Below, one piece after another: positions 1-38,492 of a stretch of DNA of 38,492 bases; the first letter of the stretch is position 1; every line of letters starts with the position of its first letter. The stretch is from a virus. Below the pieces are notes generated by a model that did not search any database, was not told where the DNA came from, and was given only the letters and a program-made list of their open reading frames with translations. A program made the translations under genes and the position numbers. The stretch lies in IMG/VR virus record IMGVR_UViG_3300042691_028869, positions 1-38,492 of that record. One strand, written 5' to 3'.

Positions 1-230
1 TGAGCACCTGTGGCTCCAGTGTTTCCTTGTATGCCTTGGATGCCTTGAATTCCTTGAGGTCCTTGAGCACCAGTGGCTCCAGTGTTTCCTTGAATGCCTT
101 GAATGCCTTGAATTCCTTGAGGTCCTTGAGCACCAGTGGCACCAGTGTTTCCTTGGATGCCTTGGATGCCTTGTGATCCTTGGGCACCTGTGGCACCAGT
201 TGCACCTGTGGCTCCAGTGGCACCCACTGT
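1..230 (-). repeat. Collagen-like repeat DNA (distal block of the left-edge fibre)
   Basis: Short imperfect direct repeats of 9, 18 and about 54 bp encode in-frame Gly-X-Y triplets such as [12 protein letters not shown] and GNTGAT. The block continues beyond the window. Confidence 0.85.
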
Positions 231-2546
231 TCCGCTGGTTGCACTTATTGTTAATGTGTTTCCCGAAGTTGTTATTGTTATGTTTGATCCAGCAGAAATT
301 CCAACAGCACCAGTTAAACCACGAACAGTTCTTACAACATTTCCTATGTAATTTCCACTGACTCTGAGGTTTCCAAGCACATCAAGTTTTTCTGTTCCCG
401 TAGTAAGACCAATTCCTACATTCCCGGTGAATGATCCGAGAGAGATGTTTCCATTGGCATTTGCCGTTATTAATGGAATTCCAGAGATATCATTTACAGT
501 GAAAATGTTTCCCGTTCCTAAAACGTTTGTGACAGAGAACAGTTGACCAGCGGAACCTTCAAACGACAACGAGCCACAGTTTCCACTCAATAATCTCATC
601 TTCATTGCGGATGCACCACTAATCAAATAATTTGCTTCATTTGAAAGTGACATTCCACTTGTGCACAAACCTGCCAAGAATGCAACCTGTGAACCAAAAG
701 TTCCGCCAGCAGAACAAATTCCAGCAGATGCACTTATATTTCCGGCCACACTTAATTTTGCTGCTGGTGCAAGATCGCCTATTCCAACATTTCGATCATG
801 AAACAAAGTCATTGCAACTTGAGGCCCAGTTGCGTAACTGTTTGTAGTTGCAAAATACATTCTGGTGCCATAACCACCATCAGAATTTACATAAATTCCT
901 GCTTGTGCAACCGATTCTGGACTGGAATCTCTTGCACCAAATGTTATTGCAGGACCAGCATTAGTTGTACTTGAAGTAGAACCAATGTGAATATTTCCTA
1001 AAGTAGTTCCTAAAGTTGGTGTGTTCCATGCAATCATTCTTCCACGTGAAAGAGCATTTGTAAATGTTATTCCTGTAGCACAAAGTCCTGTTATAAAATT
1101 AACAGAATTTGCAAATGTGCCACCAGCAGAAGATATTCCGTTTGTAAAGCTCTGAAGTGGATTAAATGTATTGGCAACACCAGTTGTCACACCTGTCACG
1201 GCACCAGTAAGCCCATTAAAAGATGCTACGCTATCTTGAACAAATGCAACATCTTTGTATGATGAATAGGCAAAAGTGGAACCATATGACTGTTGCCAAA
1301 TTCTCATTCCAATTGTATTTTTTAAGAACATCAACAAATTATCGTTTCCACCAGAAGAATCTTGATAAGATCTTAAGTGGAATGCATCTGCATATGGGGA
1401 TGAATTGTCATTTCCCCAAGATGTAAAAAGGAATCTTGCATAATTTGTTGCACCTTCACTGGGTGAAACTACACGGTTGTCTTCATTTGCAATTTGATTT
1501 ATCGTAATATTTGAACTTCCATTGAAGGAAGTCAAGTTGATAGTTCTTGCAGTTTGTAGTGTTGTTGCTGTTGTTGCGTTTCCTGTAAGCGGTCCACTGA
1601 ATCCGGATGATGATGCCTGCAATCCAGTATAAACATTTGCACCCAAAGACGGACCAACAATCGCTCCCGTTTGGCCATTATATGAAATTACATAAGGTCC
1701 AACCGGGCCTGTTGCTCCTGTTGCCCCAGTGTTTCCTTGAATTCCCTGAATTCCTTGTGATCCTTGGGCACCCGTGGCTCCAGTGTTTCCTTGAATGCCT
1801 TGTGATCCTTGGGCACCAGTGTTTCCAGTGTTTCCTTGAATGCCTTGGATACCTTGAGCACCAGTGGCTCCAGTGTTTCCTGTAGTTCCAGTCAACCCTC
1901 TTGGACCTGTTGATCCAGTAATGCCCTGAATGCCTTGGATGCCTTGAGGTCCTTGGGCACCAGTGGCTCCAGTGTTTCCTTGGATGCCTTGGATGCCTTG
2001 AGGTCCTTGGGCACCAGTGGCTCCAGTTGCACCTGTGGCTCCAGTAGCACCTACTGTTCCGCTGGTTGCACTTATTGTTAATGTGTTTCCTGATGTGGTT
2101 ATGGAAATATTTGTACCAGCAGAAATTCCCACAGCACCAGTCAATCCACGAATTGTTCTAACAACAGTGCCAATATAATTTCCACTGACTCTGAGGTTTC
2201 CAAGCACATCAAGTTTTTCTGCTGGGGCAGTCAAACCTATGCCAACATATCCAGTAAATGGTGCAATTTCAATCGTTCCATTTGCATCAACATCGATGCT
2301 GGGTATTCCAGAAATGTCATTGACACTGAATATGCTTCCAGTGCCAAGTCTGTTGGCAATACTGAATAATTGTCCCTGAGAGCCTTCAAATGACAAAGCA
2401 CCACCAGCCGTCAATCCAGTTCCGGTGGTCCCATCAAGAACATATAGAGTGATGGGATCGTTTCCCTGCCCTCGGAAAAGGATGTTAGGCTGCGTAACTC
2501 CTCCAACATGTGGAGTTATTATAATGTTTTTGTCAGAATTTGCCAT
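1..2546 (-). CDS. Collagen-like tail-fibre-type structural protein, 3' end outside window
   Basis: An open frame runs from ATG at 2546 through the left edge (at least 848 codons, no stop), so the C-terminus is missing. It begins MANSDKNIIITPHVGG. A beta-rich module follows (key strings [28 protein letters not shown]), then a Gly-X-Y block of GAT, GAQ, GIQ and GNT triplets (about 1700-2056). Next comes a non-collagen region containing [11 protein letters not shown] and NVGIGD, a second copy of the beta module (about 250-640), and a second collagen block at the edge. The same modules occur in the 1148-residue gene at 21443-24889, so the two are mosaic paralogues. The fibre or adhesin role is inferred from architecture and from neighbouring LamG genes. 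A late-promoter-like box lies 26 nt upstream; no convincing Shine-Dalgarno is visible. Confidence 0.85.
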   Translation of the reverse strand, partial: MANSDKNIIITPHVGGVTQPNILFRGQGNDPITLYVLDGTTGTGLTAGGALSFEGSQGQLFSIANRLGTGSIFSVNDISGIPSIDVDANGTIEIAPFTGYVGIGLTAPAEKLDVLGNLRVSGNYIGTVVRTIRGLTGAVGISAGTNISITTSGNTLTISATSGTVGATGATGATGATGAQGPQGIQGIQGNTGATGAQGPQGIQGIQGITGSTGPRGLTGTTGNTGATGAQGIQGIQGNTGNTGAQGSQGIQGNTGATGAQGSQGIQGIQGNTGATGATGPVGPYVISYNGQTGAIVGPSLGANVYTGLQASSSGFSGPLTGNATTATTLQTARTINLTSFNGSSNITINQIANEDNRVVSPSEGATNYARFLFTSWGNDNSSPYADAFHLRSYQDSSGGNDNLLMFLKNTIGMRIWQQSYGSTFAYSSYKDVAFVQDSVASFNGLTGAVTGVTTGVANTFNPLQSFTNGISSAGGTFANSVNFITGLCATGITFTNALSRGRMIAWNTPTLGTTLGNIHIGSTSSTTNAGPAITFGARDSSPESVAQAGIYVNSDGGYGTRMYFATTNSYATGPQVAMTLFHDRNVGIGDLAPAAKLSVAGNISASAGICSAGGTFGSQVAFLAGLCTSGMSLSNEANYLISGASAMKMRLLSGNCGSLSFEGSAGQLFSVTNVLGTGNIFTVNDISGIPLITANANGNISLGSFTGNVGIGLTTGTEKLDVLGNLRVSGNYIGNVVRTVRGLTGAVGISAGSNITITTSGNTLTISATSGTVGATGATGATGATGAQGSQGIQGIQGNTGATGAQGPQGIQGIQGIQGNTGATGAQGPQGIQGIQGIQGNTGATGA
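1700..2056 (-). repeat. Collagen-like repeat DNA (proximal block of the left-edge fibre)
   Basis: In-frame Gly-X-Y triplets dominated by GAT, GNT, GAQ and GIQ, encoded by near-identical 9-bp and 18-bp words that also fill the 22440-23985 array. One interruption encodes [16 protein letters not shown], which also occurs almost unchanged inside the 1148-residue gene. Confidence 0.8.
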
Positions 2547-2571
2547 AATTTAAAAATTATTTCATCCAATA

Positions 2572-2579
2572 TATTTAGA
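2572..2579 (-). promoter_or_regulatory. Candidate T4-type late promoter box TCTAAATA
   Basis: TCTAAATA differs at one base from the T4 late consensus TATAAATA. It directly follows the stop codon of the 88-residue gene and lies 26 nt upstream of the collagen-fibre ATG. T4 spacing predicts RNA starting near 2566 with a leader of about 20 nt. The identical octamer precedes two other virion genes (8571-8578 and 15091-15098). Confidence 0.5.
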
Positions 2580-2846
2580 TCATGGCATTGGTGGATTTGG
2601 GACGACCCACTCCGGTGTTGAAAGAATTTCAAGTATTTCCGTATGTGTGTATGGACCTTCCTTGGTGGTCAGAGAAGTGACGCAGGATGGTTCTGATCCA
2701 TCCCATTTCACGAAGGTCTTGGTGCCATCCACGGACTTGCGAACGGTCTCTGCGGAGGTTTCAAGGACTTGCGAGAAGTCAATTTGCGGAAGTTCCGATA
2801 CGTTAAAAATTATGTATTCTCTAGTTTCAAAGTCTTCTAAGTTCAT
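2580..2846 (-). CDS. Small conserved phage structural-region protein (88 aa)
   Basis: Starts with ATG at 2846 inside a 4-nt ATGA overlap with the stop of the upstream LamG gene, indicating translational coupling. The central strings SVDGTKTFVKWDG and TTKEGPYTHTEIL resemble a small protein I recall beside LamG-type genes in marine T4-like phages; its function is not known to me. There is no signal peptide or membrane segment, and the protein is acidic. It probably belongs to the virion cassette by position. It is the last gene before a late-promoter-like box. Confidence 0.8.
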   Translation of the reverse strand: MNLEDFETREYIIFNVSELPQIDFSQVLETSAETVRKSVDGTKTFVKWDGSEPSCVTSLTTKEGPYTHTEILEILSTPEWVVPNPPMP

Positions 2847-3559
2847 AGATCAAATCTCTTTCTTGTTGCGGTGTAATTTTGTTTTATTTCAAATGCGTTA
2901 AGTGCCCTATTATATATTCTCACTATTGGAAGGTTTCCACGAATTCCAGAACCTAGAGTTCCTTGATATCCGCAGCACCAATCGTTTCCTACCGTAAGCA
3001 ATGTATTGTTTGTATCATAAAATATCGATCCTGTTGTTCCCCAAGAATATACCATGTCACCATCTACATAAATTGACTGTGTCGTTCCATCATAAGTATG
3101 GGCATAGTGATAATATCTATTTGTCGTAAGGGTATAGGAATAAGTCTGATAATTTAAATTTATTCCAGCCGTTGGACCACCAGGATTTATCCCTGCAGCC
3201 AATGTATTTGTGCCATTTAGCCAAAGTGCATATGAATTGTCAAATCCATCCCCACGCTGAGAACCAATGAAAATCTGGGCTCTTTGTTCATATATGGAAA
3301 ACCAGCATTCCTGTGTGATCTGTGAGGTTGGTCTCAAGTTTGTCATTGGAACCGTTACTGCCTCATCTGCTCCATCATAAGCAATATTTCCACCATAAGA
3401 TTTATCAAATGTCACTCCATTAACAAAAGAACCGACATTTCCTGCACCACTTATGTCAATCCAAGCAGTTCCTGTTCCTGGATAACTTTTTCTGTTTCCA
3501 GCATCTAAAAACAGAAGTAATGAACTTTCAACTATATCTGGTCCTGCGCTTACTGCCAT
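2843..3559 (-). CDS. LamG/concanavalin-like lectin-fold protein, tandem copy 6 (238 aa)
   Basis: Last of six tandem paralogues. The N-terminus has the family signature PDIVESSLLLFLDAGNRKSY followed by PGTGTAWIDISG. The middle shows LamG_3-type features: VTFDKSYGGNIAYDGADEAV, then HYAHTYDGTTQSIYVDGD. The ending is NRALNAFEIKQN then RKRFDL, whereas the other five end in FNALRGRFGI, so this copy has a divergent C-terminus. The ATG at 3559 shares one base with the preceding stop (TAATG), and the stop overlaps the next ATG by 4 nt. Inferred to be a virion-associated carbohydrate-binding or adhesive protein. Confidence 0.85.
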   Translation of the reverse strand: MAVSAGPDIVESSLLLFLDAGNRKSYPGTGTAWIDISGAGNVGSFVNGVTFDKSYGGNIAYDGADEAVTVPMTNLRPTSQITQECWFSIYEQRAQIFIGSQRGDGFDNSYALWLNGTNTLAAGINPGGPTAGINLNYQTYSYTLTTNRYYHYAHTYDGTTQSIYVDGDMVYSWGTTGSIFYDTNNTLLTVGNDWCCGYQGTLGSGIRGNLPIVRIYNRALNAFEIKQNYTATRKRFDL

Positions 3560-4272
3560 TAGATACCAAACCTTCCTCTGAGGGCATTGAAGTTTTGTGA
3601 GATTTCTTCTGATGAAAGATGTCTATTGTAATATGAAAAGTATGCCATCTTTCCCCAATATTGGCTAGCAGATGTAGTAATTGCGTTGAATTCATGAAAA
3701 CCACCTATACAACAAAAACCGTTATTGAACGTTGAATTTACGTTCGTGATTGAGTAAACAGTCGTATCATTATTATATTGAAATTGATAATAAGGAGATG
3801 ACTGAGACAGTCTCCAACACATATAGTTAAATTTTGTATCATAATTTGGTATAGAATCAATATTAAAAGTAGAATCAATAAAATTACCACCATCATTGTC
3901 GTACATTCCCAGATCATTTGTTCCACTTTGAATAATAACTTGATGATCGTTGGCTGCACCTCTTAGCATAGTTCTCCAATTAGTTGGAGTTATAACTTCA
4001 CTAAACACACAAATGGTTGCATTTGCAAAAGTAGGCATATCAGTCAAAGATCCGCCAACAATTCTTTTTGCTATTCCAAAAGAACCTTCAAAATTCATAT
4101 GATCTATTCCATCTGAAGTAGAATAGGCAGACGCACTAACATTAAAGTCATATCCATTTCCACTTAAATCAAACCAACCTGTTCCAGTCCCCGGATAACT
4201 TCTTCTGTTCCCGGCATCGAGACACAATACCAATCCATCTTCAACTATGTCTGGTCCAGAATTAATTCCCAT
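3559..4272 (-). CDS. LamG/concanavalin-like lectin-fold protein, tandem copy 5 (237 aa)
   Basis: Begins MGINSGPDIVEDGLVLCLDA and keeps the PGTGTGWFDLSGNGYDF box and the C-terminal box HLSSEEISQNFNALRGRFGI. The centre (residues about 60-190) is poorly conserved with its siblings, consistent with a jelly-roll scaffold carrying variable loops. The start at 4272 overlaps the previous stop by one base (TAATG). Its 3' end carries the DNA block shared at the other junctions, with one mismatch. Role inferred: surface-exposed adhesin or decoration protein. Confidence 0.85.
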   Translation of the reverse strand: MGINSGPDIVEDGLVLCLDAGNRRSYPGTGTGWFDLSGNGYDFNVSASAYSTSDGIDHMNFEGSFGIAKRIVGGSLTDMPTFANATICVFSEVITPTNWRTMLRGAANDHQVIIQSGTNDLGMYDNDGGNFIDSTFNIDSIPNYDTKFNYMCWRLSQSSPYYQFQYNNDTTVYSITNVNSTFNNGFCCIGGFHEFNAITTSASQYWGKMAYFSYYNRHLSSEEISQNFNALRGRFGI

Positions 4273-4311
4273 TAGATACCAAACCTTCCTCTGAGGGCGT
4301 TGAAGTTTTGA
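4270..4311. repeat. 42-bp direct repeat at LamG gene junction (copy A)
   Basis: Identical over 42 bp to 4959-5000, with diverged copies at 3557, 5681 and 6370. It covers the start codon of one LamG gene and the conserved C-terminal codons of the gene upstream of it in transcription. Confidence 0.85.
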
Positions 4312-4961
4312 ACTACTTCTTGTGGAGAAAGTTCTTTATTGTAAACATTAAATATAGAACAATCCATTTGCATATTATATCCACTAGTTGCCAACCAATT
4401 TCCTATTTGACCATTTCCAGAATTAAAAGAACGGGCTCCACCATTTTCTCCAGATTGTATCTGCGATAAAGAAAAAGATTGGCCGTTAATATATATTTTA
4501 TTATTTGTATATGAAACATCTGTCCTCATAACAAACACATAATGTTTCCAATTGTTTACAATGTTTAAAGGAGTTAATGTTGCTGACGGAATCCCATACA
4601 CATCACCATTTGCTGTATTAAATCCTATAGAAGAAAAATTTCCAGTCCAAACATCATAAAGATTCCACCCAAAAAACATTCTTCCACTCGTCCAATTATC
4701 TCCAATTTTTGCCCACATTTCAACTGTTGCTACAGAAGATAAGTTTGGAGCAAAAAAAGGAATTTGATCGTCTGTTCCATCAAAAGAAACTGTCCCTAAG
4801 TTTGAAGAATTAAAAGTTGGTCCATTTTGAAAAGTAGCACCAACGTTTCCTACCATATTATTCCAGACAGTTCCAGTTCCCGGATAACTCTTTCTGTTCG
4901 CAGCATCCAAGCACAGGACCAATCCATCGGTGACAATTGAAGGTGAGTGTGAAAGTGCCAT
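4272..4961 (-). CDS. LamG/concanavalin-like lectin-fold protein, tandem copy 4 (229 aa)
   Basis: Carries the family N-terminus (PSIVTDGLVLCLDAANRKSY), a VSFDGTDDQIPF strand, a LamG_3-like core with NNWKHYVFVMRTD and KIYINGQSF, and the terminal FNALRGRFGI. It is coupled to its upstream neighbour by TAATG at 4961. The first roughly 50 bp are nearly identical in DNA to the same region of copy 1, whereas the centre is not, which suggests cassette-like exchange. Probable virion lectin by family and context. Confidence 0.86.
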   Translation of the reverse strand: MALSHSPSIVTDGLVLCLDAANRKSYPGTGTVWNNMVGNVGATFQNGPTFNSSNLGTVSFDGTDDQIPFFAPNLSSVATVEMWAKIGDNWTSGRMFFGWNLYDVWTGNFSSIGFNTANGDVYGIPSATLTPLNIVNNWKHYVFVMRTDVSYTNNKIYINGQSFSLSQIQSGENGGARSFNSGNGQIGNWLATSGYNMQMDCSIFNVYNKELSPQEVVQNFNALRGRFGI

Positions 4962-5000
4962 TAGATACCAAACCTTCCTCTGAGGGCGTTGAAGTTTTGA
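4959..5000. repeat. 42-bp direct repeat at LamG gene junction (copy B)
   Basis: Exact copy of 4270-4311, one gene length (689 bp) away in the same orientation. It could support homologous recombination that deletes or swaps a whole lectin gene in frame. Confidence 0.85.
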
Positions 5001-5683
5001 GCCACTTCATTTGCATTCAGTACACGATTATATATCTTAAATAGTGCGGTGTTCCCCAACACTGAAAATCCTGGAATATCCCATCCATAAGCCCCGTAAG
5101 GATAAAGAGTCATCAAACAAAGATCCAGATCAAAATTTCCGCTGCTAGGGGTATTGTTTGTTATTCCATGATTTGACAAAGCAACGTTGAGTGTGCCATT
5201 TATGTATGCACCAAATTGAGTTGAACTGACAACAACACACACTTGTGTCCAATTTCCCGTTGCAATCGAAGAAAATGCAAAACTGTTTGCTTGTGCTCCA
5301 ATCTGGAGTGCGAGTGCGTTGTGTACAATTCTATAATTGTATTCACCATTGCCATTCCATGGTTTTGAAACATAATTTCCATCCACATCAGATGATTTGG
5401 TCCAAAGTTCAAAGGTAACATTGTTCAATCCGCTTCCAGATGGTGTCCAAGACCAACGAGAGGATGGACTTGGAATTCCAACATAATCATTTGATCCATC
5501 AAAATTAAATGATCCAAAATTTTCTGCTGAAAAAGTTGGTCCATTTATTAAACTTCCAGTGTATGTTGCGCCACTCAAATCATTCCAGACGGTTCCAGAT
5601 CTTGGATAACTTCGACCATTTGCTGCATCAAAATACAACACCAACCCTTCTGTAACTTGAAATGGATTGTAGTTTACTCCCAT
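4961..5683 (-). CDS. LamG/concanavalin-like lectin-fold protein, tandem copy 3 (240 aa)
   Basis: Longest of the six. The N-terminal box reads VTEGLVLYFDAANGRSYPRS, so the usual PGTG is PRSG. The core contains FNFDGSNDYVGIP, VTFELWTKSSD and TGNWTQVCVVVSSTQFGAYI, a LamG-type strand order. The end is VLNANEVAQNFNALRGRFGI. ATG at 5683 overlaps the preceding TGA (TGATG). The central 150 residues are unlike the siblings. Role inferred as host-surface binding. Confidence 0.86.
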   Translation of the reverse strand: MGVNYNPFQVTEGLVLYFDAANGRSYPRSGTVWNDLSGATYTGSLINGPTFSAENFGSFNFDGSNDYVGIPSPSSRWSWTPSGSGLNNVTFELWTKSSDVDGNYVSKPWNGNGEYNYRIVHNALALQIGAQANSFAFSSIATGNWTQVCVVVSSTQFGAYINGTLNVALSNHGITNNTPSSGNFDLDLCLMTLYPYGAYGWDIPGFSVLGNTALFKIYNRVLNANEVAQNFNALRGRFGI

Positions 5684-6372
5684 CAGATGCCAAACCTTCC
5701 TCTCAAGGCATCAAAGTTTTGTTTAATCTCTGTTGCAGTTAACACTCTATTGTATACTCTGCATATTGCCAAATTTCCATTATAATAATATGATCTACCT
5801 CCAATATATCCACCATAAACTCCCACAGACATTCCTCCATTATTCACAGACAATGTTCCAGTTCGTCCGTCAGAATTGACTTGTGTTCCATTTATATATA
5901 AAATTCTACTTCCACTAGTATATGTTCCAACTATTTGATACCAATCAGTGGTATTCATGTAAGTTGCTGTTGTTGTCGTCAAATTTGTTAAACCAACACC
6001 AGAAATATTGTGTCTCCATTGAATACCTGCGCCTTCTTGGAATAAGGAATATTGAGTATTTACAGTTCCTTTTTCAAACCAAAATCCATTTTGTGTGGTT
6101 GCATTTGTTTTAACCCAAACTTCAACTGTTGGAGTATCTGTATCCAAGGCAGTATTGTTTGGTAATATAACCATATCATCTGTGCCATCAAAAGAAAAAT
6201 TACCATTATTTAAACTTGAAAATGTTGGAGAATTTTTTAATTCTCCAACATTTTGGATAACACTTAAATCAGACCAAGTATTTCCTGCTGTTGGATAACT
6301 TCTTATGTTTGCCGCATCCAAGTACAAAACCAAGCCTTCGGTTACTATTGTTGGGGAGTGATTGAGGCCCAT
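5683..6372 (-). CDS. LamG/concanavalin-like lectin-fold protein, tandem copy 2 (229 aa)
   Basis: N-terminal box VTEGLVLYLDAANIRSYPTA; core strings FSFDGTDDMVILP, PTVEVWVKTNATTQNGFWFE and RILYINGTQVNSD are typical of Laminin_G_3 proteins; the end is VLTATEIKQNFDALRGRFGI. The start shares one base with the previous stop (TGATG at 6372). It belongs to the coupled tandem array and is presumably expressed with the fibres upstream. Confidence 0.87.
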   Translation of the reverse strand: MGLNHSPTIVTEGLVLYLDAANIRSYPTAGNTWSDLSVIQNVGELKNSPTFSSLNNGNFSFDGTDDMVILPNNTALDTDTPTVEVWVKTNATTQNGFWFEKGTVNTQYSLFQEGAGIQWRHNISGVGLTNLTTTTATYMNTTDWYQIVGTYTSGSRILYINGTQVNSDGRTGTLSVNNGGMSVGVYGGYIGGRSYYYNGNLAICRVYNRVLTATEIKQNFDALRGRFGI

Positions 6373-7052
6373 CAGATGCCGAACCTTCCTCTGAGAGCGT
6401 TGAAGTTTTGTAAGATTTCTGTTTCAGAAAGTCCACGATTGTACAATCGAGCGTTTGAAATTCTTCCATTATGATAAGTGTGAATTCCAGCAAAACCAAT
6501 TGTAATGGGTTCATTTGATGCCGCCCAAGGACCTGTAGCCACGTTTGATCCTATAGAAACTCCATTTAGATAAAGCATATGATTTGATCCAGTTGTAGTT
6601 GCCACAACATGATTCCATGTGTTGAGTTGAATAATTGGTGATGCGGGATATATGCTTGGATCACCAGCACCATATCTTTGCCACAATAATCTCCTGTCGC
6701 TTGCATACCATAAACCAAAAGTTCTGTTGCCAATAGGATTATTACCAGTTCCAATTATTCTTACCCAATCTACGCCAGCAGAGGTTACATAAATCCACGC
6801 TTCTGCTGTAATGTCCGCAGTAAATTGACTTGATATTGATGTTCCATTTATAAAATCATTAGCACCATCTAGCGTGAAATAACCCGCATTTTCATTATTA
6901 TACACTGGACCATTTGTCAAAATTCCAGTATTTTCATTTCCACTTAAATCAAACCATCCAGTTCCAGTCCCCGGATAACTCTTTCTGTTCGCAGCATCCA
7001 AGCACAGGACCAATCCACTAGTTACGATTCCGGGATTATATTGGACTGCCAT
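6372..7052 (-). CDS. LamG/concanavalin-like lectin-fold protein, tandem copy 1 (226 aa)
   Basis: First and most canonical copy: VTSGLVLCLDAANRKSYPGT, then FTLDGANDFINGT, ITAEAWIYVTSAGVDW, the family hallmark NTWNHVVATTTG followed by MLYLNGVSIGSN, and the end FNALRGRFGI. The start at 7052 lies one base past the stop of the 489-residue fibre gene (TGATATG), so it is probably translated by re-initiation. Laminin_G_3 domains are sugar- or protein-binding jelly rolls; a virion adhesin role is inferred. Confidence 0.87.
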   Translation of the reverse strand: MAVQYNPGIVTSGLVLCLDAANRKSYPGTGTGWFDLSGNENTGILTNGPVYNNENAGYFTLDGANDFINGTSISSQFTADITAEAWIYVTSAGVDWVRIIGTGNNPIGNRTFGLWYASDRRLLWQRYGAGDPSIYPASPIIQLNTWNHVVATTTGSNHMLYLNGVSIGSNVATGPWAASNEPITIGFAGIHTYHNGRISNARLYNRGLSETEILQNFNALRGRFGI

Positions 7053-7053
7053 A

Positions 7054-8523
7054 TCAATACTCCACTGTCAACTTCGGAACATCCTTGCGTTCACCTTGGA
7101 CAAGATAGAAGCAATCAATGTCCTTGCTCTTGCTTCCAACGATGATTCTGTTTTCTTCGATTGACTTGACGAAATAATTCTTCTGTGAACCATTTGCAGT
7201 CAATTGTACCGTAATGGAGTCTGAATGCACCAGAGCAGTCCAATAGTCTGGAAGATCGATCACATTTGATCCTGTGAGTCTTCCACGAACATATACACCA
7301 TTCTCTGGACCTTCCAAGCAAGCGTATTGTAGTTTCTTGTTTGGTTGAATTGGGTGGGGGATTAAGAAGGACTTTGTGGCTGCACTGAGGTTTCCGGAGA
7401 GTGTTATGCCGGTTCCAGAGAATCCTGCAGTTGAAATTATGAGACCGTTGAAGGTAGCCGTTGAACCAGTAAAAGCAGAATTAAACGTAATTCCACCAGC
7501 AGCACTCAAACCTCCTGTAAACTGAGAAAGTTGACTTGCTCTGAAAGTTCCCACGACATCTAAAGTTGCTCCTGGATTTGTGGTTCTTATTCCTACATTT
7601 CCATCAGAAGAAATTAAAACTCTATCAGCACCATTTGTAGTGAAAGCAAACGGTATATTGTTTATGCTTCCAATACTACCACAATTTCCTTGATTTGTGG
7701 TTATATTTACCGATCCACCACCAGCACTAGAACGAACATTAAGTGTTGCTATATTTGGTTGTTCTACTCTTAGTGTTCCAAATGTTCCGCCAGAGGATGA
7801 AATTCCAGAAGATGCTGTAATTAATTCGCTAGCACGCATTGCACCAACAATATCAAATGTTACTCCTGGAGAAGTTGTTCCAATTCCAACCGCTCCAGTT
7901 TCTGTAATTGTCATCATCGGTGATCTATTATTTCCACCAGCTAAATGAAGTCTTGCACTACTTTGACCAGTACGAATTATTGCATCATATGCTGTAACAG
8001 ACCATGTTGTTGGTCCAGAAATAGTTGAATTTTGCCTTATATTTAAACCACTTGTTCCATTAAACACAGGCATGTTAAACACAACTTCAGATCCAGCAGT
8101 ATTACCGGTGTTTCTTAATTCTAAAGCACTATAAGCACCCCCGGTTGTTCCAATTATAGATGCAGAATTATTTGAAGTAACCGAACTTTGAGTATTTCTT
8201 ACAAAAAAAGTACTTGGAGTTGCCGCACCAATTATTGAAGAATTTATAATAGAAACAGGTGAATCAAAAGCTCCACCAGATGAACTGATTCCGCTGGTGA
8301 AACTTTGAAGAGGACCAAAGGTGTTTGCTGTTCCAGTGGTTACTCCGGTGACTGCCCCGGTCAATCCATTAAACGAGTGGACTCCACCACCAGCAACACC
8401 AACAAGTGCACTACCACCAGTGATTCCAACATAGAGACGACTGTTGGTGATGTCGAATGCTGGTTCACCAAATGTCAATCCCGAGGGGACACCTGAGCCT
8501 CTTCTGAGCTTAATATTGGCCAT
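7054..8523 (-). CDS. Tail-fibre-like structural protein with tropism-determinant-type N-terminus (489 aa)
   Basis: Residues 1-45 (MANIKLRRGSGVPSG, then FGEPAFDITNSRLYVG) resemble the N-terminal domain of phage major tropism determinants and many fibres. The middle is a beta-rich fibre region with the shared strings [12 protein letters not shown] and GISSSGGAF, plus NVGIRTTNPGATLDVVG. The C-terminal 110 residues (KKLQYACLEGPENGVYVRGR, then PDYWTALVHSDSITVQL and ERKDVPKLTVEY) match a domain I recall ending cyanophage virion proteins. ATG at 8523 has a good Shine-Dalgarno (AGGAG). A late-promoter-like box at 8571-8578 would give a leader of about 42 nt. Confidence 0.87.
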   Translation of the reverse strand: MANIKLRRGSGVPSGLTFGEPAFDITNSRLYVGITGGSALVGVAGGGVHSFNGLTGAVTGVTTGTANTFGPLQSFTSGISSSGGAFDSPVSIINSSIIGAATPSTFFVRNTQSSVTSNNSASIIGTTGGAYSALELRNTGNTAGSEVVFNMPVFNGTSGLNIRQNSTISGPTTWSVTAYDAIIRTGQSSARLHLAGGNNRSPMMTITETGAVGIGTTSPGVTFDIVGAMRASELITASSGISSSGGTFGTLRVEQPNIATLNVRSSAGGGSVNITTNQGNCGSIGSINNIPFAFTTNGADRVLISSDGNVGIRTTNPGATLDVVGTFRASQLSQFTGGLSAAGGITFNSAFTGSTATFNGLIISTAGFSGTGITLSGNLSAATKSFLIPHPIQPNKKLQYACLEGPENGVYVRGRLTGSNVIDLPDYWTALVHSDSITVQLTANGSQKNYFVKSIEENRIIVGSKSKDIDCFYLVQGERKDVPKLTVEY

Positions 8524-8547
8524 TCTGCAAAAAACTCCTGCTGATTA

Positions 8548-8572
8548 TAGCATCGTAATAACTACAATACTA
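8548..8572 (-). other. RNA hairpin in the leader of the 489-aa fibre gene
   Basis: Arms TAGTATTGTA and TACGATGCTA (minus strand) pair over 10 bp with two G-U wobbles around loop GTTAT. The 5' arm begins at the end of the TCTAAATA box, so RNA started from that box would have only part of it. The downstream AGGAG is not covered. No T tract follows, so it is not a typical terminator. Confidence 0.45.
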
Positions 8573-8578
8573 TTTAGA
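8571..8578 (-). promoter_or_regulatory. Candidate late promoter box TCTAAATA
   Basis: Same octamer as at 2572 and 15091, one mismatch from TATAAATA. It overlaps the stop codon of the 70-residue coiled-coil gene and precedes the fibre gene that starts at 8523. Confidence 0.5.
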
Positions 8579-8786
8579 AGGTTTCACCACCGTCAAGAAC
8601 TGGTTCGTCTTTCTTCTTTTTCTTTGAAAGACTTTCCACTTTCTTGGTCAATTCATCGATCTTTGCCTGCAGTTCGGCATTCTTTGCCTGTTCTGCAAAA
8701 AGATTGAGTTCATTCGTAAAATTTGCCTGAGTCAGTTCCGCACACTTTTTGTACAAAGTCTCCATCATTCTTTTTTCAAAAGACAT
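8574..8786 (-). CDS. Small coiled-coil protein (70 aa)
   Basis: Residues 5-55 form a likely amphipathic coiled coil (KCAELTQANF, then NAELQAKIDELTKKVESLSK) followed by a lysine cluster (KKKKKDE). The end DGGETF resembles the ends of the two adjacent fibre genes (DGGAF and DGGDY). ATG at 8786 is preceded by AGGAG at good spacing. It sits between two fibre genes, so a role as fibre-associated trimerisation, connector or assembly factor is plausible but not shown. I do not recognise a named family. Confidence 0.8.
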   Translation of the reverse strand: MSFEKRMMETLYKKCAELTQANFTNELNLFAEQAKNAELQAKIDELTKKVESLSKKKKKDEPVLDGGETF

Positions 8787-8807
8787 TCACAATTCTCCTG
8801 TTATATA

Positions 8808-10844
8808 TTAGAACGCTCCACCATCTACTACACCCTCAAGTTTACCTGTTCCAGAGCCAACGGTCAAGGTATTTGTGCTTGGTTGCCATGCAATGCCAGT
8901 TGTGGAATCTCCATACAAAATTTGATTTCCGGCTGTACCAAGAGCAAATATCAACCCATAGCTTCCACTGTCTTTTACTCCAACTAGATTGACGTTTGTA
9001 GTTGTGAAGGCTGTAAATCCTGAAGCATTTGGGTTTATCCAGGTATTTTGAGTAGCTGAACCCTGACCTCTTAACAACCAACCTAATGTTGCGCCAGCAG
9101 TATCTGCAAGAACCATTTGTCCGCTGATATCTGGTAGGGTATAAGTTCTAGTAGCTGTGTAAGCTACAGCAGGAGTAAATGTTCCCTTTGAGCCAATAGT
9201 AAACGGATCACCAACTATAGAAATTTTTCCAACATCACCTGATGATGAAAAAATATGTTCTGCTGCGGTGTGAGTTATTGTTGTACTACTTCCAGCAGTA
9301 TTTCCAGCAAGCAATATTGTTGCATTTGCTGCAGAAACACCACTTAATGTCAACGTTCCGCTTGGTGCAAAAACGCCTGCTAGATTTGCACTTCCAATTG
9401 CACCAGATACAATTTCTCCAGAAACATTTGCACCTTGAGATATAAAAGTAAATCTTTGAGCGCTTTGATCAAATCCAAAGAACCCAGTTCTGCCCGCTAC
9501 ACCATCAGCCCACTGGAAAACAATTCCACGATCCTTGGTGTCACCTACTGGTGGGGGCGCATTTCCTGTAACTCCACCGATTGCAATAAGTGGATCCTGT
9601 ACTGTTACAGTTGTGGAATTTACTGTTGTGGTTGTTCCATTGACTGTAAGGTTTCCACTAATTGTTGCGTCTGTACCTACAAGCAAGGATGTTGTAGTAC
9701 TTAAAGATCCTGGTGTTGTTATTGCACTAGGAAGAGATAGTGTTACAGATCCTGTGGATCCAGATGCTGTAATTTGATTTGAGGTTCCTGCAATTGATAG
9801 GACACCTGTGTTTGTTAGAGTTATTCCTTTTGCTGCTCCAGTTGGATTTGTTATAGAAATACCAGATCCAGCAAGAAGATCTACGGCTCCAGTGACACCA
9901 TCGACGGAAGTTACTAGATTGGATGCATAAATGTTACCGTTAAATGTTACTCCACCGTTTACGATCAATCCGCTATTTGCGGTTACAAGACCACCAAATG
10001 TTGCATTAGAAGCTTGAAGTGATCCAGAAAGAGTCATTCCACCCGAGGCACAAATTCCTGCACCAAATCTAACAAGATTGCCAAATGTTGCACCCTTTGC
10101 ATCAAATCCACCCAAAAGTGATACTGAACCATCAATTGCAGCTGGACCTACCACATAAAGTGAGCCAAATGTTCCTCCACCAGTTACTCTAAAAGCACCA
10201 TTAACATCTAAATTTTTTAAGAATGTTGAATCATCTGAAACTCTGATAGCTGTATTAAATGTTATTCCACTTCCAGAATCATTTCCTATAGTTCCGTTTA
10301 TAGACAATGGACCGTTTATAAAAGAAACTCCGCTTGTGAAAACAGACGCAGATTCAAATCTTGCTGGACCACCTACCGTAAGTCCAGCCTTTATTGCCAA
10401 ATTAAACAAACTTGAATCTGTGTTTCCAGACAAGCCTGTTGTAAATACCTGAACTCCTGTAAATATGTTTGTTCCATTTCTAATGGCAACATCGGAGTTT
10501 ACTGCAACTGTAATTCCTCTGGTTGCGGTGGATGCTGTTATGGAAATTCCAGTTCCACCTAGAATGTTTGCAGCACCAGTTATTCCATTTATGCTGGCAA
10601 CAGATCCACCACAAAGACCAATGGTAACCTGATTATCTACATAAGTTTTTACCGAATTTTGAGTAGGAACAGTCCAAGCGCAATTTCCTGAAAGAGCAGT
10701 GTCTTGTACAATTTGTGCGCCAACCCACATTGCCGTAGAGCCATTGTTTACAAACAAACGATTGTTTGTTGTATCCCACGCTGGTTCATAGGCTGTTAAC
10801 CCGGTTGGTTGTCCTGCTCCACGTCTGAATTTAATTGTTGCCAT
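8808..10844 (-). CDS. Large tail-fibre-like structural protein (678 aa)
   Basis: N-terminus MATIKFRRGAGQPTG, then YEPAWDTTNNRLFV, matches the tropism-determinant-type fibre N-terminus also seen in the 489-residue gene. A long beta-rich shaft follows with repeated SGGMTLSGSL, NGGVTFNGNI and GNLTVNGTTTTVN strings. The pair VQDPLIAIGG and RTGFFGFDQSAQRFTFI is characteristic of cyanophage fibre proteins. The end is GKLEGVVDGGAF. AAGGAA precedes ATG at 10844, 10 nt after the upstream stop. Probably an elongated trimeric virion fibre. No enzymatic motif or chaperone-type autocleavage domain was recognised. Confidence 0.87.
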   Translation of the reverse strand: MATIKFRRGAGQPTGLTAYEPAWDTTNNRLFVNNGSTAMWVGAQIVQDTALSGNCAWTVPTQNSVKTYVDNQVTIGLCGGSVASINGITGAANILGGTGISITASTATRGITVAVNSDVAIRNGTNIFTGVQVFTTGLSGNTDSSLFNLAIKAGLTVGGPARFESASVFTSGVSFINGPLSINGTIGNDSGSGITFNTAIRVSDDSTFLKNLDVNGAFRVTGGGTFGSLYVVGPAAIDGSVSLLGGFDAKGATFGNLVRFGAGICASGGMTLSGSLQASNATFGGLVTANSGLIVNGGVTFNGNIYASNLVTSVDGVTGAVDLLAGSGISITNPTGAAKGITLTNTGVLSIAGTSNQITASGSTGSVTLSLPSAITTPGSLSTTTSLLVGTDATISGNLTVNGTTTTVNSTTVTVQDPLIAIGGVTGNAPPPVGDTKDRGIVFQWADGVAGRTGFFGFDQSAQRFTFISQGANVSGEIVSGAIGSANLAGVFAPSGTLTLSGVSAANATILLAGNTAGSSTTITHTAAEHIFSSSGDVGKISIVGDPFTIGSKGTFTPAVAYTATRTYTLPDISGQMVLADTAGATLGWLLRGQGSATQNTWINPNASGFTAFTTTNVNLVGVKDSGSYGLIFALGTAGNQILYGDSTTGIAWQPSTNTLTVGSGTGKLEGVVDGGAF

Positions 10845-10854
10845 TGTTTATTCC

Positions 10855-11409
10855 TTAATAATCTCCGCCATCAAAGATAACGTGCTCTATTGGTTCTAGT
10901 TCTTCTGTTCCCGTAAATCCTTGGAATCCGCTCTTGGTTATGATAAAACCATCAACCATTAGGGTTCCAATTGTATTTAGACCTCCCAATACATTCAAAG
11001 TTCCATCAATATAAAGTTGGTTGCCAGCCGTAATTCCTATTGTAATTCCACCAATATTCAAAGTTGTTGCAATATTAACTGAATCGGGGAGCCCAATTGT
11101 TATGTTACCTGTAGTTCCGCTGACATTTATTTCATTGGGTGTTCCATTTATTGATTCAACACCTGTCGTAAATTCAGTCCAATAACTGTTTCCAGTTCCT
11201 CCAATAAGAGAAAAATATTTGTTTTCATCATTAACATAAACCAACATACCCTCTTCACGTCTTTGAGAAATTATGTTATTTCTGTCTGTTAGACTTTCTA
11301 CAGTTCTTAAACTTCCAAGACCATAACGTGGGTTGGTAACAAAATACGGATCGTTATCGACGTTTGGGCCGATTGGCAAGCCAACTGAGATGTATCCTGT
11401 TAATGCCAT
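10855..11409 (-). CDS. Fibre- or baseplate-associated structural protein (184 aa)
   Basis: The N-terminal part (PYFVTNPRYGLGSLRTVESL, then RREEGMLVYVNDENKYFSLI) resembles the domain that begins many phage structural proteins preceding a fibre. The C-terminal half is glycine- and isoleucine-rich beta repeat (ITIGLPDSV, LNIGGITIGI, GTLNVLGGL). It ends IFDGGDY, a tail-peptide similar to the neighbouring fibre genes. Start at 11409 is one base past the upstream stop. Inferred short fibre or adaptor for the adjacent large fibre. Confidence 0.8.
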   Translation of the reverse strand: MALTGYISVGLPIGPNVDNDPYFVTNPRYGLGSLRTVESLTDRNNIISQRREEGMLVYVNDENKYFSLIGGTGNSYWTEFTTGVESINGTPNEINVSGTTGNITIGLPDSVNIATTLNIGGITIGITAGNQLYIDGTLNVLGGLNTIGTLMVDGFIITKSGFQGFTGTEELEPIEHVIFDGGDY

Positions 11410-11410
11410 A

Positions 11411-13411
11411 TTAGGATGCCGTTATCTGGTATGTACCAGTGGTTGGATTGCTGACTTGATACCATGTCCAAGAAATACTTACACCGTATGCATTTGTTTC
11501 GGTGAAAGTTCCTGAGACTGGGGTGACGGTAAGATTGTTTATATCTTTCCACGATGTGTATGTTCCGGGAGAACCTGGTGAAGTTGGAACAATTACATAA
11601 GAATATTCTGGACTTCCAGATACCGGGAATGTATATGTAAAAGTTCCAAGAGCGCTGGTTGATGAAGTAAATCTGCTTGTAGAGCCTGTTGTAAGGCTTG
11701 CTAGGTTTGCAGGAGAAGCTGATGCACTCTTTCCCCAATAAATTCTATGTCTCCAATCAAATGTGACGGTTCTTGAAAGAGCGCTTCCAGATTGTTGTTG
11801 TCCTGTTATTCCAAATGTAAGTTGAGACGGAACGTTGTAGCCGTATTGATTCAAGGTTATTCCTGCTGGGGTGCTGTCGTAATTCAATCCAGATTTCACA
11901 AGAACTGAATTTGTGTTGTCCTTGATGTTTAGCGAGCCACCAATCCAGTTTCCAGTAGGACCAGAAGTTGACCAGGTTGCTGTATAGTTTCCGGCACCAA
12001 ATGTTCTTCCAAGATCAAATGGGGATGTTCCAAGATTTATTGAGAATGCGGTAAATGCAACCGGCTGATATGGATATATCAATTGTTCAAGAACTTGAAT
12101 TGCATCAAGACCAACTCCAAATGTAATTCCCGGTGCAATTCCGTTTGAAAATCCGGGTGTGGTGTCTGACCATTCTGCACCACCAGCCAAAATATCTACA
12201 AGAACATTTTTCCCTTGACGGGTAACATTTACACCGGAACCAGTAAATTTAATATCACTAACAGAACGAATTAGAGGCACACCATTAAAAACAATTCCAA
12301 CTGCGCCGCCGCCGGTTGGAATTGCTGTAGTTGCAATTTTGTTTATTGCATCTTGGATATCTTTTGCTGATGCACTTTTTACCAATTCAGCAAGTTTATC
12401 TGATCTAAAAGATAGAACTCCTTTTTCAAATACCAATGGATGTTCTACTTTTACAATTCCAGTTTCACCTTTTTCTCCCTGTGGACCAGCAGGACCAGCG
12501 GGGCCAGGAACTCCACGATCTCCCTTTTCTCCTTTTTCTCCCTGTGGTCCACGGACACCCATCTTTCCTTCCGGACCTTGTTTTCCTTCTGGGCCAACCA
12601 GTCCCTGTGGTCCAGGAATTCCTTGTGGGCCCCGTGGGCCAGCAGGGCCAATATCACCCCTTTCTCCTTTATCTCCCTTTGGACCTTTTACACCTCTCGG
12701 TCCCGCTATTCCTTGTTCGCCCTGTGGACCTACATCACCCTGATCTCCATTTTCTCCCTTTTCTCCCTGTGCACCTATTGGTCCAGGGAACCCTCTGGGA
12801 CCTTGTGGACCGGGCTCACCTCTTGCTCCACGCTCACCAATGTCACCCTTTGGTCCAGGTTCACTTATTACAGGAGCCTGTTCACGTATTATTGTCTTTT
12901 CAATAATTTTTACTTTTGGTTCGGACTTTTCTGCAATAAGTGTTTTGGGGACTTCTGGCTTTGGTTGCGTGAACACAACCTCTTCCATTATATTTTTTAT
13001 TTGCTGTGAATTACCATAGAGTTTGATAATTTTGTTATCTTGCTTTATGTAATGATGTTCTGCTGTCCCGTGACCTAATTGCCATTTTTCATCTGCATGC
13101 TCTGTTGTGACTTCCTTGAGCAAAGAGTTTCGCAATAGATTTCCAACAGGACGAACAACCTTGTATGTCTTTCCTTCCACGGATTCAAACAGATATTTTG
13201 GGGCAAACAGTTCTTTTATCTTTGCTGAGTTTCCTTCCAGCAAAAACTCATCACCGTTTGAATTTATCAAAGAAAGTTTAGATATACCAGTTCCAATTTT
13301 AATTTTGCTTGGATTTTGAACACTTTCAACAATGTAATAGTCTGAGCCCAGAGATAGGCCATCTTGGGCTTTTATTAGTCTTAAAGATGTTTTGTTCTTT
13401 CCGAAGAACAT
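11411..13411 (-). CDS. Collagen-like structural protein with charged Gly-X-Y stalk (666 aa)
   Basis: Residues 1-185 form a globular N-terminal region. Residues about 186-320 are 45 uninterrupted Gly-X-Y triplets rich in Pro, Lys, Glu, Asp and Arg (for example GPKGDKGERGDIGPAGPRG). A hinge follows, then a beta-rich C-terminal domain of about 250 residues (AGNYTATWSTSGPTGNWIGG, then FDWRHRIYWGKS). The charged, proline-rich triplets differ sharply from the GAT/GIQ triplets of the other collagen-like genes here. The stalk probably forms a triple helix, implying a trimeric fibre. ATG at 13411 lies 5 nt past the upstream stop, with no evident Shine-Dalgarno. Confidence 0.86.
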   Translation of the reverse strand: MFFGKNKTSLRLIKAQDGLSLGSDYYIVESVQNPSKIKIGTGISKLSLINSNGDEFLLEGNSAKIKELFAPKYLFESVEGKTYKVVRPVGNLLRNSLLKEVTTEHADEKWQLGHGTAEHHYIKQDNKIIKLYGNSQQIKNIMEEVVFTQPKPEVPKTLIAEKSEPKVKIIEKTIIREQAPVISEPGPKGDIGERGARGEPGPQGPRGFPGPIGAQGEKGENGDQGDVGPQGEQGIAGPRGVKGPKGDKGERGDIGPAGPRGPQGIPGPQGLVGPEGKQGPEGKMGVRGPQGEKGEKGDRGVPGPAGPAGPQGEKGETGIVKVEHPLVFEKGVLSFRSDKLAELVKSASAKDIQDAINKIATTAIPTGGGAVGIVFNGVPLIRSVSDIKFTGSGVNVTRQGKNVLVDILAGGAEWSDTTPGFSNGIAPGITFGVGLDAIQVLEQLIYPYQPVAFTAFSINLGTSPFDLGRTFGAGNYTATWSTSGPTGNWIGGSLNIKDNTNSVLVKSGLNYDSTPAGITLNQYGYNVPSQLTFGITGQQQSGSALSRTVTFDWRHRIYWGKSASASPANLASLTTGSTSRFTSSTSALGTFTYTFPVSGSPEYSYVIVPTSPGSPGTYTSWKDINNLTVTPVSGTFTETNAYGVSISWTWYQVSNPTTGTYQITAS

Positions 13412-13416
13412 AGGAT

Positions 13417-14691
13417 TTAATTACTTTGTATACCTCCACCAAACGCACCACCAACCAATCCACCAGAAGTCACTCCACTCAATCGAATCGCCCAACCTAT
13501 ATGTCTAAAACCTTCACCAGACGCATCTGTACTCCAATTTATGTAGGTTGTTTTTCCATAAAGATATGTACCAGAAAGCATGTCAGGATATACAACATTA
13601 ACTCCCTGTTTAATGGTTGTTTCACATGGTGATGTATTAAAATCAATAAAACATTGGCCAATACCATCTTTTTCAAAAACCATATTGTGAACCAAGAAAG
13701 TTCCAGAACCAAGTGTTATTCCATTTTGCATTTCAAGACCATTTATATTCCATGAAGTAAATCCACCGATTACACTCAATATGCTGCCAAAATTTGGAAG
13801 TGGCATTGAAACTGTATTTGGTTTGATTGCCCCCCAAGATCCACCACGGTATCCAATTATGTCTCCTGTGACCCCAGATGGTGTCAAAGCAGAAATTGCA
13901 TTTGAGCCACCACCACTGGAGGATATTGTTATACCAGCCAAATCTACGTTAAGAGTAATATTTGAACCTTGATAAAGCGTTACACCACCAGTCAATCCAT
14001 TTAAACTTTCAACATACTTTCCAACTGGTCCTGTTGCCCCTGTTGCTCCAGTAGCCCCTGTTGCTCCAGTAGCCCCTGTTGCTCCAGTATTTCCTTGCGG
14101 ACCAGTGGCACCAGTTGCTCCAGTAGCCCCTGTTGCTCCAGTATTTCCTTGCGGACCAGTAGCGCCCGTTGAGCCTTTTTCTACAAATAGCTCCCAGAAT
14201 AATCCTGAATCTGGTGGATAGCCACTAACATTATTAGCTAGACAAATATAAGAAGCGCCATTATATGTAACTACATCATTAAGATTGTAAACAATTTCTG
14301 CACCGCCGTAAGCACCTCTAAAAGAGAAACTTTCCCCCTGTGGACCAGTTGGACCCATAGGACCTGGGTCACCCGTGGCACCTGTTGCTCCTGTATTTCC
14401 TGTTGATCCAGTTGGTCCAGTTGAACCAGTTGCACCTCTTGCTCCATTTGTTCCGGGAGCACCTTCTGTTCCCGGATCTCCTTTGTCCCCCTTGGCTCCC
14501 GTTGCTCCCGTTGCTCCCGTAGCACCAGTATTACCAGTTGATCCAGTGTTTCCCTGTGGCCCGGTTGACCCAGTATTTCCTTGAATTCCTTGTGCTCCTT
14601 GCGGTCCTATTGAACCAATACCAGAGCCTTGGGTTATTACTTCAATTAAATTTGGGGTTGAGGAAACAACCGTTACGTTTACATCAGCCAT
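13417..14691 (-). CDS. Collagen-like fibre protein with embedded carbohydrate-binding-type module (424 aa)
   Basis: Starts [19 protein letters not shown] collagen block of GNT/GAT/GST triplets with a short charged segment ([13 protein letters not shown]) follows. It is interrupted by a module of about 50 residues ([19 protein letters not shown], then [12 protein letters not shown]) like chitin/cellulose-binding CBM5/12-type folds. A second pure GAT/GNT block comes next, then a C-terminal globular domain with [16 protein letters not shown] and ending [11 protein letters not shown]. The start is one base past the upstream stop. Probably a trimeric virion fibre that binds glycan; the binding role is inferred from the module only. 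Confidence 0.85.
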
Positions 14692-14692
14692 T

Positions 14693-15082
14693 TTAGGTTC
14701 TCGTTACATCAAGAATTGTGCCTATTTTTCCTCTTAACAATGTTAGTGTGTCAGAAGAAGAACTTATTTGTTGCAAGTCATAAAAAATTTGTGTATATGG
14801 TGGAAAATTTTTAGTGTAATTTGAACCAATGCAAACATTTATGGAACCAGCAGTACCAGCTGCCAAACCACCACTAGATCCTTCAGGAGTTGATATTGTA
14901 CTTCCTGCGGTAACTCCTATTGAATATGAAACCAAAACTTGGCTTGGATAATATCCAGCTCTTACTTGCATAGAAAGAGTGGAACCAGTTAGATCATAAC
15001 TGGTTCCAGCACTGTTTTTCAGAGCCATAGACCAACGAAGAGTATCGCCTAATACTACATTTGGGTCGTAAAAATTTTCCAT
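14693..15082 (-). CDS. Small beta-rich virion protein, possibly BppU-like (129 aa)
   Basis: Residues 1-60 ([20 protein letters not shown], then [20 protein letters not shown]) have the pattern of the N-terminal beta-sandwich of phage baseplate upper proteins that anchor fibres. The rest is serine- and glycine-rich strands ending [11 protein letters not shown]. It is the first gene of the left late island. ATG at 15082 has no Shine-Dalgarno and is the end of a 10-bp inverted repeat with a late promoter box in its loop. Baseplate or fibre-anchor function is inferred. Confidence 0.78.
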
Positions 15083-15107
15083 GACAAAAATATTTAGATT
15101 TTTGTCA
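15082..15107 (-). promoter_or_regulatory. Inverted repeat hiding the start codon, with late promoter in its loop
   Basis: Minus-strand arms TGACAAAAAT and ATTTTTGTCA form a perfect 10-bp stem around the loop CTAAAT. The 5' arm begins at the TGA stop of the GT2 gene and the 3' arm ends on the A of the next ATG. Read-through RNA from the early operon would occlude the start. RNA initiated within the repeat cannot form the stem. Confidence 0.7.
15091..15098 (-). promoter_or_regulatory. Candidate late promoter box TCTAAATA
   Basis: One mismatch from the T4 late consensus. T4 spacing places the RNA start near 15085, giving a leader of about 3 nt before ATG at 15082. Confidence 0.55.
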
Positions 15108-16325
15108 CAATACTGCTGGAACTTTTGAAGGATCTACGCTAAGAGTAGTTCTGTTGGCTTTTTTCTTAATTTCTTCCAAAACCTGTTTTTGTTGTTGTTC
15201 TATTTGCTGTTGTTGTTGTGCTACAACTTTTACATATAGATCTCTGTTTTGTTGAACTCTTGCTCTTTGATCTTCTGGTAAATGTGACTCGGCAAGAAGT
15301 TTTTCACATGCAGCCAATCCCATATGAAATTTTCCAACATGAGCAGCACTGGTAGCAACTTCATCCAATATTCCCCACAAATAGTTTCCAGTATCAACGA
15401 ACAAAATTTGATCTTGTGGAATTGGAATTGAAAGTCCTTGTGAAGCCATGATAAAAGCATTTCTTGGTCTATTATGCTTTCTATAGATACATGACATATG
15501 ATAAAGTGGTTCTACTCTGTTTGGTAGAGTCTCAAATGCTTTCATAAAAGCATCTATTACCAATTCAACTGGTTTGCAAAGAATCTCCCTACACATACCA
15601 ACTCTCATCCATGAATAAAATACTTCTTCCACCCATTGTCCCATGTTTGCTCTTTTTTCATATTCAATTTCTGCAATATCAAACATATGGGAGTCAAATG
15701 CTGATTGCGCCAAGTAAAATTGTTTTCTTGGTTGGTTGGGATTTTCATCAATGTATTTTTTGAGAATATGATAATCTCTTTTATACTTTTCTCGATCATC
15801 TCCATTTGTTTCCCGGAATCGACATCCTTCAGTTCTTACTTCCCATGCATAGTCGCCCTCAAGTTTGGCAACATTCATTGGCTGTTCGCAAATTGAATAT
15901 TCGTGAAGTGGCTCTTCGTACCACCACTTTTTCTTGGCAAGATGGAATATCTGTGCACGATACCATTCAAATGGCCCACGCTTAATCTTTACGACATATC
16001 CATCAAGATTTTCATCAAATTTATCAACTGGGAGTTTTCCAATGATAAAATCATCAGCATCAATCATCAGAGCCCATTTGGTTTTTCCCATGCAAGCCTC
16101 AAGAGCCTTGGAACGATTTGTTCCAAAGTCAGACCATTCATGGTCTAGAATCTCTCCCGGAATTCCCTTTTTGTCAAAGAAGTTCTTGATGATCTCCTTT
16201 GTATTGTCGGTTGATCCGGTATCAGCGATCACATAGTAATCGATGTATGGTGCGACAGACTCCAAGCAACGTTCGATGTTTGGGGCCTCATTCTTTACGA
16301 TCATACTCAAAGTTAAATTGTACAT
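15105..16325 (-). CDS. GT2-family glycosyltransferase with Gln-rich C-terminal coil (406 aa)
   Basis: The N-terminal domain is a classic GT-A fold of the GT2/SunS type: LSMIVKNEAPNIERCLESV (residues 6-24), DTGSTDNT (35-42) and the metal-binding DADD (89-92). Residues about 190-360 look helical and TPR-like (KQFYLAQSAFDS, EPLYHMSCIYRKHNRPRNAF). The C-terminus holds a glutamine-rich coil (QQQQQIEQQQKQVLEEIKKK). ATG at 16325 is preferred over 16331 because AAGG lies 6 nt before it. It follows regA closely and so belongs to the early replication operon, yet it sits next to the collagen-fibre island. The acceptor is unknown; virion or host-surface glycosylation is possible. Confidence 0.85.
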   Translation of the reverse strand: MYNLTLSMIVKNEAPNIERCLESVAPYIDYYVIADTGSTDNTKEIIKNFFDKKGIPGEILDHEWSDFGTNRSKALEACMGKTKWALMIDADDFIIGKLPVDKFDENLDGYVVKIKRGPFEWYRAQIFHLAKKKWWYEEPLHEYSICEQPMNVAKLEGDYAWEVRTEGCRFRETNGDDREKYKRDYHILKKYIDENPNQPRKQFYLAQSAFDSHMFDIAEIEYEKRANMGQWVEEVFYSWMRVGMCREILCKPVELVIDAFMKAFETLPNRVEPLYHMSCIYRKHNRPRNAFIMASQGLSIPIPQDQILFVDTGNYLWGILDEVATSAAHVGKFHMGLAACEKLLAESHLPEDQRARVQQNRDLYVKVVAQQQQQIEQQQKQVLEEIKKKANRTTLSVDPSKVPAVL

Positions 16326-16333
16326 GGTCATCC

Positions 16334-16759
16334 TTATGAATTAAAAAATTTACGTAGCGAACCAGGATTGAATTTTGGAATCAATTCCCAGTCATCTTTC
16401 TCACTATAACGAATAATCTTTAGCCCATTGACGGGCATTTTATCTTGTATTTTTTCCTTGTCAACAACTTCGACAAGTTCCCAATCCTCAAGAAGTTTTA
16501 CAATTGCATTTCTTCTCTTGATGTCCTCTTCGCTTACGTTCGATGGCAAACCATCAAGAGCAAAGAGTTCCTTGAAGTGAGCAACTATGTATACGTTGTT
16601 TTTGTGGATCAGGTGGCAAGATTGATACAGAACTTTTTTGCCTTTGGGGGAGACACCGATTCTGGAAAGAGTTTCACGAACAACCATGAAATCTTCATCG
16701 TCAAATAACTTGACATGAACACCGATACCGTTGAATGTTTTATCTGATGTCTCTGACAT
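16334..16759 (-). CDS. regA: RegA translational repressor (141 aa)
   Basis: Strong resemblance to T4 RegA (122 aa): DFMVVRETLSRIGVSPKGKK followed by VLYQSCHLIHKNN, then YIVAHFKELFALDG, a TEED-like NVSEEDIKRRN, LLEDWELVEVVDKE and DDWELIPKFNPG. The extra length is mostly an N-terminal extension (MSETSDKTFNGIG). RegA binds early mRNAs near their start codons and lowers translation; in T4 its targets include the clamp-loader genes and itself. It lies 11 nt after gp62 with an AAGGTG ribosome site, in the T4 order 45-44-62-regA. Confidence 0.95.
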   Translation of the reverse strand: MSETSDKTFNGIGVHVKLFDDEDFMVVRETLSRIGVSPKGKKVLYQSCHLIHKNNVYIVAHFKELFALDGLPSNVSEEDIKRRNAIVKLLEDWELVEVVDKEKIQDKMPVNGLKIIRYSEKDDWELIPKFNPGSLRKFFNS

Positions 16760-16770
16760 AACTACACCTT

Positions 16771-17151
16771 CTAATTCTTAGTTCCACCTTTATATAAAAA
16801 CTGCTTAAGTTTCTCTATGTCTTTGGGACCAAGAATATTTAGCACTTCTCTAGCCTTGGATTCCGTATATCCAAATACTTCCTTTATCAAGGCTATTTTC
16901 TCGTCTTCCTCCTTACGAAGCCAAGGTGAAAACCGCTTCTTCTTGCGAACAGCCATTCTATAGAAATCAAACTGGGCCTTGGGATCTACCCACGGATGGC
17001 AGTTCATTTCATTAGAATGAAAAACGGTGTCTGGAAAGTAAGACAGACACCGATTCACTACGAACGCAGGATAAAGTTTTACTAATGTTTCGTCATCTAG
17101 TAAAGGCTTTTTATCATGATTTATGCTGTTGAGAATATGTTTTAATTCCAT
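16771..17151 (-). CDS. 62: gp62 clamp-loader small subunit (126 aa)
   Basis: Located between gp44 and RegA as in T4. The C-terminal string ALIKEVFGYTESKAREVLNI, followed by KQFLYKGG, resembles the corresponding part of T4 gp62. It is clearly shorter than T4 gp62 (187 aa), consistent with the short versions in marine T4-like phages. With gp44 it forms the ATP-dependent loader that places the gp45 clamp on DNA. ATG at 17151 shares one base with the gp44 stop (TGATG), so synthesis is coupled. Confidence 0.88.
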   Translation of the reverse strand: MELKHILNSINHDKKPLLDDETLVKLYPAFVVNRCLSYFPDTVFHSNEMNCHPWVDPKAQFDFYRMAVRKKKRFSPWLRKEEDEKIALIKEVFGYTESKAREVLNILGPKDIEKLKQFLYKGGTKN

Positions 17152-18095
17152 CAGTTGAACTCACAATCCATCATCAATTGGACGATCATGGCCATCGTAT
17201 TGATCTCTTGGTCTGCGGCAAAGGCAGACTTGTATTGGTATTCGGCAATGATTAGAATTGCCTGTGGAATCGAACTTGGCTTCAAGGCAGTATACATCTC
17301 GCAATACAGTTTCTTGAAGAACTCCGTGGTATTGAGATCCAAATTTTGCACAACCCATTTACGACAAGAAGTGAAATCCTTGGACTTCATAAATCCAAGA
17401 AGTTCCTTATATGATTCGCTGCTGTGCTGTGCAAGAACACCAACATCGATCTTTCCGGAGGCAGAATACTTCTGCAGCTCGTTGAGTATGCGACGAAGAT
17501 CTGGAAAGTGCTTTTTGATTAGGTTTGCAACAACTGCCTTGTCGTATGCAACCTTCTCGTTGGTCAGGATATGTTCAACCCTAGCCAACATGGCTGTGGC
17601 CATTTGTGACTTCTCGGCAGACGGAATACTGAAATCAATTCCCGTGCATCGGGAATGCAGAGGCTCGATGACTCTGTTCTTGAAGTTGCACGTCAGAATG
17701 AATCTGCAGTTCTTGTGAAACTCTTCGATTGCTCCACGGAGGGCTGGTTGAATTGACTGTGGGTTGGCATAATCAAACTCGTCAAGTATGACAATCTTTG
17801 GGTTTCCGTTGAGGGAAACCGTGGAAGCATATTGACGAATCTTGGTCCGAAGAGTATCAATTCCATTCTCCTCGGAGCAATTGATGAGAATGTATTCGCA
17901 GTCGAGATCATTGGCAAGAGCACGGGCGACCGTTGTCTTGCCCGTGCCCGCTTTGCCATAGAACAACATGTTTGGGATTGCACCTTCCTTCAACATGCCA
18001 CCGAACATGGCTTTGCTGTCAATTGGAAGAATACAATCAGATAGAGTCTTGGGTCGATACTTTTCAACCCAAAGAAGGCTGTGTGGGTCTGTCAC
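17151..18095 (-). CDS. 44: gp44 clamp-loader ATPase (314 aa)
   Basis: AAA+ clamp loader: WVEKYRPKTLSDCILP at the N-terminus, Walker A GKAGTGKT (47-54), Walker B ILDEFD (103-108) with the DEFD variant also seen in T4 gp44, and the SRC arginine-finger motif (148-150). Length matches T4 gp44 (319 aa). The start is a GTG at 18095, one base past the gp45 stop, with GGGGA upstream; no ATG fits the conserved N-terminus. It works with gp62 to load the gp45 clamp. Confidence 0.95.
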   Translation of the reverse strand: MTDPHSLLWVEKYRPKTLSDCILPIDSKAMFGGMLKEGAIPNMLFYGKAGTGKTTVARALANDLDCEYILINCSEENGIDTLRTKIRQYASTVSLNGNPKIVILDEFDYANPQSIQPALRGAIEEFHKNCRFILTCNFKNRVIEPLHSRCTGIDFSIPSAEKSQMATAMLARVEHILTNEKVAYDKAVVANLIKKHFPDLRRILNELQKYSASGKIDVGVLAQHSSESYKELLGFMKSKDFTSCRKWVVQNLDLNTTEFFKKLYCEMYTALKPSSIPQAILIIAEYQYKSAFAADQEINTMAMIVQLMMDCEFN

Positions 18096-18096
18096 T

Positions 18097-18768
18097 TTAT
18101 CCCCGCTTGATGGCGATGTAGTAGGAAAGATCCTGTGCGCTGTGCTTGAAACGTGAAACGATTCCCTTGCTCAGTTCAACCTTGTAGGAACCGGGAAGGA
18201 ACTTGATGTCAGACACATCCAACGATCCAACGTAATCTGGACCGCTATAGTCCTCGTTCACCGTGACAGAAAAACTGTTGGAGGTGTCATCCTTCTCGTC
18301 GCTAACGACGATCTTAATCTCACCATCCTTGGCTACGATGTTGAGATTGCTGACCTGAAGAATGCTTGATGCCTTCAGGATTTCGTTGAGATCCTTTTCA
18401 TCAAGATCAAAAGAGAACATCACATCTGGCATCTTAACGTCCTTGGGTGGAACCGTAAGAAGCGTTGGCTCTGAGTAGTAATACTTGACCGAAGATCTGC
18501 CATTGGAGATTTCCACGTACTTCTCATGGAACTCAAGATCCGGATTGTTGAACATGCTGATGACACCGAGGAACTTGTTTAGATCCCAGATGCCAACTTC
18601 GGTATCGAAGTCTTCCTGAACATTTGCTTCGGCAAAGATGTTCTTGCCACTGGAAACAGTCTTGATGCGGTTTCCGGGCTTGATCAGGATGTTGGAATTG
18701 ATTGCGGAGAAGTTTTTGAGAATGTTAAACGTCTCTTTGCTGAGACGCATCTTTGTCACAGTTGTCAT
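18097..18768 (-). CDS. 45: gp45 sliding clamp (223 aa)
   Basis: DNA polymerase processivity clamp close in length to T4 gp45 (228 aa). Recognised from RLSKETFNILKNFSAINSNI, TEVGIWDLNKFLGVISMF, the FSFDLDEKDLNEILKASSIL segment and the C-terminal FKHSAQDLSYYIAIKRG. Besides replication, T4 gp45 activates late transcription with gp55, which matches the late promoter boxes found here. ATG at 18768 has AAGGAA 6 nt upstream, and the gene follows the small basic gene by 17 nt. Confidence 0.96.
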   Translation of the reverse strand: MTTVTKMRLSKETFNILKNFSAINSNILIKPGNRIKTVSSGKNIFAEANVQEDFDTEVGIWDLNKFLGVISMFNNPDLEFHEKYVEISNGRSSVKYYYSEPTLLTVPPKDVKMPDVMFSFDLDEKDLNEILKASSILQVSNLNIVAKDGEIKIVVSDEKDDTSNSFSVTVNEDYSGPDYVGSLDVSDIKFLPGSYKVELSKGIVSRFKHSAQDLSYYIAIKRG

Positions 18769-18785
18769 ATGATTCCTTATATAAA

Positions 18786-18938
18786 TTAATCTTCAAACTT
18801 ACGGTACATTGCGTCATTGAGCTGTTGTTTCTGCTCATGGCGATTTCCACGCTTGCTGCGCTTTTCTTGCTTGCGGCTAAGACCTGTTTTCTTGTTCTTG
18901 CGGCGATTGGTAAACTTTTCAAAACTTTCTTCATTCAT
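18786..18938 (-). CDS. Small basic protein upstream of gp45 (50 aa)
   Basis: Starts ATG AAT GAA GAA at 18938 and ends with TAA just before the gp45 ribosome site. The protein is highly charged (NRRKNKKTGLSRKQEKRSKR in the middle, MYRKFED at the end) and probably binds nucleic acid or is mostly helical. An overlapping 69-residue frame starts 4 nt later, but it runs into gp45 and has a less natural composition. It is the first gene after a consensus sigma70 promoter. The predicted RNA start is only about 1 nt before the ATG, with no Shine-Dalgarno. Function unknown. Confidence 0.65.
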   Translation of the reverse strand: MNEESFEKFTNRRKNKKTGLSRKQEKRSKRGNRHEQKQQLNDAMYRKFED

Positions 18939-18945
18939 GGTTGAG

Positions 18946-18973
18946 ATTATACTCTATAGATTTTTGGTGTCAA
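18946..18973 (-). promoter_or_regulatory. Consensus sigma70 early promoter for the gp45-gp44-gp62-regA operon
   Basis: Perfect TTGACA (18968-18973) and perfect TATAAT (18946-18951) with a 16-bp spacer on the minus strand. The -35 box overlaps the TGA stop of the upstream structural gene. The spacer and -10 contain CTATAGAGTA, also present at the two promoters near 37.9 kb. The RNA start is predicted near 18939. Confidence 0.9.
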
Positions 18974-19290
18974 GTAATTTCAAGCACGGAAACAAAAGCA
19001 TGAATCGTAGCCGTGTTTCCGGCTTGTGCCCTCAAAGTGTTTGAATTTTCCAATACTATTGGTGCATCCAATGCTTGAAAAGATGTGCTAATTGCAATTT
19101 GAGCATTTGTTATTAAAGAATACGCAGTGGAGCCCTTTACAGCATTCAAAGTAACTGTTGTTCCACTTTGTGTGTTTGTGTTGCTGAACACTACGCTATT
19201 TACCAATGCTGTTCCAGAAACACCGGAATAAATTGTAGTGGCGGCTGTTGAACCTAATATTGTTCCAAAACTTTTGTATGTTTCTGGCAT
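18970..19290 (-). CDS. Small beta-sandwich structural protein (106 aa)
   Basis: MPETYKSFGTILGSTAATTI, VVFSNTNTQSGTTVTLNAVK and LRAQAGNTATIHAFVSVLEI fit a widespread small marine-phage structural protein with an immunoglobulin- or jelly-roll-like beta fold. No signal peptide. ATG at 19290 has AAGGAAGAA upstream and lies one base past the previous stop. It is the last gene of the right late island; its TGA forms part of the next -35 box. Exact virion position unknown. Confidence 0.78.
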   Translation of the reverse strand: MPETYKSFGTILGSTAATTIYSGVSGTALVNSVVFSNTNTQSGTTVTLNAVKGSTAYSLITNAQIAISTSFQALDAPIVLENSNTLRAQAGNTATIHAFVSVLEIT

Positions 19291-19291
19291 A

Positions 19292-19489
19292 TTATTCTTC
19301 CTTAGTATTTATGGGCAAATTAAAATGCAATCGTGCTTCTTCTTCACTGTCAAACCAATGCCATCCATCAACAGGATATGTATGAAGTTGTTGTAAGTGG
19401 GCATAAAGTTGATAATCTTTGTGTTCTACAAAATTTGGTGCATACAACAATTCTCCAGTATAATCTATTTTATAAAATCCCGATTCCAT
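19292..19489 (-). CDS. Small hypothetical protein (65 aa)
   Basis: ATG at 19489 is preferred because GGAG lies 5 nt upstream and the protein then starts MESGFYKIDYTGELLYAPNF. An upstream in-frame start at 19534 would overlap the previous gene by 35 nt. The C-terminal GWHWFDSEEEARLHF is a motif common at the end of small phage proteins near fibre genes. No known function; likely part of the virion cassette by position. Confidence 0.72.
   Translation of the reverse strand: MESGFYKIDYTGELLYAPNFVEHKDYQLYAHLQQLHTYPVDGWHWFDSEEEARLHFNLPINTKEE
19306..19313 (-). promoter_or_regulatory. Weak candidate late promoter box CATAAATA
   Basis: One mismatch from TATAAATA, inside the end of the 65-residue gene and 16 nt before ATG at 19290. 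It would leave a leader of about 10 nt including AAGGAAGAA. It could be chance, as it overlaps codons. Confidence 0.3.
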
Positions 19490-19499
19490 GTATTCTCCT

Positions 19500-21446
19500 T
19501 TATCCAGCAACACCCCATCCTTTTGCGGTTGCAATACTCCTATTGCAACCAGATGCTCCCCAGTTGTTTGTTATAGTTATTGTTCTTCCACCCGATGTTG
19601 CGAGATTTGTGAATATATCATTAAGTGATGCTGAAGATAAATTGCAATTTGCATACGATACGCTAGCACACATTCCTCTTAATACTGCAGATTTAAGATT
19701 AGGACAAGTATTAAATAAAAGTGTTGCAGAAGTAATAGTTGATGATACATTTATTGGATCAATAAGTTGCAATTCCGTACAACCGTTAAATATATTAGAA
19801 TATGCACTTGTCGAATTTGAAAACGTTAAACCAGGAACATAAGTCAAAGAAGTGCAATTTTCAAACATTCCAGTAAAATTTGTCCCCAAAGAAGTATTTA
19901 ATAAAGGAATTGTTATCAACAACGAACATCCTTGAAACATAGTTTCAAAACGTGTTCCTTTTGATGTGTTTAAAAAAGGAATTTCTCTCAAAGAACTACA
20001 ACCAGAAAACATATTTTGAAATTGTGTTCCATTCGCTGTGTCTAAAAAAGGAATTCTTTTCAACGAACTACAAGACTGAAACATGCTAGAAAAATCTGTT
20101 ACTTGAGAAGTGTTTGAAATAAAAATTTGTTCTAATGCACTACATCCTTGAAACATGGATGACAGACCTGTCGTTAAGGATGTATTTAATATAGTAACTT
20201 TTTGAAGTGTTGAACAATTTATAAACATACTTGACAAACTAGATGCTTGACTTAAATTAAATAATGGAACTGATTGTAATGAACTACAACCCTGTAAAAA
20301 ACCAGTAAAATTGGTTCCCTTAGATAAATCTAACAAAGGAATTTCTTTTAAAGAACTACAACCAGTAAACATGTTACTAATAAAAACACCATTAGATGTA
20401 TTTAAAAAAGGTATTGCTGTTAATGAAGTGCAATTATTAAACATTGAAATAAAATTTGAAGCTTGAGATGTATTTAATGATGGAATAGTTTGCAATAAAG
20501 AACATCCACTAAACATGCTCTGAAAAGTTGATGATTTTCTTGTTTCAATGTAAGGAATTCTTTTTAACATTCTACATCCCAAAAACATACTACCAAAATC
20601 GGTTCCCGCCGTTGTATCTAAAGGAGAAATTGTTTCTAGTGAAATACAATCTTGAAACATATTACTAAAGCTTGTTACTTTAGATGTATTAAAACTAGGA
20701 ATTGTTGATAATGAAGAACAACCTCTAAACATATCAGAACAACTTGTTATTTTTGAAGCCCAAGATATTCCAGAAATTGATTCCAAAACGCGCATAAATG
20801 CAAATAATGATGTTCCATCTGTGATTTGTGATTCACCTACATATTCAAAAAATCTTGCACGTCTTTCATTGCTGGCATTATTAAAAATAAGAGATGATAA
20901 TGTGTTTGAACAAATTTTATATCCCAATATTGCATTTGTGTATGATGTGGACAGTGTTATACCGGCTTGTGTAAATCTTCTTCTAAAATTTGCAGAGGAA
21001 AAGGTGCCACCCGCAGTTGCTGGGTATGCTTGCATTATTACTTGTCTACAACCCAAATTTGATAAAAAAGTTGATGCAGAAATTCCGGCAAAATCATAAT
21101 TGTATTGTGCTGTGGCACCAGAAGAAATTGTTTGTGTAATTCCATTTCCCCAATCAACTATATAAGTACATCCACTTAATGCAAAAGCAAAAAAATTACC
21201 ACTAGCAGTAGAACCACTTGCACCAGAGCCTCCCGGAAAAATTGCACACAGTGCTGCAATTCTTTGATCGCCCACAGTCATACCCGGCATGGAAAGCCAA
21301 TCACTTGGAATAGACCAAGAAGTAAGCCCTATGGTTTCAAATTGATTGTTTAAATAATTTTTGTTTAAACTGTCTACTCCATTTCTTTGAATAAAATTAT
21401 TATTACCTATATAACCACCATTTAAACGATTTGATCTTGTTTTCAT
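19500..21446 (-). CDS. BspA-type (DUF285-like) leucine-rich-repeat protein (648 aa)
   Basis: After an N-terminal region of about 215 residues come roughly 15 tandem 23-residue repeats with the pattern MF-x-x-C-x-x-L-x-x-I-P-x-L-x-T-S (for example [29 protein letters not shown]). This is the surface-adhesion repeat of BspA/DUF285 proteins. The C-terminal part ([20 protein letters not shown], then [20 protein letters not shown]) resembles the cap of such proteins. ATG at 21446 is chosen because it makes an ATGA overlap with the upstream collagen gene; a TTG three codons earlier is less likely. Inferred function: virion adhesion. Confidence 0.85.
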
Positions 21447-24400
21447 AAAAACCAATGCCTCGGTATGCTAGTTCCTGTAACAGTTCCAGTAAAACCATTA
21501 AAAGTTTCCACATACATTGTTGGTCCACCACCTCCACCTCCACCACCAGAAGAATTTATTGTAATTCCTGCAGCAGATGTCGTGAGAGTGATGTTTGAAC
21601 CTTGATAGAATGTCACCCCACCTGTAAGTCCATTTACAGAAATTACATAATCGCCTACTGGACCCGTTGCTCCGGTATTTCCCTGTGGACCAGTGGCTCC
21701 AGTGGCACCAGTGGCTCCTGTGTTTCCCTGAATGCCTTGGATGCCTTGGGCTCCAGTTGCACCAGTGGCTCCTGTGTTTCCCTGAATGCCTTGGATGCCT
21801 TGTGCACCAGTGGCACCAGTGTTTCCAGTGGATCCTATTGGACCAACAGTTCCAGTGGCACCAATTGTAAGTGTATTTCCACTTACAGTGATTATTATAT
21901 TGTTACCAGCAGTAATCCCAACGTTTGCGGTAATGCCAGCGACACTTCTTACCACATTCCCGATATAATTTCCGCTGACACGAATATTTCCCAATACATC
22001 TAGTTTTTCACTTGGAAGCGTTACTCCAATACCAACATTTCCGGTAAAGCCAGCAAGAACAATTCTTCCATTTGCATTTACATCGATGCTTGGAATACCA
22101 GAAATGTCATTGACGCTGAAGATACTTCCGGTTCCAAGATTATTTGTGATGCTAAAAAGTTGGCCAGCAGAGCCTTCAAATGAAATAGTTCCACAATTTC
22201 CACTGAGTAACCGCATCTTCATTGCAGATGCACCACTAATCAAATAATTTATGTCATTTGATAGAGTCATTCCGTTGGTGCACATACCAGAAATGAATGC
22301 TACTTGTGATGCAAAAGTTCCTCCTGCAGAAGAAATTCCATTTGTAAAACTTTGAAGTGGGCCAAATGTATTGGCAACACCAGTTGTTACGCCTGTCACG
22401 GCACCAGTAAGTCCATTAAACGAAATTACATAATCGCCAACTGGACCCGTGTTTCCTTGAGGACCAGTGGCTCCAGTGTTTCCAGTGTTTCCCTGAATGC
22501 CCTGAATTCCCTGAATTCCTTGGATGCCTTGGGGACCAGTGGCACCAGTGTTTCCAGTGTTTCCCTGAATGCCCTGAATGCCTTGGATGCCTTGGATGCC
22601 TTGGATACCTTGGGCACCAGTGGCTCCAGTATTTCCAGTGTTTCCCTGAATGCCCTGAATGCCCTGAATTCCTTGGATACCTTGGGCTCCAGTAGCACCA
22701 GTGTTTCCAGTGTTTCCCTGAATACCCTGAATTCCCTGAATTCCTTGGATGCCTTGGGCTCCAGTAGCACCAGTGTTTCCTGTAGTTCCAGTCAACCCTC
22801 TTGGACCTGTTGATCCAGTAATGCCCTGAATGCCTTGAATGCCTTGAATGCCTTGGATGCCTTGGGCTCCAGTGGCACCAGTGTTTCCAGTGTTTCCCTG
22901 AATTCCTTGGATGCCTTGGGCACCAGTGGCTCCAGTGTTTCCAGTGTTTCCCTGAATGCCCTGAATTCCCTGAATGCCTTGGATTCCTTGAATGCCTTGG
23001 GCTCCAGTGGCTCCAGTATTTCCAGTGTTTCCCTGAATTCCCTGAATGCCTTGGATACCTTGGGCACCAGTGGCTCCAGTGTTTCCCTGAATGCCTTGGA
23101 TGCCTTGGATACCTTGGGCTCCAGTAGCACCAGTGTTTCCAGTGTTTCCCTGAATGCCTTGGATACCTTGGGCTCCAGTGGCACCAGTGTTCCCCTGAAT
23201 GCCTTGGATACCTTGAGCGCCAGTGGCTCCAGTGGCTCCAGTGTTTCCTGTGTTTCCCTGAATGCCCTGAATGCCTTGGATACCTTGGATGCCTTGGATG
23301 CCTTGTGCTCCAGTGGCACCAGTGTTCCCTGTGTTTCCCTGAATGCCTTGGATGCCTTGAGCACCAGTGGCTCCAGTGGCACCAGTGTTTCCAGTGTTTC
23401 CCTGAATGCCTTGGATGCCTTGGGCTCCAGTGGCACCAGTGTTTCCAGTGTTTCCCTGAATGCCTTGGATGCCTTGGGCTCCAGTGGCACCAGTGTTTCC
23501 AGTGTTTCCCTGAATGCCTTGGATGCCTTGGGCTCCAGTGGCACCAGTGTTCCCTGTGTTTCCCTGAATGCCTTGGATACCTTGAGCGCCAGTGGCTCCA
23601 GTGGCTCCAGTGTTTCCTGTGTTTCCCTGAATGCCCTGAATGCCTTGGATACCTTGGATACCTTGGATACCTTGGATACCTTGAGCACCAGTGGCTCCAG
23701 TGTTCCCTGTGTTTCCCTGAATGCCTTGGATACCTTGAGCACCAGTGGCTCCAGTGTTCCCTGTGTTTCCCTGAATGCCTTGGATGCCTTGGGCTCCAGT
23801 GGCACCAGTTGCACCAGTGGCTCCTGTGTTTCCCTGGATGCCTTGGATGCCTTGGGCTCCAGTGGCTCCAGTGGCTCCTGTGTTTCCCTGAATGCCTTGG
23901 ATGCCTTGGGCTCCAGTGGCTCCAGTGGCTCCTGTGTTCCCTGTGGTTCCCTGTGGACCAGTGTTCCCCGTGGCTCCGGTATTTCCTTTTTCAGCTGTAA
24001 GGGCAGTAACCGTATACTTCAAAAATTCTATAGTTATGCTGTTTGTTGCTGTTTTATTTTGAACAATAAAGAAAACCCTATCGTTCGTATTAAGATCCAA
24101 CAGAGTCTGAATGGTACTTGAAACTGGTTGGCCAGATGGTGTTGAAGCATTTGCATATATTTCAGATTCTGAAATCCTGTCATTGTTTGGATCAAGAGTC
24201 AATCCTGATGTATTGTGTCCAACATAAAATCCACAAATATCTTGACTTCCACTGTAAAAGTTAAAGTTAGCAATGATGTGAAATCTTCCACCAGATCCAA
24301 GATACTTTAATGAATTTGTTCCGATATCTTTTGCAAAGTTATACAAAAGACCAGTTTGCATATTTCCAGCAACTACCGCTCTTGCATTAATTGAACCTAT

Positions 24401-24889
24401 AGGTGTGGATGTGGTATTTCCTTTCAAATACATCACACCAACATCATTATTTCCAGGTGCACCAGAACCAGGTGTTCCAGTTGCTCCCTGTGGTCCGGTA
24501 GCACCAGTAGGTCCTGCTGGACCAGTGGCACCAGTGTTTCCTATTGGACCTGTTGCCCCGGTTGCTCCCGTTGCACCAGTAATTCCAGAACCACCCGACC
24601 CCCCAGATATTGTTTTCCAAACAAATCCAGTATCAGTAAGTTGTCTTATATATAAGACATCATTTTCATCAAACCAAAACTGATTCTCCTCTGGTTGGAG
24701 TGGTGCCTCTGGGTCTTGATATGGTTCTGTGAGTTGAGTCAACCTCCAACTATTTGGAGACTGAAATGGAGATTGTTGTGTAACTTTAAGACATTCATAT
24801 ACCTTTCCTTGGTATATGACAACATCTCCAATTGAATATGTATAGGGAGTCCCTGAAGCGTTCTTAAATCTAAAATTTCCCTTAAACAT
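21443..24889 (-). CDS. Giant T/Q-rich collagen-like fibre protein (1148 aa)
   Basis: Residues 1-95 contain a chitin/cellulose-binding-like module ([19 protein letters not shown], then [13 protein letters not shown]) and a short linker. A small collagen block and a globular beta domain follow ([20 protein letters not shown]). The main collagen array (about 170 Gly-X-Y triplets, mostly GIQ, GNT, GAT and GAQ) comes next, then the beta module shared with the left-edge gene ([21 protein letters not shown]), a last collagen block and a short C-terminal tail. ATG at 24889 has no Shine-Dalgarno and directly follows an inverted repeat with a late promoter box. Probably a long trimeric fibre; the number of repeats may vary between relatives. 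Confidence 0.87.
22440..23985 (-). repeat. Collagen repeat array, 9/18/54-bp units
   Basis: Nearly 1.55 kb of in-frame repeats. A 54-bp unit encoding 18 residues ([18 protein letters not shown] in one phase) is tandemly exact at 23396-23449 and 23450-23503, with most of a third copy following. Other copies differ by gain or loss of 9-bp GIQ words or 18-bp words, typical of slippage or recombination. Confidence 0.9.
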
Positions 24890-24911
24890 TCACAAATATT
24901 TATACTTGTGA
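24890..24911 (-). promoter_or_regulatory. Inverted repeat abutting the start codon, with late promoter at its centre
   Basis: Minus-strand arms TCACAAGTA and TATTTGTGA pair over 9 bp (one G-U wobble) around TAAA. The 3' arm ends one base before the ATG at 24889, and the 5' arm lies in the end of gp46. The centre contains TATAAATA. It has the same arrangement as 15082-15107. Confidence 0.68.
24897..24904 (-). promoter_or_regulatory. Consensus T4-type late promoter TATAAATA
   Basis: Exact match to the T4 late consensus, overlapping the TAA stop of gp46. T4 spacing predicts RNA starting near 24891, 2 nt before the ATG of the giant collagen gene. Confidence 0.65.
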
Positions 24912-26624
24912 TTTAATCCGGGAAAAGTTGTTTTTCTTCTCAAATTGCATCTGTTGGTCAAATTTATCGGTTAATGAATCAGCTTTATGGCTGATAATAT
25001 ATATCGAGCATTTGCTCTTCATCTTGTTCAACAATTTTAGGAAAGCCTCTGTTCCAGCAGAGTCCAACGATGAATCCAAAATCTCGTCAAAGATAAGAAG
25101 ATTGCAGTTGAGGCTGTTCTTTATCTTGGCAATCTCTCTCCAAGTCAGGAGAATGGCCAGATCGATACGCTGTTTCTCTCCCTCAGAGAAAGAGGAATAT
25201 GAAAATGCATCTCGGTATCTTGACTTGATGGTTTCCTTGAACTCCTCATCGATGGTGAAGTCAACGAAGAGATTAAGCTTTCCGAGGTACTTATTGACGA
25301 GTCCATTGATGATGGGAACATAATGTTTGATAATGCGGCTCTTGAGACCACCGTCCTTGAGCATATCATAGACCACATCGTAATGAATCTGGTCGCTAAT
25401 GGCTTTTTGCAGTGTTTTGGCATAGGAGTCTTTTTGCTTTGTTGCTTCTTCGATCTTTCCATCCACACCGGATTCACTTGGAGACGACTGAATTTTTGCA
25501 ATTTTTTGCTTTAGTGTGGTTATGTCTCTGTTGGTTGAATTTTGAGCAGTCACAGATTGTGCTTGCTGAATTTGAACTTCAAGAATCTTCTTTTCAACCT
25601 CTTCCAAATCAGCCTTGCAAACTTCCAATTCTTTCAATTTTTTATTGGCGACAGTCAAAGATTTTCTACAGGCAAACAATTTTTCACGCTTTTCCTTCAA
25701 ATGCTCTTGTCGGGCCTCCTCTGGTAGGATCTGACCACAGCATGTGCACTTAGGATCGTTTTCTAGGGCCTGTATTTGCTCTATAAGCCCCTTCTCTAAC
25801 TCCAATGCCTTGGAGTGCATGACCGGAACCCCGTTAAGGGGAACCATTCTAGACGTGATTGCTTTCTTGTCTGTGTTCTGCAGTTCGTGAAATTTTTTGG
25901 TTATTTTATTCAAACTAGAAGTTTGTAATTCATAGAGTTCTTCCAATTCCTTCAGTTCTTTTTCTTTTTCCTGAAGCTCTATGGATTTGTTGCTGTCAAT
26001 CTGTTCCTTCAGTTCTTTCAGGGAACGAATCTTTTCATTGGCGATCTTAAGAAAACTTTCATTCTCTGATATGTCGGTCTTTAGTTTTACGAGCTGACTG
26101 CGAACATGTGTGTTCATGTCGGCCAAGATGTCGAGATCCAGCAAACCCTCAATGATCTTTCTTCTTTCGGCTGGGCTCAACTGCATGAATGGCACAAAGT
26201 TTGACTTACCTAGAATGACTACTTGCTTGAACGCAGAATAGTTGAAACCAAGAACATGTTCCTCAAAGTAGTCTTGGTAGTCCTTGGCCTTGGCGTGTTG
26301 ATCTACCATTTCTCCGTCTTTGTAGATCTCAAAGATTTTTGGACTCAATCCACGGCGAACAAGATACTTGGAGTTTGATCTTGTGAATTCGATCTCTACA
26401 ACACAGTTCTTGCCGTTGACGGAGTTAACCAACTGCGGAATGTTGATTGGGCGGAATGGCTTTCCAAACAAACCAAAGCACAACGAATCCAGCAATGCAA
26501 AGGACTTGCCGTGGCCATTTGTCCCGGTTACAAGGGTGGTCTTGTTGCTGTTTAGTTTTATTTCAGAAAAGTTTCCACCAAACGAACCAAAGTTCTTGAA
26601 TCGAACACATTCAAATTCAATCAT
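24900..26624 (-). CDS. 46: gp46 recombination endonuclease ATPase subunit (574 aa)
   Basis: SMC/Rad50-type ATPase: Walker A GTNGHGKS (34-41), the Q-loop/FKQVVILG region, long coiled-coil arms on either side of a zinc hook CTCC (C293, C296), the signature FSEGEKQR (479-486), Walker B LLIFDEIL (509-516) and the H-loop ISH (544-546). Length is close to T4 gp46 (560 aa). With gp47 it processes DNA ends for recombination-dependent replication. ATG at 26624 overlaps the gp47 stop by 4 nt (ATGA), so the subunits are coupled. Confidence 0.96.
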   Translation of the reverse strand: MIEFECVRFKNFGSFGGNFSEIKLNSNKTTLVTGTNGHGKSFALLDSLCFGLFGKPFRPINIPQLVNSVNGKNCVVEIEFTRSNSKYLVRRGLSPKIFEIYKDGEMVDQHAKAKDYQDYFEEHVLGFNYSAFKQVVILGKSNFVPFMQLSPAERRKIIEGLLDLDILADMNTHVRSQLVKLKTDISENESFLKIANEKIRSLKELKEQIDSNKSIELQEKEKELKELEELYELQTSSLNKITKKFHELQNTDKKAITSRMVPLNGVPVMHSKALELEKGLIEQIQALENDPKCTCCGQILPEEARQEHLKEKREKLFACRKSLTVANKKLKELEVCKADLEEVEKKILEVQIQQAQSVTAQNSTNRDITTLKQKIAKIQSSPSESGVDGKIEEATKQKDSYAKTLQKAISDQIHYDVVYDMLKDGGLKSRIIKHYVPIINGLVNKYLGKLNLFVDFTIDEEFKETIKSRYRDAFSYSSFSEGEKQRIDLAILLTWREIAKIKNSLNCNLLIFDEILDSSLDSAGTEAFLKLLNKMKSKCSIYIISHKADSLTDKFDQQMQFEKKNNFSRIKSQV

Positions 26625-27667
26625 TCTTCATCCTTGGACAGTGCAGCATTATACGCCGAGTTTATGATGTCGGCAAGTTGTTTCTTGTCTATGGACTGCT
26701 CGCTTATGGTGTCTATTTCTTCATGCAGAAGTTGCAGCGTATCTTTGTGTATGTCCACACTTACAAGTTCTGGATTTGTGGCTACGTCCTCGGACACCGA
26801 CAATTCGGCAACTCCAGCTTCGTAGAACTTGTCAAGATACTTGTCAAACAACGCTTGCTTGGTCTTTTGCTTTATTATAATTCTTACGTAGCAGTCCTTG
26901 AACGAGTCAAAATCTATTTCTGCTTTCTGGTCTTCGTAATACTTAAACGTATAGAAAAGTTGTTTTGGATTCTCGACAAACTCAAGAGTGCGTTCCTGAA
27001 AGTCAAATACGTGGAATCCCTTCTTCTCCCCAACGTCCGAAAAGCCCATCTGATATTGCGTTCCGAGATAATGAATATTGTCACGGCTAGACTTAATGTG
27101 ATAATGCCCACTAAGAACATACTCAAATTTATTGAAATGCTTTGGATCATAACCAGCGTCTATGAATGTTCCCGGAAGAATCTGAAATCCCGCAAGTTCC
27201 AGATGCCCAAAAAGAAGTGAGCAAGAGGTCTCAGAAAGAAACTTGGCAGTCAGTTCTTCGTTTTCCGGATTGATCCAGGGGATGAGGGCGACACATCCGC
27301 TAGAAAGATGTACCTCCGTAGGTTCGGAGTAGATTGACCAGTTTGGATAATGCTCAACCAGTTCTCGTAGAGAGTTAACGCTATTTGTGTTTCTGTAATA
27401 GGTATCGTGATTTCCACAAATGGCATGGACCTTGATTCCGTTTTCCTGAAGAGGCTTAAAAAACTCTTCATTGACTCTATGAAGCGTTTTAAAATTGACA
27501 TACTTTCTCCGATCAAAAAGATCCCCTAGATGAAATATTGTCTTGATGTCGTGCTTTTTCAAATACGGAAAAAGTTCTTCCGCAAAGAACTCCAAAAAAT
27601 AATCCAGCACTATGCAGGAATCGTTCTTATATCCAAAATGCGTATCGTTTAGTATTACGGCTTTCAT
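26621..27667 (-). CDS. 47: gp47 recombination endonuclease nuclease subunit (348 aa)
   Basis: Mre11/SbcD-type metallophosphoesterase with the full motif set: LNDTH (D8, H10), GDLFDRR (48-54), GNHD (85-88), FGHLEL (H155) and SGHYH (186-190). Length is close to T4 gp47 (339 aa). It forms the gp46-gp47 complex. It starts in a 4-nt ATGA overlap with gp55 and ends in a 4-nt overlap with gp46, so sigma factor and nuclease are made from one message. Confidence 0.96.
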   Translation of the reverse strand: MKAVILNDTHFGYKNDSCIVLDYFLEFFAEELFPYLKKHDIKTIFHLGDLFDRRKYVNFKTLHRVNEEFFKPLQENGIKVHAICGNHDTYYRNTNSVNSLRELVEHYPNWSIYSEPTEVHLSSGCVALIPWINPENEELTAKFLSETSCSLLFGHLELAGFQILPGTFIDAGYDPKHFNKFEYVLSGHYHIKSSRDNIHYLGTQYQMGFSDVGEKKGFHVFDFQERTLEFVENPKQLFYTFKYYEDQKAEIDFDSFKDCYVRIIIKQKTKQALFDKYLDKFYEAGVAELSVSEDVATNPELVSVDIHKDTLQLLHEEIDTISEQSIDKKQLADIINSAYNAALSKDEE

Positions 27668-28236
27668 GCTTCAAATGGAGACTTGGATTTTCTTTTTTTT
27701 CTTTTGTTTTTCTTTGGTGTGCACATCTTGTCAAAACGTTCCATATCTAAATCAGTTAACCCAAAAAAATCTCGTCTGCCTATGTCAATTCCTGCATATG
27801 TTTCATTGAACCAATTTTGAAAGTCCTTATCGTTTTGCTGTTCAGCAAACTTGTACTGAATGTACTTTTCTTTCTTTTCTTTGTTTATTATACGAACGAA
27901 AGAAAACCAGCATATCTGGGTTAAGTAACCAAACGGGCTGGTGGATTTCTTTGGATCAAAATTGTCAATGTAGGTTATGCAGTTTAATACCGCATCCGAC
28001 ACCATTTCTTCTCTGTATGGATAATTGGCAAAGTTGGGTCTGTAGGAAAGGCGTGTGGCTATTTTTAAAATACAGTCACCAAGATATTCTGTTACCTTTG
28101 GTTGCTTTCGTCCACTGTTTTCCGCTTCCTTGCACTTTTTTCTGTATTCAACCAAAGCATCATACAACTTCTGATTGTCAACATAATCAGCATCAGAAGG
28201 CTTTGATTTTTTCTTCTTTGGTTTTTTCACGGACAT
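27664..28236 (-). CDS. 55: gp55 late-transcription sigma factor (190 aa)
   Basis: Short sigma-like protein matching T4 gp55 in length (185 aa) and pattern: VDNQKLYDALVEYRKKCKEA, then EEMVSDAVLNCITYIDNFDP and FGYLTQICWFSFVRIINKEK, the sigma region-2-like core. The ends are lysine-rich (KKPKKKKSK; KKNKRKKRKSK). It directs host RNA polymerase to late promoters of the TATAAATA type, several of which are in this window. ATG at 28236 has AAGG 7 nt upstream and lies 8 nt past gmd, so it appears to share the glycan operon transcript. Confidence 0.93.
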   Translation of the reverse strand: MSVKKPKKKKSKPSDADYVDNQKLYDALVEYRKKCKEAENSGRKQPKVTEYLGDCILKIATRLSYRPNFANYPYREEMVSDAVLNCITYIDNFDPKKSTSPFGYLTQICWFSFVRIINKEKKEKYIQYKFAEQQNDKDFQNWFNETYAGIDIGRRDFFGLTDLDMERFDKMCTPKKNKRKKRKSKSPFEA

Positions 28237-28244
28237 AATATACC

Positions 28245-29249
28245 TTATACTTCTACAAAATCAACTTTTTTGTTGCTTAATCTGTAGCTCCAGTAGTTGA
28301 CCATCTCTTCCATCATCTCGGGGAAAGATATTCTTGGCTTCCAGTTCAATTCATTCTGAGCCTTGGATGAATCTCCACGAAGATAGTGTAACTCCTCTGG
28401 TCTGCAATATTTTTCATCGGTAAACACGTACTTGGAAACGTCAATTTCAGCATAGTCAAAAACATAGTTTACCATCTCACGAACTGATCTTGTTTCACCA
28501 GTTGCAATTACATAACTCTGTGGAGTCTGCTGTTGAACCATGAGCCACATTGCCTCGACATAATCCTTTGCATGTCCCCAATCTCTGTATGAATCAAGAT
28601 TTCCAAGAACCAATCTGTCTGCATATCCTAGTTTTATTTTTGCTGCCTGAAGGGCAACCTTGTTTGTGACGAAATTAATTCCTCTTCTTGGAGATTCGTG
28701 GTTGAACAGAATACCAGAGCAAGCAAATATTCCATATGCTTGAGAATAATTTCTACACAAAGTGTGTGCATATAGTTTAGCACAACCATAAGGACTTACG
28801 GGAATCATTGGAGTTGTTTCCCGTTGATAGCCATCCGGATCTTTGGAGTTTCCAAACATCTCTGATGTAGCAGCATGATAAACCTTGGAATGTGGTGAAA
28901 ACCGCCTTACGGCCTCAAGCACGGCCAAAGTTCCACCACCATTCACATCAAGAGTATACTGCGGGAGATCAAATGAAATCTGCACGTGAGATTGTGCGGC
29001 CAAATGATATACTTCGTCTGGCTGCAATTTATGAATAACGCTTTCTATGCTCAACGCATCAGTTAAATCTGCATAGTGCAAAGTTATTTGATTCTTGTCG
29101 TGGAGATGTTGTATGCGAGTTGTCTGGGACTCGGGAACCGAATTTCTTCTGATTGTTCCATGTACTTTATAATCCTTGCCAAGAAGAAACTCAGCAAGGT
29201 ATGATGCATCCTGACCATTAGCTCCTATTATCAATGCCGTTTTTTGCAT
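28245..29249 (-). CDS. gmd: GDP-mannose 4,6-dehydratase (334 aa)
   Basis: Extended SDR with the dinucleotide motif GANGQDA (9-15), TSE (128-130), YGCAK (Y154, K158), and the GMD-specific strings NHESPRRGINFVTNK and GNLDSYRDWGHAKDYVEAMW. It converts GDP-mannose to GDP-4-keto-6-deoxymannose, the branch point to GDP-fucose, GDP-colitose or GDP-perosamine. ATG at 29249 is chosen over 29291 because AAGGG precedes it and the upstream gene has just ended. It is the last sugar-nucleotide gene before gp55. Confidence 0.95.
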   Translation of the reverse strand: MQKTALIIGANGQDASYLAEFLLGKDYKVHGTIRRNSVPESQTTRIQHLHDKNQITLHYADLTDALSIESVIHKLQPDEVYHLAAQSHVQISFDLPQYTLDVNGGGTLAVLEAVRRFSPHSKVYHAATSEMFGNSKDPDGYQRETTPMIPVSPYGCAKLYAHTLCRNYSQAYGIFACSGILFNHESPRRGINFVTNKVALQAAKIKLGYADRLVLGNLDSYRDWGHAKDYVEAMWLMVQQQTPQSYVIATGETRSVREMVNYVFDYAEIDVSKYVFTDEKYCRPEELHYLRGDSSKAQNELNWKPRISFPEMMEEMVNYWSYRLSNKKVDFVEV

Positions 29250-29259
29250 GTCAATCCCT

Positions 29260-30204
29260 TCAATTTCTGTGATAGTTGTGACCGTTTTCAAGATACCAAT
29301 TTATTGTTTTTTCTATTCCCTTGTTTAGAGATACACTTGGCTTCCATCCAAGAGATTTTAATTTATCGTTACAAAGTTTTCTGAGTGGTGTTCCGTTTGG
29401 CTTGGTTGTATCCCATGCAATTTCACCTTTGAAGCCAACCTTTTCCTTAATGGTTTCCGCCAATTCCTTTATGGTAACCTCTATACCAGTTCCTACGTTT
29501 ATTATTTCGGAAGAATCATAATTGTTCATCAAGAACACAGAGGCATCGGCCATATCATCGGAGTATATGAATTCTCTAGTTGGTGTACCATCACCAAAAC
29601 AAACAACTTGCGTTGCCTTGCTTTTTTTTGCATCTAGAAACTTTCTTATCAAAGCAGGAATTACGTGACACTTTTGAACATTGAAGTTGTCATTTATTCC
29701 ATATGCATTTGCTGGCATCAGTGATATGCAGTTAAATCCATATTGCTGCTTGTAGTACTGACACATACGAAGACCAGCAATCTTTGCCAATGCATATCCA
29801 GCATTTGTTTCCTCTAGTTCTCCTGTCATCAGATAAGATTCTTTAATTGGCTGTGGAGTTATTTTTGGATAAATGCAAGCTGATCCCAAAAACAATAACT
29901 TCTTTGTGTCATTTAAGTAGGCGCTGTGGATTACGTTATTTTGAATCTGAAGATTGTCATACGTAAACTCCGCTGGGCATTCTTTATTCCAACCAATTCC
30001 ACCAACTTTGGCAGCACAGAGAAACACATATTCTGGCTTTTCATGATTGAAAAAATGCAAAACCCCTAACTGATCACGTAGATCCAATTCCAGTCTTGTT
30101 CTGGTAACTATGTTACTGTAACCATTCTTTTCAAGTTTTCGAACGATTGCAGAACCAACAAGTCCGTTATGTCCCGCTACAAATATTTTTGAATCTTTGT
30201 TCAT
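29260..30204 (-). CDS. fcl: GDP-fucose synthase family epimerase/reductase (fcl/colC type) (314 aa)
   Basis: SDR with the GFS-type motif GHNGLVGSA (11-19), AAKVGGI, SAC (108-110), YALAK (Y137, K141) and CHVIPALIRKF. GFS homologues epimerise and reduce GDP-4-keto-6-deoxymannose to GDP-fucose. The close homologue ColC does the same on the 3-deoxy sugar to give GDP-colitose. The adjacent colD-like gene makes the ColC role a real option; sequence alone does not separate them. ATG at 30204 overlaps the previous stop by 4 nt. Confidence 0.9.
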   Translation of the reverse strand: MNKDSKIFVAGHNGLVGSAIVRKLEKNGYSNIVTRTRLELDLRDQLGVLHFFNHEKPEYVFLCAAKVGGIGWNKECPAEFTYDNLQIQNNVIHSAYLNDTKKLLFLGSACIYPKITPQPIKESYLMTGELEETNAGYALAKIAGLRMCQYYKQQYGFNCISLMPANAYGINDNFNVQKCHVIPALIRKFLDAKKSKATQVVCFGDGTPTREFIYSDDMADASVFLMNNYDSSEIINVGTGIEVTIKELAETIKEKVGFKGEIAWDTTKPNGTPLRKLCNDKLKSLGWKPSVSLNKGIEKTINWYLENGHNYHRN

Positions 30205-31367
30205 TGTTTTACCTCATTAATTGATTTGTTTACTATTTGTGCAATATACTTTATTTCTTCTTCAGTCATGTCCGGATTGTTTGGAAGATATAGACCATTA
30301 TCGTGTATTATATCTGAAAAAGCATATTCCTTGAATCCATATTGCTTATAGAAGAATGGCTGTCGTGACATACTTCCACAAATTAATGGACGACATTCCA
30401 CGTTTGCATTTTTCAAATTTTTAACAATTAAATCTTTATTTGGGTGAATTATTGGATATGCAAAATTACTCACAAAACCACTAAAATTTACTTTCCAATA
30501 ATCATTGACAATAAGATTGTCATAGAGTTTTAAATTTGCATATCTTTTTTTATTTTTTTCTTTCAATGTTTTTAACTGATTTAATCCAAGAAATGCCTGA
30601 ACGTCTGTTGCTCTAAGATTAAAACCAGGATAATAGAAAGTATAAAAATTTCTAAAATCGTCTATGCTGTTTTCTTTTTGCAACTTTTTCTTGGTATCAT
30701 CCGAGAGATCTCGGCTCCAACCGTGTGATCGAATTGATTTTAAAATTTCATAAAGTTCAAAATCGTCGGTGCATATAAACCCACCTTCAATAGTTGAAAA
30801 ATGATGCCCAAAGTAGGTTGAGAAGGATGACATCAATCCGAATGTTCCTGTTTGCTTTCCCTCATATTCGGATCCAACACTTTCACAGGAATCTTCAAGC
30901 AAAATAACTCCGTAACGATTGCAAATATCCTGTATCTCTTTCATTTTGTTTGGAAACCCCAATACATGAACAATGATTGCACATGCTGGTTGGTGATCTT
31001 TGCATAGTTTTTCAAAATAATTAATATCTAAACCTAGGGTTTCTTTGTCGGTATCACAAAGAATTGGTTCCATTCCAAATTGAATTACCGGACTGACAGT
31101 CGTAACCCAGGATACACATGGCACAACTACTTTATTGTTTTTTAATTTTTTTCCAACTTTCAATGCATAAAGCATCGCAAGGTTTGCAGAAGATCCAGAA
31201 TTCACAAACACCGAATACTTGACCCCTAGCCAATTTGACCAGTCTTGCTCAAACTGCTCCGTTAGTTTTCCCTTTGTAAGTTGAGGGTATGTTTTTAGCC
31301 AATCACAAAGAGAATCAATCTCCGAATGTGTTATTGTGTCTTTGACTAGTTTTATTTGATGTTGCAT
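30201..31367 (-). CDS. colD: PLP-dependent sugar 3-dehydratase, ColD/RfbH-like (388 aa)
   Basis: DegT/DnrJ/EryC1 aminotransferase fold: NSGSSANLAMLYAL, LEDSCESVGSEYEGK and RSHGWSRDLS. The position of the PLP lysine is occupied by histidine (H188 in this numbering) in STYFGHHFSTIEGG, the hallmark of GDP-4-keto-6-deoxymannose 3-dehydratase and RfbH-type E1 enzymes, which remove a hydroxyl rather than transfer an amino group. RfbH needs an iron-sulphur cysteine cluster that I do not see, so ColD is favoured. The start is uncertain: ATG at 31367 gives a typical N-terminus, and a GTG at 31409 would add 14 residues. Overlaps fcl by 4 nt. Confidence 0.85.
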   Translation of the reverse strand: MQHQIKLVKDTITHSEIDSLCDWLKTYPQLTKGKLTEQFEQDWSNWLGVKYSVFVNSGSSANLAMLYALKVGKKLKNNKVVVPCVSWVTTVSPVIQFGMEPILCDTDKETLGLDINYFEKLCKDHQPACAIIVHVLGFPNKMKEIQDICNRYGVILLEDSCESVGSEYEGKQTGTFGLMSSFSTYFGHHFSTIEGGFICTDDFELYEILKSIRSHGWSRDLSDDTKKKLQKENSIDDFRNFYTFYYPGFNLRATDVQAFLGLNQLKTLKEKNKKRYANLKLYDNLIVNDYWKVNFSGFVSNFAYPIIHPNKDLIVKNLKNANVECRPLICGSMSRQPFFYKQYGFKEYAFSDIIHDNGLYLPNNPDMTEEEIKYIAQIVNKSINEVKQ

Positions 31368-31398
31368 ATATATATTCGTGTTGTAAGTTTGCTTCTTG

Positions 31399-31755
31399 TC
31401 ATTCAACACCCTTATAAATTTTTACACTGTCTTCTTGTAGACCCTTACCACTAACGATAGCATTATCAATCATCTTATTAATTGCTTGAACATACATTGG
31501 TCTTTTTTGCTTAAAACAAATATCAATCTTTTTCTTGATAATACCTACTTCATCATCTGTCTTTGCCACCGCAATCATGTCTTCCAACATCCATGTGCGA
31601 ATATGAAGAATAACAAGTTTCTCTATTACCTCAGCTATGTTATCTGTAGGAATAAGGTCAATAGGCAATTCTGGAATATGGTTCTTGTCTTTTGACAAGA
31701 TCTCATCTACTCTGTGCTTAATTATAGATTCTAGTTGTGTGGAAACGTTATTCAT
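31399..31755 (-). CDS. Small DUF4254-like protein (118 aa)
   Basis: All-helical looking: VDEILSKDKNHIPELPIDL, KLVILHIRTWMLEDMIAVAK and DICFKQKRPMYVQAINKMI. The pattern of a WMLED-like motif followed by a helix and KRPMYVQAI resembles DUF4254 proteins that accompany glycosyltransferases in surface-sugar clusters. This assignment is tentative. ATG at 31755 overlaps the upstream stop by 4 nt. Confidence 0.7.
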   Translation of the reverse strand: MNNVSTQLESIIKHRVDEILSKDKNHIPELPIDLIPTDNIAEVIEKLVILHIRTWMLEDMIAVAKTDDEVGIIKKKIDICFKQKRPMYVQAINKMIDNAIVSGKGLQEDSVKIYKGVE

Positions 31756-32633
31756 TTTTTTAATTCTCCATTGATTATATCATAAAGTAAATCATTGTCA
31801 AATTTATTTGTCCAGAGCTGTATGGCTTGATTGGTTGGAAGTTGTTCTGGTAGAGCCCACCAACCGTCAGTTTTATAATTTGTTACTGCTAAAAATGTTT
31901 TAGTTGCATCAAACAAGTTGGTTTTATTGTGACAAAAACAAAATGGTCCACTTGCTCTACCGACGATTAAATTGCATTTGGTGCCAATGTAACCTATTTC
32001 ATTTAGATCGCTTCCATTTGTTTTTATGATGTCGGATGTGTAATGTATGTTTGCTGCGTAGATTTTATTATCCGGATTACTCATGAAAAAACAAATATCC
32101 GGGTTTGAAACTGCTAGTTGTTGTACTATTGGGTTTAAATCAAAATTCAATGACTGACCGGACATTACTGGGCCATTACAAATAATAACATACTTTTTAT
32201 AAGGGTTATTTTTAATAAAATAATCAACACCCTGTTTGTCGCATATATTCCAGTCTATTTCTGGTACATATGTTGATGGTTCATTTATTTCTAAACCCAA
32301 ATATTTGTATATGTTTTTATACTTTTCATAATTGGCCGTCAAAGAACAACCAATTTCATTAAGTATAAATTTGGCATTCGAAGATCCAATCCAAGTATTA
32401 ACCAACAACGATTTTTCATCTTCTACATATACTAATTCATGTTGAACAAAATCCGGGTAATTAAAAGGTTTTATTGTCATCTGCAAATCTTTTAAAATTG
32501 ATGGATGACATTTGATGTGATATTCTGTTTGAACTGGTATTCTGTTTGCTATATCTTTAACAAAATTTTTAGAATAATGAATATCTCCATTGTTACCACA
32601 ACTATAAAAAACTAGTTTTTTTATTTCTCTCAT
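31752..32633 (-). CDS. Probable glycosyltransferase, GT-B/GT9-like (293 aa)
   Basis: No family is secure. It begins MREIKKLVFYSCGNNGDIHY, a Rossmann-like start. The C-terminal half has ICNGPVMSGQSLNFDL, PDICFFMSNPDN and EIGYIGTKCNLIVGRASGPF, resembling the nucleotide-sugar-binding domain of GT9 heptosyltransferase-type enzymes. ATG at 32633 is used instead of 32660 because it makes an exact ATGA overlap with the methyltransferase stop. Its position inside a coupled glycan operon supports a role in glycan assembly. Confidence 0.65.
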   Translation of the reverse strand: MREIKKLVFYSCGNNGDIHYSKNFVKDIANRIPVQTEYHIKCHPSILKDLQMTIKPFNYPDFVQHELVYVEDEKSLLVNTWIGSSNAKFILNEIGCSLTANYEKYKNIYKYLGLEINEPSTYVPEIDWNICDKQGVDYFIKNNPYKKYVIICNGPVMSGQSLNFDLNPIVQQLAVSNPDICFFMSNPDNKIYAANIHYTSDIIKTNGSDLNEIGYIGTKCNLIVGRASGPFCFCHNKTNLFDATKTFLAVTNYKTDGWWALPEQLPTNQAIQLWTNKFDNDLLYDIINGELKK

Positions 32634-33205
32634 TGTTCTATTGGTTTGTCGTAAATCCAACAGTCACCAATTTGGTCATACATGACTTTTGAAAATTTTT
32701 CAAGCACAGCAGTATGAACTGTTTTATAATGAAAGTCGTGGCCAGCAATAGTTCCACCGAGTTTTACTTTTGGATACCAGTGTTCAATATCCTCTTTTAC
32801 ACAGTCGTATTCGTGACATGCGTCTATAAAAACAAAATCCAAACTATTATCTTCGTATAATTTGGATGCCTCGGTAGAAGAAAGTCTAATTGGGTTTATA
32901 ATGTGTTTTACTGATTCGACATTAAGTAAAAATGTTTCATACAAGGTATTTGTTTTTACGGCGCTATCATTCTGGTGATAATCTTCTGTTTCCGTTCCCT
33001 TCCACGTATCGACACAATCAAACTTTATAATTTTTCCAGAATTGTGGATTTCAACGGCCATGAAAGCTGCACTTCTTCCTTTCCACGATCCAATTTCAAC
33101 AAATTTTGAATTGGTTGGAAATTTTTGTACCATTGAACTATAAAGATTTGTATAAGGAAACCAATCTTCACCGATAGTTTGATAAAAGTGTTGTAGTTGC
33201 TGCAT
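32630..33205 (-). CDS. Class I SAM methyltransferase, Methyltransf_24-like (191 aa)
   Basis: SAM-binding motif VEIGSWKGRSA (36-46), followed by FDCVDTWKGTE, SLDFVFIDACHEYDCVKEDI and LGGTIAGHDFH, typical of small family-24 methyltransferases encoded in polysaccharide clusters. It may O-methylate a sugar of the glycan. ATG at 33205 lies 3 nt past the previous stop, and its end overlaps the next ATG by 4 nt. Confidence 0.85.
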   Translation of the reverse strand: MQQLQHFYQTIGEDWFPYTNLYSSMVQKFPTNSKFVEIGSWKGRSAAFMAVEIHNSGKIIKFDCVDTWKGTETEDYHQNDSAVKTNTLYETFLLNVESVKHIINPIRLSSTEASKLYEDNSLDFVFIDACHEYDCVKEDIEHWYPKVKLGGTIAGHDFHYKTVHTAVLEKFSKVMYDQIGDCWIYDKPIEQ

Positions 33206-33208
33206 ATA

Positions 33209-33979
33209 TTACCTAAATTTAATGTGTGTGTCTATTTGTTCGTGATCCATGCCTGGGTTAATCAATCTAACATATGTTGATACGTTACTGCTAGTATACA
33301 CCATTTTATCACATTTGGAAAGAGCTATTCCCTCTTTAAAAATGTCTACTGCAAGTTTATCTTTATTTTCATAATTGCAAAATGGGATAGTCACATCCGT
33401 ATGGCTTCTTGATATGTCTTCATTTGTAAACAATTTGGATCCATATTTGTGTTTAAAGGATTCTACAATCTTATACTCGTCTGTGGCTAAGAATATATTT
33501 TCATAGTTTCCCGTATTCAGGTTTGCATCTATTTTTTCAAAATAGAATTCGTCTGGCAACAAATCTCCGTGTATGGCGTGATCTGTTCTTCTGACGTGTA
33601 CCCCAATAGTTTTAGGTTTTGTGGGTACGATGCTTGCTATGTGCCTGTAAAAAGGATTGGAAAAATAATCAAAGTGTTTTAAAACACTATTTACTTTCAA
33701 TATTTTTTCTTGTGGAACTATTGGCGGATAAAAAGTATGACTGAGTTCAAAAACAGAAATAACTTGTGACCAAGCAAAAGGTGTCTCCGGTCTTGTTTGA
33801 GCAAATATAAACTTATCAAACAAATTGTCATGAGGATTATTTTGATATGTGTTGCTTTTCCAGTCAAAATAAAAATTGCTTTTTGGGATATTATTGTCGT
33901 ACAAGTGAGTCAAACTAGCTACTACTAGATTAAAACAAGACATCAATCCACCGTTACGATGTTCAATGAGTAAATACAT
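33209..33979 (-). CDS. NodZ/POFUT-superfamily fucosyltransferase-like protein (256 aa)
   Basis: The diagnostic donor-binding motif GVHVRRTDH (126-134) is followed by FYFEKIDANL, NIFLATDEYKIVESF and the C-terminal TSSNVSTYVRLINPG (229-243), which matches the GT23/GT65/GT68 GT-B fucosyltransferase superfamily. It is shorter than bacterial NodZ (about 320 aa). It overlaps the end of the GT25 gene by 17 nt. The donor is likely GDP-fucose or GDP-colitose, given the gmd/fcl/colD genes; the acceptor is unknown. Confidence 0.78.
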   Translation of the reverse strand: MYLLIEHRNGGLMSCFNLVVASLTHLYDNNIPKSNFYFDWKSNTYQNNPHDNLFDKFIFAQTRPETPFAWSQVISVFELSHTFYPPIVPQEKILKVNSVLKHFDYFSNPFYRHIASIVPTKPKTIGVHVRRTDHAIHGDLLPDEFYFEKIDANLNTGNYENIFLATDEYKIVESFKHKYGSKLFTNEDISRSHTDVTIPFCNYENKDKLAVDIFKEGIALSKCDKMVYTSSNVSTYVRLINPGMDHEQIDTHIKFR

Positions 33980-34739
33980 TTTGTTCCTTTATTTGTAATG
34001 ATGTTTTATTAAATTGTTTGAAGTTTTTAAACGTTCCAGTGTGAGTATAAGAAATTTTATTTGTTTCCGGATCTAAACCAAAACATTTATAGAGATCTAT
34101 TGGAGAATATACTGGCATCAATTTTTGTTCAGCCAATTGTGCAATCAAGCAATCATTTGGGCCAACAAACCCGTTTTCTTCTATGTAAGAACATAAAAGT
34201 TTTGCTCCCAATTTGGTAATCATGTATGCTGCTAGACCCTCACACAATACCTTTATATAGTTTTCATACTTCACCAAACCATTGTTTGCAAAACTTACAA
34301 ATGGCTCTCGGTAGAGAGTTTGTTTGTCTTGATTGTGCGCCGTAACTGTTTGAAGATTGACAAACCCAACACCATCAAAGTTTATTTCATTTAAAAACTT
34401 CATATCTGATTGTGGGTACGCATCATCTTCACAAATAAGTATAGTTTCGTCATCACTATTATTAAACTCTTTCCAAACATTGTAGTGTGCTATGTATGCT
34501 GCTATTTCCCCAAATCTCATCCAAGTTCTATTTGTGTTTGATATAAATTTGTCTTCATTAATTTCAAAAAGTCTTCTTTTGTTTTCTACATAATGTTTTC
34601 CATTTATTTCGTGAAATTGACAATCTTTAAATTCTATTCCATCTCTAAATTGAAAAGGAATTGAGTTGGCTTTGAATGAAGCGGTTATTCTAGATTGTCT
34701 TTCTTTTGCTTCTGGTAAAGTAATAACTTTTACATTCAT
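33963..34739 (-). CDS. GT25-family glycosyltransferase (258 aa)
   Basis: N-terminal VKVITLPEAKERQSRI, the conserved GEIAAYIAHYNVW (77-89) and the EDD motif in LICEDDAYP (104-106) identify the GT25 lipooligosaccharide galactosyl-/glucosyltransferase family. The C-terminal GLAAYMITKLGAKLLCSYI also fits. ATG at 34739 overlaps the GT10 stop by 4 nt. Confidence 0.87.
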   Translation of the reverse strand: MNVKVITLPEAKERQSRITASFKANSIPFQFRDGIEFKDCQFHEINGKHYVENKRRLFEINEDKFISNTNRTWMRFGEIAAYIAHYNVWKEFNNSDDETILICEDDAYPQSDMKFLNEINFDGVGFVNLQTVTAHNQDKQTLYREPFVSFANNGLVKYENYIKVLCEGLAAYMITKLGAKLLCSYIEENGFVGPNDCLIAQLAEQKLMPVYSPIDLYKCFGLDPETNKISYTHTGTFKNFKQFNKTSLQIKEQNVFTH

Positions 34740-35602
34740 ATAGAAATCATTTCCTTGATCTGTTTCTTTATTTGTTCGTATTTTTCATTCAAATCATAAT
34801 TAAATGTTTTAGCCGAATAAATTTTATTGTAAAGGTCTTCGTTTTGATCAACTGTTTTAACATACTCAAGAAGATCATTTACGTTGTCAAATCCATTCGC
34901 ATAAATGAAGCATTCCGGATTGAAATCTTGTAAAGCAAGATTGCTACCCCAATAGATAGGAATACATCCAGCGGTCTTTGCTTGAAGCATTTTTTCCGTT
35001 ACGTAACCAAGTTTATTTGTGTTTTCGTATGCCATGCAGAACTTGTATGGAGCAAGCACAAAATACTTTTTCAATTGATTTCTTCCATCATCGCCGTTTC
35101 CAAACGGCAAACCAAATCCATCGGTTGGCTTGTACCTGTTGAAGGTTTGCCAAAATTCTATTCTGTTCTGATGGATGGCAGAAAAAGGAGTTACGCAAAA
35201 TTTGGTTTTTGGTGTGTTGTACCACTCATTGTCTTCAAGAGTTTTCATGTCCACTGGAATAATTGGACATTGTTTTGATGTTAAGTTGTACTTGTTGATA
35301 TATATCATCCACAAAGGAATACGGATGTTTCCTTTGCTCAAATCAGTTGGATCAAACGTGAAATGGTATTCAGCAGTTCCGTAGAAAGGATCTTTTGGTT
35401 CTGCTATATGTGAAATAAGTTTGGTCTTTGATCTGTCTAGTCCAGGTGGTATCAAGTTTTCGCCTATAAGGCAAATGTTTGATTCATGTGGATTCAAAGT
35501 ATACTCAAAGTCATCCCCATAGATGTCTTGAAATAATGACTTGAAAAAATTGTCTTCGTAATTAAAATTTGGCCAAAACCCGTAAATAGAAAGTTTAATC
35601 AT
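34736..35602 (-). CDS. GT10 alpha-1,3-fucosyltransferase-type enzyme (288 aa)
   Basis: GT10 signature intact: AYENTNKLGYVTEKMLQA (191-208), then AGCIPIYWGS (211-220). The N-terminal half has FGLPFGNGDDGRNQLKKYF and KFCVTPFSAIHQNRIEF in the expected acceptor-domain positions. It uses GDP-fucose or possibly GDP-colitose. ATG at 35602 overlaps the preceding stop by 8 nt, in a chain of coupled glycan genes. Confidence 0.88.
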   Translation of the reverse strand: MIKLSIYGFWPNFNYEDNFFKSLFQDIYGDDFEYTLNPHESNICLIGENLIPPGLDRSKTKLISHIAEPKDPFYGTAEYHFTFDPTDLSKGNIRIPLWMIYINKYNLTSKQCPIIPVDMKTLEDNEWYNTPKTKFCVTPFSAIHQNRIEFWQTFNRYKPTDGFGLPFGNGDDGRNQLKKYFVLAPYKFCMAYENTNKLGYVTEKMLQAKTAGCIPIYWGSNLALQDFNPECFIYANGFDNVNDLLEYVKTVDQNEDLYNKIYSAKTFNYDLNEKYEQIKKQIKEMISI

Positions 35603-36413
35603 TTTTCACACTCTTATATAAACAATCATCAGCCGTAACAAGATTTTGAACTGCGTTATAGTTATTTATCACCGAACTCATGCGGCTGTAATACAGCTCA
35701 GGTGTCAATTCATTGAGATCAATTTCATCAATGAACAATATTCCATTTCTGTCAAAGTCCTCGCATATGCTCTCATCCCCATAATAAATTGGTATGGTTC
35801 CGGTTGCAAAACAATCCGTTATCTTTTCAGTATAATATTTTGGATATATGCTGTTTTCCACCACTATAGAAAACATATAGTCTTTCAACCCATCTAATTT
35901 GTCTGGAAGATTTCTGTAATCTCTTCCAAAAATATGATCTGAAAAACGAGGATCGTTTTTCAATTTTTCAAACAATTCAAGTCGTTTTACGTGTCCGCTG
36001 GTGTAGCGTTTGAAACTTGTTATGTATGAGCACAATTTGTTCTTTTCGTACACGGCTGGCTGCTTTATCCACGGCATGTTTGATGCTGGTGGATTGTAGC
36101 GAAAGAACGTTGGATCAAGGTTTATAATTCTTCTGTCATTCGTGAATATGCTCTTGTACTTCAATTTTAAAACATTCTTGTTTGATGCACATCCATTTAT
36201 GAGATTTGGAATTATTTCACTCGATTCACACAACCAACCATATTTTGGTCCGCTGTAGTCATCGTTTATTCTTCGAAATATGGAGTCATCAACGTATATC
36301 ACTGGAGAATTGTCTGTTGGATATGTGTTGAAAGTCCATTGAAAGTTTTTTGGAGGACTGTTCATACAGGAATGATCTGTAAAAGCATTTGTAAAAACAT
36401 GCAACGTGTTCAT
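35595..36413 (-). CDS. Divergent GT10-like fucosyltransferase (272 aa)
   Basis: The C-terminal part retains a GT10-type donor site: FSIVVENSIYPKYYTEKI, then ATGTIPIYYGDE, where YYTEK replaces YVTEK. The N-terminal part (VIYVDDSIFRRINDDYSGPK, then GWLCESSEI) differs from the neighbouring GT10. ATG at 36413 is chosen for its ATGA overlap with the GT11 stop; an in-frame ATG lies 12 nt upstream. Probably adds a second deoxyhexose with a different linkage or acceptor. Confidence 0.78.
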   Translation of the reverse strand: MNTLHVFTNAFTDHSCMNSPPKNFQWTFNTYPTDNSPVIYVDDSIFRRINDDYSGPKYGWLCESSEIIPNLINGCASNKNVLKLKYKSIFTNDRRIINLDPTFFRYNPPASNMPWIKQPAVYEKNKLCSYITSFKRYTSGHVKRLELFEKLKNDPRFSDHIFGRDYRNLPDKLDGLKDYMFSIVVENSIYPKYYTEKITDCFATGTIPIYYGDESICEDFDRNGILFIDEIDLNELTPELYYSRMSSVINNYNAVQNLVTADDCLYKSVKND

Positions 36414-37198
36414 ATTATTTCCCATCCCTCACAATAAATGTCAGACCAGTTTTTTGGCATTGATTCATCTGTTCCAAACCAATTATGTGGGGCTATAACC
36501 TTTTTGGAATTCGAAAGCCAAGCACCCCACCAACTGTAACTGCTGTTTGCAATTATGTGATAATTGCACATTGTCATCGTACACATGTCCGTGAATTGAT
36601 CCTTTGGTTCTGTGATTGCAAAGGGTCTTTGCATGTCCTTGAATATTTCATACGCTCCCTGTGGTTCGTCACTGAAAACTATGATCAAAAGGTCCTTTGG
36701 AAGTCTTTCAAGGGCCTCAACATAATATTCCTTGGTCATCATTGGATGTTTTCCATCCAACATCTTGTAATCCCCCATTCTCATATGAACTGATATTACG
36801 GGATCTTTTGTTATAGAGCGAACGTTTCCAGCTTCCTCTATTATTTTGTCATTGAACCGAAACTCTTTAAGAAGATCGTTTCTGTAATCCTTGAAATACT
36901 TTTCACTTTGAAAATAACCAACGATGTCGGTATTGTCCGGTATTCCAAAAATACCTGCGTTGTATTGAAATTGCCTTTCCTGTGCTCGGTGCATACTTTG
37001 AACATCGGAACTGTCTTTTGCAGACAAATTTGGAAAACATTGATCCAATGAAAAATTTAAATATGAGTTTTCAGATTTTACCTTGTATGGAACACCAAAT
37101 TCATAGCCCCTTGTCTTTGCTATTGCATACAAGGTGGCATATTGAAACATTTGATTCCCGAGCCGTCCATATCGGCCCATCACGTTAAAAGTAATCAT
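36410..37198 (-). CDS. GT11 alpha-1,2-fucosyltransferase-type enzyme (262 aa)
   Basis: All GT11 hallmarks are present: GRLGNQMFQYA (11-21), HMRMGDY (138-144, the HxRxGDY motif) and NSSYSWWGAWL (218-228). Length is close to bacterial WbsJ/FutC types. Some GT11 enzymes transfer colitose instead of fucose, which fits either sugar-nucleotide product here. ATG at 37198 shares one base with the preceding TAA. Confidence 0.92.
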   Translation of the reverse strand: MITFNVMGRYGRLGNQMFQYATLYAIAKTRGYEFGVPYKVKSENSYLNFSLDQCFPNLSAKDSSDVQSMHRAQERQFQYNAGIFGIPDNTDIVGYFQSEKYFKDYRNDLLKEFRFNDKIIEEAGNVRSITKDPVISVHMRMGDYKMLDGKHPMMTKEYYVEALERLPKDLLIIVFSDEPQGAYEIFKDMQRPFAITEPKDQFTDMCTMTMCNYHIIANSSYSWWGAWLSNSKKVIAPHNWFGTDESMPKNWSDIYCEGWEII

Positions 37199-37830
37199 TA
37201 AAATTCGCTGTTTCGATTCGATAAAGGACGATCAGTCAGAGATTGCCATTTGTTTGCGTTTTCCCTGTCGTTGGATTGATACACCATTGGAATGTTAGGA
37301 GTAACAACCAAAAAATTGTTCTGCAAAGCAGCGGTTCCTATGTCCCACGGCTGTTGTAAAGAATCCAAGCAATAATTTCCAACACGACACATTTCGTTCC
37401 TGTAATCGTTGTTTAAGTACAAAATTGCATGTGCGGCTAAAACTCCACCAATTCTTAAATAATTTTCATTGTGTTGGCAAGTTTTATAATAAAGATTGCC
37501 ATGGGATATTCCAAGGTAGACGCCACCAGCATCATCAGGAACCTCAAGAACCGGGTTAAAAGGCTCCACAAACTCAACGTCATCCTCAAGAACCAAAAGG
37601 GGCGTTGAATAGGAAGAATCGCTTAAAATGCCTGTATGAGTCTTTCCACAACCCATAAAGTGTGCTATACTCCTATCTGTATTAGGAGGAGGTGGAATTA
37701 CTAACCCAGAACGACGATGTGTGTTTTTGAACCCGTATTTTTTGAATCTTTCTTCCATCAGCTCCGCATTTTTTGTTGCGGAGTCCAAATTTATCCAAAC
37801 CACTGGAATTTCACGCAGATCAATAATCAT
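37198..37830 (-). CDS. GT25-like glycosyltransferase, first gene of the glycan operon (210 aa)
   Basis: IPVVWINLDSATKNAELMEE at the N-terminus and LLVLEDDVEF (79-88) with the EDD motif mark a GT25-like protein; the C-terminal half (GAALQNNF-like GTAALQNNFLVVTPNIPMVY) is less typical. The start is ATG at 37830 with GAGG 6 nt upstream, rather than the GTG at 37842, which would lie right at the predicted RNA start. It is the promoter-proximal gene of a coupled series. Confidence 0.78.
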   Translation of the reverse strand: MIIDLREIPVVWINLDSATKNAELMEERFKKYGFKNTHRRSGLVIPPPPNTDRSIAHFMGCGKTHTGILSDSSYSTPLLVLEDDVEFVEPFNPVLEVPDDAGGVYLGISHGNLYYKTCQHNENYLRIGGVLAAHAILYLNNDYRNEMCRVGNYCLDSLQQPWDIGTAALQNNFLVVTPNIPMVYQSNDRENANKWQSLTDRPLSNRNSEF

Positions 37831-37846
37831 TTTAGACCTCACAGTA

Positions 37847-37874
37847 ATTATAGATTACTCTATAGAAATGTCAA
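37847..37874 (-). promoter_or_regulatory. Consensus sigma70 promoter for the glycan/gp55-47-46 operon
   Basis: Perfect TTGACA (37869-37874) and perfect TATAAT (37847-37852), 16-bp spacer, minus strand. The spacer contains CTATAGAGTA. The predicted RNA start near 37840 leaves a 10-nt leader that contains the GAGG ribosome site for ATG 37830. Confidence 0.9.
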
Positions 37875-37884
37875 ATATATTTAT

Positions 37885-37912
37885 TTGACTTTATCTAAAG
37901 GTACTCTATAGT
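37885..37912 (+). promoter_or_regulatory. Divergent sigma70-type promoter for uvsY
   Basis: TTGACT (37885-37890) and TATAGT (37907-37912), each one mismatch from consensus, 16-bp spacer. TACTCTATAG at 37902-37911 overlaps the -10 and matches the 10-mer at the other two early promoters. RNA start predicted near 37919. Confidence 0.75.
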
Positions 37913-37928
37913 TCTTATTAAAAAGAAC
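37911..37928 (+). other. Small inverted repeat at the uvsY transcription start
   Basis: GTTCTT and AAGAAC form a 6-bp stem around ATTAAA. It overlaps the end of the -10 box and the predicted RNA start, so it may be an operator rather than an RNA hairpin. Confidence 0.4.
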
Positions 37929-37938
37929 ATAAGAGAAT

Positions 37939-38376
37939 ATGAATCTAGAAGAACTAAAGAACTCTATTACTAAAGACTCTCAAATAGACTCTACAGAGTT
38001 AGGTAATGAGTCATTAAAGATACCTCAAATACACAGTAAGTATCTTAACATGCTTACTGAACTAAGATTACTTTTGAGCAAACTTCAACACGATTTTGCC
38101 ATACTACGTTTACGTAAGTGGAAAATGTACACAGGCAAAGCATCTCAAGAGGAACTTGAATCCTGGGGAGAGGAACCATTTGATCTTGACATACTCAAGA
38201 CAGATGTAGACAAGTTCATGGATGCAGACAAATCACTCATTGATCTTAAACTCAAAATTTCACTGAATGAAACCAAAATCAAAATGCTTGAAGAATTTTT
38301 AAAGTCTGTAAACAACAGAAACTTCATGATTCGCTCTGCCATTGATTGGCAAAAAATGATGAATGGCATAGTATAA
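37939..38376 (+). CDS. uvsY: UvsY recombination mediator (145 aa)
   Basis: Matches T4 UvsY (137 aa) in length and pattern: MNLEELKNSITKDSQIDSTE, SKYLNMLTELRLLLSKLQHD, RKWKMYTGKASQEEL and DADKSLIDLKLKISLNETKI. UvsY helps the recombinase UvsX load on single-stranded DNA coated with gp32. It is the only complete plus-strand gene of the window, divergent from the glycan operon, and it is followed at once by uvsW. Confidence 0.88.
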   Translation: MNLEELKNSITKDSQIDSTELGNESLKIPQIHSKYLNMLTELRLLLSKLQHDFAILRLRKWKMYTGKASQEELESWGEEPFDLDILKTDVDKFMDADKSLIDLKLKISLNETKIKMLEEFLKSVNNRNFMIRSAIDWQKMMNGIV

Positions 38377-38379
38377 ATA
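38372..38379 (+). promoter_or_regulatory. TATAAATA box overlapping the uvsY stop
   Basis: Exact T4 late consensus spanning the stop codon of uvsY, 5 bases before the uvsW GTG. T4 spacing places the RNA start at about the GTG, so either the start is offset by a base or two (leaderless) or the match is chance. Confidence 0.35.
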
Positions 38380-38383
38380 TTAT

Positions 38384-38492
38384 GTGGATATTGAAGTTGA
38401 ATCTATTGATGAAGTTCGTTACTACATCAAGACAGATCGAGGCATAAAACAGGAGCTACGGGACTATTTCTCATTCATGGTTCCGGGTGCTC
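38384..38492 (+). CDS. uvsW: UvsW DNA helicase, N-terminal fragment at window edge
   Basis: From GTG at 38384 the frame reads MDIEVESIDEVRYYIKTDRG and later ELRDYFSFMVPGA, matching the T4 UvsW start (MDIKV, then a LRDFFSF motif). An in-frame stop lies five codons upstream, so GTG is the best start; ATG at 38382 is out of frame. UvsW unwinds branched DNA and R-loops at the switch to recombination-dependent replication. Only 36 codons are present. Confidence 0.82.
   Translation, partial: MDIEVESIDEVRYYIKTDRGIKQELRDYFSFMVPGA

Follow-up and report, generated by a model that had tools for sequence, protein, structure and literature searches.

Late promoters set against start codons, and a lineage-restricted nested hairpin, in uncultured T4-like phages

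How might a virion gene that directly follows a replication operon be made readable only from late RNA? The usual explanation for the timing of translation in T4-like phages combines promoters with hairpins that mask the Shine-Dalgarno (SD) sequence; a late promoter fused to the start codon would be a simpler way to the same end. The question is raised by a 38,492-nt stretch of viral DNA (IMG/VR record IMGVR_UViG_3300042691_028869; hereafter the window), a fragment of a T4-like phage whose minus-strand gene order includes SbcD, SbcC, a late promoter, a tail fibre and, further on, the gp45 clamp and the gp44 + gp62 clamp loader, followed by RegA, a glycosyltransferase (GT2), another late promoter, a 129-aa protein and collagen-like fibre genes (Table 1). 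The best cultured matches of gp44, about 55% identical, are in Pelagibacter phage Mosig, cyanophages and Melnitz; a BLAST search with the 129-aa protein returned no match in phage records, further scans for its orthologs added essentially no new contigs to those compared below, and the aminotransferase gene of the window has no relative among the genome contigs searched for a hint of the host. The GT2-129 junction had been described as an early-to-late boundary: replication genes do meet structural genes here, while the label "early" for GT2 follows only from its place after gp45-gp44-gp62-regA.

Table 1. Coordinates of genes, late promoters and inverted repeats in the window
Feature	Position	Strand	Remarks
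129-aa gene; probably a virion protein, with collagen-like fibre genes following	14693..15082	-	PHROG 1084 (unknown function); orthologs in relatives
408-aa glycosyltransferase (GT2) after regA	15105..16331	-	PHROG 13126; TGA stop opens the inverted repeat
Perfect 10-bp inverted repeat	15082..15107	-	5' arm 15107-15098, loop 15097-15092, 3' arm 15091-15082
T4-type late promoter octamer TCTAAATA	15091..15098	-	From sequence; TCTAAATA or TATAAATA in L003-L005
Predicted late +1 (G)	15085..15085	-	Octamer +6; leader GUC, then AUG; placed by T4 numbering and the clade's purine peak
9-pair inverted repeat around the 24.9-kb promoter	24890..24911	-	RNA fold; strong only in the window, L016 and L017/L018
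Late promoter TATAAATA	24897..24904	-	The sbcC stop codon is its TAA (24902-24900); +1 predicted at 24891
Collagen-repeat tail-fibre gene	21443..24889	-	Predicted 2-nt leader
Late promoter CATAAATA	19306..19313	-	Spacing of 15 nt to the 106-aa gene at 19290; GGAAG in the leader
Late promoter TCTAAATA	2572..2579	-	Ordinary 25-nt spacing to the ATG at 2546

The original prediction placed a late promoter inside a perfect 10-bp inverted repeat with a 6-nt loop, and the sequence is exactly as described: from 15107 to 15080 the minus strand reads TGACAAAAAT CTAAAT ATTTTTGTCA TG, the repeat spanning from the GT2 stop codon (15105-15107) to the A of the 129-aa ATG and enclosing the T4-type octamer. 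As RNA, the hairpin has a folding energy of -8.2 kcal/mol (z -5.7 against shuffles), and the modelled cost of opening the AUG region is 9.7 kcal/mol in the read-through RNA versus 1.7 in the late RNA. The start region has no SD, and the AUG itself is the masked element in the fold model. Repeats of this kind are not rare in a sequence of this length: among 200 dinucleotide shuffles, 58 hold at least one perfect 10-bp repeat with a loop of 3-8 nt; the window has five such places, a count matched by none of the 200. At the 15082 start, arms borrowed from upstream of 164 other late starts pair equally well in only 0.6% of cases, so the repeat is unusual at this exact site.

Nested hairpins are already established in T4, so the kind of device is not new: genes e, soc, 49 and I-TevI (also segB, and mobE of Aeh1) have a late promoter inside an inverted repeat, and it has been proven that their late RNA lacks the 5' arm while in early read-through RNA a fold covers the start (PMC2988022, PMC3014915). 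The window resembles these genes in having the promoter inside the repeat, a late RNA predicted to lack the 5' arm and, in the model, a read-through RNA that folds over the start and sequesters the AUG. In T4, however, the hairpin masks an SD within the leader, whereas the window has no SD to mask and a predicted 3-nt leader, and, unlike the T4 device, its hairpin is missing from the nearest relatives. Promoter-to-ATG spacing (d) at 15082 is 8, not 5, and the late message of the 129-aa gene would be near-leaderless rather than leaderless.

What is general in the clade is a feature that the original prediction missed, namely a spacing of 3-11 nt between promoter and ATG without an SD. The 17 contigs of the clade (1.29 Mb) hold 88 sites at which exactly 5 nt separate the end of MTAAATA from an ATG, compared with 2.8 expected from 14 permuted motifs; the sites comprise 86 distinct sequences in 34 gene families, many of them orthologs of one another. 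The spacing profile peaks at 5 nt, with a shoulder at 6-11 nt and another mode between 16 and 30 nt, whereas T4 and Syn9 have the long mode only, with a peak at 21-30 nt. In other respects these promoters are like the T4-type late promoters that depend on gp55/gp33/gp45: the clade has the NMTAAATA octamer followed six bases later by a purine, and gp55 homologs are found in 14 of the 17 relatives searched. The octamer is enriched clade-wide and conserved as TCTAAATA or TATAAATA at the GT2-129 junction; NCTAAATA is the Aeh1-type variant of it (PMC2988020). The octamer +6 base is a purine in 80-81% of cases in the clade, and in 81% of its leadered genes, as expected for a +1. Late octamers of T4 lie at -13 to -6 (PMC2988020), with contacts at -12, -9 and -8 (PMC7892883), and a 5-nt spacing therefore puts the predicted +1 on the A of the AUG; late mRNAs of this class would be leaderless.

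These starts are real: codons 2-16 of the genes evolve as coding sequence, changing mainly at the third position (530/441/1160), and where a family is mixed, its leadered orthologs with an SD start at the same Met. SD 4-mers occur at 2 of 159 sites with d = 5-8 versus 90 of 117 with d = 16-30; their absence at d = 5-8 is partly forced by space, of which there is hardly enough at 5 nt. The promoter's TAA doubles as the stop codon of the previous gene at 44 sites in the 5-11 nt range, an overlap present in 18 families of the 3-11 nt class. By PHROG assignment, the leaderless families include neck adaptor Ad2, head closure gp4, a baseplate wedge protein, a tail-tube-like protein, an HNH endonuclease and a RuvC-like resolvase, while the major head protein, scaffold and sheath are leadered and carry an SD; low-copy virion proteins would thus be mostly leaderless, if the families are read by copy number. 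It is quite likely that leaderless mRNAs serve part of the late programme in a large group of uncultured T4-like phages, and also in HTVC008M and other cultured Pelagibacter phages of its kind, with the gp55 promoter fused to the gene, transcription starting at the A of the AUG, the promoter TAA often ending the previous gene, and neck, baseplate and head-closure proteins separated in this way from SD-leadered capsid, scaffold and sheath. Such an arrangement could set virion stoichiometry and keep these genes from being read from early read-through RNA.

The Pelagibacter phages HTVC008M and Mosig and the Methylophilales phage Melnitz share the MTAAATAN5ATG arrangement, with 13 matches versus 2 for the reversed pattern in HTVC008M, 9 versus 0 in Mosig and 5 versus 0 in Melnitz. 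In HTVC008M, 12 of the 13 lie on annotated CDS starts, including those for head closure, tail tube cap, baseplate wedge and tail completion; T4 has 4 versus 0, with only one of the four at a gene start in the ORF set of this analysis. Such sites are less numerous in the cultured phages than in the clade, and their spacers are rich in GT instead of T; the arrangement yields a prediction testable in all three. Prediction methods for late promoters that were built for cyanophages failed on pelagimyophages (PMC7029224), and a promoter that abuts or overlaps coding sequence may be one reason. The nearest likeness outside phages is found in leaderless genes of Deinococcus-Thermus, where a -10 element adjoins the ORF, and in leaderless mycobacterial transcripts (PMC12340547, PMC4633059): there too, an element of the -10 type lies a few bases ahead of the start codon and leads to an mRNA that begins at the AUG. 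Those are bacterial genes, however, whereas the clade uses a T4-like late programme that involves a phage sigma factor and for the most part serves low-copy virion proteins. The literature searched, mostly without subscription papers, yielded no description of leaderless late mRNAs in T4-like phages.

On balance, the 129-aa gene is probably controlled by a near-leaderless gp55-type promoter that abuts its start codon, with poor initiation on read-through RNA and a hairpin lock added in the lineage of the window. The late RNA polymerase would start at 15085 and produce an mRNA with the 3-nt leader GUC before the AUG and no SD, to be translated as a near-leaderless message. In read-through RNA from the replication operon, the same ATG would be internal and without an SD, and initiation there should be poor; in the window lineage, the upstream sequence would also pair with the start region, masking the AUG only in the read-through RNA, as a lock of the e/soc/I-TevI kind on top of a leaderless start. 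Sequence, promoter-spacing statistics, gene-start conservation and fold predictions are the direct results here, and the +1, the translation behaviour and the silencing role are inferred from them. Ribosome passage counts against the lock: a ribosome that finishes GT2 at 15105 would sit on the 5' arm, where it could open the hairpin, and one translating sbcC would fully disrupt the companion hairpin at 24.9 kb. It is plausible, if unproven, that the silencing role of the hairpin is a lineage-level trait, while the promoter beneath belongs to the clade-wide architecture.

The strongest competitor, which may be right but which we hold only tentatively, is an incidental inverted repeat: any A-rich stretch upstream would readily pair with the AT-rich octamer and T-rich spacer, and timing would be due to promoter recognition alone. 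In agreement with this, 192 distinct near-leaderless late starts from 60 gene families, compared after exchange of arms between families, show no excess of pairing by the upstream arm (observed -1.78 versus -1.87 exchanged); ddG is -2.31 versus -2.23, and the mean percentile of AUG opening is 0.49. A small excess over shuffled upstream bases (-1.78 versus -1.44) is attributed by the exchange test to shared upstream composition, not to site-specific pairing, and the number of strongly paired families is only slightly above the null. When the near-leaderless sites are split by upstream neighbour, closely spaced co-directional genes give no hairpin signal; repeats are present at divergent gene pairs, where they probably result from two late promoters that face each other.

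The relatives bear on the same alternative from both sides. In the closest ones (L003-L005), whose 129-aa protein is 83-84% identical, the junction retains TCTAAATA or TATAAATA, TTTTTGT and the ATG, but TTAATTAAA replaces TGACAAAAA and the strong hairpin is therefore gone. The companion hairpin at 24.9 kb, UCACAAGUA-UAAA-UAUUUGUGA, is also real, with 9 pairs including one G-U, and adjoins the ATG at 24889; its 5' arm lies within the sbcC coding region. The overlap of promoter and sbcC stop is kept in most relatives that have the SbcC-fibre junction, while a strong hairpin is confined to one lineage (3 of 24 sites). Against an incidental origin, both near-leaderless sites of the window are at the 0.6% level in the arm exchange, and two further lineages with the same GT2-129 junction (L112/G010 and L113/G011) have equally extreme hairpins over the AUG that are built from non-homologous arms, compared with 1 of 170 control sites below 2%. 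Since three lineages carry strong, non-homologous hairpins at this junction, a local silencing role stays plausible, though unproven. Pairing is weak or null in the remaining lineages, and a further branch of the junction has an SD leader instead, with a covarying stem-loop and T-run between promoter and SD; the 129-aa late gene seems to be set apart from the upstream operon by different routes in different lineages.

The original proposal, in which a late promoter nested in a hairpin would be the general device wherever early genes meet late ones in the phage group, is unlikely, and for the near-leaderless class it is largely refuted. Both boundaries of the window carry such a hairpin, and the model supports a masked AUG in read-through RNA and a late RNA free of the hairpin; the generality is not supported, since nested repeats are absent at most orthologous boundaries, an outcome that the prediction itself had named as refuting, and related near-leaderless starts show no enrichment over exchanged arms. 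The device does have a foothold among SD-bearing leadered late genes, which have an excess of arm-leader pairing (ddG -4.17 versus -3.06; 0 of 60 permutations) led by the tail-sheath-like gene, with 6 of its 9 sites at or below about 5%, but the family-mean percentile of this class is 0.46. These genes represent the classical T4 form. At the start of the tail-sheath-like gene (G005, G006, G010, G011, G012, G015), an upstream GGTATCCY can in several cases pair with the SD region (GGGATA/AGGATA), with matched changes, as in a classical T4-like SD-masking nested hairpin.

A transcription terminator between GT2 and the late operon is very improbable: the leadered orthologs of the junction do carry a terminator-like covarying stem-loop, with a T-run before the SD, but the repeat of the window is A-T rich with no T-run after the stem. 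An intrinsic terminator at 15082-15107 was rejected, as there is neither a G+C-rich stem nor a T-run and the terminator scan reported none. Least probable of all is that the palindrome serves a dimeric protein as a DNA operator that overlaps the promoter; this reading has a precedent in the autorepression of I-TevI at its own late promoter (PMC2988022) but would sit poorly with arms that are wholly different between the two window sites and among relatives.

The stem-loop of the leadered orthologs (A3) has 97% of cells paired and three pairs changed on both sides. With the sequence AATAATRRCCT and a T-run, it lies between the late promoter and a GGAG leader, just before the 129-aa ortholog, in L026, L027, L040, L086, L091, L095, L101-L104, L118 and L123, and only a few bases separate its beginning from the late +1 predicted there. 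Within the 129-aa ORF itself, at 14980-15008 on the minus strand, there is a perfect 12-pair stem, TGGAACCAGTT..AACTGGTTCCA (-17.6 kcal/mol), whose counterpart in L003/L004, TGGATCCAGTT..AACTGGATCCA, has a compensatory double change; more distant orthologs do not keep the perfect stem. Elsewhere in the window, a 16-bp inverted repeat, AAAATGTTGGAGAATT, lies inside a gene of the 6.4-kb region (6215-6258; about -20 kcal/mol on either strand), and a 10-bp repeat occupies 19527-19550, where ORFs 19500-21455 and 19292-19534 overlap. Positions 2580-7052 hold six successive ORFs of 226-240 aa plus one of 88 aa, five of them with nearly identical upstream sequence (cctcagaggaaggtttggtatctaATG), and together they look like a tandemly duplicated gene family.
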